Positions 1-56,347 of a DNA stretch of 56,347 nt are shown here, in pieces (the stretch's first letter is position 1; each line of letters opens with the position of its first letter). A model generated the notes under the pieces. It had not been told where the DNA came from, searched no databases, and saw only the letters and a program-made list of their open reading frames with translations. Source of the DNA: Zoogloea sp. (GTDB lineage Bacteria; Pseudomonadota; Gammaproteobacteria; Burkholderiales; Rhodocyclaceae); the NCBI RefSeq assembly GCF_023150065.1, contig NZ_JAKLLN010000027.1:1-56347 (forward strand). Reading direction: 5' to 3'. The translations under genes and the position numbers were made by a program.

Positions 1-77
1 GGCGCTGGATATGAAAACGCCGGCTGAGGCATTCGCTTTAGCAGCGTGACCTGTGCAGGATTTGGTGGGTCAATACA
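1..77. repeat. Left copy of a 76-bp terminal inverted repeat
   Basis: Positions 2-77 are identical to the reverse complement of 56272-56347. Read on the minus strand, this copy encodes the same peptide (CIDPPNPAQVTLLKR and onward) as the truncated gene at the far end. Homology to an alpha/beta hydrolase begins immediately inside it, at about base 79. The length is close to a common assembler k-mer, so this is probably where an assembly contig ran into a multicopy sequence. A real inverted element is the alternative. Confidence 0.9.
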
Positions 78-78
78 A

Positions 79-315
79 ACCGATATTCAGGTTGGTGTAG
101 CTGACGCCGAAGCGCTTCACGCCGCCAACAAGGCGTGCGTACTGACGGTCGTAGCGGGAATGAACCACGTCATGAAGAGCGTTCCCCTTGATCGCCAGGA
201 GCAGATCGCCTCATACGGTAACCCTGCCCTTCCACTTGACACCGATTTTACCGAGGCACTCGCACGCTTCTTTTCCGCAAAGCAAGTGCAGGCTGCATTC
301 GGAGCGCCGCGCTAA
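79..315 (+). pseudogene. Alpha/beta hydrolase, C-terminal fragment
   Basis: The open frame to the TAA at 313-315 reads TDIQVGVADAEALHAA, then VVAGMNHVMKSVP and a DFTEALARFF tail. This resembles the C-terminus of proteobacterial alpha/beta hydrolases, where the His of GMNHV completes the Ser-Asp-His triad. The nucleophile and oxyanion parts are missing because the frame meets the 76-bp repeat at base 77. Either the gene was cut by an insertion or the contig simply ends here. No start codon or ribosome-binding site belongs to this fragment, so it should not be expressed as it stands. Family assignment is by pattern recognition of about 75 residues only. Confidence 0.6.
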
Positions 316-342
316 CGATGCTCACCCCACATCTTCCGGCGC

Positions 343-459
343 GTGGCATCGTTGTTGGCAGCGCTTCAGGTGGGCAACGTCAATTACCTCATCACAGGAA
401 ACAAGGACTTGCTCGTCTTCGGTGATCGCTACACCGTCATCTCCCCAGCTGATTTCTGA
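343..459 (+). pseudogene. PIN-domain toxin, C-terminal remnant
   Basis: Frame 1 reads ALQVGNVNYLITGNKDLLVF, then a short stretch ending in ISPADF and TGA at 457-459. PIN-family toxins typically carry A-x-x-A-D-Y-L-V-T-G-D-K-D-L and end I-x-T-P-x-x-F, so this matches the last third of a VapC-like ribonuclease. The acidic residues of the N-terminal half are absent and there is no start codon, so it is a decayed piece. Together with the hydrolase fragment it marks a rearranged stretch beside the contig end. Bases 460-755 downstream hold nothing I can recognise apart from the ribosome-binding site of the next gene. Confidence 0.55.
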
Positions 460-755
460 ATGCAGCATGGCGGACTCTGACCAAAGCGCCCACACACCCA
501 CGCCCGACCAGACCAAGATCTCCACACCTCCTGCCCACGCGGCTCCCCCGCCCACCCCACACTTTCCGTGCACCGCCGGGATAAACCCGTCAGCCTCCGG
601 AGCGCATGCCGGTGACGGAAAGGCGAGCATAGTCGCCGGGGATGCACTCGCCTATCGGGGCGGGTGTCGCAGATTCTGCCTGGGCGTGTGCCCTCCCCTG
701 GCTGGCCCGCCATTCCCGTGCGGCCAGAACCGCAACCACCCGAGGAGGAGACACC

Positions 756-1862
756 ATGAGCATGATGCGGGCTGCGCGCTTGCACGAGATCGGCGGCAGG
801 TTTTCCATTGATCAAATTCCCGTTCCCACGCCAGCCAGGCACGAGGTACTGGTAAAAGTTGAGGCCTGCGGGCTGATTCCCAACCTGCGCAACGTGGTTA
901 CCCACTTTCCGAGCTGGTATCCCTTTCTGCCGCTGCCGGCGCTGCCGGCCACCTTCGGCCTGGACAGTGCCGGCACGGTGGCGGCGGTGGGCGACGGCGT
1001 CACCGCCTGGAAGCCGGGCGACCGGGTGTATGTGAACCCGGGCATCGGCTGCGGTGAATGCCGTTACTGCAGGCAGGGCGAGCCGACGCGCTGCGACAGC
1101 TATACCTTCATGGGCTACTTCGGTTTCGGCCCGGGCTCCCAGGCGATCTTCGAGCGCTACCCCCATGCGGGCTACGGCGAGTACCTGACCGCACCGGCGA
1201 CCAACCTGGTACGCCTCCCCGACACGCTGAGTGCAGCCCAGGCAGCCCGCCTCGGCTACCTGGGCACTGCCTATTCGGCGATCCGCAAGTCGGCCCTGCG
1301 CCCCAGCCAGAGCCTGCTGATCCTCGGTGCCACCGGCACCCTGGGGGTGGGCGCGACGCTGCTTGCGCTGGCTTTCGGTGCCGCCCGGGTGCTGGTTGTT
1401 GCGCGGGATCGCGCGGCACTGGAGCACCTGGTCGCGCTGGACCCGCAACGCGTGGTGCCGGTGGTGCTGGGCGAAGGCGGGATCGCCGAGCAGGCGCGCC
1501 GGCATCTGCCCGACGGTGTCGACGCGATGCTGGACACCCTGGGGGCGAAGGCACCTGCCGAGCTGTCGGTCGACGCCATGGGCGCGGTGGCCCGGGGCGG
1601 GCGCATCGTGCAGATCGGCGGCGTGGCCGGCCCCATTCCCATCGACCCGCACCCCTTCATGTGCGCCCAACTGCAGTACATCGGCTCCCTGTGGTTCACC
1701 CCGACTGAAGGAGAGGAGCTGGTGGGCATGATCGGCGCCGGTCTCGTGGACCTGGGCCTGCTGGAGCCTCGCGCCTATCCGCTGGAGCAGCTCAACGAAG
1801 CCCTCGCGGCGGTCGAGTCCCAGGCCAACGGCTTCACCAACTTCCATATCACCCACGCCTGA
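756..1862 (+). CDS. Zinc-containing alcohol dehydrogenase family (MDR) protein
   Basis: A 368-residue medium-chain dehydrogenase/reductase. The start at 756 is chosen because AGGAGG lies just upstream, and MSMMRAARLHEIGG is a typical MDR N-terminus. The structural-zinc loop is complete (Cys99, Cys102, Cys105, Cys113). The Rossmann motif is LGATGTLGVG, which fits NAD(P) binding. The usual GHE catalytic-zinc motif is replaced by GLD at residues 68-70, and the third ligand region reads GYLGTAYSA without Cys. The catalytic zinc site therefore looks lost while the structural one remains, suggesting a quinone-reductase-like or zinc-independent activity. It is followed after 37 bases by a cupin gene, probably in one operon. 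The substrate is unknown. Confidence 0.85.
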   Translation: MSMMRAARLHEIGGRFSIDQIPVPTPARHEVLVKVEACGLIPNLRNVVTHFPSWYPFLPLPALPATFGLDSAGTVAAVGDGVTAWKPGDRVYVNPGIGCGECRYCRQGEPTRCDSYTFMGYFGFGPGSQAIFERYPHAGYGEYLTAPATNLVRLPDTLSAAQAARLGYLGTAYSAIRKSALRPSQSLLILGATGTLGVGATLLALAFGAARVLVVARDRAALEHLVALDPQRVVPVVLGEGGIAEQARRHLPDGVDAMLDTLGAKAPAELSVDAMGAVARGGRIVQIGGVAGPIPIDPHPFMCAQLQYIGSLWFTPTEGEELVGMIGAGLVDLGLLEPRAYPLEQLNEALAAVESQANGFTNFHITHA

Positions 1863-1899
1863 GCGGCCCGGCACGCCTTAGCCCAAAAAGGAGAACCCG

Positions 1900-2436
1900 A
1901 TGCAAACCACGAGAATCGTCACCGGCCACGATGCCGATGGCCACGCCGACTTTGCCCTGCAAGCACCACTCACCCATGGCACCTTCCAACACCACCCCGG
2001 CTTCGTCGTCAATCTGGTCTGGCAGACCGGGGCACAACCCGGCATTCCCGCAAGCCCGTCCGATCCGGTGGTGGCGGTGGAGTCCGTCCTTCCGCAGCCT
2101 GGCGGCACCACCGCCATGGTGGTGAGCTTCCCTCCCGACAGCGTGATGAGCGCCCCCCACTTCGACCCCGCCGCGGCGGGAATGGAGTTTGCACAGAGGC
2201 TACCCGGCCTCGCCGAGAGCTTCGACCCCGACGGCTCGGGCTTCCACCAGACGGATACGATGGACTACGGCGTGGTGCTGGAAGGCGAGATCTGGCTGGA
2301 TCTCGATGACGGGCGCGAACGCCATCTGAAGGCGGGTGACGTGGTCGTGCAGCTCGGCACCCGGCATGCCTGGCGCAACCGCAGCGAGCAAGCGGCGCGC
2401 ATGTTCTTCGTGCTGATCGGCGCCACCCGCGGCTGA
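1900..2436 (+). CDS. Cupin-domain protein
   Basis: This 178-residue protein starts at an ATG preceded by AAGGAG. The C-terminal half has the single-cupin pattern: YGVVLEGEIWLDLDDG followed by HLKAGDVVVQLGTRHAWRN, with a conserved His (RHAW) in the second motif. In the first motif the usual paired His residues are replaced, so metal binding may be altered. The N-terminal half, rich in His and Pro, matches proteins often annotated simply as cupin. It lies 37 bases after the dehydrogenase gene and is probably co-transcribed, which suggests the two act on the same small molecule. No substrate can be read from the sequence. Confidence 0.8.
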   Translation: MQTTRIVTGHDADGHADFALQAPLTHGTFQHHPGFVVNLVWQTGAQPGIPASPSDPVVAVESVLPQPGGTTAMVVSFPPDSVMSAPHFDPAAAGMEFAQRLPGLAESFDPDGSGFHQTDTMDYGVVLEGEIWLDLDDGRERHLKAGDVVVQLGTRHAWRNRSEQAARMFFVLIGATRG

Positions 2437-2545
2437 TTGCACTCCGCCAAGGCCCAGCCCGATCTGCTATCGTCTCTTCGGGCTGTGGCCTCTGGCGACC
2501 CGGCGCGCAGCCCCTACCTTTCAAAACAGTTCCAGAAGAGCCCCC

Positions 2546-3124
2546 ATGCAGCGCTTTCTCTCCCCCAGCAAATACATCGACTTCGAAGACTCTCAGGTTG
2601 CAGCACTCGCGCGTGATCTGGCACGGGATGCAAGCTCCGAAAGGGATCTGGTCCGTCGCTGCTTCGAGTTCGTCCGGGATGAAATTCGGCATAGCTCCGA
2701 CTTCAAGCTCAACCCGGTCACATGCAAGGCGTCGGACGTCCTGCGCTACCGAACGGGTTACTGCTATGCCAAGAGCCATCTGCTCGCGGCCGTGCTGAGG
2801 GCCAATCGCATCCCGACAGGCCTCTGCTATCAGCGCCTGTCCGTTGGAGACGAGGGTGCCCCCTACTGCCTCCACGGCTTGAACGCCGTCTATCTGCAGG
2901 ACCACGGGTGGTACCGAATCGATGCCAGGGGAAACAAACCTGGCATCGATGCCCGGTTCTGCCCTCCAGACGAAGCACTTGCGTTCCCCATCAGGGAAGC
3001 CCGGGAGCGCGATCTGCCCGAAATCTGGGCCGAACCCCTGGCTCCCGTCATCGAGGTTCTCGAGCGCCATGATCGCTACGACCAGGTGCTTGCCAACCTC
3101 CCCGATGTCCCACTCGCCTTCTGA
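2546..3124 (+). CDS. Transglutaminase-like cysteine protease family protein
   Basis: A 192-residue cytoplasmic protein without signal peptide. It carries the transglutaminase-core triad: Cys in TGYCYAKSHLL, His in CLHGLNAVYL, and Asp in WYRIDARGNK, in the usual order and spacing. The family includes bacterial proteins that act as peptidases or peptide ligases on unknown substrates. The preceding 109 bases contain no gene. It is separated by 41 bases from the DUF2127 gene downstream and could share a transcript with it. The triad makes an active enzyme likely. The biological role is not evident. Confidence 0.8.
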   Translation: MQRFLSPSKYIDFEDSQVAALARDLARDASSERDLVRRCFEFVRDEIRHSSDFKLNPVTCKASDVLRYRTGYCYAKSHLLAAVLRANRIPTGLCYQRLSVGDEGAPYCLHGLNAVYLQDHGWYRIDARGNKPGIDARFCPPDEALAFPIREARERDLPEIWAEPLAPVIEVLERHDRYDQVLANLPDVPLAF

Positions 3125-3165
3125 CAACACGGTAGGGCATACGGGCAAACGAGTCAGACGCCTCC

Positions 3166-3609
3166 ATGAACCGCGCGATCCGGTTTGTTGCGCTGTTTGA
3201 AGCCCTCAAGGGGCTGGTCGTGCTGCTTGCGGGGACAGGGCTGCTGAGCCTCGTGCACAAGGACTTGCACGCACTGGTGCTGTCATTGGTCCAGCACGCC
3301 CACCTCAACCCGGCCGGGCACTACCCGCAGATATTCCTAGACGCCGCAAACAACATCCATGCGTCGCGCCTGCTCATGCTGGCCGCTGGAGCCCTGGCCT
3401 ACTCGGCCCTGCGCTTTGTGGAGGCGTTCGGCCTGTACTACCGACGCGCTTGGGCCGAAATGCTGGCCGCCGCCAGTGGCGGCATTTACCTGCCTTTCGA
3501 GCTCCTGTCCTTCCTTCAGGAGAGCACATTTCTCCACGCCAGCCTGTTGCTCGCCAATGCAGTGGTTGTGTACGTGATGGTCGTCGCCCTGATGCGCAGG
3601 CGTGGCTGA
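3166..3609 (+). CDS. DUF2127 family membrane protein
   Basis: A 147-residue integral membrane protein with about four hydrophobic segments: FVALFEALKGLVVLLAG near the start, LLMLAAGALAYSALRFVEA in the middle, a third around GGIYLPFELLSFL, and a C-terminal LLANAVVVYVMVVAL. The FEALKG opening and the RFVEAFGLYYRRAWAE stretch are characteristic of DUF2127 proteins, which are small inner-membrane proteins of unknown function. The gene lies 41 bases after the transglutaminase-like gene on the same strand. No terminator is visible between it and the convergent lipoprotein gene 42 bases further on. Confidence 0.8.
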   Translation: MNRAIRFVALFEALKGLVVLLAGTGLLSLVHKDLHALVLSLVQHAHLNPAGHYPQIFLDAANNIHASRLLMLAAGALAYSALRFVEAFGLYYRRAWAEMLAAASGGIYLPFELLSFLQESTFLHASLLLANAVVVYVMVVALMRRRG

Positions 3610-3651
3610 CGGTAGCCAGCCCGTTTCTGCGACGATCAGACCACCAGCTAA

Positions 3652-4131
3652 CTAATTGGAATCAGCCGGGCACTTCCAGCCCGCAATCCAGCGTCGCAAC
3701 TCTTCAACATTCACTTTCGGCGCGGCCTGAACACAGGCGCAGACACGCCCTGACTCCAGCAACCCGATGGCCGCCCAGGAGCCCACCTCGAGTTTGCGCG
3801 CCTCCACGCCCGGGAGCCGGACGGTAGCGACCTGCCCCGCGTTATGTGGCCCCTGCTCGTCAAAGATGAAACTGACGTCCGTTGCTTCGGGCAACGCATT
3901 GGCCACTGAAGGCGACGCGAGGATGCCAAAAAACCCTTTTGAAGCCGGTTTGATGGATTGCACTTTGACCAGCGCAGCCATATCGCTGGTCCGACCCGCG
4001 GGCCATTCCCATTTCAGCTCCAGGCTACTGGATGCCATACAAGCACCTCCAACTAAAGCAAACACGGCCACGCTGCTGCGTGGCTTCGCGATGGCAGAAC
4101 AGCATCGCACAAACCAGCTCTGCAGCTTCAT
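3652..4131 (-). CDS. Putative lipoprotein, possible immunity partner
   Basis: The protein has 159 residues if started at the ATG that overlaps the stop of the upstream gene by four bases (TCAT at 4128-4131). An in-frame reading extends further upstream, but the overlap argues for this start. The N-terminus has a basic patch, a hydrophobic stretch (SVAVFALVGGACM) and a Cys at a lipobox-like position, so export and lipid attachment are likely. The mature part is unrecognised. The tight coupling to a gene with an amidase-like His/Cys pair suggests a periplasmic immunity protein. That pairing is inference from context. An unrelated periplasmic lipoprotein is equally possible. Confidence 0.6.
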   Translation of the reverse strand: MKLQSWFVRCCSAIAKPRSSVAVFALVGGACMASSSLELKWEWPAGRTSDMAALVKVQSIKPASKGFFGILASPSVANALPEATDVSFIFDEQGPHNAGQVATVRLPGVEARKLEVGSWAAIGLLESGRVCACVQAAPKVNVEELRRWIAGWKCPADSN

Positions 4132-4760
4132 GGCGTGACCGGCTCTATGGTCAGCATATAGCCCGATCCCAAGGTCGAAAACCCGACATATCCCGAGGCC
4201 ACAGTGACCTTCCCGTTCTTCTCGATACACAACTGCTTGTAGAGATTGTTTGGCGTATCCAGCCCGGGAATTCCGGCACTCAAGATGCCCGCCTTGCGAA
4301 ACGCCTGCGAGGCATGTGTCGAACAGTTCCACCCCAGGATCTGAAAGCTGCCCGGATCTTTGGTCATGTCTTGCCACGCGCCATCAAACAAGGCTGCCTC
4401 AGCGGCCGAAACCTGGACGAGCAGCACCGTGGAAACCGTCTTGGTCGCCTTGGCCACCGCAACATCCACATAGTTGGCGCGGTTGCGTGCCAACCCGGCC
4501 TGGTCGTACACCACGCCGGTCATGCCCATACCGGACGAATTCGAGAAGTTGGCGCTCGATTTGCTGGACGCCCCGCTGCCAGAGGAGCCGCCACCGGAAC
4601 TGCCGGTATTTCCGCTGCCAAAGAACCCCACCGGCGCACCGTTCGAAAGAATGCAGTCAGCATGCTGCGCAAAGACACTGGGGTCATCCTCGTGCGACGA
4701 CTTCCCCCGAACAACGAGACCCACACGATCGCCTCCGGCGAAGATCACGTTGAGAGCCAT
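4128..4760 (-). CDS. Putative permuted NlpC/P60-like amidase, candidate secreted effector
   Basis: A 210-residue protein preceded by AAAGGA. Residues 33-36 read HADC, followed by ILSNGAPVGFFG, and residues 145-151 read NCSTHAS. A His early and an NC-S/T-x-A Cys late is the order seen in circularly permuted NlpC/P60 (papain-like) hydrolases, giving His33 and Cys146 as candidate catalytic residues. Between them sits a flexible Gly/Ser run (residues 50-77). The tail GIPGLDTPNNLYKQL is typical of type VI secretion-associated proteins I have seen in this class, but no VgrG, PAAR or other secretion gene is nearby. The next gene overlaps by four bases and encodes a likely lipoprotein. Confidence 0.55.
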   Translation of the reverse strand: MALNVIFAGGDRVGLVVRGKSSHEDDPSVFAQHADCILSNGAPVGFFGSGNTGSSGGGSSGSGASSKSSANFSNSSGMGMTGVVYDQAGLARNRANYVDVAVAKATKTVSTVLLVQVSAAEAALFDGAWQDMTKDPGSFQILGWNCSTHASQAFRKAGILSAGIPGLDTPNNLYKQLCIEKNGKVTVASGYVGFSTLGSGYMLTIEPVTP

Positions 4761-4803
4761 TTCTTTTTTCCTTTATGAAAAAGACATCACGATCAATCAA
4801 CGC

Positions 4804-4995
4804 CTAATTGACCTTCGGACGCGCCGCGCAATAGGGCTCGAAATAGGTTTCGGGGATACGCTTGTTGCTGGCCCAGTCCAGGCCCGCAGTGTTCTCGGTG
4901 GCACTCCCGCCGGAGAGCCGCATCCGACCCGAGTGAAGCACCTTGCAGGCCAACGGCAGCCGTGCAAGAAACCGCCTGAAAAAGTCGGAGATCAT
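4804..4995 (-). CDS. Small hypothetical protein
   Basis: A possible 63-residue protein starting MISDFFRRFLARLP and ending in PYCAARPKVN. The frame is open further upstream to about 5100, but that part is rich in Arg and looks non-coding. It sits 43 bases before the amidase-like gene on the same strand and may belong to its operon. No family is recognised. A fragment of a larger decayed gene is also possible. The ribosome-binding site is poor. Confidence 0.35.
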   Translation of the reverse strand: MISDFFRRFLARLPLACKVLHSGRMRLSGGSATENTAGLDWASNKRIPETYFEPYCAARPKVN

Positions 4996-5222
4996 GGATC
5001 GGACGTCCTCATGAGCGCACAGAATGCTGCCGGCCCGGCGTGGCTCGGTCTTTCTGCCAGCAGGCATATTCGAATGCCGCCGCTGATTTTGCAACACCAT
5101 TTTTCACATCGCGCTGCTCGTCCAGCCGACCTCCCCCTCGCGCTTGTCAGCGCCACCGACGGCCAACTAAGATTCATAAGACCCTTGGCAGGTCGCCCAC
5201 CTCCACTCCCGGAAAGCCCCCG

Positions 5223-7208
5223 ATGAAACTCCATGCCTTCGTGGCCATGCCCTTCGGCAGCAAGCTGAATGACAAGGGCGAGCAGATCGATTTCAACCGT
5301 GTCTTCGATGAACTGATCAAGCCGGCCCTGGAGGATGCAGGCCTGGAGGTGCTGAGGGCCGACAAGGAGCAGCGGGCCGGGGACATTCGCCTGGACATGT
5401 TCCAGGAGCTGCTGATGGCCGATCTGGTGGTGGCCGACCTGAGCATCGACAACCCCAACGTATGGTACGAACTGGGCGTACGCCATGCCCTGCGGGCCCG
5501 CGGGGTGATCCTCGTGCAGGGGCCGCGGGGCACCAAGCCCTTCGACATCTACACCGACCGCAAACTGAGCTACCACCTCAAGGACGGCGCGCCCGACCCA
5601 ACCCACCTGGCCGACGACCGCAAGGCCATCACCGACATGACCATCGCCACCCTGGCGGCCTGGCACGAGCGGCCGGTAAGCCCGGTGTATGGGCTCCTCC
5701 CCAATCTGCAGGAGCCCGACTGGAAGACCCTGCGCATCGGTGCGGTGCGTGAGTATTGGCAGCGCCACGACACCTGGGCCGCGCTCATCGAAAAAGCCCG
5801 CAAGGCCGGCCGGCCGGAGGATGTACTGGTGCTGGCCGACGAGGCGCCGGTCACCGCCCTGCGGGTGGAGGCCCGGCTCAAGGCCGGCACCGCCCTGCTC
5901 AAGGGCCGGCACTACACCTACGCCCTGGAGCAATTCGAGCAGGCCCTCGGCTTCGACCCCGCCAACCTGGAAGCGGCCCGCCAGCGCGGCATCTGCCTGC
6001 AGCGCCTGAAGCGGCCCGACGAAGCCCGCGAGGTCTACGAAGCCCTCCTCGCCGAGCACCCGGACGACGTCGAAACCCTGTCGCTTCTCGCCCGCCTCGA
6101 CAAGGATGCGTGGATGGACGCCTGGAACCGCCCGGAGCACAGCCCCGAGAAGAAGCGTGAAGACGCCGCCTACGAGGAGGCCCTGCTGAAGGCGGCCATC
6201 GCCGGCTACGCCCGGGCCTTTCGCACCGCGCCCGGCCACTACTACTCGGGCATCAATGCCGTCACCCTGATGCACCTCCACCGGCACCTCACCAACAAGC
6301 CCGACTTCGATGCCGAGGCAGGCGCCATGGCCGGCGGGGTGGCCTGGGCCGCCGCCTGCGAGCGATCCCCGGCCCAGCGCTTCTGGGCCGCTGCCACCCT
6401 GGGCGACCTGGCCGTGCTCGGCGGCAACGCCGACGAGGTGAAGAACGCCTACCAGGCCGCCATCGCCCTTGCCGACAAGGACTGGTTCGCCCTGGATGCC
6501 TGCCTGGCCCAGCTGCGGCTGCTGGCCAGCCTGGGCTTCCGGCCCGACGAGGTCGGTGCGGGCGTCACCACCTTCGAACGGGCCCTCATCCGGCTGGCCC
6601 CCCCCACCGACAAGGGCTGGCAGCCGCGCAAGGTATTCCTCTTTTCCGGGCACATGATCGACAGCCCCACCCGCCCCACGCCGCGCTTCCCGGCCGACAA
6701 GGAACCCATCGCCGCCCAGGCCATCGCCGATGCCCTGACCCGCCTCGGCGCCGGCAAGGACGACCTGGCCATCACCCAGGGCGCCTCGGGCGGCGACCTG
6801 CTGTTCGCCGAAGCCTGCCTCGCCCTGGGCATGCATGTGCAGTTGCTGCTGCCCCTGCCCGAAGCCGATTTCATCGAACAGTCCGTTCTCCCCGCCACCA
6901 ACGGCGACGTCTGGCGCGAGCGCTTCCTTGCCGTACGCGACCACGCCCTCACCCTGCCCAACCGGATCATGCCGGAGGTCCTCGGCCCCTTGCCCAGAGA
7001 CGCGTCCGGCAAGCCGATGAGCCCCTTCGAACGCTGCAACCACTGGCTGCTGCACAGCACCCTGTCCCTGGGCGTCAGGCGTGGCTACATGATCTGCCTG
7101 TGGAACGGCAGTGGCGGCGACGGCCCCGGCGGCACCGAACACATGGTTCGCGAAGTGAAGCAACGCACCGGCCAGGTGGTCTGGCTGGATACCCGCGAGC
7201 TCTGGTAA
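5223..7208 (+). CDS. Deoxyribosyltransferase/TIR-like, TPR and SLOG-like three-part protein
   Basis: A 661-residue protein. The start at 5223 is chosen because MKLHAFVAMPFG begins a recognisable fold. The upstream open frame looks non-coding. Residues 1-110 resemble nucleoside 2-deoxyribosyltransferase/TIR-like Rossmann domains: FVAMPFG, then VVADLSIDNPNVWYELG with Glu83 as the likely catalytic residue. The middle carries TPR-type helices (around residues 220-290) like those in TRAFs-binding-region proteins. From about residue 470, VFLFSGHM and then TQGASGGDLLFAEACLALGM near residue 520 resemble the SLOG nucleotide-binding superfamily (DprA/LOG-like). Such combinations are linked in the literature to nucleotide or NAD signalling in prokaryotic conflict systems. 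The gene stands alone, ending before a terminator. Function is inferred. Confidence 0.75.
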   Translation: MKLHAFVAMPFGSKLNDKGEQIDFNRVFDELIKPALEDAGLEVLRADKEQRAGDIRLDMFQELLMADLVVADLSIDNPNVWYELGVRHALRARGVILVQGPRGTKPFDIYTDRKLSYHLKDGAPDPTHLADDRKAITDMTIATLAAWHERPVSPVYGLLPNLQEPDWKTLRIGAVREYWQRHDTWAALIEKARKAGRPEDVLVLADEAPVTALRVEARLKAGTALLKGRHYTYALEQFEQALGFDPANLEAARQRGICLQRLKRPDEAREVYEALLAEHPDDVETLSLLARLDKDAWMDAWNRPEHSPEKKREDAAYEEALLKAAIAGYARAFRTAPGHYYSGINAVTLMHLHRHLTNKPDFDAEAGAMAGGVAWAAACERSPAQRFWAAATLGDLAVLGGNADEVKNAYQAAIALADKDWFALDACLAQLRLLASLGFRPDEVGAGVTTFERALIRLAPPTDKGWQPRKVFLFSGHMIDSPTRPTPRFPADKEPIAAQAIADALTRLGAGKDDLAITQGASGGDLLFAEACLALGMHVQLLLPLPEADFIEQSVLPATNGDVWRERFLAVRDHALTLPNRIMPEVLGPLPRDASGKPMSPFERCNHWLLHSTLSLGVRRGYMICLWNGSGGDGPGGTEHMVREVKQRTGQVVWLDTRELW

Positions 7209-7250
7209 TCCGTCTCCTCAAAGGACGCCGACTCACCCTGGCAATGAAAA

Positions 7251-7272
7251 CGGCCCCCTCGAGAGGGGGCCG
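7251..7272 (-). terminator. Intrinsic terminator after the PQQ dehydrogenase gene
   Basis: A perfect 10-bp stem (CGGCCCCCTC and its complement) with a 2-base loop. On the minus strand it is followed by TTTTCATT, the U-tract of an intrinsic terminator. It lies between convergent genes ending at 7208 and 7351 and could serve both. Confidence 0.75.
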
Positions 7273-7308
7273 CTACCCCGCAGCAGTGAAGCCGCGGGGA
7301 GGTTTCAG

Positions 7309-7340
7309 CCGGTACAGCCCGAAAAGCCGGACTGTACCGG
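7309..7340. terminator. Second hairpin between convergent genes
   Basis: CCGGTACAG at 7309-7317 pairs with CTGTACCGG at 7332-7340 across a 14-base loop. No T-run follows on either strand, so on its own it is a weaker terminator candidate. It is the first structure met after the dehydrogenase stop codon at 7351. Confidence 0.4.
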
Positions 7341-7350
7341 GCAAGCACAA

Positions 7351-9117
7351 TTACTTGCCGTTGTGCAGCTTGAACACCCACACGGAACCGCCCTGCTCCA
7401 GGAAGTTCACGCGACGGGCCACGTCGCCGCCCCACAGGGGAACAGCGCCGCCCCAGCCGGACACCACGGCCACGTACTGCTCGCCGCCTTCCATCCAGGT
7501 AACCGGGGGAGCCACCACGCCGGAGCCGGTCTGGAAGGACCAGACTTCCTTGCCGGTCTTGGCATCCAGCGCCTTCAGGTAGCCTTCGGGGGTACCGTAG
7601 AAGGTCAGGTTGCCGCCGGTGGTCAGGACACCGCCCCACAGGGGAGCGAAGTTCTTGTTTTCCCACACGATCTTGCCGGTGGTCGGATCCACGGCGCGCA
7701 GGGAGCCGATGTAGTCGTCGTGCAGGGCCTTGATGGTGAAGCCGGCGCCCAGGTAAGCCGCACCGCGCTTGTAGGAGACGGGCTCGTTCCAGATGTCCAT
7801 GCCCCACTCGTTGGCCGGCACGTAGAACAGGCCGGTCTGCGGGTTGTAGGCGATCTGCTGCTGGTTCTTGCCGCCCAGGAAGGACGGAGCGGCGAAGACG
7901 TTCTTGCCCTTCTTGCCATCCGCGCTGCCGGACGGGTCGCCAGGACGGTTCTCATCCACGTAGATGGGACGGCCGGTGTTCATGTCGAAGCCCTTGGCCC
8001 AGGTGATGTCCTTGACGAAGGGGAAGATGTTCAGCGGCTTGCCGTTGGTACGGTCGAGCACGAAGAAGAAGCCGTTACGGTCAGCCTTGCCGCCCGCCTT
8101 GATGACCTTGCCGGTCTTCGGATCCTTGTAGTCGAAGGACACGAATTCGTTCACACCGTCAAAGTCCCAGCCGTCGTGGGGGGTGGTCTGGTAGTGCCAG
8201 ACAATCTTGCCGGTATCCGGGTCGATGGCCACGGTGGCGGAGGAGAACAGGTTGTCGCCGGGGCGCAGGTGGCTGTTCCACGGAGCCGGGTTGCCGGTGC
8301 CCGCGAAGACCAGGTTGGTCTCGGGGTCGTAGGTGGCGCCGTTCCAGGTGGCCGCACCGCCGGTCTTCCACAGGTCGCCGGTCCAGGTGGCGTTGAGGGT
8401 ACCGGAGATGCCGTTCTCGACCTTCTCGCCGTTCACCCACTTGTAGCCCATGTGGCCTTCAACGGTGGGACGCATCCACACCATCTTGCCGGTCTTGGCA
8501 TCGCGGGCTTCCATACGGCCCTGCACGCCGAATTCGCCACCGGACACACCGGTGATGACCAGGCCCTTGACGATCAGCGGTGCCGCAGTGGCGGAGTAGC
8601 CGGCGGCGTAGTCGTCGATCTTCTCCTTCCACACGACCTTGCCGGTGTCCTTGTTCAGGGCCACCAGCTGGGCGTCGAGGGTGGCGAAGATCACCACGTC
8701 GCCATACAGGGCAGCGCCACGGTTGATCACGTCACAGCAGGGCATGATGCCTTCGGGCAGGCGGTGCTCGTACTTCCACAGCTTCTTGCCGGTCTTGGCA
8801 TCCAGGGCAAAGATGCGGCTGTAGGAAGCGGTCACGAACATCTTGCCGTCGTGGATCAGCGGCTGGGATTCCTGGCCGCGCTGCTTCTCGCCACCAAAGG
8901 AGAAGGACCACACCGGGACCAGGTTCTTGACGGTCTTGACGTTGACCTTGTCCAGGGGGCTGAAGCGCTGACCCTGCTGGCCCAGGCCGAAGTGGGTGAC
9001 ATCGCCAGTGGTCTTGGCGTCGTTGGCAATGTCGGCGTCCGTGACTTCCTTGGCGTGGACCGAACCGGCCACCATCAGGGCGGCCGCGATCAGGCTCAAC
9101 GCAAACGGCTTTTTCAT
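7351..9117 (-). CDS. PQQ-dependent methanol/ethanol-type dehydrogenase, lanthanide-type active site
   Basis: A 588-residue periplasmic quinoprotein. The start at 9117 has AAGGAG seven bases upstream, and [18 protein letters not shown] is a signal peptide ending near VHA. The eight-bladed propeller is marked by repeated DAKTGKxxW motifs. Vicinal Cys127-Cys128 (MPCCD) form the disulfide ring over PQQ. Metal ligands fit Glu195 (GGEFG), Asn276 (GTGNPAPW) and catalytic Asp318 in GWDFDG. Asp320, two residues on, is the extra ligand that marks lanthanide-dependent XoxF/PedH enzymes, where calcium enzymes have Ala, Ser or Thr. The gene faces away from a quinoprotein relay operon and has its own sigma-54 promoter. 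Exact alcohol and exact subfamily (ExaA, PedH or XoxF) are not settled. Confidence 0.9.
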
Positions 9118-9223
9118 TGTTTTGCTCCTTTGGATCATTGAATGTCTCCTTCGAGAAGGTGCTTAAGCGCTACCTGGGGCGGCCACCTCCCGGCCCAACC
9201 AGGTCGTGCAGCGCTTTCCCTGC

Positions 9224-9238
9224 GCAAGAGCTGTGCCA
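9224..9238 (-). promoter_or_regulatory. Sigma-54 promoter of the PQQ dehydrogenase gene
   Basis: Read on the minus strand: TGGCACAGCTCTTGC, an exact match to the -24/-12 consensus TGGCAC-N5-TTGC. It lies about 107 bases upstream of the start codon at 9117, giving a leader of roughly 95 bases. The same 15 bases occur in the opposite direction at 9558. Confidence 0.85.
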
Positions 9239-9423
9239 AAGGCTTGGCGCCGGGCCGGAAAATAGATCGACCGGGAAAAATTCCCGATAGAAAACGGGAA
9301 GTTGGCTCTGGTCGAAAACACGTTCGAATGGGAAAAATAAAGCCAGCCTGGGCCATTCCGCCCACTTGATGCTTCATTCCACACCAACTGCTCCAAGCTG
9401 GAGCACCCCGAAGCAGGACAGGC

Positions 9424-9453
9424 GCGACAGATGTACCACCTGCGACAGATGTC
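9424..9453. promoter_or_regulatory. Direct repeats, candidate activator-binding sites
   Basis: GCGACAGATGT occurs at 9424-9434 and again at 9442-9452, 18 bases apart. The second copy extends to GACAGATGTC, which has GACA and TGTC as inverted halves. Position, about 105-135 bases upstream of the plus-strand sigma-54 promoter and about 190-220 bases from the minus-strand one, fits an enhancer for a sigma-54 activator shared by both promoters. The protein that binds is not identified. Confidence 0.45.
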
Positions 9454-9557
9454 CGCAGCGCAGAACTCGCCGGTCCCTGGCACCACGGTCCACGCAAACC
9501 CTTGTCCCCCGCGCTGAAACCCGCTTCCGGCTGCCAGGCCGTCGACTTCCCGGGCAG

Positions 9558-9573
9558 TGGCACAGCTCTTGCA
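9558..9573 (+). promoter_or_regulatory. Sigma-54 promoter of the quinoprotein relay operon
   Basis: TGGCACAGCTCTTGCA matches TGGCAC-N5-TTGCA exactly. It is 59 bases upstream of the ATG at 9632. Its 15-base core is identical to that of the divergent promoter, including the non-conserved spacer. Confidence 0.85.
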
Positions 9574-9631
9574 GCGCCTTTCACAGCAAACAGAGCGCGC
9601 CGCCACCGGCAGGCCGCCGTCAGGAGACAGA

Positions 9632-10420
9632 ATGAAGAAGCAAGCCCTCGCGGCCCTCACGGCCCTGTGGATGGCCTGTGCCTGCAGCGCAGGTCACGCC
9701 GCCGCCCCTGCCGAGCGCCGTACCGACCCCCTCGATTCGCCCCGCTGGGCCGACATGCGCAAGGAGATGTTTCCGGCGACGGCCCAGGTCATCTTTGACG
9801 ATCGGGTCAAGGTCACCGCCCCCCTCACCGCCGAGAACGCCATGAACGTGCCGGTGAGCGTGGACGCCAGCGCCCTGAACGGCGTGCGCGAGGTGCTCGT
9901 CTTCGCCGACTTCAACCCCATCGTGCGCATCGTCCGCTTCGAACCCAGCGGCGCCCACGCGGCCCTGGGCTTCCGCATCAAGCTGCAGCAGTCCACCCCG
10001 GTTCGCGCCGCGGTGCGCACCGCCGACGGCATCTGGCATGTGGGCGGCACCTGGGTCAATACCGCCGGCGGCGGCTGCACCCTGCCCTCCACGGGCAGCG
10101 GCTCGCCCGAATGGCAGAAACGCCTGGGGGAAGTGAGCAGTCGCGTGTGGGCCCGCAAGGAAGGTGGCGAGCGCATCCGTCTGCGCATCATCCACCCCAT
10201 CGACACCGGCCTCGCCGCCGGCATTCCGGCCTTCTTCCTGCAGGACCTGGACCTCAGCGACGACCAGGGCAAGGCCCTGATGCACATCGAGGGCTTCGAG
10301 CCCATCGCCGAGAACCCGGTGTTCACCGTCGACATCCCCGCCACCCGGGCCGCCGCCGCGTACCGGGTCAGCGGCCGCGACAACAACGGCAACGCCATTT
10401 CGGCTGCGATCGAAAAATGA
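9632..10420 (+). CDS. Quinoprotein dehydrogenase-associated SoxYZ-like carrier
   Basis: A 262-residue exported protein. CAGGAG precedes the ATG at 9632, and MKKQALAALTALWMACACSAGHAAA is a signal peptide. The N-terminal half resembles SoxY, ending with Cys149 in NTAGGGCTLPS, the position of the carrier cysteine. The C-terminal half (IRLRIIHPIDTG, then FFLQDLDLSDDQGKAL) resembles SoxZ. This SoxY-SoxZ fusion is a known companion of PQQ dehydrogenases. In sulfur oxidation SoxYZ carries substrates as cysteine adducts, and what this version carries is unknown. It is the first gene of an operon driven by a sigma-54 promoter, with its stop overlapping the next start by four bases. Confidence 0.88.
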   Translation: MKKQALAALTALWMACACSAGHAAAPAERRTDPLDSPRWADMRKEMFPATAQVIFDDRVKVTAPLTAENAMNVPVSVDASALNGVREVLVFADFNPIVRIVRFEPSGAHAALGFRIKLQQSTPVRAAVRTADGIWHVGGTWVNTAGGGCTLPSTGSGSPEWQKRLGEVSSRVWARKEGGERIRLRIIHPIDTGLAAGIPAFFLQDLDLSDDQGKALMHIEGFEPIAENPVFTVDIPATRAAAAYRVSGRDNNGNAISAAIEK

Positions 10421-11373
10421 CCCCCCTCTCCCGCACCGCACGCAGCCTCATTGCCGTCTTCGCCCTCGGCTGGACGGTGCTCCTCGCCGCCGCCGACCGG
10501 GACTACGGCCTCACCCCCGTGCGCATTGCCGACGACACCTGGGTGCTGGTCGGGCGCAGCGAGGATTTCAGCTTTGCCAACGGCGGCAACATCGTCAATA
10601 CCGCCTTCATCGTCACCCAGGCCGGCGTGGTGGTGATCGACAGCGGCCCGTCGCGGGCCTACGGCGAGCAGCTCAAGCGCGCCATCGCCCGCATCACCGA
10701 CAAGCCGGTGAGCCTGGTGCTCAACACCCACCACCATCCGGACCACTTCCTCGGCAACCAGGCCTTCGCCCCGGCCAGCCTGGCCGCGCTGCCCGCCACC
10801 ATCAAGGGCATCCACAGCGAAGGCGGCAGCCTCAACGAAAACATGTACCGCCTGGCCGGTGACTGGATGGCCGGCACCGAACCCGTCGCCCCGGCCCGCC
10901 CGCTCACCGCCGGCCCCCTGGAGATGGGCGGGCACCGCTTAGAACTGATCGCCCTCGCCGGCCACACCGAGGCCGACCTGGTCATTCTCGACCGCAGCAC
11001 CGGCGTGCTCTTTGCGGGCGACCTGGTGTTCAACGGTCGCACCCCCACCACGCCCCATGCCGATCTGCCCCGCTGGCAGGCCGCCCTCGATCAGCTCGAG
11101 AAGACCTCCTTCACCGCCCTCGTGCCCGGCCACGGCCCGGTGGCCGGCGACACCGGGCCGATCCGCCAGACCCGCACCTGGCTGGCCTGGCTGGACCGCC
11201 AGCTGCGCCAGGCGGCCGACGACGGCCTCGACATGACTGAAGTCCTGACCCTGCCGCTGCCGGCGGAATTCCGCGGCCTGGCCGTGGTCGACGCAGAGTA
11301 CCGCCGCTCCGTGGGCCAGCTCTATCCGGCCTATGAGCAACGTGCCCTTTCCGGCGAACGCCGCAAGCCATGA
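10417..11373 (+). CDS. Quinoprotein relay system zinc metallohydrolase (MBL fold)
   Basis: A 318-residue metallo-beta-lactamase-fold protein with an N-terminal hydrophobic export signal. The zinc motif HxHxDH is present as HHHPDH at residues 105-110. Further ligands are seen in ALAGHTEADLVI, in LFAGDLVFNG and in LVPGHGPV. It belongs to the SoxH-related hydrolases that accompany PQQ dehydrogenases and the SoxYZ-like carrier, and may release a carrier-bound product. Start and stop both sit in four-base ATGA overlaps with neighbours, so translation is coupled. The reaction has not been shown for this family as far as I know. Confidence 0.88.
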   Translation: MTPLSRTARSLIAVFALGWTVLLAAADRDYGLTPVRIADDTWVLVGRSEDFSFANGGNIVNTAFIVTQAGVVVIDSGPSRAYGEQLKRAIARITDKPVSLVLNTHHHPDHFLGNQAFAPASLAALPATIKGIHSEGGSLNENMYRLAGDWMAGTEPVAPARPLTAGPLEMGGHRLELIALAGHTEADLVILDRSTGVLFAGDLVFNGRTPTTPHADLPRWQAALDQLEKTSFTALVPGHGPVAGDTGPIRQTRTWLAWLDRQLRQAADDGLDMTEVLTLPLPAEFRGLAVVDAEYRRSVGQLYPAYEQRALSGERRKP

Positions 11374-12173
11374 GCCCCGCCCTGCCGCTGCCCGATACCG
11401 CCTGGCCCCGCCCCGCGGCCCTGCCACGCCCGTTGCAGCTGGCCATCGGGCTGTCCATCGGTGTCCATGCCATGGCCTTGCTGGTGCAAGGCAAGGGCCT
11501 GCCGCCAGCCCCCGCCACGCCGCCCACCCTCGAAATCGTGCTCCGCACGCCCGCAGCGCTGCCCGCGCCAGTAAGCCCGCCGCCCGTCGCCGAAGTGCGG
11601 ACACCCCCACCGCCGCCCCGCGTTGAAGCCCCGGCCCGCGCCCCCCAGGTCGCACCGCGCCCGGCCCCCGTGCTGACCCGCCCGCTGGCCCAGGCCCCCA
11701 ACAACACACCCGCCCTGCGCACCGAGCCCACTCCGGCCCCCACCCCCCTCGCACCCGCCGCCCCTGCCGTCGACACCCCGCCGCCCCCGGCCATCGCCGT
11801 AGCGGCCCCGCGGCCAACCCATGTCGAGCCCGCTGCAGTTGCCGCACCCGCCGCCGACGAGGCCCTCGACCCTGCCCTGCTCGAACGCTACGGGCGCAGC
11901 CTCTCCAGCCTCTTCGCCCGCCAGCAGAACTACCCCCGGCTGGCCGCCATGCGCGGCTGGGAGGGCGAGGTGCAGGTGCGTGTCACCATCGCCCGCAAGG
12001 GCAACATCGTGGCCGCCCAGGTGGTTCGCTCCAGCGGCTTTGAAATCCTCGACCAGAGCGCCATCCAGCTGGTCTCCGGCGCCGGCCAGCTGCCCCGCCC
12101 GCCCGAAGCCCTGCAGAACCGCGAGCTCCAGATCGTCGTCCCCGTACTTTTCAAACTGGAGAAACCGGCATGA
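11370..12173 (+). CDS. TonB-family energy-transducer-like protein
   Basis: A 267-residue protein with the TonB layout. A single N-terminal membrane segment (LQLAIGLSIGVHAMALLVQ) is followed by a Pro/Ala-rich linker of about 120 residues and a C-terminal domain with YPRLAAMRGWEGEVQVRVTI and SSGFEILDQSAI. It would couple the proton gradient to an outer-membrane receptor. Encoded in the middle of the quinoprotein operon with ATGA overlaps on both sides, it suggests that uptake across the outer membrane, perhaps of a lanthanide chelate or PQQ, belongs to the system. No TonB-dependent receptor or ExbBD is encoded here. Confidence 0.85.
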   Translation: MSPALPLPDTAWPRPAALPRPLQLAIGLSIGVHAMALLVQGKGLPPAPATPPTLEIVLRTPAALPAPVSPPPVAEVRTPPPPPRVEAPARAPQVAPRPAPVLTRPLAQAPNNTPALRTEPTPAPTPLAPAAPAVDTPPPPAIAVAAPRPTHVEPAAVAAPAADEALDPALLERYGRSLSSLFARQQNYPRLAAMRGWEGEVQVRVTIARKGNIVAAQVVRSSGFEILDQSAIQLVSGAGQLPRPPEALQNRELQIVVPVLFKLEKPA

Positions 12174-13618
12174 ACGCAGCTGCCTGCTCCCTCCCCTCCG
12201 GCCCCGACATCAAGCTCAGCCCCAGCCAGCCCGGCAACGGCCAGTCCCTGCGGCTGCGGGTGAGCCTGGTGCTGACGGCCCTGGCAGCCGCCTTCGTGAT
12301 CGCCAGCGCCGCCCTGTGGGTGAGCGATGCCCGCACTGCCATCACCGAAGAGATCACCGCCGCCCACCGGGTGGCCGCCCAGTGGCTGGCCGTATCCGCC
12401 CAGGGCACCGCCTCCGGCGATCCGGCCTGGACGGAGACCCGGCTCCTCGCCCACCTCAACGCCGTCGGCCGCATCCGCGCCCACCAGCTCGAGGCCCGCG
12501 ACGAATCGGGCCGCCTGCTGTACACCTCGCCGCCCTCCGCCTACAAGCCCGGCCGGGACGCACCCGCCTGGTTCACCCACTGGATGGAGCCCGGCATTCC
12601 GGCCATGACCCTGCACGCCGGCAGCCTCACCCTGCACCTGCAGCCCGACCCCTCGCGGGCCCTGATTGACCTGTGGGACGACCTCAGCGCCGCCGCCGCC
12701 CGCGCCCTGCTGGCCCTGGCCGGCCTGTTCATCGGTAGCTGGTTCGCCATCCACCACGCCCTCAAGCCCCTTGAAACCGTGATGGCCGCCCTCGACCGCA
12801 CCGGCCAGGGCAACTTCGACACCCGCCTGCCCACCGACGGCCCGGCCGAACTCGCCCGCCTCGGCCAGGCCTTCAACGGCATGGCCCGGCGCCTCAACGA
12901 AGCCGTGGTCGAAAACGTCCGCCTGACCCACGAGCAGGCCGTGGCCCGGGCCATCACCGAGCGCCTCGAGGCCGACCGCCTGGCCATCGCCCGGGATCTC
13001 CACGACGAACTCGGCCAGAGCATCACCGCCGTTGCCGCGCTGGCCGGCGCCATCGTCCAGCGCAGCACCGACACTCCGCAGATCCACCAGAGCGCCGAAG
13101 TGATTCGCGACGTGGCCTCGCGCATGCAGGGCGACGTGCGCGCCCTGCTCACCCGCCTGCGCCCCCCCGGCAGCGCCCAACGCGAGACCCTCGACGACGC
13201 GGTGCGCAGCTACCTCGCCAGCTGGAGCCGCCACCATGCCGACATCGAGCTGTCCACCGAGCTCTTCGCCGGCCCCCAGCCCCTGCCCGACGACATCACC
13301 CTGGCCACCCTGCGCATCGTCCAGGAGTCGTGCACCAACATCGTCCGTCACGCCCTGGCCAGCCGGGCCCGGGTGCGCCTGCTGCGCGAGGGCGACACCC
13401 TGACCATCGAGATCAGCGACAACGGCCGCGGCATCCTGCCCGCGCCGGGCCAGGCCGGCTTCGGCCTCGCCGGCATGCGCGAACGGGTCATCGGCCTGGC
13501 CGGCAGCCTGGAGATCAGCAGCCCGCCGGGCGGCGGCACGCGCATCCGCGCCCGCCTGCCCCTCACCCTGCCGGAGCCCCTTGCCCCGGCCGCCCTCCCG
13601 GAAGGCCTCCCCTCATGA
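12170..13618 (+). CDS. NarX-type sensor histidine kinase of the quinoprotein operon
   Basis: A 482-residue inner-membrane kinase. Transmembrane segments lie at about residues 29-50 and 178-195, enclosing a periplasmic sensor of some 125 residues. A HAMP-like linker follows (LKPLETVMAALDRT). The HisKA_3 box is ARDLHDELGQS with phospho-acceptor His278. The ATPase domain shows NIVRHALASRA, then DNGRGI and GFGLAGMRER. It overlaps both neighbouring genes by four bases, and the next one encodes its likely partner regulator. By position it should sense an alcohol, redox or metal cue for the pathway. The ligand is unknown. Confidence 0.88.
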   Translation: MNAAACSLPSGPDIKLSPSQPGNGQSLRLRVSLVLTALAAAFVIASAALWVSDARTAITEEITAAHRVAAQWLAVSAQGTASGDPAWTETRLLAHLNAVGRIRAHQLEARDESGRLLYTSPPSAYKPGRDAPAWFTHWMEPGIPAMTLHAGSLTLHLQPDPSRALIDLWDDLSAAAARALLALAGLFIGSWFAIHHALKPLETVMAALDRTGQGNFDTRLPTDGPAELARLGQAFNGMARRLNEAVVENVRLTHEQAVARAITERLEADRLAIARDLHDELGQSITAVAALAGAIVQRSTDTPQIHQSAEVIRDVASRMQGDVRALLTRLRPPGSAQRETLDDAVRSYLASWSRHHADIELSTELFAGPQPLPDDITLATLRIVQESCTNIVRHALASRARVRLLREGDTLTIEISDNGRGILPAPGQAGFGLAGMRERVIGLAGSLEISSPPGGGTRIRARLPLTLPEPLAPAALPEGLPS

Positions 13619-14262
13619 GCGCAGCCGCCCCCCTGTCCGCCCTTTCCCTGGTCCTGGCCGACGACCACGCCATCGTGCGCATGGGGTTCCGCCTGCTCCT
13701 CGAGGGCGTCGGCGCCCGGGTGCTGGCCGAAGCCGACAGCGGCGAGGCCGCCCAGCAGCGGATGCAGGAACTCGACCCGGATGTGCTGGTGATGGATCTC
13801 TCCATGCCCGGCTGCGGCGGCCTCGCCGCGCTGGAGCGCATCCTCGCCCGCAAGCCCGGCCAGAAGGTACTGATCGCCTCGGCCCACGCCGACGCCATCA
13901 CCGCCGAACGGGCCCTCAAGGCGGGTGCCGCCGGCTACCTGTGCAAGCGCAGCCCCCCCGACGAGTTGCTCAAGGCGGTGGGGCTGGTGGCCGCGGGCCA
14001 GCGCTACATCGACCCGGAGATCGCCGCCGCCCTGCGCCGCGCCGACCGCCCGGAGCACCCCGCCGAAGCCCTGACCGACAAGGAATTCAGCGTCTTCCTG
14101 CAGCTGGCCCAGGGCCGCTCGGTGGCCGAAGTGGCCGAGACCTTCCACCTCAGCCCCAACACCGTCGGCACCCACCTTTATCACATCAAGCAGAAGCTTG
14201 GCGTACAGAACATGGCCGAACTGGCCATGGCGGCCGTGCGTTCCGGCCTGATCGAAGTCTAG
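13615..14262 (+). CDS. LuxR/NarL-family response regulator of the quinoprotein operon
   Basis: A 215-residue regulator. The receiver domain has acidic DD at 16-17, phospho-acceptor Asp61 (VLVMDLSMPG), and Lys in YLCKRSPPDELL. The C-terminal helix-turn-helix is AEVAETFHLSPNTVGTHLYHIKQKLG. Translation is coupled to the kinase gene by an ATGA overlap. It has no AAA+ domain, so it cannot itself activate the two sigma-54 promoters of this island. It must control other promoters or modulate these indirectly. Confidence 0.9.
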   Translation: MSAAAPLSALSLVLADDHAIVRMGFRLLLEGVGARVLAEADSGEAAQQRMQELDPDVLVMDLSMPGCGGLAALERILARKPGQKVLIASAHADAITAERALKAGAAGYLCKRSPPDELLKAVGLVAAGQRYIDPEIAAALRRADRPEHPAEALTDKEFSVFLQLAQGRSVAEVAETFHLSPNTVGTHLYHIKQKLGVQNMAELAMAAVRSGLIEV

Positions 14263-14296
14263 GTTTCATCCCCCTTTCCCCAACCGAGAGAGCTCC

Positions 14297-14815
14297 ATGA
14301 ACAACAAAGCCGCCGTCCTCATCGCCACCCTTGCCATCGCCGCGGCCACCCCGGCCCTGGCTGCCCGTCAGCCCCTCAAGGTCACCGAGCACATCGACAT
14401 CTCCGCCCCGCCGGCCAAGGTTTGGGAAGCCGTACGCGACTTCGGCAGCCTGGCCTGGCACCCGGCCGTGGGCAGCACCACCCTCGACAAGGGCAGCAAG
14501 GACAAGCGCGGCGCCGTACGCACCGTCACCACCAAGGACGGCGCCAAGCTGGTCGAAGAGTTGCTGAGCCACCAGGACTCCACCCGCAGCCTCAAGTACC
14601 GCATCATCGACTCGCCCCTGCCGGTGAGCGACTACGTGTCCACCCTCAAGGTCAAGGCAGCCAAGGGCGGCAGCCACGTGGAGTGGTCCTCCACCTTCAA
14701 GCGCAAGGACGAGAAGCCCGCCGAGGGGGCCGACAACGCCGGCGCCAAGAAGGCCGTGGCCGGCATCTACACCAGCGGCCTGGGCGCCCTCAAGCAGCAG
14801 CTCGAGGCCAAGTAA
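14297..14815 (+). CDS. Exported SRPBCC-family protein
   Basis: A 172-residue protein with a signal peptide (MNNKAAVLIATLAIAAATPALA). The mature part is a START/SRPBCC fold: EHIDISAPPAKVWEAVRDFG, then LAWHPAVGSTTL, and DSPLPVSDYVSTLKV. Such helix-grip proteins bind small hydrophobic ligands or act on them. A periplasmic member in an alcohol dehydrogenase operon may bind substrate, product or cofactor. It lies 34 bases after the regulator gene and 15 bases before the NosR-like gene, with GAGAGAG as ribosome-binding site, so it belongs to the same transcript. Confidence 0.82.
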   Translation: MNNKAAVLIATLAIAAATPALAARQPLKVTEHIDISAPPAKVWEAVRDFGSLAWHPAVGSTTLDKGSKDKRGAVRTVTTKDGAKLVEELLSHQDSTRSLKYRIIDSPLPVSDYVSTLKVKAAKGGSHVEWSSTFKRKDEKPAEGADNAGAKKAVAGIYTSGLGALKQQLEAK

Positions 14816-14830
14816 GCCGGGCACGGCCCC

Positions 14831-16921
14831 ATGCCTGCGCGCCGCCTTCTCCGCTGCGTCGCCGCCGGCATGGGCCTGCTCCTCGCCGGCCCGGCGGCCT
14901 GGGCCGGCGATCTGGGCCAGGCCGACATCGCCCGACGCTTCCAGCCGCCCCTGCATGTGGGCGACAAGCTGCGCGACATCCCCGCCTGGCCCATCACCAG
15001 CGAACTCGAACCCGAAGCCGGCCCGGTCGCCTGGGCCTTTGAATCCATCGACCTCGCCCCCATCCCGGGCTTCGAGGGCACGCCCATGAACCTGCTGGTC
15101 AGCATCGACCGCAAGGGCAACTTCATGGACGTGGAACTGCTGCGCCAGCATGAGCCGGTGTTCCTGTCCGGCCTGGGCGAAGGCCCCCTGCGCGACTTCC
15201 TGGCCCAGTACGCCAACAAGAGCCTGAAGCAGGAGATCACCGTCTCCAGCCTCTACGGCAACACCCGGGCCGGCGCCGGGGGCAACCGGGTGGTGCTGGA
15301 CGGGGTGAGCAAGGCCACCGCCTCGGTGCGCATCGTCAATCAGACCGTCCTCACCTCGGCCCTCGCCGTGGCCCGGGCCCGCCTGGGCTTTGCCGCACCG
15401 GCCGAAAAAGGCCCGCTGGCACAGGTCCGGGAGGACGTCTATGAGGCCCGCAGCTTTGATGCGCTGCTCAAGTCCGGCGCCATCGGCCGCCTGCACCTGA
15501 GCCATGCCGACGTGGAACAGCGCTTCGCCGGCAGCGACGGCGCCGGGGTCGATGCCGAGGCCCTGGCCCGCCCCGGCGAAACCTTCATCGACCTGTACGT
15601 GGCCTACCTCAACGCCCCCACCATCGGCCGGGCCATTCTGGGCGACGCCGGCCACGCCGACCTGATGCGTCGGCTGGAGCCCGGCCAGCACGCCTGGTGG
15701 GTGGCCAGCGCCGGGCGCGACGCCTACATCGACGAGAGCTTCACCCGCGGCACCGTACCCGCCCGCCTCGCCTTCAGCCAAGCCGGTGCGCCCGTCGAGC
15801 TGCGCGACCTGGACCTGTCGCCCCGCCCGCCCGTCGGGGCCCCGCCCCTCAACGCCGCGCTGGTGCTGCGGGTGCCCCCCATGTCCGGCATCGACCCGGC
15901 CAGCCCGGTGCGCTTCGAGCTGACCCTGACCCGGGCCAAGGGCTCCATGCTGCCGGTGATCACCCAGCGCAGCGCCCAGCTCGACTATCAGGCACCGGAG
16001 GCCCTGTTCTACCGCCCGCCGGCGCCCCTGCCCGACTGGCTGATCGCCTGGAAGGATCGCGGCGTGGAACTGGGCATCATCGCCGCCTCGCTGGCCCTGC
16101 TGTCGTTGGTGCTCGCCCGGCCCCGCTGGATCTCCGTGTCGGCACGCCGCCTGAAGGCCTTCCGCCTCGCCTTCCTGGCCTTTACCCTCGGCTACATCGG
16201 CTGGTACGCCCAGGGGCAGCTGTCCATCGTCCAGATCACCGGGGCCATCAAATCCCTCGTCGCCGGCGCCGGGCTTAAGAGCTTTCTCTACGATCCGGTG
16301 AGCCTGCTGCTGATCGCCTTCACTCTGGTCAGCTTCGTGGTGTGGGGCCGCGGCACCTTTTGCGGCTGGCTGTGCCCCTTCGGCGCGCTGCAGGAATTTG
16401 CCGCCCTGCTCGCCCGTGCCCTGCGCCTGCCCGAACTGAGGCTGCCGGCCCGGCTGGCCGGCGTGCTCGACCGGGGCCGCTTCGTGATCCTGGCCGTCCT
16501 CGCTGCCCTGGCCGCGTTCGCCCCCCAATGGGCCGAAAAGGGCGTGGAGGTGGAACCCTTCAAGACCGCCATCACCGTGGGCTTCGACCGCAGCGCACCC
16601 TTCGTGGCCTATGCGCTGATCCTGCTGGTGCTGGGCGGCCTGTACTACAAGTTCTTCTGCCGCTACCTGTGCCCCCTGGGCGCCGCCATGGCCCTGGGCG
16701 GCAAGCTGCGCCTGCTCGACTGGCTACCCCGCCGCAAGGAATGCGGCCAGCCCTGCCAGACCTGCCGCCACCGCTGCGCCTACGACGCCATCGAGAAGAA
16801 CGGCGCCATCCGCTACGAGCGCTGCTTCCAGTGCCTCGACTGCGTCGGCATCTACCACGACCCCGGCCGCTGCGCGCCCATCATGCTGCTGCACAAGAAG
16901 GACAAGGCCCGGGCGGGCTGA
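14831..16921 (+). CDS. NosR/NirI-like FMN and 4Fe-4S membrane electron-transfer protein
   Basis: A 696-residue protein. After a signal peptide (residues 1-25) comes a periplasmic FMN-binding domain with GLGEGPLRDFLAQY and VSKATASVRI, where Thr163 is the candidate covalent FMN site. About five membrane segments follow (near 413-430, 445-465, 490-507, 550-565, 590-607). Two CxxxCP motifs (C511-C515-P and C610-C614-P) are typical of NosR and NapH. The C-terminus has two cysteine clusters (638, 642, 645, 649 and 665, 668, 671, 681) for two 4Fe-4S centres. NosR feeds electrons to nitrous oxide reductase, but no nos gene is near. Here it probably links the quinone pool and the periplasmic quinoprotein system. 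Confidence 0.87.
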   Translation: MPARRLLRCVAAGMGLLLAGPAAWAGDLGQADIARRFQPPLHVGDKLRDIPAWPITSELEPEAGPVAWAFESIDLAPIPGFEGTPMNLLVSIDRKGNFMDVELLRQHEPVFLSGLGEGPLRDFLAQYANKSLKQEITVSSLYGNTRAGAGGNRVVLDGVSKATASVRIVNQTVLTSALAVARARLGFAAPAEKGPLAQVREDVYEARSFDALLKSGAIGRLHLSHADVEQRFAGSDGAGVDAEALARPGETFIDLYVAYLNAPTIGRAILGDAGHADLMRRLEPGQHAWWVASAGRDAYIDESFTRGTVPARLAFSQAGAPVELRDLDLSPRPPVGAPPLNAALVLRVPPMSGIDPASPVRFELTLTRAKGSMLPVITQRSAQLDYQAPEALFYRPPAPLPDWLIAWKDRGVELGIIAASLALLSLVLARPRWISVSARRLKAFRLAFLAFTLGYIGWYAQGQLSIVQITGAIKSLVAGAGLKSFLYDPVSLLLIAFTLVSFVVWGRGTFCGWLCPFGALQEFAALLARALRLPELRLPARLAGVLDRGRFVILAVLAALAAFAPQWAEKGVEVEPFKTAITVGFDRSAPFVAYALILLVLGGLYYKFFCRYLCPLGAAMALGGKLRLLDWLPRRKECGQPCQTCRHRCAYDAIEKNGAIRYERCFQCLDCVGIYHDPGRCAPIMLLHKKDKARAG

Positions 16922-17032
16922 GAAGCCGCACGCGTCAGGGGTCGCCCTTTGTTCAATCAAGCATGGAGCCGCCTGACCGACATATAAGGAAACTCTCATT
17001 TTCCTTGGAGCGGTTCGCCACGGACCCCGGCC

Positions 17033-17449
17033 GCCCAGCAAGCCAAGGAAGGCCAGGGAGATAGCGCCAGGGAAGTCCTCAACAAGGAAGAAACACCCAA
17101 GTGGCGCGAGATCCGGGACGTGCTGCTGAAGGAGATCCAGCGCCTCGACGAAACCTCGTCGATCACCCTGGCAGGTGTCGCCACGACGGTGGACGGGCTG
17201 TCCCACTCCACCCTCACCATGAGCGAACAGGGACGCGGCTTTGCCGTGGTGGCGGACGAGGTCCGCAAACTGGAGGAACGCACTGGCAACTCGACCCAGG
17301 AGACCGCCACCATGATTCAGCGCATCCAGAGCCTGAGCGCTGCGGTGTCCGCAGAAGTGGCCACCAGCAGCAAGGATGTGGCCGAGGGCGCCCGCAGCGC
17401 CCTGGAGGCGGGTCAGATTGCGGCCACCGTGGCCGCCTCGGCCCCGTAG
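17033..17449 (+). pseudogene. Methyl-accepting chemotaxis protein remnant
   Basis: Frame 2 runs from about 17033 to the TAG at 17447-17449 and contains [20 protein letters not shown] followed by [11 protein letters not shown]. This is the signalling-domain hairpin of chemoreceptors. The segment expected before it (LLALNAAIEAARAG) is missing, replaced by unrelated residues, and sensor and membrane parts are absent. It looks like an internally deleted, decayed receptor. The 111 bases before it hold only a short unrelated frame. Confidence 0.6.
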
Positions 17450-17483
17450 GATGACTCCCGCGATGCCTCCACCCGGACTTCGG

Positions 17484-17512
17484 GCAGGGCCGGCAACAGC
17501 CACCGGCCCTGC
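17484..17512. terminator. Hairpin, possible terminator
   Basis: GCAGGGCCGG at 17484-17493 pairs with CCGGCCCTGC at 17503-17512 over a 9-base loop. There is no T-run, so termination would be weak. It lies between the chemoreceptor remnant and the convergent pirin gene. Confidence 0.4.
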
Positions 17513-17587
17513 GGGAGGCGCGATTCTGGAAACTTGTCCGGCAACGGGTTTGCGGCCTATTGCCGCAGCCGCTGGACGCGATGCCCT

Positions 17588-18289
17588 TCAGGGTGCCAGA
17601 TCGAAGACCAGAACCTCGGCATCGTGTCCGCCAGCCAGACTCAGCACGGGCTCGTTGGCCAGCAGCAGCGCATCCCCCGCCCGGAGGGGCTGGCCATTGA
17701 CAGTGAGGGCACCACGCACCAGATACACATAGGCCTTGCGGGCAGGGTCGAGTGCCAGGTGGGCAGACTCGTCGCCATCGAACAGCCCGGCATAGAGGGT
17801 CGCGTCCGCGTTCAGGGTCACCGCTCCATCCGCGCCGTCGGGCGCCGCCACCCGGCGCAGGCGGCCACGCTTCTCGGCCTCAGGGAACGACTTTTGCTCG
17901 TAACCCGGGGCCAGGCCCACCTGGCGAGGCTCGATCCAGATCTGCAGGAAGTGGGTGGTGGCGTCGGCCGCGTGGTTGAACTCGCTGTGACGCACGCCGG
18001 TGCCCGCGCTCATGCGCTGCACCTCGCCCGGCAGAATCGCCGTGCCATTGCCCATGCTGTCCTTGTGGGCCAGGGCGCCGGACAGCACGTAGCTGATGAT
18101 CTCCATGTCCCGGTGCCCGTGAGTGCCGAAACCACCGCCCGGGGCAATGCGGTCTTCGTTGATGACCAGCAAGTTGCCCCAGCCCATGTGGGCGGGATCG
18201 TGGTAGCCGGCGAAGGAGAAACTGTGACGGCTGAGCAGCCAGCCATGGTCGGCAAGGCCGCGGTCTTCGGATCTACGCAGGGTAAGCAT
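17588..18289 (-). CDS. Pirin family bicupin protein
   Basis: A 233-residue pirin-like protein with AGGAGG upstream of the ATG. The N-terminal cupin carries FGTHGHRDMEIISYVLSG and GVRHSEFNH, supplying the His and Glu metal ligands. FSFAGYHDPAHMGWGNLLVINED is the family signature at the start, described here by its first and last parts (residues about 24-46). Pirins include quercetin dioxygenases and redox-responsive cofactors. The divergent LysR-type regulator gene 105 bases away is the usual arrangement and probably controls it. Confidence 0.88.
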   Translation of the reverse strand: MLTLRRSEDRGLADHGWLLSRHSFSFAGYHDPAHMGWGNLLVINEDRIAPGGGFGTHGHRDMEIISYVLSGALAHKDSMGNGTAILPGEVQRMSAGTGVRHSEFNHAADATTHFLQIWIEPRQVGLAPGYEQKSFPEAEKRGRLRRVAAPDGADGAVTLNADATLYAGLFDGDESAHLALDPARKAYVYLVRGALTVNGQPLRAGDALLLANEPVLSLAGGHDAEVLVFDLAP

Positions 18290-18352
18290 TGTCTGACCTC
18301 CTGAAATGAAGCCCAGTGTAGCGTCAGCTCCAACGCCGATGATCCAGCGGCT

Positions 18353-18369
18353 TTGATGGCATCATTCAA
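18353..18369. promoter_or_regulatory. Candidate LysR-type operator between pirin and its regulator
   Basis: TTGATGGCATCATTCAA has TTGA and TCAA as inverted ends around GATGGCATC, an interrupted palindrome of the kind LysR regulators bind. It lies in the 105-base divergent intergenic region, 26 bases before the regulator start. Assignment is by position and symmetry only. Confidence 0.35.
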
Positions 18370-18394
18370 TAAATCTGAACGAAAGCAGTCGGCG

Positions 18395-19345
18395 ATGTCG
18401 AAATTTCGTCTCTCTCCCCGGGATGTGCTGACCCCTGACGCCCTTGGCATGCTCCAGCGCATTGCCGAAGCCGGCAGCTTTGCTGCCGCTGCCCGGACGG
18501 CGGGGATGGTGCCGAGCGCCCTCACCTACCGGGTCCGGCAGATCGAGGACGCGCTGGATGTGCTGCTGTTTGACCGCAGTTCGCGCCATGCCCGGCTGAC
18601 GCCGGCGGGAGCGGAGTTGCTGCGGGAAGGTACGCGCCTGCTGGACGAGCTCGACGCAGTGGCCAACCGGGTGAAGCGCGTCGCCACGGGCTGGGAAGCC
18701 CAGTTCACGGTGGCGGTGGATGGCATCATCAACCGGACAACCCTGTTCGAATTGTGCGAAGCCTTTCTCGCCCTCGAACCGCCGACACGCCTGCGCCTGC
18801 GGGACGGGATCTTGTCGGGAACGCTGGAAGCCCTCACCTCCGGACAGGCCGATCTGGCCATTGGCGTGGTTGCCGAAACGGTGATGCCCGAAAACGTCGA
18901 GTCCCTGCCCCTCGGCAGTCAGCGCTTCATCTTCACCGTCGCCCCCCACCATCCCCTGGCCACGGCCACCTCAGCACTGGACGACGCAACCATCGGCCGC
19001 CATCGGGCGGTGGCCGTCGCCGACTCCACCACCCGGGGCAGCGGCCTCACCATCGGCCTGCTGGGTGGTCAGGACGTATTCACCGTACCAGGGCTCACCG
19101 AAAAGCTCGAGGCACAACTGCGGGGCATCGGCGTGGGCTTTCTGCCCGAATGCCTGGCACGCCCCTACATCGAATCCGGCCGCCTGATCGCCCCACCGGT
19201 GGCCCGCCAGGAACGCGTCGCCTATATCCGTTATGCCTGGCAACGGTCCTCCGGACTACCCGGCAAGGCGATGGCCTGGTGGCAGGCCCGCCTGGCCGAT
19301 CCGGTGACGAGGGAGGCACTGCTGGAGCGCCGCCCCCTCCCTTGA
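18395..19345 (+). CDS. LysR family transcriptional regulator
   Basis: A 316-residue regulator if started at MSKFRLSPRD. An earlier in-frame ATG at 18353 would put the start inside the likely operator. The winged helix is at residues 10-70 (LGMLQRIAEAGSFAAAARTA then YRVRQIEDALDVLLFDRS). The effector domain follows, with LEALTSGQADLAIGV and a C-terminal GIGVGFLPECLARPYI. It is divergent from the pirin gene and is likely its regulator. The inducer is unknown. Confidence 0.88.
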   Translation: MSKFRLSPRDVLTPDALGMLQRIAEAGSFAAAARTAGMVPSALTYRVRQIEDALDVLLFDRSSRHARLTPAGAELLREGTRLLDELDAVANRVKRVATGWEAQFTVAVDGIINRTTLFELCEAFLALEPPTRLRLRDGILSGTLEALTSGQADLAIGVVAETVMPENVESLPLGSQRFIFTVAPHHPLATATSALDDATIGRHRAVAVADSTTRGSGLTIGLLGGQDVFTVPGLTEKLEAQLRGIGVGFLPECLARPYIESGRLIAPPVARQERVAYIRYAWQRSSGLPGKAMAWWQARLADPVTREALLERRPLP

Positions 19346-19549
19346 TGAGGCGTGGCCAGGATCGATCGGCAATCCCAGCGCGGAAGCAAGGCATGCAACC
19401 TCTCAACGCATCCTGAGGGAAGGCACAGCCGCAGCGCACGTTCGGTGTCGACAGTTTTTACACATGCGCGGACAGGCCACGCCCAACGCCCCCGGATAGC
19501 CCCGCCTGCCCTGAAAAATCCACAAAGGGTATGTAAATTGCATTCAGCC

Positions 19550-19589
19550 AAAAATGACGAGGTCGCCCCCCTTTGCGACCGTCATTTTT
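19550..19589. terminator. Strong hairpin 13 bases before a start codon
   Basis: AAAAATGAC (19550-19558) pairs with GTCATTTTT (19581-19589), and GGTCGC (19561-19566) with GCGACC (19575-19580), with a 2-base bulge and an 8-base loop. With A- and T-runs on its flanks it looks like an intrinsic terminator for either direction, here of the LysR gene. Its closeness to the PEP-CTERM start at 19603 means it could also act on that gene's messenger. Confidence 0.6.
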
Positions 19590-19602
19590 AGGATCGGAAA
19601 GC

Positions 19603-20253
19603 ATGTCGAACCCGCTACGCGCCCTTCAAACCTCAAAATCCCGACTTGCAGGCGGCATCTGCAGCCTTCTCCTCGCCTGCGCATCCCACCAGGCCCAGGC
19701 AAGCCTGATCCAGCTGGACGCCAGCCAGAGCCAGGTGACATACAGCAGCACCTTCGTCATTTGCGACCCCTTGGGCTGCGCGCCTCCGGCACCACAAACC
19801 TTCACGCTGTCGGGTGCCCTGCAGGTGGACGTGCAGAGAAAGACGTTCACCGTCGGCTTCCTCCCGACCGATCCGACCATCGAAGTGGACCTGATTCAAT
19901 TCACCCCTGTCGCACTCAACCTCAACGGCGCGGACGCCATTGGGTTCTCCTTCCCGACCTTTGTCGGGATCCTGAACGGCAATACCTACGTGGGCAAGGA
20001 AGACCCCTGCACCCTGTCGCTCCTCCAGGGCATGAACTGCATGTCCATGGGCAGCTTCGGTGATTTCGAGGCCACCTATGACGGGCATACCCTGAGCGTG
20101 GAAGGCACTGACCCCCACAATGGCATCTTCAACTCGTTCCGCTACCGCTTTGTCGGTCAGAGCATCGCCAGCCAGGCCGTGCCCGAACCCGGGGGCCTGG
20201 CGCTCACGGCCCTGGCCGGACTCGCCGTAATCCGGCGTAGCAGGCAGGGCTGA
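19603..20253 (+). CDS. PEP-CTERM sorting-domain protein
   Basis: A 216-residue exported protein. The signal peptide runs through LAGGICSLLLACASHQAQA. The C-terminus is a PEP-CTERM signal: VPEPGGLALTALAGLAVI, then RRSRQ, that is the VPEP box, a membrane segment and a basic tail. Exosortase cuts this signal and the protein is delivered to the surface or matrix of exopolysaccharide-producing cells. The core contains two Cys in VICDPLGCAPP and two in DPCTLSLLQGMNC, suggesting disulfides, but no enzymatic family is recognised. No exosortase or polysaccharide gene lies in the window. The start codon has only a weak ribosome-binding site (GGAAAG) and a strong hairpin just before it. Confidence 0.85.
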   Translation: MSNPLRALQTSKSRLAGGICSLLLACASHQAQASLIQLDASQSQVTYSSTFVICDPLGCAPPAPQTFTLSGALQVDVQRKTFTVGFLPTDPTIEVDLIQFTPVALNLNGADAIGFSFPTFVGILNGNTYVGKEDPCTLSLLQGMNCMSMGSFGDFEATYDGHTLSVEGTDPHNGIFNSFRYRFVGQSIASQAVPEPGGLALTALAGLAVIRRSRQG

Positions 20254-20287
20254 GCGGGCCTGGCGCAAAGCTCCACCCCAAATGACA

Positions 20288-20313
20288 GGGGGCCGATACG
20301 CATATCGGCCCCC
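20288..20313. terminator. Bidirectional hairpin between convergent genes
   Basis: GGGGGCCGATA pairs perfectly with TATCGGCCCCC across the 4-base loop CGCA. It separates genes ending at 20253 (plus) and 20338 (minus). No T-run follows. Confidence 0.6.
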
Positions 20314-20337
20314 ACGGTCAGACGATGTCGAAGACGC

Positions 20338-20784
20338 TCAACGCTTCGGGATCATGATCTCGGCTTCACCTTCGAGCACCACCTTGCCCTTCACCGTGCA
20401 CACGGTGTCGAACTTGGCCTTGCGCTTTTCGGGGGTGAGTTCCTTGATGGTGCAGCGGGCCACCACGGTGTCGCCAATCTTCACCGGTGCCTTGAACTTC
20501 AGGGTCTGGGACAGGTAGATGGAGCCCGGGCCGGGGAACTTGGTGCCAAACACGGTGGAGATGAAGCCGGCGGACAGCATGCCGTGGGCGATGCGGCCAC
20601 CGAACATGCTGGCGGAGGCCAGCTCTTCATTGACGTGTACGGGGTTGAAGTCGCCGGTGACGCCGGCAAAGGCCAGAATGTCGGCCTCGGTCACGGTGCG
20701 GGCGTAGACACCGCTCTGGCCCACGGCCAGGTCTTCAAACTTGGCGCCGTAGAATTCTTCAAAATCGTTTGTCTGCTCACTCAT
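20338..20784 (-). CDS. MaoC-like (R)-specific enoyl-CoA hydratase
   Basis: A 148-residue hot-dog-fold protein. The hydratase-2 motif is GVTGDFNPVHVNEE, with catalytic Asp45 and His50, followed by FGGRIAHGMLSAGFIS. The family (PhaJ-type) hydrates trans-2-enoyl-CoA to (R)-3-hydroxyacyl-CoA and can link beta-oxidation to polyhydroxyalkanoate synthesis. The length is typical. It is 121 bases downstream of ureG on the same strand and may be read from its own promoter. No fatty-acid or PHA gene is nearby. Confidence 0.88.
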   Translation of the reverse strand: MSEQTNDFEEFYGAKFEDLAVGQSGVYARTVTEADILAFAGVTGDFNPVHVNEELASASMFGGRIAHGMLSAGFISTVFGTKFPGPGSIYLSQTLKFKAPVKIGDTVVARCTIKELTPEKRKAKFDTVCTVKGKVVLEGEAEIMIPKR

Positions 20785-20905
20785 TGCTGCTCCCTTTGCG
20801 TGTTATTGGATGGGGTTGAAGCTGCGTCCCGCGGCATGTGGACTGCACCCCGGGACACCTCCGCAGCATACCGCAAAGCCGTGACGGCTTTGAGACGGCA
20901 AGCAC

Positions 20906-21520
20906 TCAGGCGTCCACCAGCAGGCCCTGTTTTTCAATGAAGGCAATGATCTCGGCCAGGCCCTGGCCGGTCTTGAGGTTGCTGAAGATGAAAGGGCGCT
21001 CGCCGCGCATCTTCTTCGCGTCCCGGTCCATGACCTCCAGGGACGCCCCCACCAGTGGCGCCAGGTCGATCTTGTTGATCACCAGCAGGTCGCTCTTGGT
21101 GATGCCCGGCCCGCCCTTGCGGGGGATCTTGTCGCCGGCGGACACGTCGATCACGTAGATCGTCAGGTCGGACAGCTCCGGTGAAAACGTCGCCGCCAGG
21201 TTGTCGCCACCGGACTCCACGAAGATCAGCTCCACATCGGGAAACAGGCGGATCAGCCGGTCCACGGCCTCCAGGTTGATGGAGGCGTCCTCACGGATGG
21301 CGGTGTGGGGGCACCCCCCGGTCTCGACGCCGATGATGCGGTCGGGGGTCAGGGCCTCGTTGCGCACCAGAAACTGGGCATCTTCGGCGGTGTAGATGTC
21401 GTTGGTCACCACGCAGAGGTCGTACTTTTGCCGCAGGGCCTGGCACAGGGCCAGGGTCAGGGCGGTCTTGCCGGAGCCGACGGGGCCGCCGATGCCGACG
21501 CGGAGGGGTTGGCCTTTCAT
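20906..21520 (-). CDS. ureG: Urease accessory GTPase UreG
   Basis: A 204-residue SIMIBI-class GTPase of normal length. The P-loop is GGPVGSGKT, the metal-binding CPH motif is in [13 protein letters not shown], and NKIDL is the base-recognition motif. UreG delivers nickel to the urease active site and hydrolyses GTP within the UreDFG complex. It is the last gene of the urease run and is separated from ureF by a patatin-like gene. Confidence 0.97.
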
Positions 21521-21559
21521 GGAATGTCCTTGTGGGGTGGTGTCGATGGATTCGGGAGG

Positions 21560-22840
21560 TCAGGCCGTGACGAGAGCCTGCCACTGGCGGGCCAGCCCGG
21601 CGTCCGCCAGCAGCGCGGCCAGCACAGCCGGTTCGGGCCAGGCCGGGTTGGGGTAGGAGAAGGCGCACACCTCGTTCATGCAGGCGTGGGGGCGGATCAG
21701 CTCGCCGGCCACGGCGGCCCGGTGGGCGGCGGCGATGCCTTCGGCCATCAGCGCATCGATGAAGTCCGGGTCCCGGTCCAGCTTGGAGGCGTAGTCGAGG
21801 CGATGCCGGGCCAGGGGGCCGTCGTCGCGCTGGCCAAGGCGCACGAAGGACACGGTCACCGGCTTGTAGTCGGCCAGGGGGCCTTCCAGCTTCGGCAGTT
21901 CGGCCAGCTCGAAGGCGATGCGATTGACCACGTCGATGGCGCGCAGCTCCTGGGCCAGGGACAGGTTGCCGGCCAGCTCGTTGCGCCGGTCGGCCTGATC
22001 GTGTGGGGTCAGGGGGCCGGTGTCGGGCCCTTCATAGCGGTTGGGGTTGATCTGGATGACCCACAGCAGGTCGGGCTTGCAGTCCCGCGGGCGGCCGATG
22101 AAGAAGTCGTTGATCGGCGGGTTCTGGGAATACAGGCCATCCCAGAAATAGCGTGCCTCCCGCCGGCCCGTGCCATCGCGGCTGTCCACGGTGAGGGGCT
22201 GGGCCACGAAGAGCTCGGGGATGCAGGCGCTGGCCAGCAGCTCGTCGAGGCGCAGGCCCTCGGCCGGCTGATCGGGAAAGGTGCGGAAGGCGGTCTGGGG
22301 CTCTCCCTCGGGATTGACCACATCCACGGCGCCGACGAACAGATCAAGCCCCGGGCGGCCGGTGATGCGGTCGGCCTGATCGGGCACACTGGCCACGGCG
22401 CGCAGGTCGTCCTTCATGCGGGCCTGGACCAGGGACGACAGAAAGGGCGAAGGCGGCAGGCTCACCGAGGGCAGGTAGTCCTGCCAGGCGGCCAGGGCCC
22501 GGCTGGCGGCATTGCTGAAATACTCCCCCCACCAGAAGGGCAGCTTGCCCCGGGGGTCCAGGCTGGCCTTGTTGCGGTTCCAGTAGCGCAGCACCCGGCG
22601 TGCGCCTTCGGCCCAGCTGTCGTCCGGCGTGTGGCTCCAGGCCATGGCCGCGGTGATGGCCCCGCCCGAAGTACCCGACAGGCCCACCAGCTCGAACCAG
22701 CGCCCGTCTTCGCCCTGGGCGCGGAAATGCTCGAAGGACAGGAAGAGATAGGCCAGCACCCCGGCGGTGAAGGCGGTGTGCGCGCCGCCGCCCTGGCAGG
22801 CGATGGCGAGTCGGGGAACGCGGCAGGTTGCGGTTGGCAT
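21560..22840 (-). CDS. Patatin-like phospholipase inserted between ureF and ureG
   Basis: A 426-residue protein if started at MPTATCRVPRLAIACQGG, four bases after the ureF stop. A longer in-frame start at 22894 would overlap ureF. The patatin dyad is present: oxyanion loop QGGGAHTAF near residues 16-24, nucleophile Ser58 in GTSGG, and Asp in YFWDGLYSQNPP. No signal peptide is seen, so it is probably a cytoplasmic or membrane-surface lipid acyl hydrolase. Spacing implies translation coupled to ureF. It is not a known urease accessory factor, and its place here is either accidental or shows a link between membrane lipid turnover and nitrogen supply. Confidence 0.88.
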   Translation of the reverse strand: MPTATCRVPRLAIACQGGGAHTAFTAGVLAYLFLSFEHFRAQGEDGRWFELVGLSGTSGGAITAAMAWSHTPDDSWAEGARRVLRYWNRNKASLDPRGKLPFWWGEYFSNAASRALAAWQDYLPSVSLPPSPFLSSLVQARMKDDLRAVASVPDQADRITGRPGLDLFVGAVDVVNPEGEPQTAFRTFPDQPAEGLRLDELLASACIPELFVAQPLTVDSRDGTGRREARYFWDGLYSQNPPINDFFIGRPRDCKPDLLWVIQINPNRYEGPDTGPLTPHDQADRRNELAGNLSLAQELRAIDVVNRIAFELAELPKLEGPLADYKPVTVSFVRLGQRDDGPLARHRLDYASKLDRDPDFIDALMAEGIAAAHRAAVAGELIRPHACMNEVCAFSYPNPAWPEPAVLAALLADAGLARQWQALVTA

Positions 22841-22844
22841 GAAT

Positions 22845-23528
22845 TCAGGACCGGAAAAGCCGGGAATACTGGACCTCATGCAGCGAACTGGCAATGGCCA
22901 GCCCGGGCTGAAAGTTGGACCACGCGGCGGGTGGCATCACCAGAGCCTCGGCCACCCGGGCCGGCACTGCCTCGGCCAGAGCCGACAGCAGCCGCTGCCC
23001 GGCGGCCTGCCCCAGGGGCACAGCCTTGACCGCCGCCATCACCTGGTTCTCGATCCAGGCCCAGGCATAGCCGTTGAGCGCCGGCTCCGGCTGCACGCCC
23101 CAGGCCACCGCCGCCGCCGCCCACACGGTGGGAAACACCTGCTCGTCGACGGCCCTGAGCCGCGCAATCCAGCCCGGCAGATCCCGGAAGGCCGGCAGAT
23201 CCACCAGCAGACGCACCAGGGAATAACCCATCTGCACGGTCTCGGCCCGCAGCTCGGAGGTCTCGCGGCTGGCCAGGCACTGGGCATTAAGATCCGCCAC
23301 GGCGGCATCGTCGCCCTGCTCCCAGGCGGCCATCAGGCGCGCCAGCAGCGGCAGCTCATAGCCCCCGAAGGCCCCGTCCAGCGCATCGCCGATCCACTCG
23401 CCCACCTGGACCTCGGTCTTCACCGCGCCGGTATCGACCACCCACTCCAGCCCCTGGGAGTAGGTGTAGGCCCCCACCGGCAAGGCCGGGCTGACCAGCT
23501 GCATCAGGCGGATCAGGGGCAGGCTCAT
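22845..23528 (-). CDS. ureF: Urease accessory protein UreF
   Basis: A 227-residue all-helical accessory protein. [21 protein letters not shown] is the family signature at the N-terminus (residues about 11-31). It works with UreD and UreG in the complex that carbamylates the active-site lysine and inserts nickel. Its start overlaps the ureE stop by four bases (ATGA), giving coupled translation. Confidence 0.96.
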
Positions 23529-24001
23529 TTGTACTGGTGGATCTTCGCTTCGGTGGCGCCCCGCTCCGCGTGGTGGTGGCCATGGGCATAGGCCCCCGCC
23601 TCGGGCTCGAAGGGTGCCGACAGGGCATGCACATCCGCCCCCAGGCCGGTAAGCATGGTCTTCAGCACGTGGTCGGTCTGGATGCGCAGCCAGCCGTCGC
23701 CCACCTGCACCGCCACATGGCGGTTGCCCAGGTGATAGGCCACCCGGGCCAGGGCAAAGGCGTCGGCGCAGCGCGCCTCGAGCAGATCCTCGGGCGCCGA
23801 CACCACCTCGACCACCCGCCCGTCCTGGGCCAGCAGCCGGTCACCGCCCCGCAGGATGGTACCCCGGGGCAGGAACATCCCCACCTCCTCGCCCCCCACC
23901 AGCTGGGTGCGCAGCCGGCTCTTGGTGCGGGCATCGAAGTTGAGTTCAAGACGCGCCGCGGGGGTGGCATCGCCGGTGTAGAGGGATTCGATCAGGAGCA
24001 A
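23525..24001 (-). CDS. ureE: Urease nickel metallochaperone UreE
   Basis: A 158-residue nickel chaperone. The start is a TTG at 24001 with AAGGAAAG upstream, and an in-frame TGA just before it excludes a longer start. The C-terminus is His-rich ([11 protein letters not shown]), the expected nickel reservoir. The N-terminal domain ([20 protein letters not shown]) and the central GNRHVAVQV metal-binding part are conserved. It sits between a small membrane-protein gene and ureF. Confidence 0.95.
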
Positions 24002-24048
24002 GATTCAGCTTTCCTTCATTAATTTATGGGGCGCAATCAACAACACGG

Positions 24049-24513
24049 TCAGCACCCCATCTGGCTCAGACGTGACAGGAGCCGACCATTGCGACGCACC
24101 GACAGCGCTTTCAGCATGCTGGCGCCAAACATGAACAACATGATCCCGATTTCAATTGCGTTCCCAGGGTCAGGAATCATCGCGAGGATTGCAAACAGCA
24201 AGCCAACAAAAAATGTCGCCCATGCCTTGTTACGCGCTCGGCCGACCGTGGAGACGAGCGACCCATTCAGCTTTCCTTGCTCCTGGTCTCGCCAAGCAAG
24301 CAATTCCTCCGGCTCACCTCCGGCAGACAGGCTGACCAGCGCGGGCACATCCCGCCACTGGCCCTCCGTGGGCTTCTCGATCACCAGAAGGCTCCACTCC
24401 CTGCGTCCGTCGTACTCCACCGAGAAGGCCCACGCCTCATCTCTTCCCATCATGCTCCGCGAAACATCAAATACCCGCAGATAGCCCAATTTCCGAACAG
24501 TCACATTTGTCAT
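24049..24513 (-). CDS. Hypothetical two-pass membrane protein between ureC and ureE
   Basis: A 154-residue protein with an ATG at 24513, 13 bases after the ureC stop codon. The first 85 residues are soluble, with WSLLVIEKPTEGQWRDVPAL. Two hydrophobic segments follow: AWATFFVGLLFAILAMI and IEIGIMLFMFGASML. The C-terminus is basic. No family is recognised. The local base composition is less GC-rich than in the urease genes on either side, which suggests later insertion. Being within the operon it should be co-expressed with urease. A role in nickel or ammonium handling is only speculation. Confidence 0.65.
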   Translation of the reverse strand: MTNVTVRKLGYLRVFDVSRSMMGRDEAWAFSVEYDGRREWSLLVIEKPTEGQWRDVPALVSLSAGGEPEELLAWRDQEQGKLNGSLVSTVGRARNKAWATFFVGLLFAILAMIPDPGNAIEIGIMLFMFGASMLKALSVRRNGRLLSRLSQMGC

Positions 24514-24526
24514 AGTGACCGGAAGT

Positions 24527-26227
<1,701 letters not shown>

Positions 26228-26228
26228 G

Positions 26229-26534
26229 TCAGAGGACTCCCATCACCTGGCCGTTGAAACCGAAGACCTTGCGATCTCCCGCCAGCGCCACCAGCTCAAC
26301 GGTACGCGTCTGGCCGGGCTCGAAGCGCACGGCGGTGCCGGCGGCAATGTTGAGGCGATAGCCCCGGGCCGCGGCCCGGTCGAAATCCAGGGCCAGGTTG
26401 GTCTCGGCAAAGTGGTAGTGGGAGCCCACCTGGATGGGGCGGTCGCCGGTGTTGGCGACCGTGATGCTCAGGGTGGCGCGGCCGACGTTGAGCTCCAGCT
26501 CGCCGTCTGCGGTGTCGATTTCTCCGGGGATCAT
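26229..26534 (-). CDS. ureB: Urease beta subunit UreB
   Basis: A 101-residue structural subunit of the urease trimer. It starts [16 protein letters not shown] and has the conserved [15 protein letters not shown] and [12 protein letters not shown] segments. It is encoded nine bases after ureA and directly before ureC, which is the standard arrangement of separate gamma, beta and alpha subunits. Confidence 0.98.
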
Positions 26535-26543
26535 GCTCGCTCC

Positions 26544-26846
26544 TCAGACGATGGGCTGGTGGACGGTGACCAGCTTGGTCCCGTCGGGAAAGGTGGCTTC
26601 CACCTGGATCTCGGGGATCAGCTCGGGCACGCCCTCCATCACGTCGGCGCGGCCGAGCAAGGTGGTGCCGTAGCTCATCAGCTCGGCCACGGTCTGGCCG
26701 TCCCGGGCGCCCTCCAGCAGGGCGGCGCTGATGTAAGCCACCGCCTCCGGGTAATTGAGCTTGAGGCCACGGGCCTTGCGCCGCTCGGCCACCAGGCCGG
26801 CGGTGAAGATCAGCAGCTTGTCCTTCTCGCGGGGGGTCAGTTCCAT
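26544..26846 (-). CDS. ureA: Urease gamma subunit UreA
   Basis: A 100-residue structural subunit. The start [17 protein letters not shown] at 26846 is chosen by homology and AAGGAAT upstream. The frame runs further but that part is not UreA. The ending [20 protein letters not shown] is characteristic (about residues 78-97). It follows ureD after 66 bases. Confidence 0.97.
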
Positions 26847-26912
26847 GGTGATTCCTTCTTTCGTGTCAGTCTGGGGCACAGGCCGCCTACCGGCCATCCG
26901 TGCCCATGAATA

Positions 26913-27803
26913 TCAGGTATGCCAGATCCGGGGTACCGCCGCCGGGCGCCCCACGATGGCCGGCCGCAGCACCGCCCACAGGGCGACGAACCAGGCCCGG
27001 GCGGCCTCGGCCGAGGGCCCCAGGTAGCGGGCCACCAGCAGGTCGGGCAGGCGGGTCACCGCCCCCTCCCCCACCTGCGGCCGGATCGCCCGGCAGGCCT
27101 CCAGCAATGCCGTGTCGAGCCCCTCGGCCACCACCAGCAGGCTGCCCGTCACCGGCTGGCCACGCAGCCCCACGGGCGAGACCAGCAGGCGCGAGCCCCC
27201 CTCGATCCGCCCCTGCTCGCACCACACGAGCCGCCCGTCCCGCTCGATGCGCGAAGCCAGGCGCAGCTCACCCCGGGTCAGGCGCTCGCCGGAGGCCGTG
27301 CGCCCCAGGCACAGCAGATCCAGCCCGATGTACACCGCGTCGCCGGCCAGGCGCACCACCGTCTCGGTGCGGCCACGGACCTGATCGAAAACGATGCTCT
27401 CCTGGGGCAGCCACTCGAGCACGCCCCCCGCCGCCACCGCGAAGTCCAGTCGCTGGGTAGCCAACGGGCCGTTGCTGCGATACCACTTGCCGGCGCCCGG
27501 AGTGGTGATCAGGGCCTTGGCCCCCGCCCCCACCCGCAGCTGCACGGTGAGCGCATCCCCCCCGGCAATGCCGGCCGGCGGGTGCAGCATCAGGGCATGA
27601 CAGACGTCCGGCCCTTCGGGATAGAGGGCTTTCTGCACCCGAAGCGGGCCCTCATGGCGCCGATGCACCAATACAGTGCCATAGCCAGCGCGAGCCTCGA
27701 AGCCAAGCTCCAGGCGGGCGCACCAATTGCGGGCGTTATTGTTTGATAAATCAGCGACCTCGGAAGGCCGCGCCCCAAGGGGGGGAGAAATCGTCACCGG
27801 CAT
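26913..27803 (-). CDS. ureD: Urease accessory protein UreD
   Basis: The 296-residue scaffold of the urease activation complex. It shows LHPPAGIAGGD, ITTPGAGKWYRSNG and WLPQESIVFD, all family hallmarks. It is the first urease gene of the run and lies 80 bases after ccdB. The intervening DNA may hold a promoter, though none is clear. Confidence 0.96.
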   Translation of the reverse strand: MPVTISPPLGARPSEVADLSNNNARNWCARLELGFEARAGYGTVLVHRRHEGPLRVQKALYPEGPDVCHALMLHPPAGIAGGDALTVQLRVGAGAKALITTPGAGKWYRSNGPLATQRLDFAVAAGGVLEWLPQESIVFDQVRGRTETVVRLAGDAVYIGLDLLCLGRTASGERLTRGELRLASRIERDGRLVWCEQGRIEGGSRLLVSPVGLRGQPVTGSLLVVAEGLDTALLEACRAIRPQVGEGAVTRLPDLLVARYLGPSAEAARAWFVALWAVLRPAIVGRPAAVPRIWHT

Positions 27804-27883
27804 GGGGGTTGAAACAGCAAGACGCGTGCCGATGAGGAAAACAGATGAAGTTACCCGCCCTCGCGAGCAACAGACTGCCGAGC

Positions 27884-28183
27884 CTAAAACCCCTGAAACA
27901 ACAGATCCAGGGCCGCAACAATCTCCACCCGTCGATCAGCCAGTGACATGACCGGCTGTTTGAGCATCTGTACCGGCACGGCGGCCATGCCCTGGGTCAT
28001 CATGACGACGCGCTGCCCCTCAACCTCGAAAACCGGATTCAGCCCCTTGGCGAAGACCGGAATCTCCTCCAGCAGAAACAGGGGGGCGACAACCCGAGTC
28101 GAGAAATGACTGTTGATGCCGGCCTGCAGATCCAGAAGGTAGCCGCGCCCCTCGGGGTTCTTGTAGACGGTGTACTGCGACAT
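27884..28183 (-). CDS. ccdB: CcdB-type toxin
   Basis: A 99-residue protein of normal CcdB length. It begins MSQYTVYKNPEG and contains YLLDLQAGINS, VVAPLF and a hydrophobic C-terminus. CcdB poisons DNA gyrase by trapping the cleavage complex, and the C-terminal residues matter: here they are LDLLFQGF rather than the W-G-I of the F plasmid protein. Its ATG overlaps the antitoxin stop by one base (TGATG), so the pair is translationally coupled. The pair sits between the urea transporter and urease genes. Confidence 0.92.
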   Translation of the reverse strand: MSQYTVYKNPEGRGYLLDLQAGINSHFSTRVVAPLFLLEEIPVFAKGLNPVFEVEGQRVVMMTQGMAAVPVQMLKQPVMSLADRRVEIVAALDLLFQGF

Positions 28184-28431
28184 CAGAAGCTCCGGTACTT
28201 GGCCAAAGGCAGACCGTTCTTCTCCACGTAGTCATTCCAGCACTCGAAAGCCTTGGCGTTCTCTGCCACCCACAGTTCCGCGCGTTTTTCGGCTACCGCC
28301 CTGACCACACCGGATTCGGCTGCCTGGGAGATGTTGATGCGCAAGGCCTTGGCCTCGGCGAGCACCGTCTCGGACAAGGACACGTTGGTGGCCTTCTTGG
28401 CGACATTCGGTGAAGTATTGCTGGCAGCCAT
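28183..28431 (-). CDS. ccdA: CcdA-type antitoxin
   Basis: An 82-residue antitoxin. The N-terminal ribbon-helix-helix (KKATNVSLSETVLAEAKALRI, about residues 12-32) binds DNA for autoregulation. The C-terminal part (AFECWNDYVEKNGLPLAKYRSF, about residues 61-82) is the disordered arm that neutralises CcdB, ending in the family-typical L-x-x-Y-R-x-F. It begins 84 bases after the urtE stop. This intergenic stretch should hold its operator. Confidence 0.92.
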   Translation of the reverse strand: MAASNTSPNVAKKATNVSLSETVLAEAKALRINISQAAESGVVRAVAEKRAELWVAENAKAFECWNDYVEKNGLPLAKYRSF

Positions 28432-28515
28432 GGCGAACTCCGGCTTGGATGGATGCTTGCGACCATACCGATAATGCGCATCCTGGGCAACATCCTGAAT
28501 GCGCCCGGCGCCTCC

Positions 28516-29208
28516 TCACACCGACAGCATCTCCCGCACCTTGTTGGCCTCCATCTCGTCGCCCCGCCCGGCGCTGATGATCTCGCCGCGCTCCATCAGC
28601 AGATAGTGGTCGGCCAGGGAGCGGGCGAAGTCGTAGTACTGCTCCACCAGCAGGATGGCCATTTCGCCGGTCTCAGCCAGGGCGCGGATGGCGCGTTCGA
28701 TGTCCTTGATGATGGAAGGCTGGATGCCCTCGGTGGGCTCGTCGAGGATCAGCAGCGTCGGCCCCGGGGCCAGGGCGCGGCCGATGGCGAGCTGTTGCTG
28801 CTGGCCGCCGGAGAGGTCACCGCCGCGGCGCCGCATCATCTGCTTGAGCACCGGGAACATCTCGAAGATGCGGGCCGGCACCTCGCTGCCGGCGGGCCGG
28901 GTGGCAAGACCCATCAGCAGGTTCTCCTCCACGGTGAGGCGCGGAAAGATCTCGCGCCCCTGGGGCACGTAGCCGATGCCGGCGCGCACGCGGCCGTAGC
29001 TGGGGGCCTTGGTGATGTCCTCACCGCCCAGCTGGACGCTGCCGGTGGCGGCGGGCACCAGGCCCATCAGGGTCTTGAGCAAGGTGGTCTTGCCCACCCC
29101 GTTGCGCCCGAGCAGGGTCGTGACCTTGCCCATGGGCACCTCGAAGCTGAGGTTGCGCAGGATGTGGGAGCCGCCGTAGTACTGGTTGAGGTTGGTGACG
29201 GTGAGCAT
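28516..29208 (-). CDS. urtE: Urea ABC transporter ATPase UrtE
   Basis: A 230-residue LivF-like ATPase. The start MLTVTNLNQYYGGSHIL at 29208 is chosen by homology, since the open frame continues upstream without coding character. Walker A is GRNGVGKTT, the signature is LSGGQQQQLAIGRAL, and Walker B is LLILDEPTEGIQPS, with the urea-type GIQPSI. It completes the urtABCDE set. Confidence 0.95.
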   Translation of the reverse strand: MLTVTNLNQYYGGSHILRNLSFEVPMGKVTTLLGRNGVGKTTLLKTLMGLVPAATGSVQLGGEDITKAPSYGRVRAGIGYVPQGREIFPRLTVEENLLMGLATRPAGSEVPARIFEMFPVLKQMMRRRGGDLSGGQQQQLAIGRALAPGPTLLILDEPTEGIQPSIIKDIERAIRALAETGEMAILLVEQYYDFARSLADHYLLMERGEIISAGRGDEMEANKVREMLSV

Positions 29209-29237
29209 TGCGTGTTCCTCTTTGAATATTTGCCTTG

Positions 29238-30089
29238 TTACCGGCCCAGATACACCTCGATGACCCTCGGATCGGCCTGCACGGTGGCCAGGTCGCCTTC
29301 GGCCAGCACCGAGCCTTCGCACAGCACCGTAACCTTGCCGCCCAGGGCCTCGACGAAGGCCATGTCGTGCTCCACCACCATCAGGGAGTGCTTGCCCTTG
29401 AGGCTGACGAACAGCTCGGCGGTGCGCTCGGTTTCGTCGTCGGTCATGCCGGCCACGGGCTCGTCCAGCAGCAGCAGCTTCGGGTCCTGCACCAGCAGCA
29501 TGCCGATCTCCAGCCACTGCTTCTGGCCGTGGGAGAGCAGCCCGGCGGGCCGGTCGGCCTGGTCGGCCAGGCGGATCTGCCGGAGGGTGTCGGAGATCTT
29601 GTCCAGGTCATCGCCGAACAGGCGGGCGAACAGGCTCTTCTTGACCTGCTTGTCGGTCTTCAGGGCCAGCTCCAGGTTCTCGAAGACGGTGTGGTTCTCG
29701 AACACCGTGGGCTTCTGGAATTTGCGGCCGATGCCGGTGTGGGCGATCTGCGGCTCGGTCAGGCGGGTCAGGTCGATGGTCTGCCCGAAGAAGGCCTTGC
29801 CCGAATCGGGCCGGGTCTTGCCGGTAATGACGTCCATCATGGTGGTCTTGCCCGCGCCGTTGGGGCCGATGATGCAGCGCAGCTCACCGGCGTCGATCTG
29901 CAGGGACAGCTTGTTGAGGGCGCGGAAGCCATCAAAGCTCACCGTGATGTCATCCAGGTAGAGCATGACCCCGTGGGAGAGGTCGAGCTCGCCAGGCTTG
30001 AGGACGTGGCCGGTGCTGGCGGCACCGTCCCAGTGTTCCTGCTGGCCGTCGGCCGGGGCGTTGCGGGAGATGGAGGATTCGACGCGCAT
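29238..30089 (-). CDS. urtD: Urea ABC transporter ATPase UrtD
   Basis: A 283-residue LivG-like ATPase. The start MRVESSISRNAPADG at 30089 lies two bases after the urtC stop. A long open frame upstream is the shadow of urtC and urtB. Walker A is GPNGAGKTT, the signature region is LLSHGQKQWLEIGMLL, and Walker B is LLLLDEPVAGMTDDE. The N-terminal 40 residues are an extension before the ATPase core. It pairs with UrtE to power urea uptake. Confidence 0.94.
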   Translation of the reverse strand: MRVESSISRNAPADGQQEHWDGAASTGHVLKPGELDLSHGVMLYLDDITVSFDGFRALNKLSLQIDAGELRCIIGPNGAGKTTMMDVITGKTRPDSGKAFFGQTIDLTRLTEPQIAHTGIGRKFQKPTVFENHTVFENLELALKTDKQVKKSLFARLFGDDLDKISDTLRQIRLADQADRPAGLLSHGQKQWLEIGMLLVQDPKLLLLDEPVAGMTDDETERTAELFVSLKGKHSLMVVEHDMAFVEALGGKVTVLCEGSVLAEGDLATVQADPRVIEVYLGR

Positions 30090-30091
30090 GC

Positions 30092-31303
30092 TCAGGCTCC
30101 TTTGGCGGCGGTGCCGTTGGGGATCTTGGATTCGGCGGCCGGAGCGCGGGGCGCCGGTGCGGCGGCCACCTCGGCCCGGGACGCGGCGATGGCCGCCTTC
30201 TCGGCCCGGCGGGCCTTGATCTTGGCCCACAGCCCGACCACACCCTGGGGCAGGTAGAGGGTGACGAGGATGAACAGCAGGCCCAGGAAGAACAGCCAGT
30301 ATTCCGGGAAGCTGGTGGTGAACCAGGTCTTGGACAGATTGACGATGCCCGCGCCCAGCACCGGCCCGACCAGGGTGCCGCGCCCACCCACCGCCACCCA
30401 GATGGCGATCTCGATGGAGTTGGCCACCGACATCTCGGAGGGGTTGATGATGCCCACCTGGGGCACGTAGAGGGCGCCGGCCAGGCCGCACAGCATGGCC
30501 GACAGGGTCCAGATGAAGAGCTTGTAGTGCACCGGGTTGTAGCCGATGAACATGACGCGGTTTTCCGAGTCGCGGATGGCGGTGAGCACCTTGCCGAACT
30601 TGGAGGCGATCAGCACCTTGCCGAGGATGATCACCGCCAGCAGCAGGGCCACCGACAGGCCGAACAGCACCAGCCGGGTTTCCGGCGCGGTGATGGAGTA
30701 GCCCAGGATGCGCTTGAAGTCGGTGAAACCGTTGTTGCCGCCAAAGCCGGTCTCGTTGCGGAAGAAGAACAGCATGGCCGCGTAGGTCATGGCCTGGGTG
30801 ATGATCGAGAAATACACCCCCTTGATGCGCGAGCGGAAGGCAAAGTAGCCAAAGATCCAGGCCACCACGCCGGGCACGGCAATGGCCAGGAACAGCGCCC
30901 ACAGGAAGTGATCGGAGCCGCTCCAGTACCAGGGCAGTTCCTTCCAGTCCAGGAAGACCATGAAGTCCGGCAGGTCGCTCTGATAGCTGCCTTCGCGGCC
31001 GATCTGGCGCATCAGGTACATGCCGAAGCTGTAGCCGCCCAGGGCGAAGAACAGCCCGTGGCCAAGACTCAGGATGCCGCCGAAGCCCCAGATCAAGTCC
31101 ATGGCCACCGCCACCACGGCGTAGCACAGGATCTTGCCGATCAGGGTGATGGCGTAGGTGGAGACGTGCAGCGGGTGGCTCTCGGGCAGCATCAGGTGGG
31201 CCATGGGGACCAGCACCCAGGCGATGAAGGCGACGGCCGCCACGGCCAGCCAGCCCCGCGGGCCGAGGCCTGCGAAGAGTTTGACGGTCAAAGGTGTGCG
31301 CAT
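30092..31303 (-). CDS. urtC: Urea ABC transporter permease UrtC
   Basis: A 403-residue LivM-like permease with about ten membrane segments. GYFAFRSRIKGVYFSIITQA (about residues 170-189), GGNNGFTDF and AVGGRGTLVGPVLGA are family hallmarks. The C-terminus has an Ala/Pro-rich cytoplasmic tail of about 35 residues. It begins 15 bases after the urtB stop and works with UrtB as the membrane channel. Confidence 0.95.
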   Translation of the reverse strand: MRTPLTVKLFAGLGPRGWLAVAAVAFIAWVLVPMAHLMLPESHPLHVSTYAITLIGKILCYAVVAVAMDLIWGFGGILSLGHGLFFALGGYSFGMYLMRQIGREGSYQSDLPDFMVFLDWKELPWYWSGSDHFLWALFLAIAVPGVVAWIFGYFAFRSRIKGVYFSIITQAMTYAAMLFFFRNETGFGGNNGFTDFKRILGYSITAPETRLVLFGLSVALLLAVIILGKVLIASKFGKVLTAIRDSENRVMFIGYNPVHYKLFIWTLSAMLCGLAGALYVPQVGIINPSEMSVANSIEIAIWVAVGGRGTLVGPVLGAGIVNLSKTWFTTSFPEYWLFFLGLLFILVTLYLPQGVVGLWAKIKARRAEKAAIAASRAEVAAAPAPRAPAAESKIPNGTAAKGA

Positions 31304-31318
31304 GGGCGTGTCCTCCGC

Positions 31319-32908
31319 TCAATCGACGAACCGGCCCTTGAGGGCGAACAGCCCCTGGGGTCGCTTCTGGATGAAGATGATGATGAAGACCAGCACCAGG
31401 ATCTTGGCGATCACCGCCCCGGCCCAGCCTTCGAGGAACTTGGTAACCACGCCCAGGCCCAGGGCCGCCCACACCGCGCCGGCCAGCTGGCCCACACCGC
31501 CGAGCACCACCACCATGAAGGAATCGACGATGTAGCCCTGGCCCATGTCGGGGCCCACGTTGGCGATCTGCGACAGGGCCACCCCGCCCAGCCCGGCAAT
31601 GCCCGAGCCGATGCCGAAGGCCAGGGTGTCGATGCGCGCCGTGGGCACGCCCACGCAGCCGGCCATGGGGCGGTTCTGGGTGACGGCACGGACGAACATG
31701 CCCAGGCGGGTCTTGTTCATCATCAGCCACACCAGCAGCAGCACGAAGCCGGAGAAGGCCACGATGACCAGGCGGTTCCAGGGCAGGGAGAGGTTTTCGG
31801 CCAGCTGCACGCCGCCGGACATCCACGCCGGGTTGGCCACCTCCACGTTCTGGGCACCGAAGAGCAGGCGCGCCGCCTGGATCAGCACCAGGGACAGGCC
31901 CCAGGTGGCCAGCAGGGTCTCCAGGGGCCGGCCATACAGGTGCCGGATCACCGTGCGCTCCATCAGCATGCCCACGGCTGCCGCCACGAAGAAGGCCACC
32001 GGCACCGCCGCCAGCACGTAGTAATCGACGAACTCCGGAAACTTCGCCCGGAACAGGGCCTGCATGGCGTAGGCGGAGTAGGCCCCCACCATCAGCAGCT
32101 CGCCATGGGCCATGTTGATGACGCCCATCACCCCGTAGGTGATGGCCAGGCCCAGGGCCGCCAGCAGCAGGATGGAGCCCAGGGAGATGCCGGTGAAGAT
32201 CTGCCCGGCGGTGTCGCTCCAGGCCAGGCGTGCGTCGATGGCCTTGATGGCCGTGCCGGCCTCCAGGCGCACCTTCTCTTCGGGTTCATTGGCGGCGTCC
32301 AGCAGGGGCAGCAGCAGGGCCTTGACCGCCGCGCTGCCCGAGCCCGACAAGTCGCGCACGGCCTGCAGGCGGCGGGCGACGTCGGGGCTGCCCAGAGCCG
32401 CCTGGGCGGCGAGCTGGGCCAGGATGGGCTTGATCTCGCCGTCCTGCTCCTGGGCCAGGGCCTTGTCGAAAAGCGGCAGCAGGGCTGCGCCGTCGCCCAT
32501 GTCGGCGAGCAGGGCACGGGCTGCGGCGAGGCGCTCGGCCCGGTCGGTGGACAGCAGGCGCACGGCAGCCAGGGCACCGTCCACCTGCTGGCGCAGGCTG
32601 TTGTTGAGGCTCAGGGATTCGGAGTTGGCCGGCGCGGGCTTGATGGCGGCGCCGGTGGCTGCATCCAGCACCTGGTCGCCGGCCACGATCACGACACGCT
32701 CGCCGGCAACGGCCACGGCGTCGTCCGACAGCGCCTTGAGCAGGCGCTGGGCGTCGGCGTCGTCACCCGCGGCAGCCAGGGCAGCCACGGCGGCCTGTTT
32801 GACGTCGAAATCGTCCGAGGCCAGGTCCTTGACCCTGGCCGGGTCGAGGGCTGCGGCGGCAACGCCGGCCCACAGCCACAGGCTGATCAGAAAGAGAAGT
32901 CGTTTCAT
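31319..32908 (-). CDS. urtB: Urea ABC transporter permease UrtB
   Basis: A 529-residue LivH-like permease. As in other proteobacterial UrtB proteins, a signal peptide (MKRLLFLISLWLWAGVAAA) and a soluble, HEAT-like periplasmic extension of about 200 residues precede the membrane domain. The latter begins near ISLGSILLLAALGLAITYGV, with VINMAHGELLMVGAY and VVLGGVGQLAGAVWAA as hallmarks. It is separated from urtA by an intrinsic terminator and a REP-like palindrome, so it should be made at lower levels. Confidence 0.95.
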   Translation of the reverse strand: MKRLLFLISLWLWAGVAAAALDPARVKDLASDDFDVKQAAVAALAAAGDDADAQRLLKALSDDAVAVAGERVVIVAGDQVLDAATGAAIKPAPANSESLSLNNSLRQQVDGALAAVRLLSTDRAERLAAARALLADMGDGAALLPLFDKALAQEQDGEIKPILAQLAAQAALGSPDVARRLQAVRDLSGSGSAAVKALLLPLLDAANEPEEKVRLEAGTAIKAIDARLAWSDTAGQIFTGISLGSILLLAALGLAITYGVMGVINMAHGELLMVGAYSAYAMQALFRAKFPEFVDYYVLAAVPVAFFVAAAVGMLMERTVIRHLYGRPLETLLATWGLSLVLIQAARLLFGAQNVEVANPAWMSGGVQLAENLSLPWNRLVIVAFSGFVLLLVWLMMNKTRLGMFVRAVTQNRPMAGCVGVPTARIDTLAFGIGSGIAGLGGVALSQIANVGPDMGQGYIVDSFMVVVLGGVGQLAGAVWAALGLGVVTKFLEGWAGAVIAKILVLVFIIIFIQKRPQGLFALKGRFVD

Positions 32909-32948
32909 GGGATCCCCCGGGGTTGGGATGGGTACAGGGCAAAGCCCC

Positions 32949-33015
32949 GTGGGGTCGAATTCATTCGACCTCGGAGGTGAATCAAGGCGGGGAGGTCGAA
33001 TGAATTCGACCCCAC
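32949..33015. repeat. REP-like palindrome between urtA and urtB
   Basis: Two perfectly complementary 23-base arms (32949-32971 and 32993-33015) flank a 21-base loop. The arms contain GGGGTCGAATTCATTCGACC. The same sequence recurs twice near 39766-39917, so this is a dispersed repetitive extragenic palindrome. It would form a long hairpin in the urt messenger. Confidence 0.9.
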
Positions 33016-33033
33016 AAGCACATCACCTCCTCC

Positions 33034-33061
33034 AAAAAAAGCCGGCTCCGGGCCCGGAGCC
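33034..33061 (-). terminator. Intrinsic terminator after urtA
   Basis: GGCTCCGGG (33044-33052) is followed directly by its complement CCCGGAGCC (33053-33061). On the minus strand a run of seven T follows shortly after. It lies 45 bases after the urtA stop and should reduce transcription into urtB, favouring an excess of binding protein. Confidence 0.8.
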
Positions 33062-33106
33062 CATTGCCGGCCAACTACTGCCTTCGCGAGAGGAGGTCGC
33101 GAGCGC

Positions 33107-34366
33107 TTACAGCTTCTGCTTGCTTTCGTTGCCCGGGATGAAGGGGCTCCAGGGCTGGGCGCGGATCGGGCCCTTGGTCTTCCACACGGTGTTGAACTGG
33201 CCGTCAGCCTTGATCTCGCCGATGAACACCGGCTTGTGCAGGTGGTGGTTGGTCTCGTCCATCTTGAGGGTGAAGCCCGACGGCGCCTTGAAGGTCTGCC
33301 CTCCCATGGCGGCGATGACCTTGTCGGTGTCGGTGGACTTGGCCTTCTCGACGGCCTGGGCCCACATGTGGATGCCCACGTAGGTGGCTTCCATCGGGTC
33401 GTTGGTGACCACGGTGTCGGCCTTGGGCAGCTTGGCCTTCTTGGCCCAGTCCCGGTACATCTTGATGAACTTGTCGTTCTCGGGGTTCTTCACCGACATG
33501 AAGTAGTTCCAGGCGGCCAGGTGGCCGACCAGGGGCTTGGCATCGACGCCGCGCAGCTCCTCCTCACCCACCGAGAAGGCCACCACCGGCACGTCCTTGG
33601 CCTTCAGGCCGGCGTTGCCCAGCTCCTTGTAGAAGGGCACGTTGGAGTCGCCGTTGATGGTGGAGATCACCGCCGTCTTCTTGCCCTCGCCGGCGAACTT
33701 CTTGATCTTGGCGATGATGGTCTGGTAGTCGGAGTGACCGAAGGGGGTGTATTCCTCGATGATGTCCGCATCGGCCACGCCCTTGCTCTTGAGGAAGGCG
33801 CGCAGGATCTTGTTGGTGGTGCGCGGATACACATAGTCGGTGCCCAGCAGCACGAAGCGCTTGGCCGAGCCGCCTTCCTTGCTCATCAGGTATTCCACCG
33901 CCGGGATGGCCTGCTGGTTGGGGGCTGCGCCGGTGTAGAAGACGTTCTTCTCGAGCTCCTCACCCTCGTACTGCACCGGGTAGAACAGCAGGCCGTTGAG
34001 CTCCTTGTACACCGGCAGCACCGACTTGCGGGACACCGAGGTCCAGCAGCCGAAGGTCACCGCCACCTTGTCCTGGGACAGCAGCTGGCGGGCCTTCTCG
34101 GCAAACTTCGGCCAGTCGGAGGCCGGGTCCACCACCACCGGCTCGAGCTTCTTGCCCAGCACGCCGCCCTTGGCGTTGATTTCCTCGATGGTCATCAGCG
34201 CGGTCTCCTTGAGCGCGGTCTCGGAGATGGCCATGGTGCCGGACAGGGAGTGCAGGATACCGACCTTGATGGTGTCGGCCGCGTAGGCACTGGCAGACAG
34301 GCCGCCCATGGCGGCGATGGAGGCGGAGAGAACAGCGGCCTTGAGGAAGGTGCGACGGTTTTGCAT
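33107..34366 (-). CDS. urtA: Urea ABC transporter substrate-binding protein UrtA
   Basis: A 419-residue periplasmic binding protein. The signal begins MQNRRTFLKAAVLSAS, with a twin-arginine-like RRTFLK. The mature protein starts near DTIKVGILHSLSGTMAISE, and contains AVTFGCWTSVSRKSVLPV and QYEGEELEKNVFYTG, typical of UrtA. It is the first gene of the urea cluster. The 159-base divergent region upstream, shared with the HDOD gene, should hold the main promoter. I found no sigma-54 match there. Confidence 0.96.
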   Translation of the reverse strand: MQNRRTFLKAAVLSASIAAMGGLSASAYAADTIKVGILHSLSGTMAISETALKETALMTIEEINAKGGVLGKKLEPVVVDPASDWPKFAEKARQLLSQDKVAVTFGCWTSVSRKSVLPVYKELNGLLFYPVQYEGEELEKNVFYTGAAPNQQAIPAVEYLMSKEGGSAKRFVLLGTDYVYPRTTNKILRAFLKSKGVADADIIEEYTPFGHSDYQTIIAKIKKFAGEGKKTAVISTINGDSNVPFYKELGNAGLKAKDVPVVAFSVGEEELRGVDAKPLVGHLAAWNYFMSVKNPENDKFIKMYRDWAKKAKLPKADTVVTNDPMEATYVGIHMWAQAVEKAKSTDTDKVIAAMGGQTFKAPSGFTLKMDETNHHLHKPVFIGEIKADGQFNTVWKTKGPIRAQPWSPFIPGNESKQKL

Positions 34367-34525
34367 CGAGGGCTCCTTGGATCGGTGGATTCGGTTTAAT
34401 GCGGTGCAGCAACGGTTTGAAGATTACGGAGCCCTCCTCCGCGCCGGAATACGTCAGATTGCGTAGGTGCTGCGTAGCCCCCCGGGTCGGCTAGAATCAG
34501 GGCACACCTTTCGACGCCCACCCCC

Positions 34526-35371
34526 ATGTCCACTCCCGCACCCGCCGATGTCGAACGCCTCGTCAAAGGCATCGGCATCCCGCCCCGTCCCGAGGTGCTC
34601 ACCCGTCTGCAGAAGGAAATCGAATCGCCCAACATGTCCCTGTCGGTGGTCGGGCAGATCATCAACAGCGACGTGGCCCTGGCTGCCGCGGTGATGAAGG
34701 TGGCCAACTCCCCGGCCTTCGGCCTCAGCCGCAAGGTCAGCACCGTGCAGCAGGCCATCCCGGTGCTCGGCAGCCGCGTGCTGGCCAGCCTGGTGGCCGG
34801 CTTTGCCCTGCGCAGCAGCATCACCGGGCCGGTGCGGCTGGACCGCTTCTGGGACAGCAGCATCCGCGTCGCCCAGCTGTCAGCCCGCCTGACCAAGGAG
34901 TTCCGGGGCGTTCCCGCCGACCACGCCTACACCTTCGGGCTGTTCCACGATTGCGGCATTGCCGTGCTGATGCAGCGCTTTCCCGACTACCGGGACACCC
35001 TGCAGGTGGCCAACAGTGATGACAGCCGCAGCTTCACCGAAGTGGAAGAGGCCCGGCACGCCACCCACCACGCCGCCATCGGCTGCTTTCTCACCCGCAA
35101 CTGGGGCCTCGCCGAGGACATCAGCCGGGCCACCCTGGTGCACCACGATCTGTCCATCTTCGCCCCCGACGCCGAAACCGACGACGCCCGCTGCCGCACC
35201 CTGATCAGCCTCGCCGCCCTGTCCGACTGCTTCGTGGGCAGCTTCATGCGCATGAGCGAGGACGCCAGCTGGCTGCGCATCCGCCCCCACGTGCTGCAAC
35301 ACCTGAACATTGGCGAAAGTGAATTTCACGACCTGCGGGAAATGGCTTTCGAACTAATGGAAAACATCTGA
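34526..35371 (+). CDS. HDOD-domain protein
   Basis: A 281-residue cytoplasmic protein with an HDOD domain over most of its length: IPPRPEVLTRLQKEIESPN, then IINSDVALAAAVMKVANSPAFG and the HD-like FGLFHDCGIAVLMQRFPDY. HDOD proteins are non-catalytic relatives of HD phosphohydrolases and act in signalling, often with c-di-GMP or kinase partners. It precedes nnr and a CBS-PAS kinase by only 13 bases, so these probably form one operon. An extra C-terminal segment has no known fold. Confidence 0.88.
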   Translation: MSTPAPADVERLVKGIGIPPRPEVLTRLQKEIESPNMSLSVVGQIINSDVALAAAVMKVANSPAFGLSRKVSTVQQAIPVLGSRVLASLVAGFALRSSITGPVRLDRFWDSSIRVAQLSARLTKEFRGVPADHAYTFGLFHDCGIAVLMQRFPDYRDTLQVANSDDSRSFTEVEEARHATHHAAIGCFLTRNWGLAEDISRATLVHHDLSIFAPDAETDDARCRTLISLAALSDCFVGSFMRMSEDASWLRIRPHVLQHLNIGESEFHDLREMAFELMENI

Positions 35372-35384
35372 ACTCCATAACCGC

Positions 35385-36896
35385 ATGCCCGCCCCCCCGA
35401 TCTACCCCGTCGCCGCCATCCGCGCCATCGAGGCCCTGGCCCTCCCCGGCGCCGTACCGCCCCTGATGGAACGGGCCGGCGCTGCCGCCGCGGCGCTGGC
35501 CCTCGAGCTGCTGCCCGCCCCGGGTGCCGCGGTGCTGGTGGCCTGCGGGCCCGGCAACAACGGCGGCGACGGTTTCGTGGTGGCCCGCCGCCTGCATGCC
35601 GCCGGTCACCACGTGAGCGTGGCCTTTGCCGCCGACCCCATCCGCCTGCCCGCCGACGCCGCCGCCGCCCACGCCGCCTGGCTGGCCTTTGGCGGCACCA
35701 CCCACACCACCCTGCCACCGCCCCCCGAGGGGGGCTGGGCGCTGGTCATCGACGCCCTGTTCGGCATCGGCCTGCAGCGCCCCATCGAAGGCCTGTACGG
35801 CAACTGGATCACCCAGATGTCGGCCGCGCCGGGCCTGCGCCTGGCCCTGGACATTCCCAGCGGCCTGGATGCGGACACCGGCGGCTGCCCCGGCGCCTGC
35901 TTCCAGGCCGACCACACCCTCACCTTCATCGCCCTCAAGCCCGGGCTGCTCACCCTGGACGGCCCCGACCGGTGCGGCACCCTGCACCTGGCCACCCTGG
36001 ACCTGGACGCCGAAGCCCTGGCCCCGGCCCCCGGCCACGCCGTGCGCCCGGCCCTGTTCGGCGCCCACCTGCAGCCCCGCCGGCGCAACAGCCACAAGGG
36101 CAGCTACGGCGACGCGGCCATCATCGGCGGCGCGCCGGGCATGGTCGGCGCAGCCCTGCTGGCCGGGCGGGCGGCGGCCTACCTGGGTGCCGGCCGGGTG
36201 CTGGTCGGCCTGCTCGACCCGGCAGCCCTGGCCGTCGACCTGCTGCGCCCCGAGCTGATGTTCCGCAGCGCCGTCGCGCTGCTCGACGAGGCCGGCCTCG
36301 GCGCCCTCGCCGTGGGCCCGGGCCTGGGCCAGTGCGACGCGGCCCGCACCCTGGTGGCAACGGCCCTGGGGGCAGCCACGCCCCTGGTGCTGGATGCGGA
36401 CGCCCTCAACCTGGTGGCCCGCGACACCGCGCTGCAAGCGGCCCTCGCCGGGCGTGCCCGGCCTGCCGTACTCACCCCCCACCCGGCCGAAGCGGCCCGC
36501 CTGCTGGCCTGCACCACCGCCGCCATCCAGGCCGACCGGGTCGCCGCAGCCTGCGCCCTGGCCCGCCGCTACCAGGCCTGGGTTGTGCTGAAGGGCTGTG
36601 GCAGCGTGATCGCCGGGCCCGATGGCGCCTGGTGGATCAACACCACCGGCAACCCCGCCATGGCCACGGCCGGCATGGGCGACGTGCTCACCGGCCTCAT
36701 CTGCGCCCTCCTCGCCCGCGGCTGGCCGCCCCGGGATGCCCTGCTGGCCGGCGTGCATCTCCATGGCCTGGCCGGCGACAGCCTGTGCGCCGAACTGGGC
36801 CTGGACACCGGCCTGCTCGCCGACGAGATGGCTGGCGCCGCCCGCCGGATTCTGAACCACTGGCTTCGGCCCCCGGCCCCGATAACGCCCCCATGA
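35385..36896 (+). CDS. nnr: Bifunctional NAD(P)H-hydrate epimerase/dehydratase (Nnr)
   Basis: A 503-residue fusion enzyme that repairs hydrated NAD(P)H. The N-terminal YjeF-type epimerase has CGPGNNGGDGFVVARRL and LALDIPSGLDADTG. The C-terminal ribokinase-like dehydratase has KGSYGDAAIIGGAPGMVGAA, VLTPHPAEAARLL and ATAGMGDVLTGLI. The length is normal. It starts 13 bases after the HDOD gene and its stop overlaps the start of the next gene by four bases, so it is coupled to a sensor kinase. Confidence 0.95.
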   Translation: MPAPPIYPVAAIRAIEALALPGAVPPLMERAGAAAAALALELLPAPGAAVLVACGPGNNGGDGFVVARRLHAAGHHVSVAFAADPIRLPADAAAAHAAWLAFGGTTHTTLPPPPEGGWALVIDALFGIGLQRPIEGLYGNWITQMSAAPGLRLALDIPSGLDADTGGCPGACFQADHTLTFIALKPGLLTLDGPDRCGTLHLATLDLDAEALAPAPGHAVRPALFGAHLQPRRRNSHKGSYGDAAIIGGAPGMVGAALLAGRAAAYLGAGRVLVGLLDPAALAVDLLRPELMFRSAVALLDEAGLGALAVGPGLGQCDAARTLVATALGAATPLVLDADALNLVARDTALQAALAGRARPAVLTPHPAEAARLLACTTAAIQADRVAAACALARRYQAWVVLKGCGSVIAGPDGAWWINTTGNPAMATAGMGDVLTGLICALLARGWPPRDALLAGVHLHGLAGDSLCAELGLDTGLLADEMAGAARRILNHWLRPPAPITPP

Positions 36897-38878
36897 ACCC
36901 GCTCCGGCAATCCACCCACGGCGGCACCCTGAAGGACGTCTGCTCGCCCATTACCCTGCGCCTGCCGGCCGAGATGCCCCTGGCCGAAGCCCTCGGCACC
37001 CTGCTGAAGCAACGGGTTTCGGGAGCCATCGTGATGTGCGACGAACGCTACGTGGGCATCATCACCGAACGCAGCGCCGCCCGGGCCTGCCTGGATGGCG
37101 ACCCCACCAGCCTGATGCTCGGCGAAGCCTGCGACCCCAACCCGCCCGTCGGCTACCCCGACACCGACCTGCGCGAGGCCTATCGCCTGCTGGTGCGCCA
37201 CGGCAGCCGGCATATCCGCATCGAGGACAGTGCCGAAGACCCCGGCGTGCTGATCTCCGAAACCGAGCTGCTGGCGGCCCTGGGCGTTGAGCATTTCACC
37301 CACCTGGACACCGTGGGTCACGTCATGAGCCCCCGCCCCCACACCATTCCGGACACCTCGGGGGTCGATCAGGCCATCCGCCAGATGCGCCAGTACAACA
37401 TCGGCTGCGTGGTGGCCGAATCCGCCGGGCTGCCGGTGGGGGTGTTCACCTTCCACGACCTGACCGTGCTGCTGTCGCGCAACGCACGGATCGCCGACAT
37501 CACCCTGGCCCAGGTGATGACCTCGAATCCGATCAGCATCCAGGCCTCCACCTCGGTCTGGTCGGCCGCCCAGACCATGCAGCAGGCCGGCATCCGCCAC
37601 CTGCTGGTGATGCGCGGCGGGCGCCTGGTGGGCATCCTTTCCGAGCACGACATCGTGACCAGCCTGGAGGGACGCTACGTTGCCTTCCTGCGGGAGATCA
37701 TCGCCGAGCAGGAGCAGGAGCTCATCGACCAGCGCGTGCGCCTGGCCCGGCGCGAGGGCGAAGAGCGCCTGCACCGGATCATCGAATCCACCCCTGACGT
37801 GATCATCGTGAAGGACGGGGACAACCGCTGGCTCATCAGCAACCGGGCCGGGCTGCAGCTCTTCGGGCTCACCGGCGTCCATTACGCCGGCCTGACCGAA
37901 GAGGAACTGGCGGGCCTCGCCACGCCCCCCCGGGCGGCCCCCCTGCTCAACTGCGCCGCCACCAACGAACAGGCGTGGAACACCCCGGAGGGCTACCGCT
38001 ACATCGACCACCTGCCCGACGCCGACGGCACAATCTGCCACCTGGACGTGATCAAGACGCCCGTCTTCAACCCGGACGGCAGCCGCCAGATGCTGGTCGT
38101 GGTGGGCCGCGACATCACCGACCGGCTGCAGATGGAAGAACAGGTCCGGGCCCTCAACGCCACCCTCGAAGAGCGGGTTGCCCGACGCACCGACGAACTC
38201 AGCGCCACCCTGGCCGAGCTCGAATCCTTCAGCTACTCCGTCTCCCACGACCTGCGCACCCCCCTGCGTGCCATCGAAGGCTTCTCCAGCGTGGTCATGG
38301 ACGAGCACGCCGCCACCCTCGGCCCCGAGGGCATGGACCACCTCAACCGGGTGCGCGAGGCGGCCCGGCGCATGGCCAGCCTGATCGACGATCTGCTCGA
38401 CCTGTCACGCCACGTCCGCAAGCCCCTGCAGCGCCGGGACACCGACCTCTCCGCCACAGCCAGCAGCATCGCCCGGGATTTTGCCGACGAGTTCCCCGAG
38501 CGCGGGGTGCGCTTCGAGATCCAGCCCGGCATCCATGCCGAGTGCGACCCGGTGCTGCTGCGCACCGTGCTCGAGAACCTCATCGGCAACGCCTGGAAGT
38601 TCACCCGCCCGGTGGCCCGGCCGTGCATCCGCTTCGGGCTGCGCCAGGAGCCGGAGGGCATGGCCTATTTCGTGGCGGACAACGGGGTGGGTTTCAACCG
38701 CGCCGACGCCACCAAGCTGTTCACGCCCTTCCAGCGCTTTCACGCCGCAGCCGAGTTCGAGGGCAGCGGCATCGGCCTGGCCACCGTGCATCGCATCGTG
38801 CGGCGCCACGGCGGCTGGATCCGCGCCGAGAGCCGTCCCGACCAGGGCGCCATCTTCCTGTTTTCCCTCGGCGCGTGA
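36893..38878 (+). CDS. Four-CBS, PAS sensor histidine kinase
   Basis: A 661-residue soluble kinase without membrane segments, started at the ATGA overlap with nnr. Residues 1-260 contain two CBS pairs (for example VCSPITLRLPAEMPLAEAL and LAQVMTSNPISIQAST). A coiled segment rich in Glu and Arg follows, then a PAS domain at about 295-410. The HisKA box is SYSVSHDLRTPLRAIEGF with His452. The ATPase domain shows NLIGNAWKF, DNGVGF and GSGIGLATVHRIV. CBS pairs bind adenine nucleotides, which fits a sensor of energy charge or NAD state. No response regulator lies beside it. Confidence 0.9.
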   Translation: MNPLRQSTHGGTLKDVCSPITLRLPAEMPLAEALGTLLKQRVSGAIVMCDERYVGIITERSAARACLDGDPTSLMLGEACDPNPPVGYPDTDLREAYRLLVRHGSRHIRIEDSAEDPGVLISETELLAALGVEHFTHLDTVGHVMSPRPHTIPDTSGVDQAIRQMRQYNIGCVVAESAGLPVGVFTFHDLTVLLSRNARIADITLAQVMTSNPISIQASTSVWSAAQTMQQAGIRHLLVMRGGRLVGILSEHDIVTSLEGRYVAFLREIIAEQEQELIDQRVRLARREGEERLHRIIESTPDVIIVKDGDNRWLISNRAGLQLFGLTGVHYAGLTEEELAGLATPPRAAPLLNCAATNEQAWNTPEGYRYIDHLPDADGTICHLDVIKTPVFNPDGSRQMLVVVGRDITDRLQMEEQVRALNATLEERVARRTDELSATLAELESFSYSVSHDLRTPLRAIEGFSSVVMDEHAATLGPEGMDHLNRVREAARRMASLIDDLLDLSRHVRKPLQRRDTDLSATASSIARDFADEFPERGVRFEIQPGIHAECDPVLLRTVLENLIGNAWKFTRPVARPCIRFGLRQEPEGMAYFVADNGVGFNRADATKLFTPFQRFHAAAEFEGSGIGLATVHRIVRRHGGWIRAESRPDQGAIFLFSLGA

Positions 38879-39759
38879 GCCACACCCAGCGCCCGCTGCT
38901 GGGCATCGGCCTGGCCATGGTCTCGCTGCTGCTCTTCGTGATGCTCGACGTCACCACCAAGCACCTGAGCACCCGCTTTCCGGTGCCGCTGCTGGTGTGG
39001 GCGCGTTACACCGTGCACCTGCTGCTCATGCTGGTGATGCTCGGCCCGGCCCTGCGCAGCCGGCTCTTCGCCACCCGGCGGCCGGGCATGCACCTGGTGC
39101 GCGGCCTGCTCCTGCTATCCACCAGCCTTTGCGGCGTGGCGGCCTTCCAGCGCATGCCCCTGGCCGAAGCCACCGCCATCATCTTCGCCTCGCCGGTCAT
39201 CGTGGTGCTGCTGGCGCGCCCCATCCTCGGCGAAAAGATCGGTGCCCTGCGCTGGCTGGCCGTGCTGCTGGGCTTTGGCGGCGTGCTGCTGGTGGCGCGG
39301 CCCGGCAGCGGCCTGGTGCCCGAAGGCATCGCCTTCGCCCTCGCCGCCGCGGTGGTGTATGCGCTCTACCAGATCCTCACCCGCAAGATGTCGAACACCG
39401 AAACCCCGGTCACCCTGCTGTTCCACACCGCGCTCATCGGCAGCGCCCTGACCACCGCGGCCCTACCGTGGATGAACCACGGCCCGGAACCCACCGCCCC
39501 TGACTACCTGGCCATGGGCGCCATGGGCGTGCTGGCCGGCTGCGGGCACTTCCTGCTCACCCGCGCCTTCCGCGAAGCCCCCGCCTCCCTGCTCTCGCCC
39601 CTGCTCTACGTGCAGTTGCTGTGGGCCACCCTGTTCGGCTGGCTGGTCTTCGAACAGCTCCCCGACCGGATCGCCCTTGGCGGCATGCTGGTGATCGGCG
39701 TGGCCGGCGCGCTCATCGCCATCGACAGCCGCCGCGTGGCCCGGGCCACCACCATCTAG
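38875..39759 (+). CDS. EamA (DMT) family transporter
   Basis: A 294-residue protein with ten predicted membrane segments in two EamA repeats. The start is a GTG overlapping the kinase stop by four bases (GTGA). Signatures include ASPVIVVLLARPILGEKIG in the first repeat and LLYVQLLWATLFGWLVFEQLP in the second. Family members export metabolites such as amino acids, sugars or cofactors. The substrate is unknown. The start overlap places it in the HDOD-nnr-kinase operon. Confidence 0.9.
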   Translation: MSHTQRPLLGIGLAMVSLLLFVMLDVTTKHLSTRFPVPLLVWARYTVHLLLMLVMLGPALRSRLFATRRPGMHLVRGLLLLSTSLCGVAAFQRMPLAEATAIIFASPVIVVLLARPILGEKIGALRWLAVLLGFGGVLLVARPGSGLVPEGIAFALAAAVVYALYQILTRKMSNTETPVTLLFHTALIGSALTTAALPWMNHGPEPTAPDYLAMGAMGVLAGCGHFLLTRAFREAPASLLSPLLYVQLLWATLFGWLVFEQLPDRIALGGMLVIGVAGALIAIDSRRVARATTI

Positions 39760-39765
39760 CGTCCC

Positions 39766-39781
39766 GTGGGGTCGAATTCAT
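39766..39781. repeat. Truncated REP-like arm
   Basis: GTGGGGTCGAATTCAT is the first 16 bases of the REP-like arm seen at 32949. The rest is lost. It lies 51 bases before a second, nearly complete copy. Confidence 0.75.
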
Positions 39782-39831
39782 CCTGATTTACTCAGTTTGA
39801 AGTCATCTGACCGCCAGCACGCCGGCTCCCC

Positions 39832-39917
39832 GTGGGGTCGAATTTATTCGACCTCCGTGCGTTCAATCACCGGCCTGCCTTTGATCCAAGCCCGCGGTCG
39901 AATGAATTCGACCCCAC
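39832..39917. repeat. REP-like palindrome, second copy
   Basis: A left arm at 39832-39854 and a right arm at 39896-39917 match the urtA-urtB element, with one substitution (TTTATT for TTCATT) in the left arm. The loop is 41 bases and unrelated to that of the first copy. The element lies between the EamA gene and the convergent Sel1 gene. Confidence 0.88.
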
Positions 39918-39928
39918 AAAAGCCCGGC

Positions 39929-40762
39929 TCAGCGTGCCTTCAACGCCTCGATGGCCGGCGGATAACGGCCCTCCGCCGATGCCCGCAGCCAGCGCAGCGC
40001 CTGCGCACCGTCCTGCGCCTGCCCGGCCCCCGTCTCCAGCATCACCGACAGGGCGTACTGCCCCTCGGGCTCACCGGCCTCGGCAGCCTGGCGGAACAGG
40101 CGTGCCGCCTCGCCCAGATTGCGCGGCACACCCCGCCCCGCCTCATGCAACCAGGCCAGGCGCGTCAGCCCCCGAGGGTCGCCCGCATCGGCAATCGCCC
40201 GGTAGGCCGCCAGCGCATCGGGCAGGCTGCCATCGGCCTCCAGGCGGCGCGCCTGGGCCAGACGCCGGTCGGCGGCGCTGACCGGTCGCTGCGTCGTGCC
40301 ATCCAGCACCGCCAGCTGCGTTGCGGCCTCATCGTCCCCCATGTCGGCTGCCGTTTTCAGCCAGTGGCGGGCGCCAGCCACATCCGGCGCGCCAAAACGG
40401 TGAGTCTGCAGGGACGTACCCAGGCGCAGGGCGGCGTTGCGGCTGCCGGCCAGGGCGGCCTTCTCGTAACGCCGCCGCGCCTCCGCGCCATCCTGCGGCT
40501 CGCCCAGCCCGTCTTCGGCCAGAATTCCCAGGTTGAACCAGGCCTCGCCCATCCCCCGCTCCGCCAGCGCCGTCCAGATCTGCTTCGCCTCCGCATAGTG
40601 GGCCATCTTGAACTCCGCATAGCCCTTGTAAAGCCCAATGGCCGGTTTGCGCACCACCTCCGCCAGATCCTCCTCGCCCAACAACTCCGCCCGGGCAGGC
40701 TGAAAGGCACACACGACAAGCAGTAGCCCGACACGGGCCAGGGATACACGAACACGCAACAT
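39929..40762 (-). CDS. Sel1-repeat periplasmic protein
   Basis: A 277-residue exported protein with a signal peptide ending near FQPARA. It consists of Sel1-type helical repeats: GMGEAWFNLGILAEDGLGEP, GSRNAALRLGTSL, RGLTRLAWLHEAGRGVPRN and PEGQYALSVMLETG. Such repeats mediate protein-protein contacts, often in cell-envelope assembly or signalling. It stands alone between a REP element and the tRNA gene. The ribosome-binding site is poor. Confidence 0.85.
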   Translation of the reverse strand: MLRVRVSLARVGLLLVVCAFQPARAELLGEEDLAEVVRKPAIGLYKGYAEFKMAHYAEAKQIWTALAERGMGEAWFNLGILAEDGLGEPQDGAEARRRYEKAALAGSRNAALRLGTSLQTHRFGAPDVAGARHWLKTAADMGDDEAATQLAVLDGTTQRPVSAADRRLAQARRLEADGSLPDALAAYRAIADAGDPRGLTRLAWLHEAGRGVPRNLGEAARLFRQAAEAGEPEGQYALSVMLETGAGQAQDGAQALRWLRASAEGRYPPAIEALKAR

Positions 40763-40885
40763 GAAAGTATCGGATGGGGCGGGATGTGCAACCGGGTGGA
40801 TCTACGCCCCCCTCAAAACCCAGAAAACCCCGCCCACCGGCAAGTTCCCCTTGCCCCCTCCGCAAAAGAAATTTCGCGCACCCGC

Positions 40886-40914
40886 TTGACAGCCCTCCGA
40901 CCCATTACTACAAT
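40886..40914 (+). promoter_or_regulatory. Sigma-70 promoter of tRNA-Val
   Basis: TTGACA at 40886-40891 and TACAAT at 40909-40914 are separated by 17 bases, a near-ideal sigma-70 promoter. The tRNA begins 17 bases after the -10 box. Confidence 0.85.
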
Positions 40915-40930
40915 GCGCTCTTCACCTACC

Positions 40931-41005
40931 GGGCGGTTAACTCAGCGGTAGAGTGCCACCTTCACACGGTGGAAGCCACTGGTTCGATCCCAGTACCGCC
41001 CACCA
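40931..41005 (+). tRNA. tRNA-Val (anticodon CAC)
   Basis: The acceptor stem GGGCGGT pairs with ACCGCCC. The anticodon arm is CCACC-TTCACAC-GGTGG, giving anticodon CAC, which reads GUG. The T arm contains GGTTCGATCC. The 3' CCA is encoded at 41003-41005. Confidence 0.96.
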
Positions 41006-41048
41006 GATATAGCGTAGCGTTTTCAACAAGTTGGCAACGATGCGCAGC

Positions 41049-41076
41049 AAAAAAGGCACCTTCGGGTGCCTTTTTT
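41049..41076 (+). terminator. Intrinsic terminator of tRNA-Val
   Basis: GGCACC-TTCG-GGTGCC with six A before and six T after. It lies 44 bases after the tRNA and is symmetric enough to stop the minus-strand yigZ transcript too. Confidence 0.92.
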
Positions 41077-41095
41077 CATGTCCACCGCCGGCCAT

Positions 41096-41680
41096 TCAGC
41101 CCCGCCAGCTCACCCGCCCCTGCCCGGCTTCGTTCAGGCGGGCCATCAAGGCCTCCGCCTCTCCTTCCGCCACGCTGAAGCTCAGCTCCACCTGCTCGCC
41201 GTGCTGCACGCTCAACAGGGCACCACCGGCCGCGTCGATCTCGCGCCGGAACACCCCCTCCAGCGCGTAGGGCACGGCGCACAGCAGCGTACGCAACCGG
41301 ACGAGGGGAATCTTGCGGGCGCTCTTCAGGGCCTGGGCGACACTGTCGGTGTAGGCGCGGACCAGGCCGCCAGCCCCCAGCCGGACACCGCCGTAATAGC
41401 GCACCACGGTGGCGAGCACGCCTTCGAGATCCTGGTGGCGCAACACGTCGAGCATCGGGCGGCCCGCGGTGCCGCCGGGCTCGCCGTCATCCACCGCCGC
41501 CGAATGCCCACCGGCCAGCAGCGCCCAGCACACATGCGCGGCGCCCGGATGCTCGGCACGCAGGGCGGCCACGATGGCCTGGGCCGCAGCCCGGTCGGGC
41601 ACGGCCTGCACGCAACCGATGAAGCGGCTTTTCTTGATGAGCAGCTCGCTGCAGACCGGTACGGCAATGCTGTAGGCCAT
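41096..41680 (-). CDS. yigZ: YigZ/IMPACT family protein
   Basis: A 194-residue cytoplasmic protein. The N-terminal UPF0029 domain shows KKSRFIGCVQAV and DDGEPGGTAGRPMLDVL, then VVRYYGGVRLGAGGLVRAY, all strongly conserved. The C-terminal domain is a ferredoxin-like fold. Homologues are linked to translation control in eukaryotes, and the bacterial role is poorly defined. It is 18 bases downstream of the Nudix gene. Confidence 0.92.
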   Translation of the reverse strand: MAYSIAVPVCSELLIKKSRFIGCVQAVPDRAAAQAIVAALRAEHPGAAHVCWALLAGGHSAAVDDGEPGGTAGRPMLDVLRHQDLEGVLATVVRYYGGVRLGAGGLVRAYTDSVAQALKSARKIPLVRLRTLLCAVPYALEGVFRREIDAAGGALLSVQHGEQVELSFSVAEGEAEALMARLNEAGQGRVSWRG

Positions 41681-41698
41681 GGAAGCCCGGGCGCCCGG

Positions 41699-42196
41699 TC
41701 AGAAAAGCGCGCGGCCAATCCCGTCGTGGGGGGACGGGCTGGATATGCCAAGCAGGTGCCGGGCCTTGCTCAGCAGGCTTCTGCCCAGCAGGAGGCGCCG
41801 CATGCTCGCAGCCAGACGTACGCCCAGGCTCATGTCAGTGGCCCAGGCGTAGGCATCGATCTCGGGCACCGACTCGCCCGTCCGGTAATGGGGGAAATAG
41901 CTTGTGCAGAGGCACTGCTCCGGCCGGATCTCGGCGGAATCGACACCCACGGCAAACAGGTGCAGATCCTTGCCGCGGTAGTAGGGATGGCGCCCCAGGT
42001 TGATCAGGCAGGCCGGCTCGAAGGCCAGCCCGAACTCTTCGCTTGTCTCGCGCAGCGCGCAGTCGATGGGTGCCTCGCCGGGCTCGATCAGGCCTTTGGG
42101 CAGATCCCAGTGCTCGTTGCCCGTGGAATGCCCCACCAGCAGTTCGGCCCGCTCATTGATGATGAGCAGGCCGCAGGACAAAAACTTTGCGCTCAC
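41699..42196 (-). CDS. Nudix hydrolase
   Basis: A 165-residue protein if started at the GTG at 42196 (VSAKFLSCGLLII), which matches where family members begin. A TTG at 42313 would add 39 unrelated residues. The Nudix box GLIEPGEAPIDCALRETSEE (then FGL) is complete, preceded by HWDLPK. The enzyme hydrolyses nucleoside diphosphates linked to another group, possibly diadenosine polyphosphates. It may share a transcript with yigZ. Confidence 0.88.
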   Translation of the reverse strand: MSAKFLSCGLLIINERAELLVGHSTGNEHWDLPKGLIEPGEAPIDCALRETSEEFGLAFEPACLINLGRHPYYRGKDLHLFAVGVDSAEIRPEQCLCTSYFPHYRTGESVPEIDAYAWATDMSLGVRLAASMRRLLLGRSLLSKARHLLGISSPSPHDGIGRALF

Positions 42197-42369
42197 CGGG
42201 CAGAGCCCCGATGGCGGAATGGAGTGACATGGATCATGGGAACTCAGGAGGGCTGAGCGCGCCGGGTTTGATACACCCCGCGCAAGGCCCCGGATTCTCT
42301 CCTGTAAAGGCAATTCCCATTGACAGCTTTTGTCACGCCTTGGTTCGGAAGTATCGATCCCTCACACGA

Positions 42370-44133
42370 TTATTTCCCCAGCCTGTAAACCTGGAAGCTG
42401 TCCCCTGTCCGGTAGCCGAAGATCTGGTTCCCGCCTGCGGCAACCGCCACGTACTGAACGCCGTCGATCTGGTAGGTGATCGGCGGGGCATTCACCCCAG
42501 CGTCCAGCTGGTCGCTCCACAGCAGCTCGCCCGCGGCGGAATCGTAGGCATTGAAGCGCCCGCTGCCCTCCCCCATGAAGACCAGGTTGCCGGCGGTGGC
42601 CAGCAGGCCGCCCACCAGGGGCTGTTCGGTCTTCTTCTGCCATTTGATCCGGCCCGAGGCCAGGTCGATGGCCGACAGCACGCCCCAGCGGGGCACGTCC
42701 ATCAGGGGCTCAAGGGTCGTGTATTCCACGGCCGGCTTGCTCGCCGTGGCGGGGATGCGCTGCTTGGTGTACTTCACCGGCCAGTGGATGGCCGGCACGT
42801 AGGCCGTCAGGCGCGCCTCGTCCACCGAGGTGGGCGACCAGTTGATGCCGCCCAGCACCCCGGGCAGGATCACCTGCCCCTCCGGGGTCGGCCGGGTGAA
42901 GGTGTTGCGGTGCTCCACAAACTCGTCCGACTTGCGCAGCAGCTCGCCGGTCAGGCGGTTATGGATGTAGTACCAGCCGATCTTGGCAGCCTGGCCCACG
43001 GCGGGCACCACCTTGCCCTGATGGGGATAGTCGAAGAGCACCGCCGGGCTGGCTACGTCGTAGCCCCATTGGTCATGGGGCACCTGCTGGTAATGCCAGC
43101 GGATCTTGCCGGTGTCCACGTCAAGGCACACCAGGGATACGGAATAGAGGTTGTCCCCCGGCCGCGAGGTGCCGTCCATCTGGGGTGAGGGGTTGCCGGT
43201 GCCGAAGTAGAGCAGGCCGTGACGGGCATCGATGGCCGGGGTGGACCAGGCCGAGCCGCCGCCATAGCGGGCCGCGTCGGGGTATTTGGCCAGATCGGCC
43301 CGCTCCTTCGCGATGTCCCGGTGCAGGGGCATGCCGTCGGGGGTGGTGGCGCGGAACTCGCCCTCCCAGTTGACCGGGGCGATGGTGTCGAACTGCCACA
43401 CCCGGCGCCCGGTGTTTACATCAAAAGCCGCCAGAAACCCCGACCGGCCGTAGTTGCCCGCAAAGCCCACCACCGCCCCCAGGGGTGCGCCGTCCCGGTC
43501 GGAATCCAGGTGCAGGCCGTAGCCCACGCCGGTGACGCCGATCAGCACCTTGCCCTTGTACACCACCGGCGCCATGGCGATGCCCACCCCCGAGGTACCG
43601 GCGATGCTGGCCTTGCGCAGGGGGTCCGAGTCGGTGAGGGTGTTCACCGATTCGGCCGGCGCGCTGCCGCCATCGGCCACCTCGATGTCCCATAGCAGCT
43701 TGCCGGTTTTGGCGTCCAGGGCCACCAGCCTGGCATCCACCGTGCCCATGAACACCTTGCCGTCGGCCACCGCCACGCCCCGGTTGCCCGGGCCACAGCA
43801 CAGGGGGTAGTCCTTCTTGCGGGCGTGTTCGTAGCGCCACAGCTCCCTGCCGGTCACGGCATCCAGGGCCACCACGTGGTTGAAGGGCAGCGACAGGAAG
43901 ATCGTGCGATCCACCATGATGGGGGTCGCCTGAAACGTGGCCTTCACCCCGCTCCGGTAGGTCCAGGCCCGGACCAGCCTGGCCACGTTGCCGGTGTTGA
44001 TCTGGTCAATGGCGGCGTAGCGCCGGTTGCTGTGGTCAAGGCCGTAGGTCGGCCATTCGATGTCGGCCGCCCAGGCCGGCGCGAGTGCGAGGGTGCCGAC
44101 GAGGGCAAGCAGGCGGGTGTGGAGACGCATCAT
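42370..44133 (-). CDS. Atypical PQQ-dependent dehydrogenase-like protein
   Basis: A 587-residue exported propeller protein (signal peptide to about residue 23, AWA). The start is the first ATG, at 44133, with AAAGGGA upstream. Repeated DAKTGKLLW-type motifs, vicinal Cys112-Cys113 (PLCCG) and GTGNPSP are kept, as in PQQ alcohol dehydrogenases. Where the catalytic motif WDxD is expected it reads WGYD (residues 356-359), so the catalytic Asp is Gly. The GGEFG metal-binding motif is also not recognisable. Catalysis must differ from methanol dehydrogenase, or another residue takes over. The gene follows that of a MxaJ/XoxJ-like binding protein by 20 bases, supporting a periplasmic redox role. Confidence 0.85.
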   Translation of the reverse strand: MMRLHTRLLALVGTLALAPAWAADIEWPTYGLDHSNRRYAAIDQINTGNVARLVRAWTYRSGVKATFQATPIMVDRTIFLSLPFNHVVALDAVTGRELWRYEHARKKDYPLCCGPGNRGVAVADGKVFMGTVDARLVALDAKTGKLLWDIEVADGGSAPAESVNTLTDSDPLRKASIAGTSGVGIAMAPVVYKGKVLIGVTGVGYGLHLDSDRDGAPLGAVVGFAGNYGRSGFLAAFDVNTGRRVWQFDTIAPVNWEGEFRATTPDGMPLHRDIAKERADLAKYPDAARYGGGSAWSTPAIDARHGLLYFGTGNPSPQMDGTSRPGDNLYSVSLVCLDVDTGKIRWHYQQVPHDQWGYDVASPAVLFDYPHQGKVVPAVGQAAKIGWYYIHNRLTGELLRKSDEFVEHRNTFTRPTPEGQVILPGVLGGINWSPTSVDEARLTAYVPAIHWPVKYTKQRIPATASKPAVEYTTLEPLMDVPRWGVLSAIDLASGRIKWQKKTEQPLVGGLLATAGNLVFMGEGSGRFNAYDSAAGELLWSDQLDAGVNAPPITYQIDGVQYVAVAAGGNQIFGYRTGDSFQVYRLGK

Positions 44134-44153
44134 CAATCCCTTTCGAGTCGCGC

Positions 44154-45002
44154 TCAGCGGGCAGAGCGCAGGGTCACGCCGTGGCGCTTGAAGATAGCCT
44201 CCACGGTGCCATCCTTCTGCAGTGCCGCCAGGGCGGTGCTCAGGCTGCCGGCCAGTTCGTCCGCCTCGGCCTTCACGGCCATGCCGATGGGCCAGCTCTT
44301 CTGGCTCAGCTCGCCCAGCTTGACCTCGTCGATGACGAAACGGGTGTCTCCCCGGAGCGCCGCCTCCAGCTCGCCGATGGGTGCCATGATGGCCACGATG
44401 CCATCCTCCCGCAGGGCCTTGGCGGCCTCCTCGATGGAGCGGTAATGCACGACGTTGGAGCGGATCCGCCCCTGCATCACGCCGCCGAGGAAGGAGTCGG
44501 CCAGGGTGTCACCCTCGACGCCGACCTTCTCCCGGGTGAACACCTCCAGCGCAATGGCCGCCGAACCGCTGGGCACCGGCACCCGGCTGGCCACCCGGGC
44601 CATGCCCATCACCTCGCGCTGATAAGCCCCAAAGATGCGCGCCTTGTCGTTGGCCTCGGCGAACACCGGGTCCACCGGCACGCGCATCATCACGTCGGCC
44701 GGATCACCCCGCAGGTAATGCCCTTTCCAGACCATGTTGCGCAGATCATCGCCCATGTCTTCGCCGCTCATGAAGCTGATGATCTCGGCCTCCACGCCCA
44801 GCCTGGCGGCCAGAGCCTGGCCGAGCTCCACATCGATGCCCTTGCCGGCATCGGAATACGGCGGAAAGTTGTTATAGACCGCCACCTTCAACCGCCCGCG
44901 CTTGCGGATGGTGTCCATCTGCTCATCGGCCTGGGCCGGCAGACAACAGGTCAACAGCGAGGCGGCGAGGGCCAGGGAGAAGTAACGTCGGGTGGGGCGC
45001 AT
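44154..45002 (-). CDS. MxaJ/XoxJ-like periplasmic binding protein
   Basis: A 282-residue type-II solute-binding-fold protein. The start at 45002 has GGAGAC upstream, and the signal peptide ends near CLPAQA. Mature features are RGRLKVAVYNNFPPYSDAGKG and GIDVELGQALAARLGVEAEI, with the GEDMGDDLRNMVWKG and ADVMMRVPVDP segments typical of quinoprotein-associated homologues. XoxJ is thought to help maturation or activation of lanthanide methanol dehydrogenase. Its position directly before the atypical PQQ gene suggests the same for that protein. No ABC transporter subunits are near. Confidence 0.85.
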   Translation of the reverse strand: MRPTRRYFSLALAASLLTCCLPAQADEQMDTIRKRGRLKVAVYNNFPPYSDAGKGIDVELGQALAARLGVEAEIISFMSGEDMGDDLRNMVWKGHYLRGDPADVMMRVPVDPVFAEANDKARIFGAYQREVMGMARVASRVPVPSGSAAIALEVFTREKVGVEGDTLADSFLGGVMQGRIRSNVVHYRSIEEAAKALREDGIVAIMAPIGELEAALRGDTRFVIDEVKLGELSQKSWPIGMAVKAEADELAGSLSTALAALQKDGTVEAIFKRHGVTLRSAR

Positions 45003-45094
45003 GGGGGCTTGTCTCCGGGTATTGGACGGCGTTGTAGTCTTTTCTCCGGATTCTAGACATCCCGCACCACCCCGATAGCCCCCGCCCCCGGGAT

Positions 45095-45130
45095 GGGCAA
45101 AATCGCCCGCAACATCGGGCAAATTGCCCG
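45095..45130. promoter_or_regulatory. Pair of related palindromes, candidate operator
   Basis: CGGGCAAATTGCCCG at 45116-45130 is a perfect 7-1-7 palindrome. GGGCAAAATCGCCC at 45095-45108 is an imperfect version. Their centres are about 21 bases apart, two helical turns. They lie about 95-130 bases upstream of the binding-protein gene and after the thioesterase gene. A terminator role for the latter is less likely because there is no T-run. Confidence 0.5.
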
Positions 45131-45162
45131 CCCCAGGGCAGGCCCCCGGGTAACAGCCGGCC

Positions 45163-45594
45163 TCAGCTACGCGGCCACAGGATCATCTGGGTGCAGCGAA
45201 ACAGGGCGATCTTGCGGCCGGTGGCTTCGTCGGTGACCACCGCGTCCCACACCTGGGTGTTGCGCCCCAGGTGCTGGGCGGTGGCGTGGCAGGCGATGCT
45301 GCCCTCCTTCACCGTGCCCAGGTGGTTGCTCTTCAGCTCGATGGTGGTGAACGACGTCGCCCCGGCCGGCAGGTGAGCCACGGTGGCGTAGCCGCAGGTG
45401 GTGTCCGCCAGGGCCACCACGCTGGCCGCGTGCAGAAACTCGTTGGGGGCAAAGTGCAGCCTCTTCACCGGCATGCGGCTCTTCAGGCTGCCTTCGGTCA
45501 GCTCGACCATCTCGAGGCCCAGGGCCCCGGGCAGGTATTCCTGGCCGATCTCGTTGAGGTGGGTGATGGAGATGTCATCGCGGAGTGTGCTCAC
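45163..45594 (-). CDS. PaaI-type hot-dog thioesterase
   Basis: A 143-residue hot-dog-fold protein with a GTG start and AAGGAAAG upstream. RLHFAPNEFLHAASVVALADTTCGYA (about residues 45-70) carries the conserved Asn/His/Asp positions of acyl-CoA thioesterases. The substrate is unknown. It follows an MFS transporter gene by 30 bases and is probably co-transcribed with it. Confidence 0.85.
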   Translation of the reverse strand: MSTLRDDISITHLNEIGQEYLPGALGLEMVELTEGSLKSRMPVKRLHFAPNEFLHAASVVALADTTCGYATVAHLPAGATSFTTIELKSNHLGTVKEGSIACHATAQHLGRNTQVWDAVVTDEATGRKIALFRCTQMILWPRS

Positions 45595-45624
45595 GGTACG
45601 GTCTTTCCTTGTTGGGGTTAGGGT

Positions 45625-46839
45625 TCAGGCGGGCTGGGCGGCGGGCTGCACCGGTGCTTCGCGGATGGGCAGGTTGGCCAGCGCGGCGAGGGCGGCCAGT
45701 GCCATGTCGGCGTACCACATCCACGAAAAATCCCCGAACTGTGTCACCGCCAGCCCGCCCAACCAGGCCCCCAGAAAGCCACCGATCTGGTGGGACAGCA
45801 GGGTGAGCCCGAACAGCGTACCCAGGTAGCGCGTGCCGAACAGCTTGCCCACCAGGGCCGCCGTGGGCGGCACCGTGGCCAGCCAGGTAAAGCCCAGCCC
45901 GGCGGCAAACAGGTAGTAGGTCCATTCGGTGCGCGGCATCAGCAGATACACGCCGATCAGCAGCGCCCGGGAGCCATACATGGCCGCCAGCACGTGCTTG
46001 CTCCGGTAGCGCGTCACCCAGGCCCCGGCATACAGGCTGCCGGCCACGTTGGCCAGCCCGATGATGGCCAGGGACCAGCTCGCCACGCTGGGCGGCAGGC
46101 CGCACAGATCCACCTCGCCGGGCAGATGCGTGACCAGAAAGGCGATGTGGAAACCGCAGGTGAAGAAGCCCGCGTGGAGCAGCAGATAGCTGCGGTCGCG
46201 CAGCCCGTCACGCACGGCGCGACCCAGCCCGCCCTGCCCCTCGGCGGCCGCAGCCGGGAGCGTGGCCGCCCCAGCGAGCCGCCCCACCAGCGGCAGGGTG
46301 AGCAGGGCCACCACCGCCATCGACCACAGCGCCCCCATCCAGCCGAACGACTGGATCAGGCGCTGCAGCAGCGGCGCAAACACAAACTGCCCAAACGACC
46401 CGCCGGCGTTGATGATGCCCGACGCGGTGCCACGGGAAGGCGCCGGCAGACGCTGGGCCGCCGCTCCGATAAGCACCGAGAAGGCCCCCGCCCCCGACCC
46501 GATGGAGGCCAGCAGGCCAAGGCTCACGGCCAACCCGAAGCCGCTGTCCATGAAGGGCGTGAGGGCACAGCCCAGGGCCAGCAGCACCAGCCCGGCGCGC
46601 AACACCGGCGCCGGGCCATGGCGGTCGGCCACCGCACCGGCAATAGGCTGGATCGCCCCCCAGGCAAACTGCCCGATGGCCAGGGCAAAGCTGATGGTGG
46701 CCACCCCCAGGCCCGTGGACGTATTGATGGGGCTGACAAACAGCCCGAAGGACTGACGGATCCCCATGGTGACCATCAGGATGCCGGCCGCCGCCAGGGT
46801 AATGGCCAGCACATCGGGACGACGCACGCTCTGGAACAC
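45625..46839 (-). CDS. MFS transporter
   Basis: A 404-residue major facilitator with twelve predicted membrane helices. The GTG start at 46839 is supported by GGAGGTGAATC just before it. SFALAIGQFAWGAIQPIAGAVADRHGP (about residues 50-76) contains the loop 2-3 signature. The second half has a similar LLSHQIGGFLGAWLGG. The family exports or imports small molecules, probably organic acids. It is divergent from a LysR-type regulator that likely controls it. Confidence 0.88.
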   Translation of the reverse strand: MFQSVRRPDVLAITLAAAGILMVTMGIRQSFGLFVSPINTSTGLGVATISFALAIGQFAWGAIQPIAGAVADRHGPAPVLRAGLVLLALGCALTPFMDSGFGLAVSLGLLASIGSGAGAFSVLIGAAAQRLPAPSRGTASGIINAGGSFGQFVFAPLLQRLIQSFGWMGALWSMAVVALLTLPLVGRLAGAATLPAAAAEGQGGLGRAVRDGLRDRSYLLLHAGFFTCGFHIAFLVTHLPGEVDLCGLPPSVASWSLAIIGLANVAGSLYAGAWVTRYRSKHVLAAMYGSRALLIGVYLLMPRTEWTYYLFAAGLGFTWLATVPPTAALVGKLFGTRYLGTLFGLTLLSHQIGGFLGAWLGGLAVTQFGDFSWMWYADMALAALAALANLPIREAPVQPAAQPA

Positions 46840-46896
46840 GATTCACCTCCTTGTCTGGCTGGAGATTGTCCCGTCGCGCGGCACCCGCCACAAATC

Positions 46897-46917
46897 ATTT
46901 AAGATGCACCATGAAAT
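46897..46917. promoter_or_regulatory. Candidate LysR operator between MFS and regulator genes
   Basis: ATTT and AAAT inverted ends flank a 13-base core in the 92-base divergent region, 15 bases before the regulator start. This fits the interrupted palindrome bound by LysR proteins. Supported only by position and symmetry. Confidence 0.3.
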
Positions 46918-46931
46918 AGTTTTTCTATCCC

Positions 46932-47825
46932 ATGAACACCTATCCGCCCCTCAAAGCACTCGTATTTCTTGATTCCGTGATGCGGAACCGCAGTTTTTCT
47001 GCGGCCGCCAGCGAGCTCTGCGTAACCCCCGGCGCGGTGGGCCAGCAGATCCAGAAACTCGAGGAATGGCTCGGCCTGCCCCTGTTCATCCGCCAGGTGC
47101 GGCAGATCACCCCCACCCCCGACGGGCTCGCCTACTGGCAGCAGATCCAGCCCGCCCTGGCCCGCATCGCCGACGCCAGTCGGCGGGTGCGCCACCAGCG
47201 CAGCCGCAGCGTGGCCCTGTCCATGCCCCCCACCTTTGCCGCCAAGTGGTTTCCCCGGCGCATGGCCGGCTTCCTCACCCGCCACCCGGACATCGCCCTG
47301 CACCTCAACTCCACCACCACCCTGGTGGAGTTCGAGCGCGACGGCATCGACCTGGCCATCCGCTACTTCGACGGCGACGACCCTGCGCTGGAAACCACCC
47401 TGCTCCACACCGACGAGGCACGGCTCTACTGCCAGCCGGGCTACGCCGCCGCCATCGGCCTGGCCCAGCCCGACGACATCGCCCGCGCCACCCTGCTCAC
47501 CACCACCATGCACCCCCACTGGCCCATCTGGCTGGAGCGCTTCACCCGGTTGAGCGCCGCACAGATCGAGCAGCTCCCGCAGATCCGCTTCGACCAGGGC
47601 GTGATGGCCATCGAAGCCGCCCGGCAGGGGCAAGGCCTCGTCCTCACCAGCCCACTGCTGGTGGAAGAGGAGCTCGCCCAGGGCGGCCTCTACGCCCCCT
47701 TCGACCACGCCCTGCCCCTCAGCGCCGGCTACTACGTGATCCACCCCCGCGCCCTGCCCCTGCGCCCCGCCGCCCTCGCCCTCAAGGACTGGCTTATCGA
47801 AGTAGCCGCGCCCGGCCCGGCCTGA
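46932..47825 (+). CDS. LysR family (GcvA-like) transcriptional regulator
   Basis: A 297-residue regulator. The winged helix is at residues 5-65: LKALVFLDSVMRNRSFSAAA then LCVTPGAVGQQIQKLEEWLG, a GcvA-type pattern. The effector domain includes WFPRRMAGFLTRHPDIALHL and GIDLAIRYFDGDDP. It is divergent from the MFS gene, and the two presumably form a regulatory pair. The inducer is unknown. Confidence 0.9.
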   Translation: MNTYPPLKALVFLDSVMRNRSFSAAASELCVTPGAVGQQIQKLEEWLGLPLFIRQVRQITPTPDGLAYWQQIQPALARIADASRRVRHQRSRSVALSMPPTFAAKWFPRRMAGFLTRHPDIALHLNSTTTLVEFERDGIDLAIRYFDGDDPALETTLLHTDEARLYCQPGYAAAIGLAQPDDIARATLLTTTMHPHWPIWLERFTRLSAAQIEQLPQIRFDQGVMAIEAARQGQGLVLTSPLLVEEELAQGGLYAPFDHALPLSAGYYVIHPRALPLRPAALALKDWLIEVAAPGPA

Positions 47826-47909
47826 CCCCTGCACGCCCCCCCCAAGAAAAGCCGGGTGAATATCTGGTAAGTTTGCATTTCCCCTGAAACCCGTGTCACA
47901 AGGAGGCCC

Positions 47910-49670
47910 ATGAAGATCCGCGCAGGCATCATGACCTGGCTGCTCCTGCTGGTCCTCCTGCCCTCCCTGCCCCTGCTGCTGTTCGCCAGCTACTCGGCCT
48001 ACCGCTATGCCGACGAGCGGCGCAGCACCATCGAAACCGACCTCACCACCCGGGCCAACACCCTGGCGGCCAATGTGCGCCAGGTGCTGGCCCGCAACTT
48101 CGGCTACATCGCCAGCCTGGCGGCCTCCGACGCGGCCGCCCGGGGCGATGTCGAAGGCCTGTACAACATCGCCCGGCGCATCCGCGACAGCAACCCCGAG
48201 ATCATCGCCGTCACCCTCATCGACAGGGACGGGAAGATGCTCTTCCTGTCCTCGCTGCCCTACGGGCAGACCACCCCCACGGCCCAGATCGCCGCCGCCC
48301 AGGAGGTCTTCCGCACCGGAAATCCCGTGGCCTCCAGCGTGTTCCGCTCGCCGATCAACGACCGCTTCCTGGTGGCCCTGGCGGTGCCCGTGATGCAGGA
48401 CGGCAAGGTGGCCTACTGTCTGCGTGCCATCCTCAACGTGGACACGATCAACGCCGTGATCAGCCCCGACAAGCTGCCACCGGGCTGGGTCGCGGCAGTT
48501 ACCGACGCCAACGGGCGCTTCATCGCCCGCTCCCTGTCGCCAGACCAGTTCGTCGGGCAACAGGGCTCACCCCAACTGGTGGCGGCCATCCAGAACCGGA
48601 CCGAACCCCTGTGGGAAGGCGTCACCAAGGAAGGCGTGGTCACCCAGACCGCCCTGCGCCCCATCGGCACCTGGGGCTGGTACCTGGCAATCGGGGTGCC
48701 CAAGGCATCCCTGGCTGCCCCCTGGAAGCAGGACGTGCAGATCCTCGTCGGGCTGGGGGGTGCGATGCTCGCCCTGGGCCTGGGTCTGGCCATCTGGCTG
48801 TCCCGACGCATCAGCCTGTCGATCCGCGACACCGTGCAGGCCACCAAGGCCGTACTGCGGGGCGAGGTGGCGGCGGGCCAGTCGGCGGGCATCACCGAGC
48901 TCGACCAGATGCACCGGGCACTCACCGAGGTTGAGGAATACGGACGCCTCCTCGAACAGCGGGTCGATGCACGCACCGCCGAGCTGCAGTCTGCCAAGGA
49001 ACGCATCTCGCGCTTTGCCGACCAGCAGGAACGCACCGTCGAGGCCGAGCGCCAGCGCATCTCCCGCGAAGTCCACGACCAGATCGGCGCCGTGCTCACC
49101 GGCATCAAGATGATCTTCCGCGGGCTGCCCGAAGGCGTGCTGCCCCAGGAGCAGGAGCGCGAACTCATCACTGCCCTGGATCTGGGCGTCGCCACCGCCC
49201 GCCGCATCGCCTCCGAGCTGCGCCCCCCCCTGATCGACGACCTGGGCCTGCAGGCGGCCGTCGAACAGCTGCTGGAAACCAGCTTCCGCGGCAACGGCAT
49301 CATCCATGCGGTGCGCCTCGACGACGCCGACATCCTCAACGAACGGCAGGCCCTGGCCGCCTACCGGATCATCCAGGAGGCCAGCACCAACGTCCTGCGC
49401 CACGCCCGGGCCAGCCACTTTGCGGTGACCGGCCGGGTTGAGGACAATTCCTGCTACGGGATTACAATCATGGATGATGGTATCGGCATGTCGGCCACGG
49501 CCGGCCGGCCCGGCGCCCTGGGCGTGGCCGGCATGCAGGAACGGGCCGAACTGCTTGGTGGCAGCCTCGCGATCGGCAACGCCCCCCACGGGAGCGGCGT
49601 CGTCGTGAGCCTGCAGATCCCGTTATCCCGACCCGATGGCGACCCACCCGATGAAGATCCTGCTCCTTGA
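47910..49670 (+). CDS. dCache-sensing NarX/UhpB-type histidine kinase
   Basis: A 586-residue membrane kinase with AAGGAGG before the ATG. Helices at about residues 8-27 and 277-297 enclose a double-Cache periplasmic sensor of about 245 residues (DRDGKMLFLSSLPYG, TWGWYLAIGVPK). A coiled coil links to HisKA_3 with SREVHDQIGAVLTG, phospho-acceptor His389. The ATPase domain shows DDGIGM and GVAGMQERAELL. The response regulator gene overlaps its end, giving a classic pair. dCache domains usually bind amino acids or carboxylates. The ligand here is unknown. Confidence 0.9.
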   Translation: MKIRAGIMTWLLLLVLLPSLPLLLFASYSAYRYADERRSTIETDLTTRANTLAANVRQVLARNFGYIASLAASDAAARGDVEGLYNIARRIRDSNPEIIAVTLIDRDGKMLFLSSLPYGQTTPTAQIAAAQEVFRTGNPVASSVFRSPINDRFLVALAVPVMQDGKVAYCLRAILNVDTINAVISPDKLPPGWVAAVTDANGRFIARSLSPDQFVGQQGSPQLVAAIQNRTEPLWEGVTKEGVVTQTALRPIGTWGWYLAIGVPKASLAAPWKQDVQILVGLGGAMLALGLGLAIWLSRRISLSIRDTVQATKAVLRGEVAAGQSAGITELDQMHRALTEVEEYGRLLEQRVDARTAELQSAKERISRFADQQERTVEAERQRISREVHDQIGAVLTGIKMIFRGLPEGVLPQEQERELITALDLGVATARRIASELRPPLIDDLGLQAAVEQLLETSFRGNGIIHAVRLDDADILNERQALAAYRIIQEASTNVLRHARASHFAVTGRVEDNSCYGITIMDDGIGMSATAGRPGALGVAGMQERAELLGGSLAIGNAPHGSGVVVSLQIPLSRPDGDPPDEDPAP

Positions 49671-50289
49671 AGACCACCCCATTGTCCGGCTCGGTGTTCG
49701 ACAGCTCATCTCCCGGCGCTGGCCCGACGCGGACGTGGTGGAAGCCAGCACCCTCGCCGCCGCCCTGCAGACCCTGCGTGAGGGCGAGCCCGATGCCGCG
49801 GTGGTGGACCTGAACCTGCCCGACACCGACGGCCTGGAGAGCGTCATCCGTCTCCGCCGGGCCGCGCCCCGGCTGCGCATCCTGGTGCTCAGCCTCAACG
49901 ACGAGCTGGCCTACGCCACCCGCGCCATGCAGCTGGGGGCCGCCGGCTACCTCAACAAAGACCGCGCCGCCGACGAGCTGACCATTGCCCTCGAGCGGGT
50001 CATGGCCGGCGGGCGCTACATCACCGACGTGGTTGCCGACCACCTGGCCAGCCTGATGACCGGCGAGGCCAGGAAGGCCCCCCACGAAGAGCTCTCCCCC
50101 CAGGAATACCGCGTCCTGCTGCTCCTGGCCGAAGGGCGGCGCCTCACCGAGATCGGTGAAGCCATGCGCCTCTCCCCCAAGACGGTCACCACCTACCGCA
50201 CCCGCATCCTCGACAAGCTCGGCGTGGAAAACAACTCCGACCTGGTGCGCTACTGCCTTCAGCACGACCTCCTCAGCGACCGCACGTAG
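49636..50289 (+). CDS. LuxR/NarL-family response regulator
   Basis: A 217-residue regulator overlapping the kinase gene by 35 bases. A start at the second Met (49651, MKILLLEDHP) is also possible. The receiver has the acidic pair in LLLEDHP, Asp58 (AAVVDLNLPD) and Lys in YLNKDRAADEL. The C-terminal helix-turn-helix is LTEIGEAMRLSPKTVTTYRT. It is the partner of the upstream dCache kinase. Targets may include the downstream c-di-GMP genes. Confidence 0.92.
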   Translation: MATHPMKILLLEDHPIVRLGVRQLISRRWPDADVVEASTLAAALQTLREGEPDAAVVDLNLPDTDGLESVIRLRRAAPRLRILVLSLNDELAYATRAMQLGAAGYLNKDRAADELTIALERVMAGGRYITDVVADHLASLMTGEARKAPHEELSPQEYRVLLLLAEGRRLTEIGEAMRLSPKTVTTYRTRILDKLGVENNSDLVRYCLQHDLLSDRT

Positions 50290-50407
50290 GTGATCCCCTA
50301 CAGCCCAAACCGGTAAACCTGATGCGAGCTTGAGCGAACGCCTGATACGCCAAAACCCCGCCACGGGCAACACTGCGAGCATGAAAGAACACCCGCAGGA
50401 GCTTGCC

Positions 50408-52615
50408 ATGAAGACCGTCATCGTCGAAGACTCGGAGCTGATCCGCACCCAGCTGCAACGCCTGCTGCGGCAGCAGCCGCGCATCCAGATCGTCGGCACC
50501 GCCACCGAAGAAACCGAGGCAACGGCCCTGATCCTGCGCACCCAGCCCGACCTGGTGCTCCTCGACCTGTCCCTGGCCCCGGGCAGCGGCGTACATGTAC
50601 TCAGGAAGATCCGCGAAGCCGGCTGCGGCGCCCGGGTCCTGATCCTCACCAACAACACCGGGCAATCCCTGCGCCTGGCCTGCCAGCAGCTGGGCGCCAA
50701 CGGCTTCTTCGACAAGAGCACCGAGCTGGCCGAGTGCCTGGCCCAGATCGACGCCCTGCTGCCGCCCCTGCCCAACAACGAATCCCTGCGCCTCGAGGCA
50801 CTGCACGGCACCCACCTGGTGGACACTCCCGAACAGGAAGCCTTTGACAACCTCACCCAGCTCGCCGCCAGGATCACCGATGCCCCCATCGCCCTGATCT
50901 CCCTGGTCACCGAAGACCGCCAGTGGTTCCTGTCCCACTGCGGCACCGAAGTGCGTGAAACCTCCCGCTCCATCGCCTTCTGCGCCCACACCATCCTGCG
51001 CAACGAGATGATGGTGATCGAAGACGCCCTGGAAGATCCCCGCTTCCACGACAACCCCCTGGTCGCGGGTGGCCCCCGCATCCGCTTCTACGCCGGCGTG
51101 CCCCTGGTGCTCCCGTCGGGCGAGGCCGTGGGCACCCTGTGCGTGATCGACCACCAGCCCCGGCATCTCTCGGACGGCCAGCGCAGCGCCCTCAAGACCC
51201 TGGCCAGCAGCGTCCTCGCCGAAATCGAGCTGCGCCGCCGCCTGCTCCACCTGGAACAGGAATCCGAACGCCGCCGCGCCGCCGAATCCCACATCCTGCA
51301 TCTGGCCACCCGCGACCCGCTCACCGCCCTGCCCAATCGCGCCACCTTCCGCGACCGCCTCGACCAGCATGTCCGCTTTGCCCAGCGCCGCCACACCCGG
51401 ATCGGCGTGCTGTTCATCGACCTGGACCACTTCAAGCCCATCAACGACTCCCTGGGCCACGACGTGGGCGATGACGCCCTGGTGAAGGCCGCCGAACGGC
51501 TGACCAAGGTGATCCGCAACTCCGACACCGTGGCCCGCCTGGGGGGCGACGAATTTGCCGTCATCCTGGCCGACATCGCCGGGCACGCCGACGCGGTGCA
51601 GGTGGCCACCAAGATCATCAACAGCCTGCGCACCCCCTTCATCGCCAAGGGCCACACCCTGCACCTCAGCGCCAGCGTAGGCGTGGCCATGTACCCCGAG
51701 CACGGCGGCCAGGGCGACCAGCTGCTGCGCCACGCCGACCTGGCCATGTACCAGGCCAAGCAGACCGGCGGCGACAAGACCTGCCTGTACTCCCGCGCCC
51801 TCAGCGAGCGCGCCGAAGAAACCCAGGCCCTCGACACCGACCTGCGCGAAGCCCTGCGCCGGGACGAGCTCATCCTGCACTTCCAGCCCCAGGCCAACCT
51901 CAGCGCCGGCACCCTGTGCGGTGTCGAAGCCCTGGTCCGCTGGCGCCACCCCCACTTCGGCATCCTGCCCCCCGACCACTTCATCCCCCTGGCCGAGCAG
52001 CGCGGCTTCATCGGCGAGGTCACCCGCAAGGTGCTCGACATGGCCCTGCGCCAGCTGCGCGACTGGGACGAGCAAGGCCTCGAGGTGCCGCGCATCGCCA
52101 TCAACGTCTCGCCCAGCGAGATCCGCGCCAACTTTGCCGAGATGATCGAAGCCGCCCTGTTCCGCAACGGCGTCGAGCCCCAGCGGCTGGAACTCGAAAT
52201 CACCGAATCCACCCTCTCCTCCGACGGGGTGGAAACCATGCAGCTGCTGGAACAGCTGCGCAGCATCGGCGTCAGCATCGCCATCGACGATTTTGGCGTG
52301 GGCTACTCGTCCCTCAGCCAGCTCCACCGCCTGCCCATCGACTGCCTCAAGATCGACCGCAGCTTCATCGAGGACCTCGAAACCTCCCAGTTCGATCTCT
52401 CCATCGTCGACGCCATCATCACCATGGCCGGCGCCATGAAAGTGCGTACCCTCGCCGAAGGCGTCGAGAAGGACGGCCAGCTGCACATCCTGGAGGGCAT
52501 GGGCTGTCACTGCGTCCAGGGCTATCTGCTGAGCAGGCCCGTTCCGGCCCCCGAGGCCGCCGCCTGGATGACGGACTTCATGCGTCAGCCCCGGCCCCTG
52601 GAGCTTGCATCATGA
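50408..52615 (+). CDS. REC-GAF-GGDEF-EAL c-di-GMP response regulator
   Basis: A 735-residue protein. The start at 50408 is preferred over 50330 because AGGAG lies seven bases upstream and the receiver begins MKTVIVEDSE. The receiver has Asp53. A GAF domain spans about residues 140-290. GGDEFAV near 379 is intact and preceded by an RNSD inhibitory-site pattern five residues earlier. The EAL domain begins near 504 (GVEALVRW) and keeps NVSPSEI, ITESTL, DDFGVGYSS and EGVE. It may both make and break c-di-GMP. Its stop overlaps the next start by four bases. Confidence 0.93.
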   Translation: MKTVIVEDSELIRTQLQRLLRQQPRIQIVGTATEETEATALILRTQPDLVLLDLSLAPGSGVHVLRKIREAGCGARVLILTNNTGQSLRLACQQLGANGFFDKSTELAECLAQIDALLPPLPNNESLRLEALHGTHLVDTPEQEAFDNLTQLAARITDAPIALISLVTEDRQWFLSHCGTEVRETSRSIAFCAHTILRNEMMVIEDALEDPRFHDNPLVAGGPRIRFYAGVPLVLPSGEAVGTLCVIDHQPRHLSDGQRSALKTLASSVLAEIELRRRLLHLEQESERRRAAESHILHLATRDPLTALPNRATFRDRLDQHVRFAQRRHTRIGVLFIDLDHFKPINDSLGHDVGDDALVKAAERLTKVIRNSDTVARLGGDEFAVILADIAGHADAVQVATKIINSLRTPFIAKGHTLHLSASVGVAMYPEHGGQGDQLLRHADLAMYQAKQTGGDKTCLYSRALSERAEETQALDTDLREALRRDELILHFQPQANLSAGTLCGVEALVRWRHPHFGILPPDHFIPLAEQRGFIGEVTRKVLDMALRQLRDWDEQGLEVPRIAINVSPSEIRANFAEMIEAALFRNGVEPQRLELEITESTLSSDGVETMQLLEQLRSIGVSIAIDDFGVGYSSLSQLHRLPIDCLKIDRSFIEDLETSQFDLSIVDAIITMAGAMKVRTLAEGVEKDGQLHILEGMGCHCVQGYLLSRPVPAPEAAAWMTDFMRQPRPLELAS

Positions 52616-54309
52616 AGCTGCGCCTGATCGCCCTGTGGGGCAGCGTGCTGGTGCTCCTGGCCGTCATGGCCGCCGGCCTCGCCCTGGAGCGCCAGACCAC
52701 CCATGAGCGCATGGCCCTGTCGGTCAAAGGCTACTCCCGCCTCCTGGCGGAGCACGCCGGCAGCATCGTCCGCTCTGCCGAGCTTGCCGCCCAGGGCGTG
52801 ATGAACGACCCGCGCGTCCTCCACCAGCTCAGCCAGGCCGCCCACACCGGCGCATCCCCCATCGCCCCCGAGAGCAACCGCCTCTTGCTCCAGTCCTTTC
52901 TGCGCAACCTCCCCGGCGCCATCAACCTCTTCATCGCCGACGCCAACGGCCTGGTGCTGTCATCGGCCACCAGCGTGCCCGACGGCACCCGCATCCACGA
53001 ACGCCCCTACTTTCGCAGCCTGGCAGCCGCCCACGGCAACAGCACCGCCATCTCCGACACCGTGCGCGGCAAGACCAGCGCCGAGTGGGCCATCCAGGTG
53101 GCCCGGCGGGTTGAAGACGGCAACGGCCGCTTCCTCGGCGTGGTAGTGGTGAGCCTGGGGGTCGAGGAGCAGCTCTCCAAGTTTTACGCCTCCATCGACT
53201 GGCCCCCCGGCACCGCCATCTCCCTGTGGAACGCCCAGCGGCAGCTGATGATGCGCTACCCCATGCTCCCCGATCAGGTCGGGCGCACTTCCTCGGGCAA
53301 CCTGCTCCGGCAGACGAGCAATCAAGCCTTCGAGGTCGGCCCCTCGGAGTTCGACGGACAGATCCGCGCCCGCGCCGCCAGCCGCGTCACCGGCTACCCC
53401 CTGAGCGCCATCGTGGCCGTGCCCCGCGACATCTACGACAACGCCTGGATCACCAACCTGCGCTGGGCCGGCGGGCTGGCCCTGCTCCTGCTGATCGCCG
53501 CCGGGCTGCTCACCCTGTGGCTGCGCAGCCAGCACCGGCACGAAATCGCCCTGCAGCAGGCCCGCCAAAAAGACCGGGAACAACTCCAGGCCTACGCCGC
53601 CATCATCGAAACCGCCCCCTGCGGGCTGGCCATGATCGACCCGCTGGAGCGCTGCATCGTCGCCAACCCCGCCTTCGCCCGGCTCATCGCCCACGACCCC
53701 GCCACCCTCGCCCAGCAATCCCTGCCCGACCTCCTCCCCGAACCCATCCGAACCCGCCTCCGCCACGACATCGGCCAGTGCCTGCACGGCCGCCAAAGCC
53801 GCAGCTACCATCGCCTGCACACCGACTGGCAGGACATCATCTGGGAGATCGAACTGGTCCCCCTCCTCGAACACGGCGAGCCCGTCGGCGCCCTCCTCAG
53901 CCTCTACGACGTCACCGTGCAATACCTCGCCGAAGAAGCCCTCATCCAGCGCGAAGCCGACCTCCAGGCCGTCTTCGACAGCCAGCCCGAGTGCGTCAAG
54001 GTCTTCGACCTCAGCGGCCGCCTGCGCCGGCTCAACCCCGCCTGCATCCGCAACCTCGAAGCCGACAACCTCGCCCATGGCCTCACCGCCCGCATGGAAG
54101 AACTCATCGACCCCGACGACCTCGCCGACTACCTCGCCTTCCGCCAGCGCATCCTGGGCGGCCACCGCGGCCACCTCCGCTACCGCAGCCGCAGCCTCAA
54201 GGGCACCCCCCGCCACACCGACCTCCACGCCGCCCCCATCCGCGACGCCACCGGCACCATCACCGGCATGGTCGCCATCGCCCGCGACGGCACGGCTGGT
54301 CAGCGCTGA
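52612..54309 (+). CDS. dCache-PAS-PAS membrane sensor without output domain
   Basis: A 565-residue protein started at the ATGA overlap with the c-di-GMP gene. A membrane helix at about residues 3-24 and another at about 283-306 enclose a Cache-type periplasmic domain (SVPDGTRIHERPYFRSL, GRFLGVVVVSLG). Two PAS domains follow (about 325-440 and 445-560), ending DATGTITGMVAIARDGTAGQR, after which the stop codon falls. No kinase, GGDEF or chemotaxis domain is encoded, and I see no frameshifted continuation. It may pass its signal by contact to the receiver protein encoded just before it. Confidence 0.88.
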   Translation: MKLRLIALWGSVLVLLAVMAAGLALERQTTHERMALSVKGYSRLLAEHAGSIVRSAELAAQGVMNDPRVLHQLSQAAHTGASPIAPESNRLLLQSFLRNLPGAINLFIADANGLVLSSATSVPDGTRIHERPYFRSLAAAHGNSTAISDTVRGKTSAEWAIQVARRVEDGNGRFLGVVVVSLGVEEQLSKFYASIDWPPGTAISLWNAQRQLMMRYPMLPDQVGRTSSGNLLRQTSNQAFEVGPSEFDGQIRARAASRVTGYPLSAIVAVPRDIYDNAWITNLRWAGGLALLLLIAAGLLTLWLRSQHRHEIALQQARQKDREQLQAYAAIIETAPCGLAMIDPLERCIVANPAFARLIAHDPATLAQQSLPDLLPEPIRTRLRHDIGQCLHGRQSRSYHRLHTDWQDIIWEIELVPLLEHGEPVGALLSLYDVTVQYLAEEALIQREADLQAVFDSQPECVKVFDLSGRLRRLNPACIRNLEADNLAHGLTARMEELIDPDDLADYLAFRQRILGGHRGHLRYRSRSLKGTPRHTDLHAAPIRDATGTITGMVAIARDGTAGQR

Positions 54310-54361
54310 AAGGACACCCTAGAATGGACCAGAGTATCTATTCACACATCCATTCAAATCC

Positions 54362-55705
54362 ATGGACACGCACGCCGACGCCATCAGGCTGCAACTCACC
54401 CGCGGCCCCCAAACCGCCCGCCAACTCACTGAAAAAATTGGCATAAGCCAGCCAAGCCTGTCCCGCGCGCTGGGCACAATGGCGGCCGACGTGGTGCGCA
54501 TCGGCGCCGCAAGATCTATTCAGTACACCCTCCGCGACCCACGCCGCGGGCTCCCGGACATCCCCATTCACCGGGTCGACCCCGAGGGGCGTATCCAGCT
54601 GATCGGCACACTCATCCCCGTCTGCCCGGACGGCTTCGTCATGCAGCCCTTCGACGGCCCCCGTCTGCACAGCCCCGGCCTCCCATGGTGGCTGTATGAC
54701 ATGCGCCCCCAAGGCTACCTCGGCCGGGCCTACGCCGCCCGCCACGGCCACGCCCTGGGCCTGCCCCCGCGCCTGGGCGACTGGACCGACACCCACGCCC
54801 TGCGTGCCCTGCTCGCCCACGGCCACGACCTCATCGGCAACCTGCTCACCGGCGACCAGGCCCGGGATCACTTCATCGCCGCCCCCCAGCCCACCCCCAT
54901 CCTTCCGGAAGACAAGGCCGAGGCCTACACCCGGCTCGCCCACGAAGCCGCCCAAGGCGAACTGCCCGGCTCCTCCGCCGGTGGCGAACAGCCCAAGTTC
55001 ACCGCCTGCGCCCAGACCCCGGACGGCCCCAGGCACGTCATCGTCAAGTTCTCCGAAGCCGAAGCCGGCCCCGTACCCGAACGCTGGCGCGACCTCCTGC
55101 TCGCCGAACACCTCGCCCTCGAAACCCTGCGCCAGGCCGGCATCCCCGCCGCCACCAGCCGCGTCATCGACCACCAGGGCCAGCGCTTCCTCGAAGTCGA
55201 GCGCTTCGACCGCATCGGCCCCCTCGGCCGCCGCGCCATCCTCTCCCTCGCCGCCCTCGACGCCGAATTCCTCGGCGCCGGCACCGGCCCCTGGCCAGAG
55301 CTCGTCCAAAGCCTCGCCACCGACCGCCACATCCAGCCCGGTGCAGCCCAGGACGCCGCCCGCCTGTGGGCCTTTGGCACCCTCATCGGCAACACCGACA
55401 TGCATGGCGGCAACCTGAGCTTCATCACGGATCAAGGCCGCCCCTACACCCTCGCCCCCGCCTACGACATGCCCCCCATGGCCTTCGCCCCCCGCCACAG
55501 CGGCGGCCTGCCCAACACCCTGCCCGCGGCGAACATCCACGCCAGCGTGAGCAACGGGGTCTGGCGAGAGGCGGAAGTGCTGGCGCGGCGCTTCATCGAG
55601 CGAGTCCAGGCGGCAGAAGGCTTCAGCGAACGGTTTGGGGGGTGTATTGCGGTGCTGGGAGCGCACATGAACGCAGCGAGCGAGAGAATCGGGCGGCTGG
55701 GGTAG
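54362..55705 (+). CDS. yjjJ: HipA-family kinase, YjjJ type
   Basis: A 447-residue protein. The N-terminus is a winged helix (ADAIRLQLTRGPQTARQLTEK, residues about 6-26), so DNA binding and toxin are in one chain, as in YjjJ. The kinase part has GSSAGGEQPKF (nucleotide loop), VIVKFSEAEAG with the ATP Lys, GTLIGNTDMHGGNLSF (catalytic loop) and PAYDMPPM (metal Asp). HipA kinases phosphorylate translation factors such as aminoacyl-tRNA synthetases and promote dormancy. No separate HipB gene is present. It starts 52 bases after the sensor gene. Confidence 0.9.
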   Translation: MDTHADAIRLQLTRGPQTARQLTEKIGISQPSLSRALGTMAADVVRIGAARSIQYTLRDPRRGLPDIPIHRVDPEGRIQLIGTLIPVCPDGFVMQPFDGPRLHSPGLPWWLYDMRPQGYLGRAYAARHGHALGLPPRLGDWTDTHALRALLAHGHDLIGNLLTGDQARDHFIAAPQPTPILPEDKAEAYTRLAHEAAQGELPGSSAGGEQPKFTACAQTPDGPRHVIVKFSEAEAGPVPERWRDLLLAEHLALETLRQAGIPAATSRVIDHQGQRFLEVERFDRIGPLGRRAILSLAALDAEFLGAGTGPWPELVQSLATDRHIQPGAAQDAARLWAFGTLIGNTDMHGGNLSFITDQGRPYTLAPAYDMPPMAFAPRHSGGLPNTLPAANIHASVSNGVWREAEVLARRFIERVQAAEGFSERFGGCIAVLGAHMNAASERIGRLG

Positions 55706-56160
55706 GCGGCAACAGGGGGCGAGCTGCCGCGCGAGTGAAGCACTTCACTGCCCGCGCCAGCACCAACTGTCATGCTCCGTTCGTAACCGTCGGCACACAC
55801 CATAACGACACCCTCAAGAGGCATTATTCGTTGGGGATAGCGTAGGAGGTTATGGGGTGAATGAGCGCTGTTCGGCCGACGCGGACGTCTGGTGGCAGGA
55901 ATGCGACAGGCCGCTGCCGGCCAGGAGCGGCCTGTCCCTGTCTGATGAAGATAGCGGCCATTCGGGCGCGCCGGTATGCTTTCGGCCTACGTGCTACATG
56001 AATCCGGTCATTCTGATATGCCGTCGGCTACTGTTTCCCTGTCATGTTATTTTGCATTGTGGGTAGTTTGCGTTTTTGAACAATCACTTGCTGGTCAAGT
56101 TATCCGGCAGAGCTGTCGCCCTAAAACAAAGTTGGGTATCCATAGACAGAGGAGATAGTC
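55706..56160. other. 455-bp intergenic region, gene-poor and less GC-rich towards its end
   Basis: No convincing gene is found. A 69-codon frame beginning at 55857 lacks a ribosome-binding site and coding character. The stretch holds one strong hairpin (55905-55936), and its last 150 bases are clearly more AT-rich than the rest of the window, consistent with a junction to transferred DNA. Confidence 0.6.
55905..55936. other. Intergenic hairpin
   Basis: GACAGGCCGCT pairs perfectly with AGCGGCCTGTC across a 10-base loop. There is no T-run. It could be a dispersed repeat or part of a small RNA. It is not a clear terminator. Confidence 0.5.
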
Positions 56161-56347
56161 ATGACTATTGAAGACAAAGAGTTGTTCTACAAGCTGATGA
56201 AGGCCGGCGCAAAGCAGGCAGTCAAGCAGGGCGCGTCGAAAGCTGATTTGCCGGATGACTTATCAAAGTTCTGTATTGACCCACCAAATCCTGCACAGGT
56301 CACGCTGCTAAAGCGAATGCCTCAGCCGGCGTTTTCATATCCAGCGC
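56161..56347 (+). CDS. Unknown protein, truncated by the window end
   Basis: An ATG at 56161 follows AGAGGAG with good spacing, and the frame stays open to the last base: MTIEDKELFYKLMKAGAKQA, then SKADLPDDLSKF and a Pro-rich PPNPAQ segment, 62 residues visible. No family is recognised. The last 76 bases are the inverted repeat shared with the left end, where the same peptide is read on the minus strand joined to a hydrolase fragment. So at least part of this gene exists in more than one copy in the genome. Confidence 0.6.
   Translation, partial: MTIEDKELFYKLMKAGAKQAVKQGASKADLPDDLSKFCIDPPNPAQVTLLKRMPQPAFSYPA
56272..56347. repeat. Right copy of the 76-bp terminal inverted repeat
   Basis: Exact reverse complement of positions 2-77. 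It lies inside the reading frame of the truncated gene, from its codon 38 onward. Sequence upstream of it here differs from that next to the left copy, so the repeat boundary is at 56272. Confidence 0.9.

Follow-up and report, generated by a model that had tools for sequence, protein, structure and literature searches.

A predicted divergent sigma-54 control region with a candidate shared enhancer at a quinoprotein island of Zoogloea

Open-complex formation with sigma-54 requires an AAA+ activator. The motif at exaA of Azospirillum brasilense is reportedly a 17-bp dyad. This gene of strain Sp7 encodes a PQQ alcohol dehydrogenase and is controlled by sigma-54 and a LuxR-type regulator (Singh et al. 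2017, J Bacteriol 199:e00035-17, as cited in PMC6115532). In Pseudomonas, pedE and pedH are under inverse control by PedS2/PedR2 in response to lanthanides, and the ped cluster of Pseudomonas putida combines a Ca-/Ln-type pair of enzymes, SoxYZ-/SoxH-like genes near pedH and a LuxR-type regulator acting on both (PMC6115532, PMC12997753, each in the portion available). The role of a specific sigma factor at pedE was called unknown in 2018 in the same portion of PMC6115532, and the text of that paper makes no mention of a binding site, consensus, inverted repeat, palindrome or promoter region. BmoR of Thauera butanivorans is an alcohol-responsive sigma-54 activator with an inverted repeat, and a distance of 193 bp was given between its enhancer and the -24/-12 boxes (PMC8899819 and PMC6366067, in excerpt). 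The promoter stayed active without its putative site, according to the excerpt of PMC8899819.

The matches listed in a literature search, judged by title and the start of the abstract and with subscription papers mostly outside, included no report on how sigma-54 controls the PQQ dehydrogenases of Zoogloea or of other Betaproteobacteria. A survey of sigma-54 regulons (PMC12316311) makes no mention of PQQ, quinoprotein, Zoogloea or Rhodocyclales.

The region described here lies in the window, by which we mean the whole 56,347-nucleotide stretch of Zoogloea sp. DNA that was analysed (contig NZ_JAKLLN010000027.1). Judged from its sequence, the segment 9118-9631 is probably a divergent sigma-54 control region, in which a central enhancer would be served by an activator, termed EBP1, and a response regulator may act at a second dyad.

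The quinoprotein island and its twin promoters

The island and its predicted promoters have the following layout.

7351..9117, minus strand: PQQ alcohol dehydrogenase of the PedH type (TIGR03075, 782 bits)
9224..9238, minus strand: predicted sigma-54 -24/-12 promoter of the dehydrogenase, TGGCAC-AGCTC-TTGC (exact match, kept in relatives)
9558..9572, plus strand: predicted sigma-54 promoter of the SoxYZ-like operon, TGGCAC-AGCTC-TTGC (exact match, two-way sites in relatives)
9632..10420, plus strand: quinoprotein-dehydrogenase-associated SoxYZ-like carrier (TIGR04557, 211 bits; open frame from 9557)
10111..11373, plus strand: quinoprotein relay zinc metallohydrolase, SoxH-related (TIGR04558, 443 bits; true start probably later)
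11370..12173, plus strand: TonB-family protein (TIGR01352)
12170..13618, plus strand: HAMP histidine kinase, UhpB/NarX-like (HisKA_3, HATPase_c and HAMP; UhpB is the best match, below cut-off)
13615..14262, plus strand: NarL/LuxR-type response regulator without an AAA+ domain (Response_reg and GerE; GacA/UvrY-like, below cut-off)

The open frame of the dehydrogenase starts at 9138, but the ATG at 9117-9115 is the likely start because of a Shine-Dalgarno-like AAGGAG and a signal peptide. The best solved matches of the enzyme are 6zcv and 6zcw (877 and 862 bits, compared to 710 for 1flg), which we take to be PedH of P. putida; their table label is quinoprotein ethanol dehydrogenase. A second dehydrogenase, encoded on another contig of the assembly (C55), behaves in the opposite way, with 954 bits for 1flg and 648 for 6zcv. 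The GWDFDG of the window protein aligns to AWDFSG of 1flg, so that an Asp occupies the position of the Ca-coordinating Ser, whereas the C55 enzyme has Ser there. The same position is Ser in PedE and Asp in PedH (PMC5487730, in the part available). The window enzyme is thus probably rare-earth-dependent, and the C55 enzyme appears to be its ExaA-type (calcium-type) sister.

Two other genes of the window may be mentioned. A NosR-like protein is encoded downstream of the two-component genes (14831-16921; 532 bits against a curated cut-off of 1000), and a urease alpha subunit gene is found at 24527-26227 on the minus strand. A further PQQ dehydrogenase, on contig C33 (L168:2747-7553), is accompanied by a Rieske-like gene and a divergent activator gene and has a sigma-54 site with the spacer AGCCC; this locus looks like another sigma-54/PQQ pair.

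The original prediction was of two divergent sigma-54 promoters with the same 15-base core. An exact search placed TGGCACAGCTCTTGC at 9224-9238 on the minus strand and at 9558-9572 on the plus strand, with zero mismatches, and these are the only two copies in the whole genome of 5,245,242 bases. The pattern TGGCACN5TTGC occurs 29 times in the genome compared to 4 times when reversed, an excess of about sevenfold. Among the 29 sites the spacer AGCTC is confined to the two of the window, and just one further pair has a common spacer (GGACG), giving identical spacers in 2 of 406 possible site pairs. Read by eye, the likeness of the two TGGCACAGCTCTTGC copies stops at the edges of the 15-mer. The genome encodes one rpoN-type gene (Sigma54_DBD match, 221 bits, C33:48478-48942) and has 26 places above cut-off for the sigma-54 activator domain PF00158, 22 of them strong.

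Conservation was assessed in the best 80 of 581 related dehydrogenase loci, among which the closest relatives of the window enzyme are from Zoogloea. Two loci, L106 and L128, have 18 and 238 bases upstream and were excluded, leaving 78; one entry, L130, labelled as a Klebsiella pneumoniae MAG, looks betaproteobacterial by its list neighbours and is probably a mislabelled bin. With the site defined as TGG[CT]A[CT]-N5-TTGC and sought over the 330 bases before the aligned start, 65 of the 78 loci have a -24/-12 site in front of the dehydrogenase gene. The SoxYZ-like family, which has 49 matches over cut-off across 200 genomes of the order, is represented by a divergent gene in 22 of the 78, and sites face both directions in 19 of these 22. 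The predicted twin promoters are therefore well supported as real, functional-looking and conserved features.

The identical spacer had been thought to point to a shared ancestry or a second constraint. As a general constraint it fails: the two spacers are identical in only 2 of the 19 two-site loci, both from Zoogloea, and in none of the 12 outside that genus. A further 16 Zoogloea regions, picked by a CGGGAA dyad before an Ln-type gene and drawn in part from genomes that overlap with the 22-locus set, contain both sites in 14 cases, with AGCTC on both sides in 8 of the 14. The twin layout is thus the conserved feature and the identity of the spacers a genus-level one. On these comparisons spacer identity belongs to Zoogloea and not to the design, and within the genus it may reflect either recent shared descent or a preference of Zoogloea.

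The central palindrome and its candidate activator

Between the promoters, the following elements were recognized.

9370..9375, no strand: TGCTTC/GAAGCA half-element (conserved, at fixed spacing from the central dyad)
9389..9405, no strand: putative shared enhancer (UAS), TGCTCCA-AGC-TGGAGCA (de novo motif and conservation; midway between the promoters)
9424..9452, no strand: 11-base direct repeats (present, not conserved)

The direct repeats, GCGACAGATGT at 9424-9434 and 9442-9452, had been proposed as a common enhancer, and it had been suggested that related genomes be searched for them and for the core. Although the -24/-12 sites recur in relatives, the pair of repeats does not: in an alignment of ten intergenic regions, nine of them from Zoogloea, it stands only in the window, and for this lack of conservation the repeats were rejected as the enhancer. 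The conserved block in the middle of this alignment is an adjoining palindrome, which has the form TGCTCCAAGCTGGAGCA in the window and lies 150 bases from the -24 element of the dehydrogenase promoter and 152 bases from that of the SoxYZ promoter.

The same palindrome emerged from motif discovery, as CTGTTCCA-N3-TGGARCAG, in the regions upstream of the sigma-54 site (62 regions, after four near-duplicate Zoogloea loci were removed from 66). Its log-likelihood was 504, compared to 81-92 in five shuffled sets, and it was recovered again from 57 regions without any Zoogloea. With up to two mismatches, the dyad is present in 44 of 79 loci (the window counted) and in 8 of 790 shuffles. It accompanies the promoters: where a sigma-54 site is present, 42 of 66 loci have it, compared to 2 of 13 where there is none (Fisher p 0.0018). 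Because the loci are relatives of one another, these statistics are inflated and overstate independence. The other 35 of the 79 loci, including those of Thauera, which we take to be a genus of the same order as Zoogloea, have only a weak dyad with at least three mismatches. Perfect TG..CA dyads in a 6-5-6 frame occur in 12 of the 62 regions against a shuffle mean of 0.65, and in these regions none of the remaining gap lengths between 0 and 14 gave a comparable excess. In some genera the 6-5-6 frame is kept with different half-sites (TGTCTC, TGCAAC), as would be expected if the activators had changed their specificity.

In its own genome the dyad, with at most one mismatch, occupies seven places, and the control pattern none. 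Four of the seven are in PQQ loci, one in the window and three on C55. One of the three on C55, a one-mismatch copy, is within the coding sequence of a histidine kinase, downstream of the gene's own sigma-54 site (L166:15218-15234). In 23 Zoogloea genomes, including this one, 26 of 27 exact dyads are in PQQ loci, and the reversed pattern has no match in them. However, 17 of the 27 are flanked by convergent genes and have no sigma-54 site at a distance of 300 bases or less, an arrangement that the shared-enhancer model does not explain. The exact copy at C55:69707-69723 (L166:9708-9724) is located between the 3' ends of genes for a PQQ-associated beta-propeller protein and a cytochrome c, beside the gene of a sister activator, EBP2. 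Other genera of the order contain ten exact dyads compared to 2 for the reversed pattern, and within 1.5 kb of these ten no tested Zoogloea protein was matched at 45% identity or more (SoxYZ was outside this comparison).

The half-element at 9370-9375 extends the palindrome to GGAGCA-N13-GAAGCA, which is free of mismatches in the window, in L086-L093 and also in L099 and L101. As an enhancer pattern in its own right it was rejected; with one mismatch allowed, it has 30 matches genome-wide against 23 for the control, and thus it is not specific but an add-on to the central dyad. The central dyad itself is well supported as the candidate site of one enhancer for both promoters.

The original prediction had placed the activator outside the window, and a suitable AAA+ protein, EBP1, is indeed encoded on C55. 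A domain search assigned to it a GAF domain, the AAA+ domain Sigma54_activat (PF00158) and a Fis-type helix-turn-helix (HTH_8), and its sequence contains GAFTGA and GESGAGKE. The gene is divergent from pedF (cytochrome c-550), and between the two lies a one-mismatch central dyad, 144 bases ahead of a perfect sigma-54 site. This arrangement, with the sigma-54 site 141-168 bases on, is present in all 20 Zoogloea loci that show both genes (4 of 24 loci are without pedF); the dyad has up to two mismatches in 17 of the 20 and three in the other 3, the own locus being counted. Furthermore, 17 of the 78 related loci encode activators, 18 in all with locus L050 set aside, and EBP1 is the best match among the 21 own activators for every one of them. 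A comparison with plasmids matched 242 records, all under 60% identity to EBP1. EBP1 is the likely activator, and by analogy with BmoR it is presumably alcohol-responsive.

The second dyad

Closer to the dehydrogenase promoter are two elements that the original prediction did not include.

9272..9286, no strand: second dyad, CGGGAA-N3-TTCCCG (probably a site for a response regulator; 33 bases upstream of the -24 element of the dehydrogenase promoter)
9295..9300, no strand: third half-site CGGGAA, beside the second dyad (from the alignment)

The third half-site is intact in six of the nine Zoogloea rows of the alignment (the window, L086, L087, L089, L090 and L093) and altered in L088, L091 and L092. 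When the CGGGAA dyad was read as 6-N5-6, nothing was found, and this reading was dropped; the true gap is 3.

The genome contains two exact copies of CGGGAA-N3-TTCCCG, the one at 9272-9286 and one on C55, where it sits between a histidine kinase/response regulator pair and the ExaA-type dehydrogenase gene. The dyad was found in 22 of the 23 Zoogloea genomes, own included, and amounts to 37 exact copies compared to 23 for the reversed pattern; with one mismatch allowed in the own genome, the numbers are 10 and 37. Copy number is hardly above the control, and it is the placement that supports this dyad. In the other Zoogloea genomes 30 of 35 exact copies precede a dehydrogenase gene, 16 of the Ln type and 14 of the Ca type; one of the remaining five is at the start of EBP2 and four are elsewhere. 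At the Ln-type genes the distance to the -24 element is 33 bases in 14 of 16 regions and 32 in the other two (the regions having been chosen by the dyad). In 9 of the 14 Ca-type regions the dyad has a divergent sigma-54 site 14 or 20 bases away that faces the kinase side. The second dyad is found in six of the 62 upstream regions, five of them from Zoogloea by a reading of the alignment.

The two candidate response regulators, of the window (13615-14262) and of C55 (C55:73517-74161), are 40% identical to each other. The island's own regulator has Response_reg and GerE domains and, as had been predicted, no AAA+ domain. The site at 9272-9286 is presumably a candidate target of a NarL/LuxR-type response regulator, a probable role argued from placement and analogy, and a protein of the same type as the island's own regulator may therefore act at the promoter after all.

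Mechanism, rival readings and known systems

The sequence itself shows the two promoters and the two dyads, how they are conserved, spaced and placed, and which domains the activator has; the extent of the operon, the binding, the looping, the inducer and the lanthanide signal we infer. A hexamer of the GAF/AAA+/Fis-type EBP1 would bind the palindromic enhancer at 9389-9405 and loop to RNA polymerase at the two -24/-12 promoters, about 150 bases to either side. The PedH-type dehydrogenase and the SoxYZ/SoxH/TonB/two-component operon would thereby be co-induced. The NarL/LuxR-type regulator would bind at 9272-9286, between the enhancer and the dehydrogenase promoter, and adjust the dehydrogenase side. 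The ExaA-type dehydrogenase gene is preceded by that dyad too, and for this reason the regulator probably decides between the two enzymes, much as PedR2 does with lanthanides in Pseudomonas.

It is unlikely, though far from absurd, that EBP2 (C55:70548-72362) binds the shared enhancer in place of EBP1. EBP2 could bind the central dyad, as exact dyads adjoin its gene at 17 of the 27 genus sites, whereas the dyad of the EBP1-pedF gap has 1-3 mismatches. Yet EBP2 is outscored by EBP1 for all 18 activators near dehydrogenases elsewhere, its loop has GAYTGA instead of GAFTGA, and the dyads beside it lie between convergent genes. There is little to recommend the idea that the two 15-mers are a local inverted copy, one or neither of them being a promoter. 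The identical spacers of the window and of 8 among 14 further Zoogloea regions with two sites would suit such an origin, but identity ends at the 15-mer. Moreover, 19 of 22 divergent loci retain the two promoters, and in 17 of these 19 the spacers differ.

A NarL/LuxR-type regulator might drive the promoters with sigma-54 and no AAA+ activator, as has been proposed for A. brasilense exaA. The response-regulator-like dyad lies 33 bases (32 in 2 of 16 loci) from the -24 element, and an EraR/RpoN pair served as a positive control in a two-hybrid assay (PMC12826043, in the part available). However, a conserved enhancer is present, as is an activator to match, and the second dyad is found in only 6 of 62 regions although sigma-54 sites are widespread. 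With the general need for an AAA+ protein in open-complex formation, this makes regulation by the NarL/LuxR-type protein alone quite improbable.

A wider interpretation is more tentative, and we put it at somewhat less than an even chance. In Zoogloea a lanthanide switch may be wired into sigma-54 control, such that an alcohol-sensing AAA+ activator, at the shared central enhancer, and a PedR2-like regulator act jointly at the Ln-type promoter, with the PedR2-like protein acting at the Ca-type gene as well; CGGGAA-N3-TTCCCG would then be a rare-earth operator. Zoogloea commonly forms flocs in sewage treatment, and the control of its alcohol use is therefore of practical interest. The analysis provides explicit candidate sites for two proteins that regulate alcohol oxidation in the periplasm. 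One, the 17-bp dyad, is a candidate enhancer at the PQQ dehydrogenases of several genera of Betaproteobacteria; the other, the 15-bp dyad, at Ln- and Ca-type genes in Zoogloea, would make the rare-earth switch testable beyond Pseudomonas and the methylotrophs. These sites may also help to reread systems in which a LuxR-type protein is thought to act with sigma-54 without an AAA+ partner.

Compared to exaA of A. brasilense, which it resembles in having a PQQ alcohol dehydrogenase with predicted sigma-54 control and a candidate LuxR-type regulator, the Zoogloea region has two separate dyads, a candidate AAA+ activator and a second, divergent promoter. It resembles the ped cluster of P. putida in its pair of enzymes and its SoxYZ-/SoxH-like genes, but the Zoogloea genes are split over two contigs in the assembly. 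The second dyad precedes both the Ca- and the Ln-type genes, as it might if one regulator acted on both in the manner of PedS2/PedR2. BmoR of T. butanivorans, likened here by description and not by sequence, is similarly an alcohol-responsive activator with an inverted repeat, but unlike the candidate activator of Zoogloea it controls the promoter of an alkane monooxygenase. The parts of the Zoogloea region are thus known from other systems, and their combination is apparently new.
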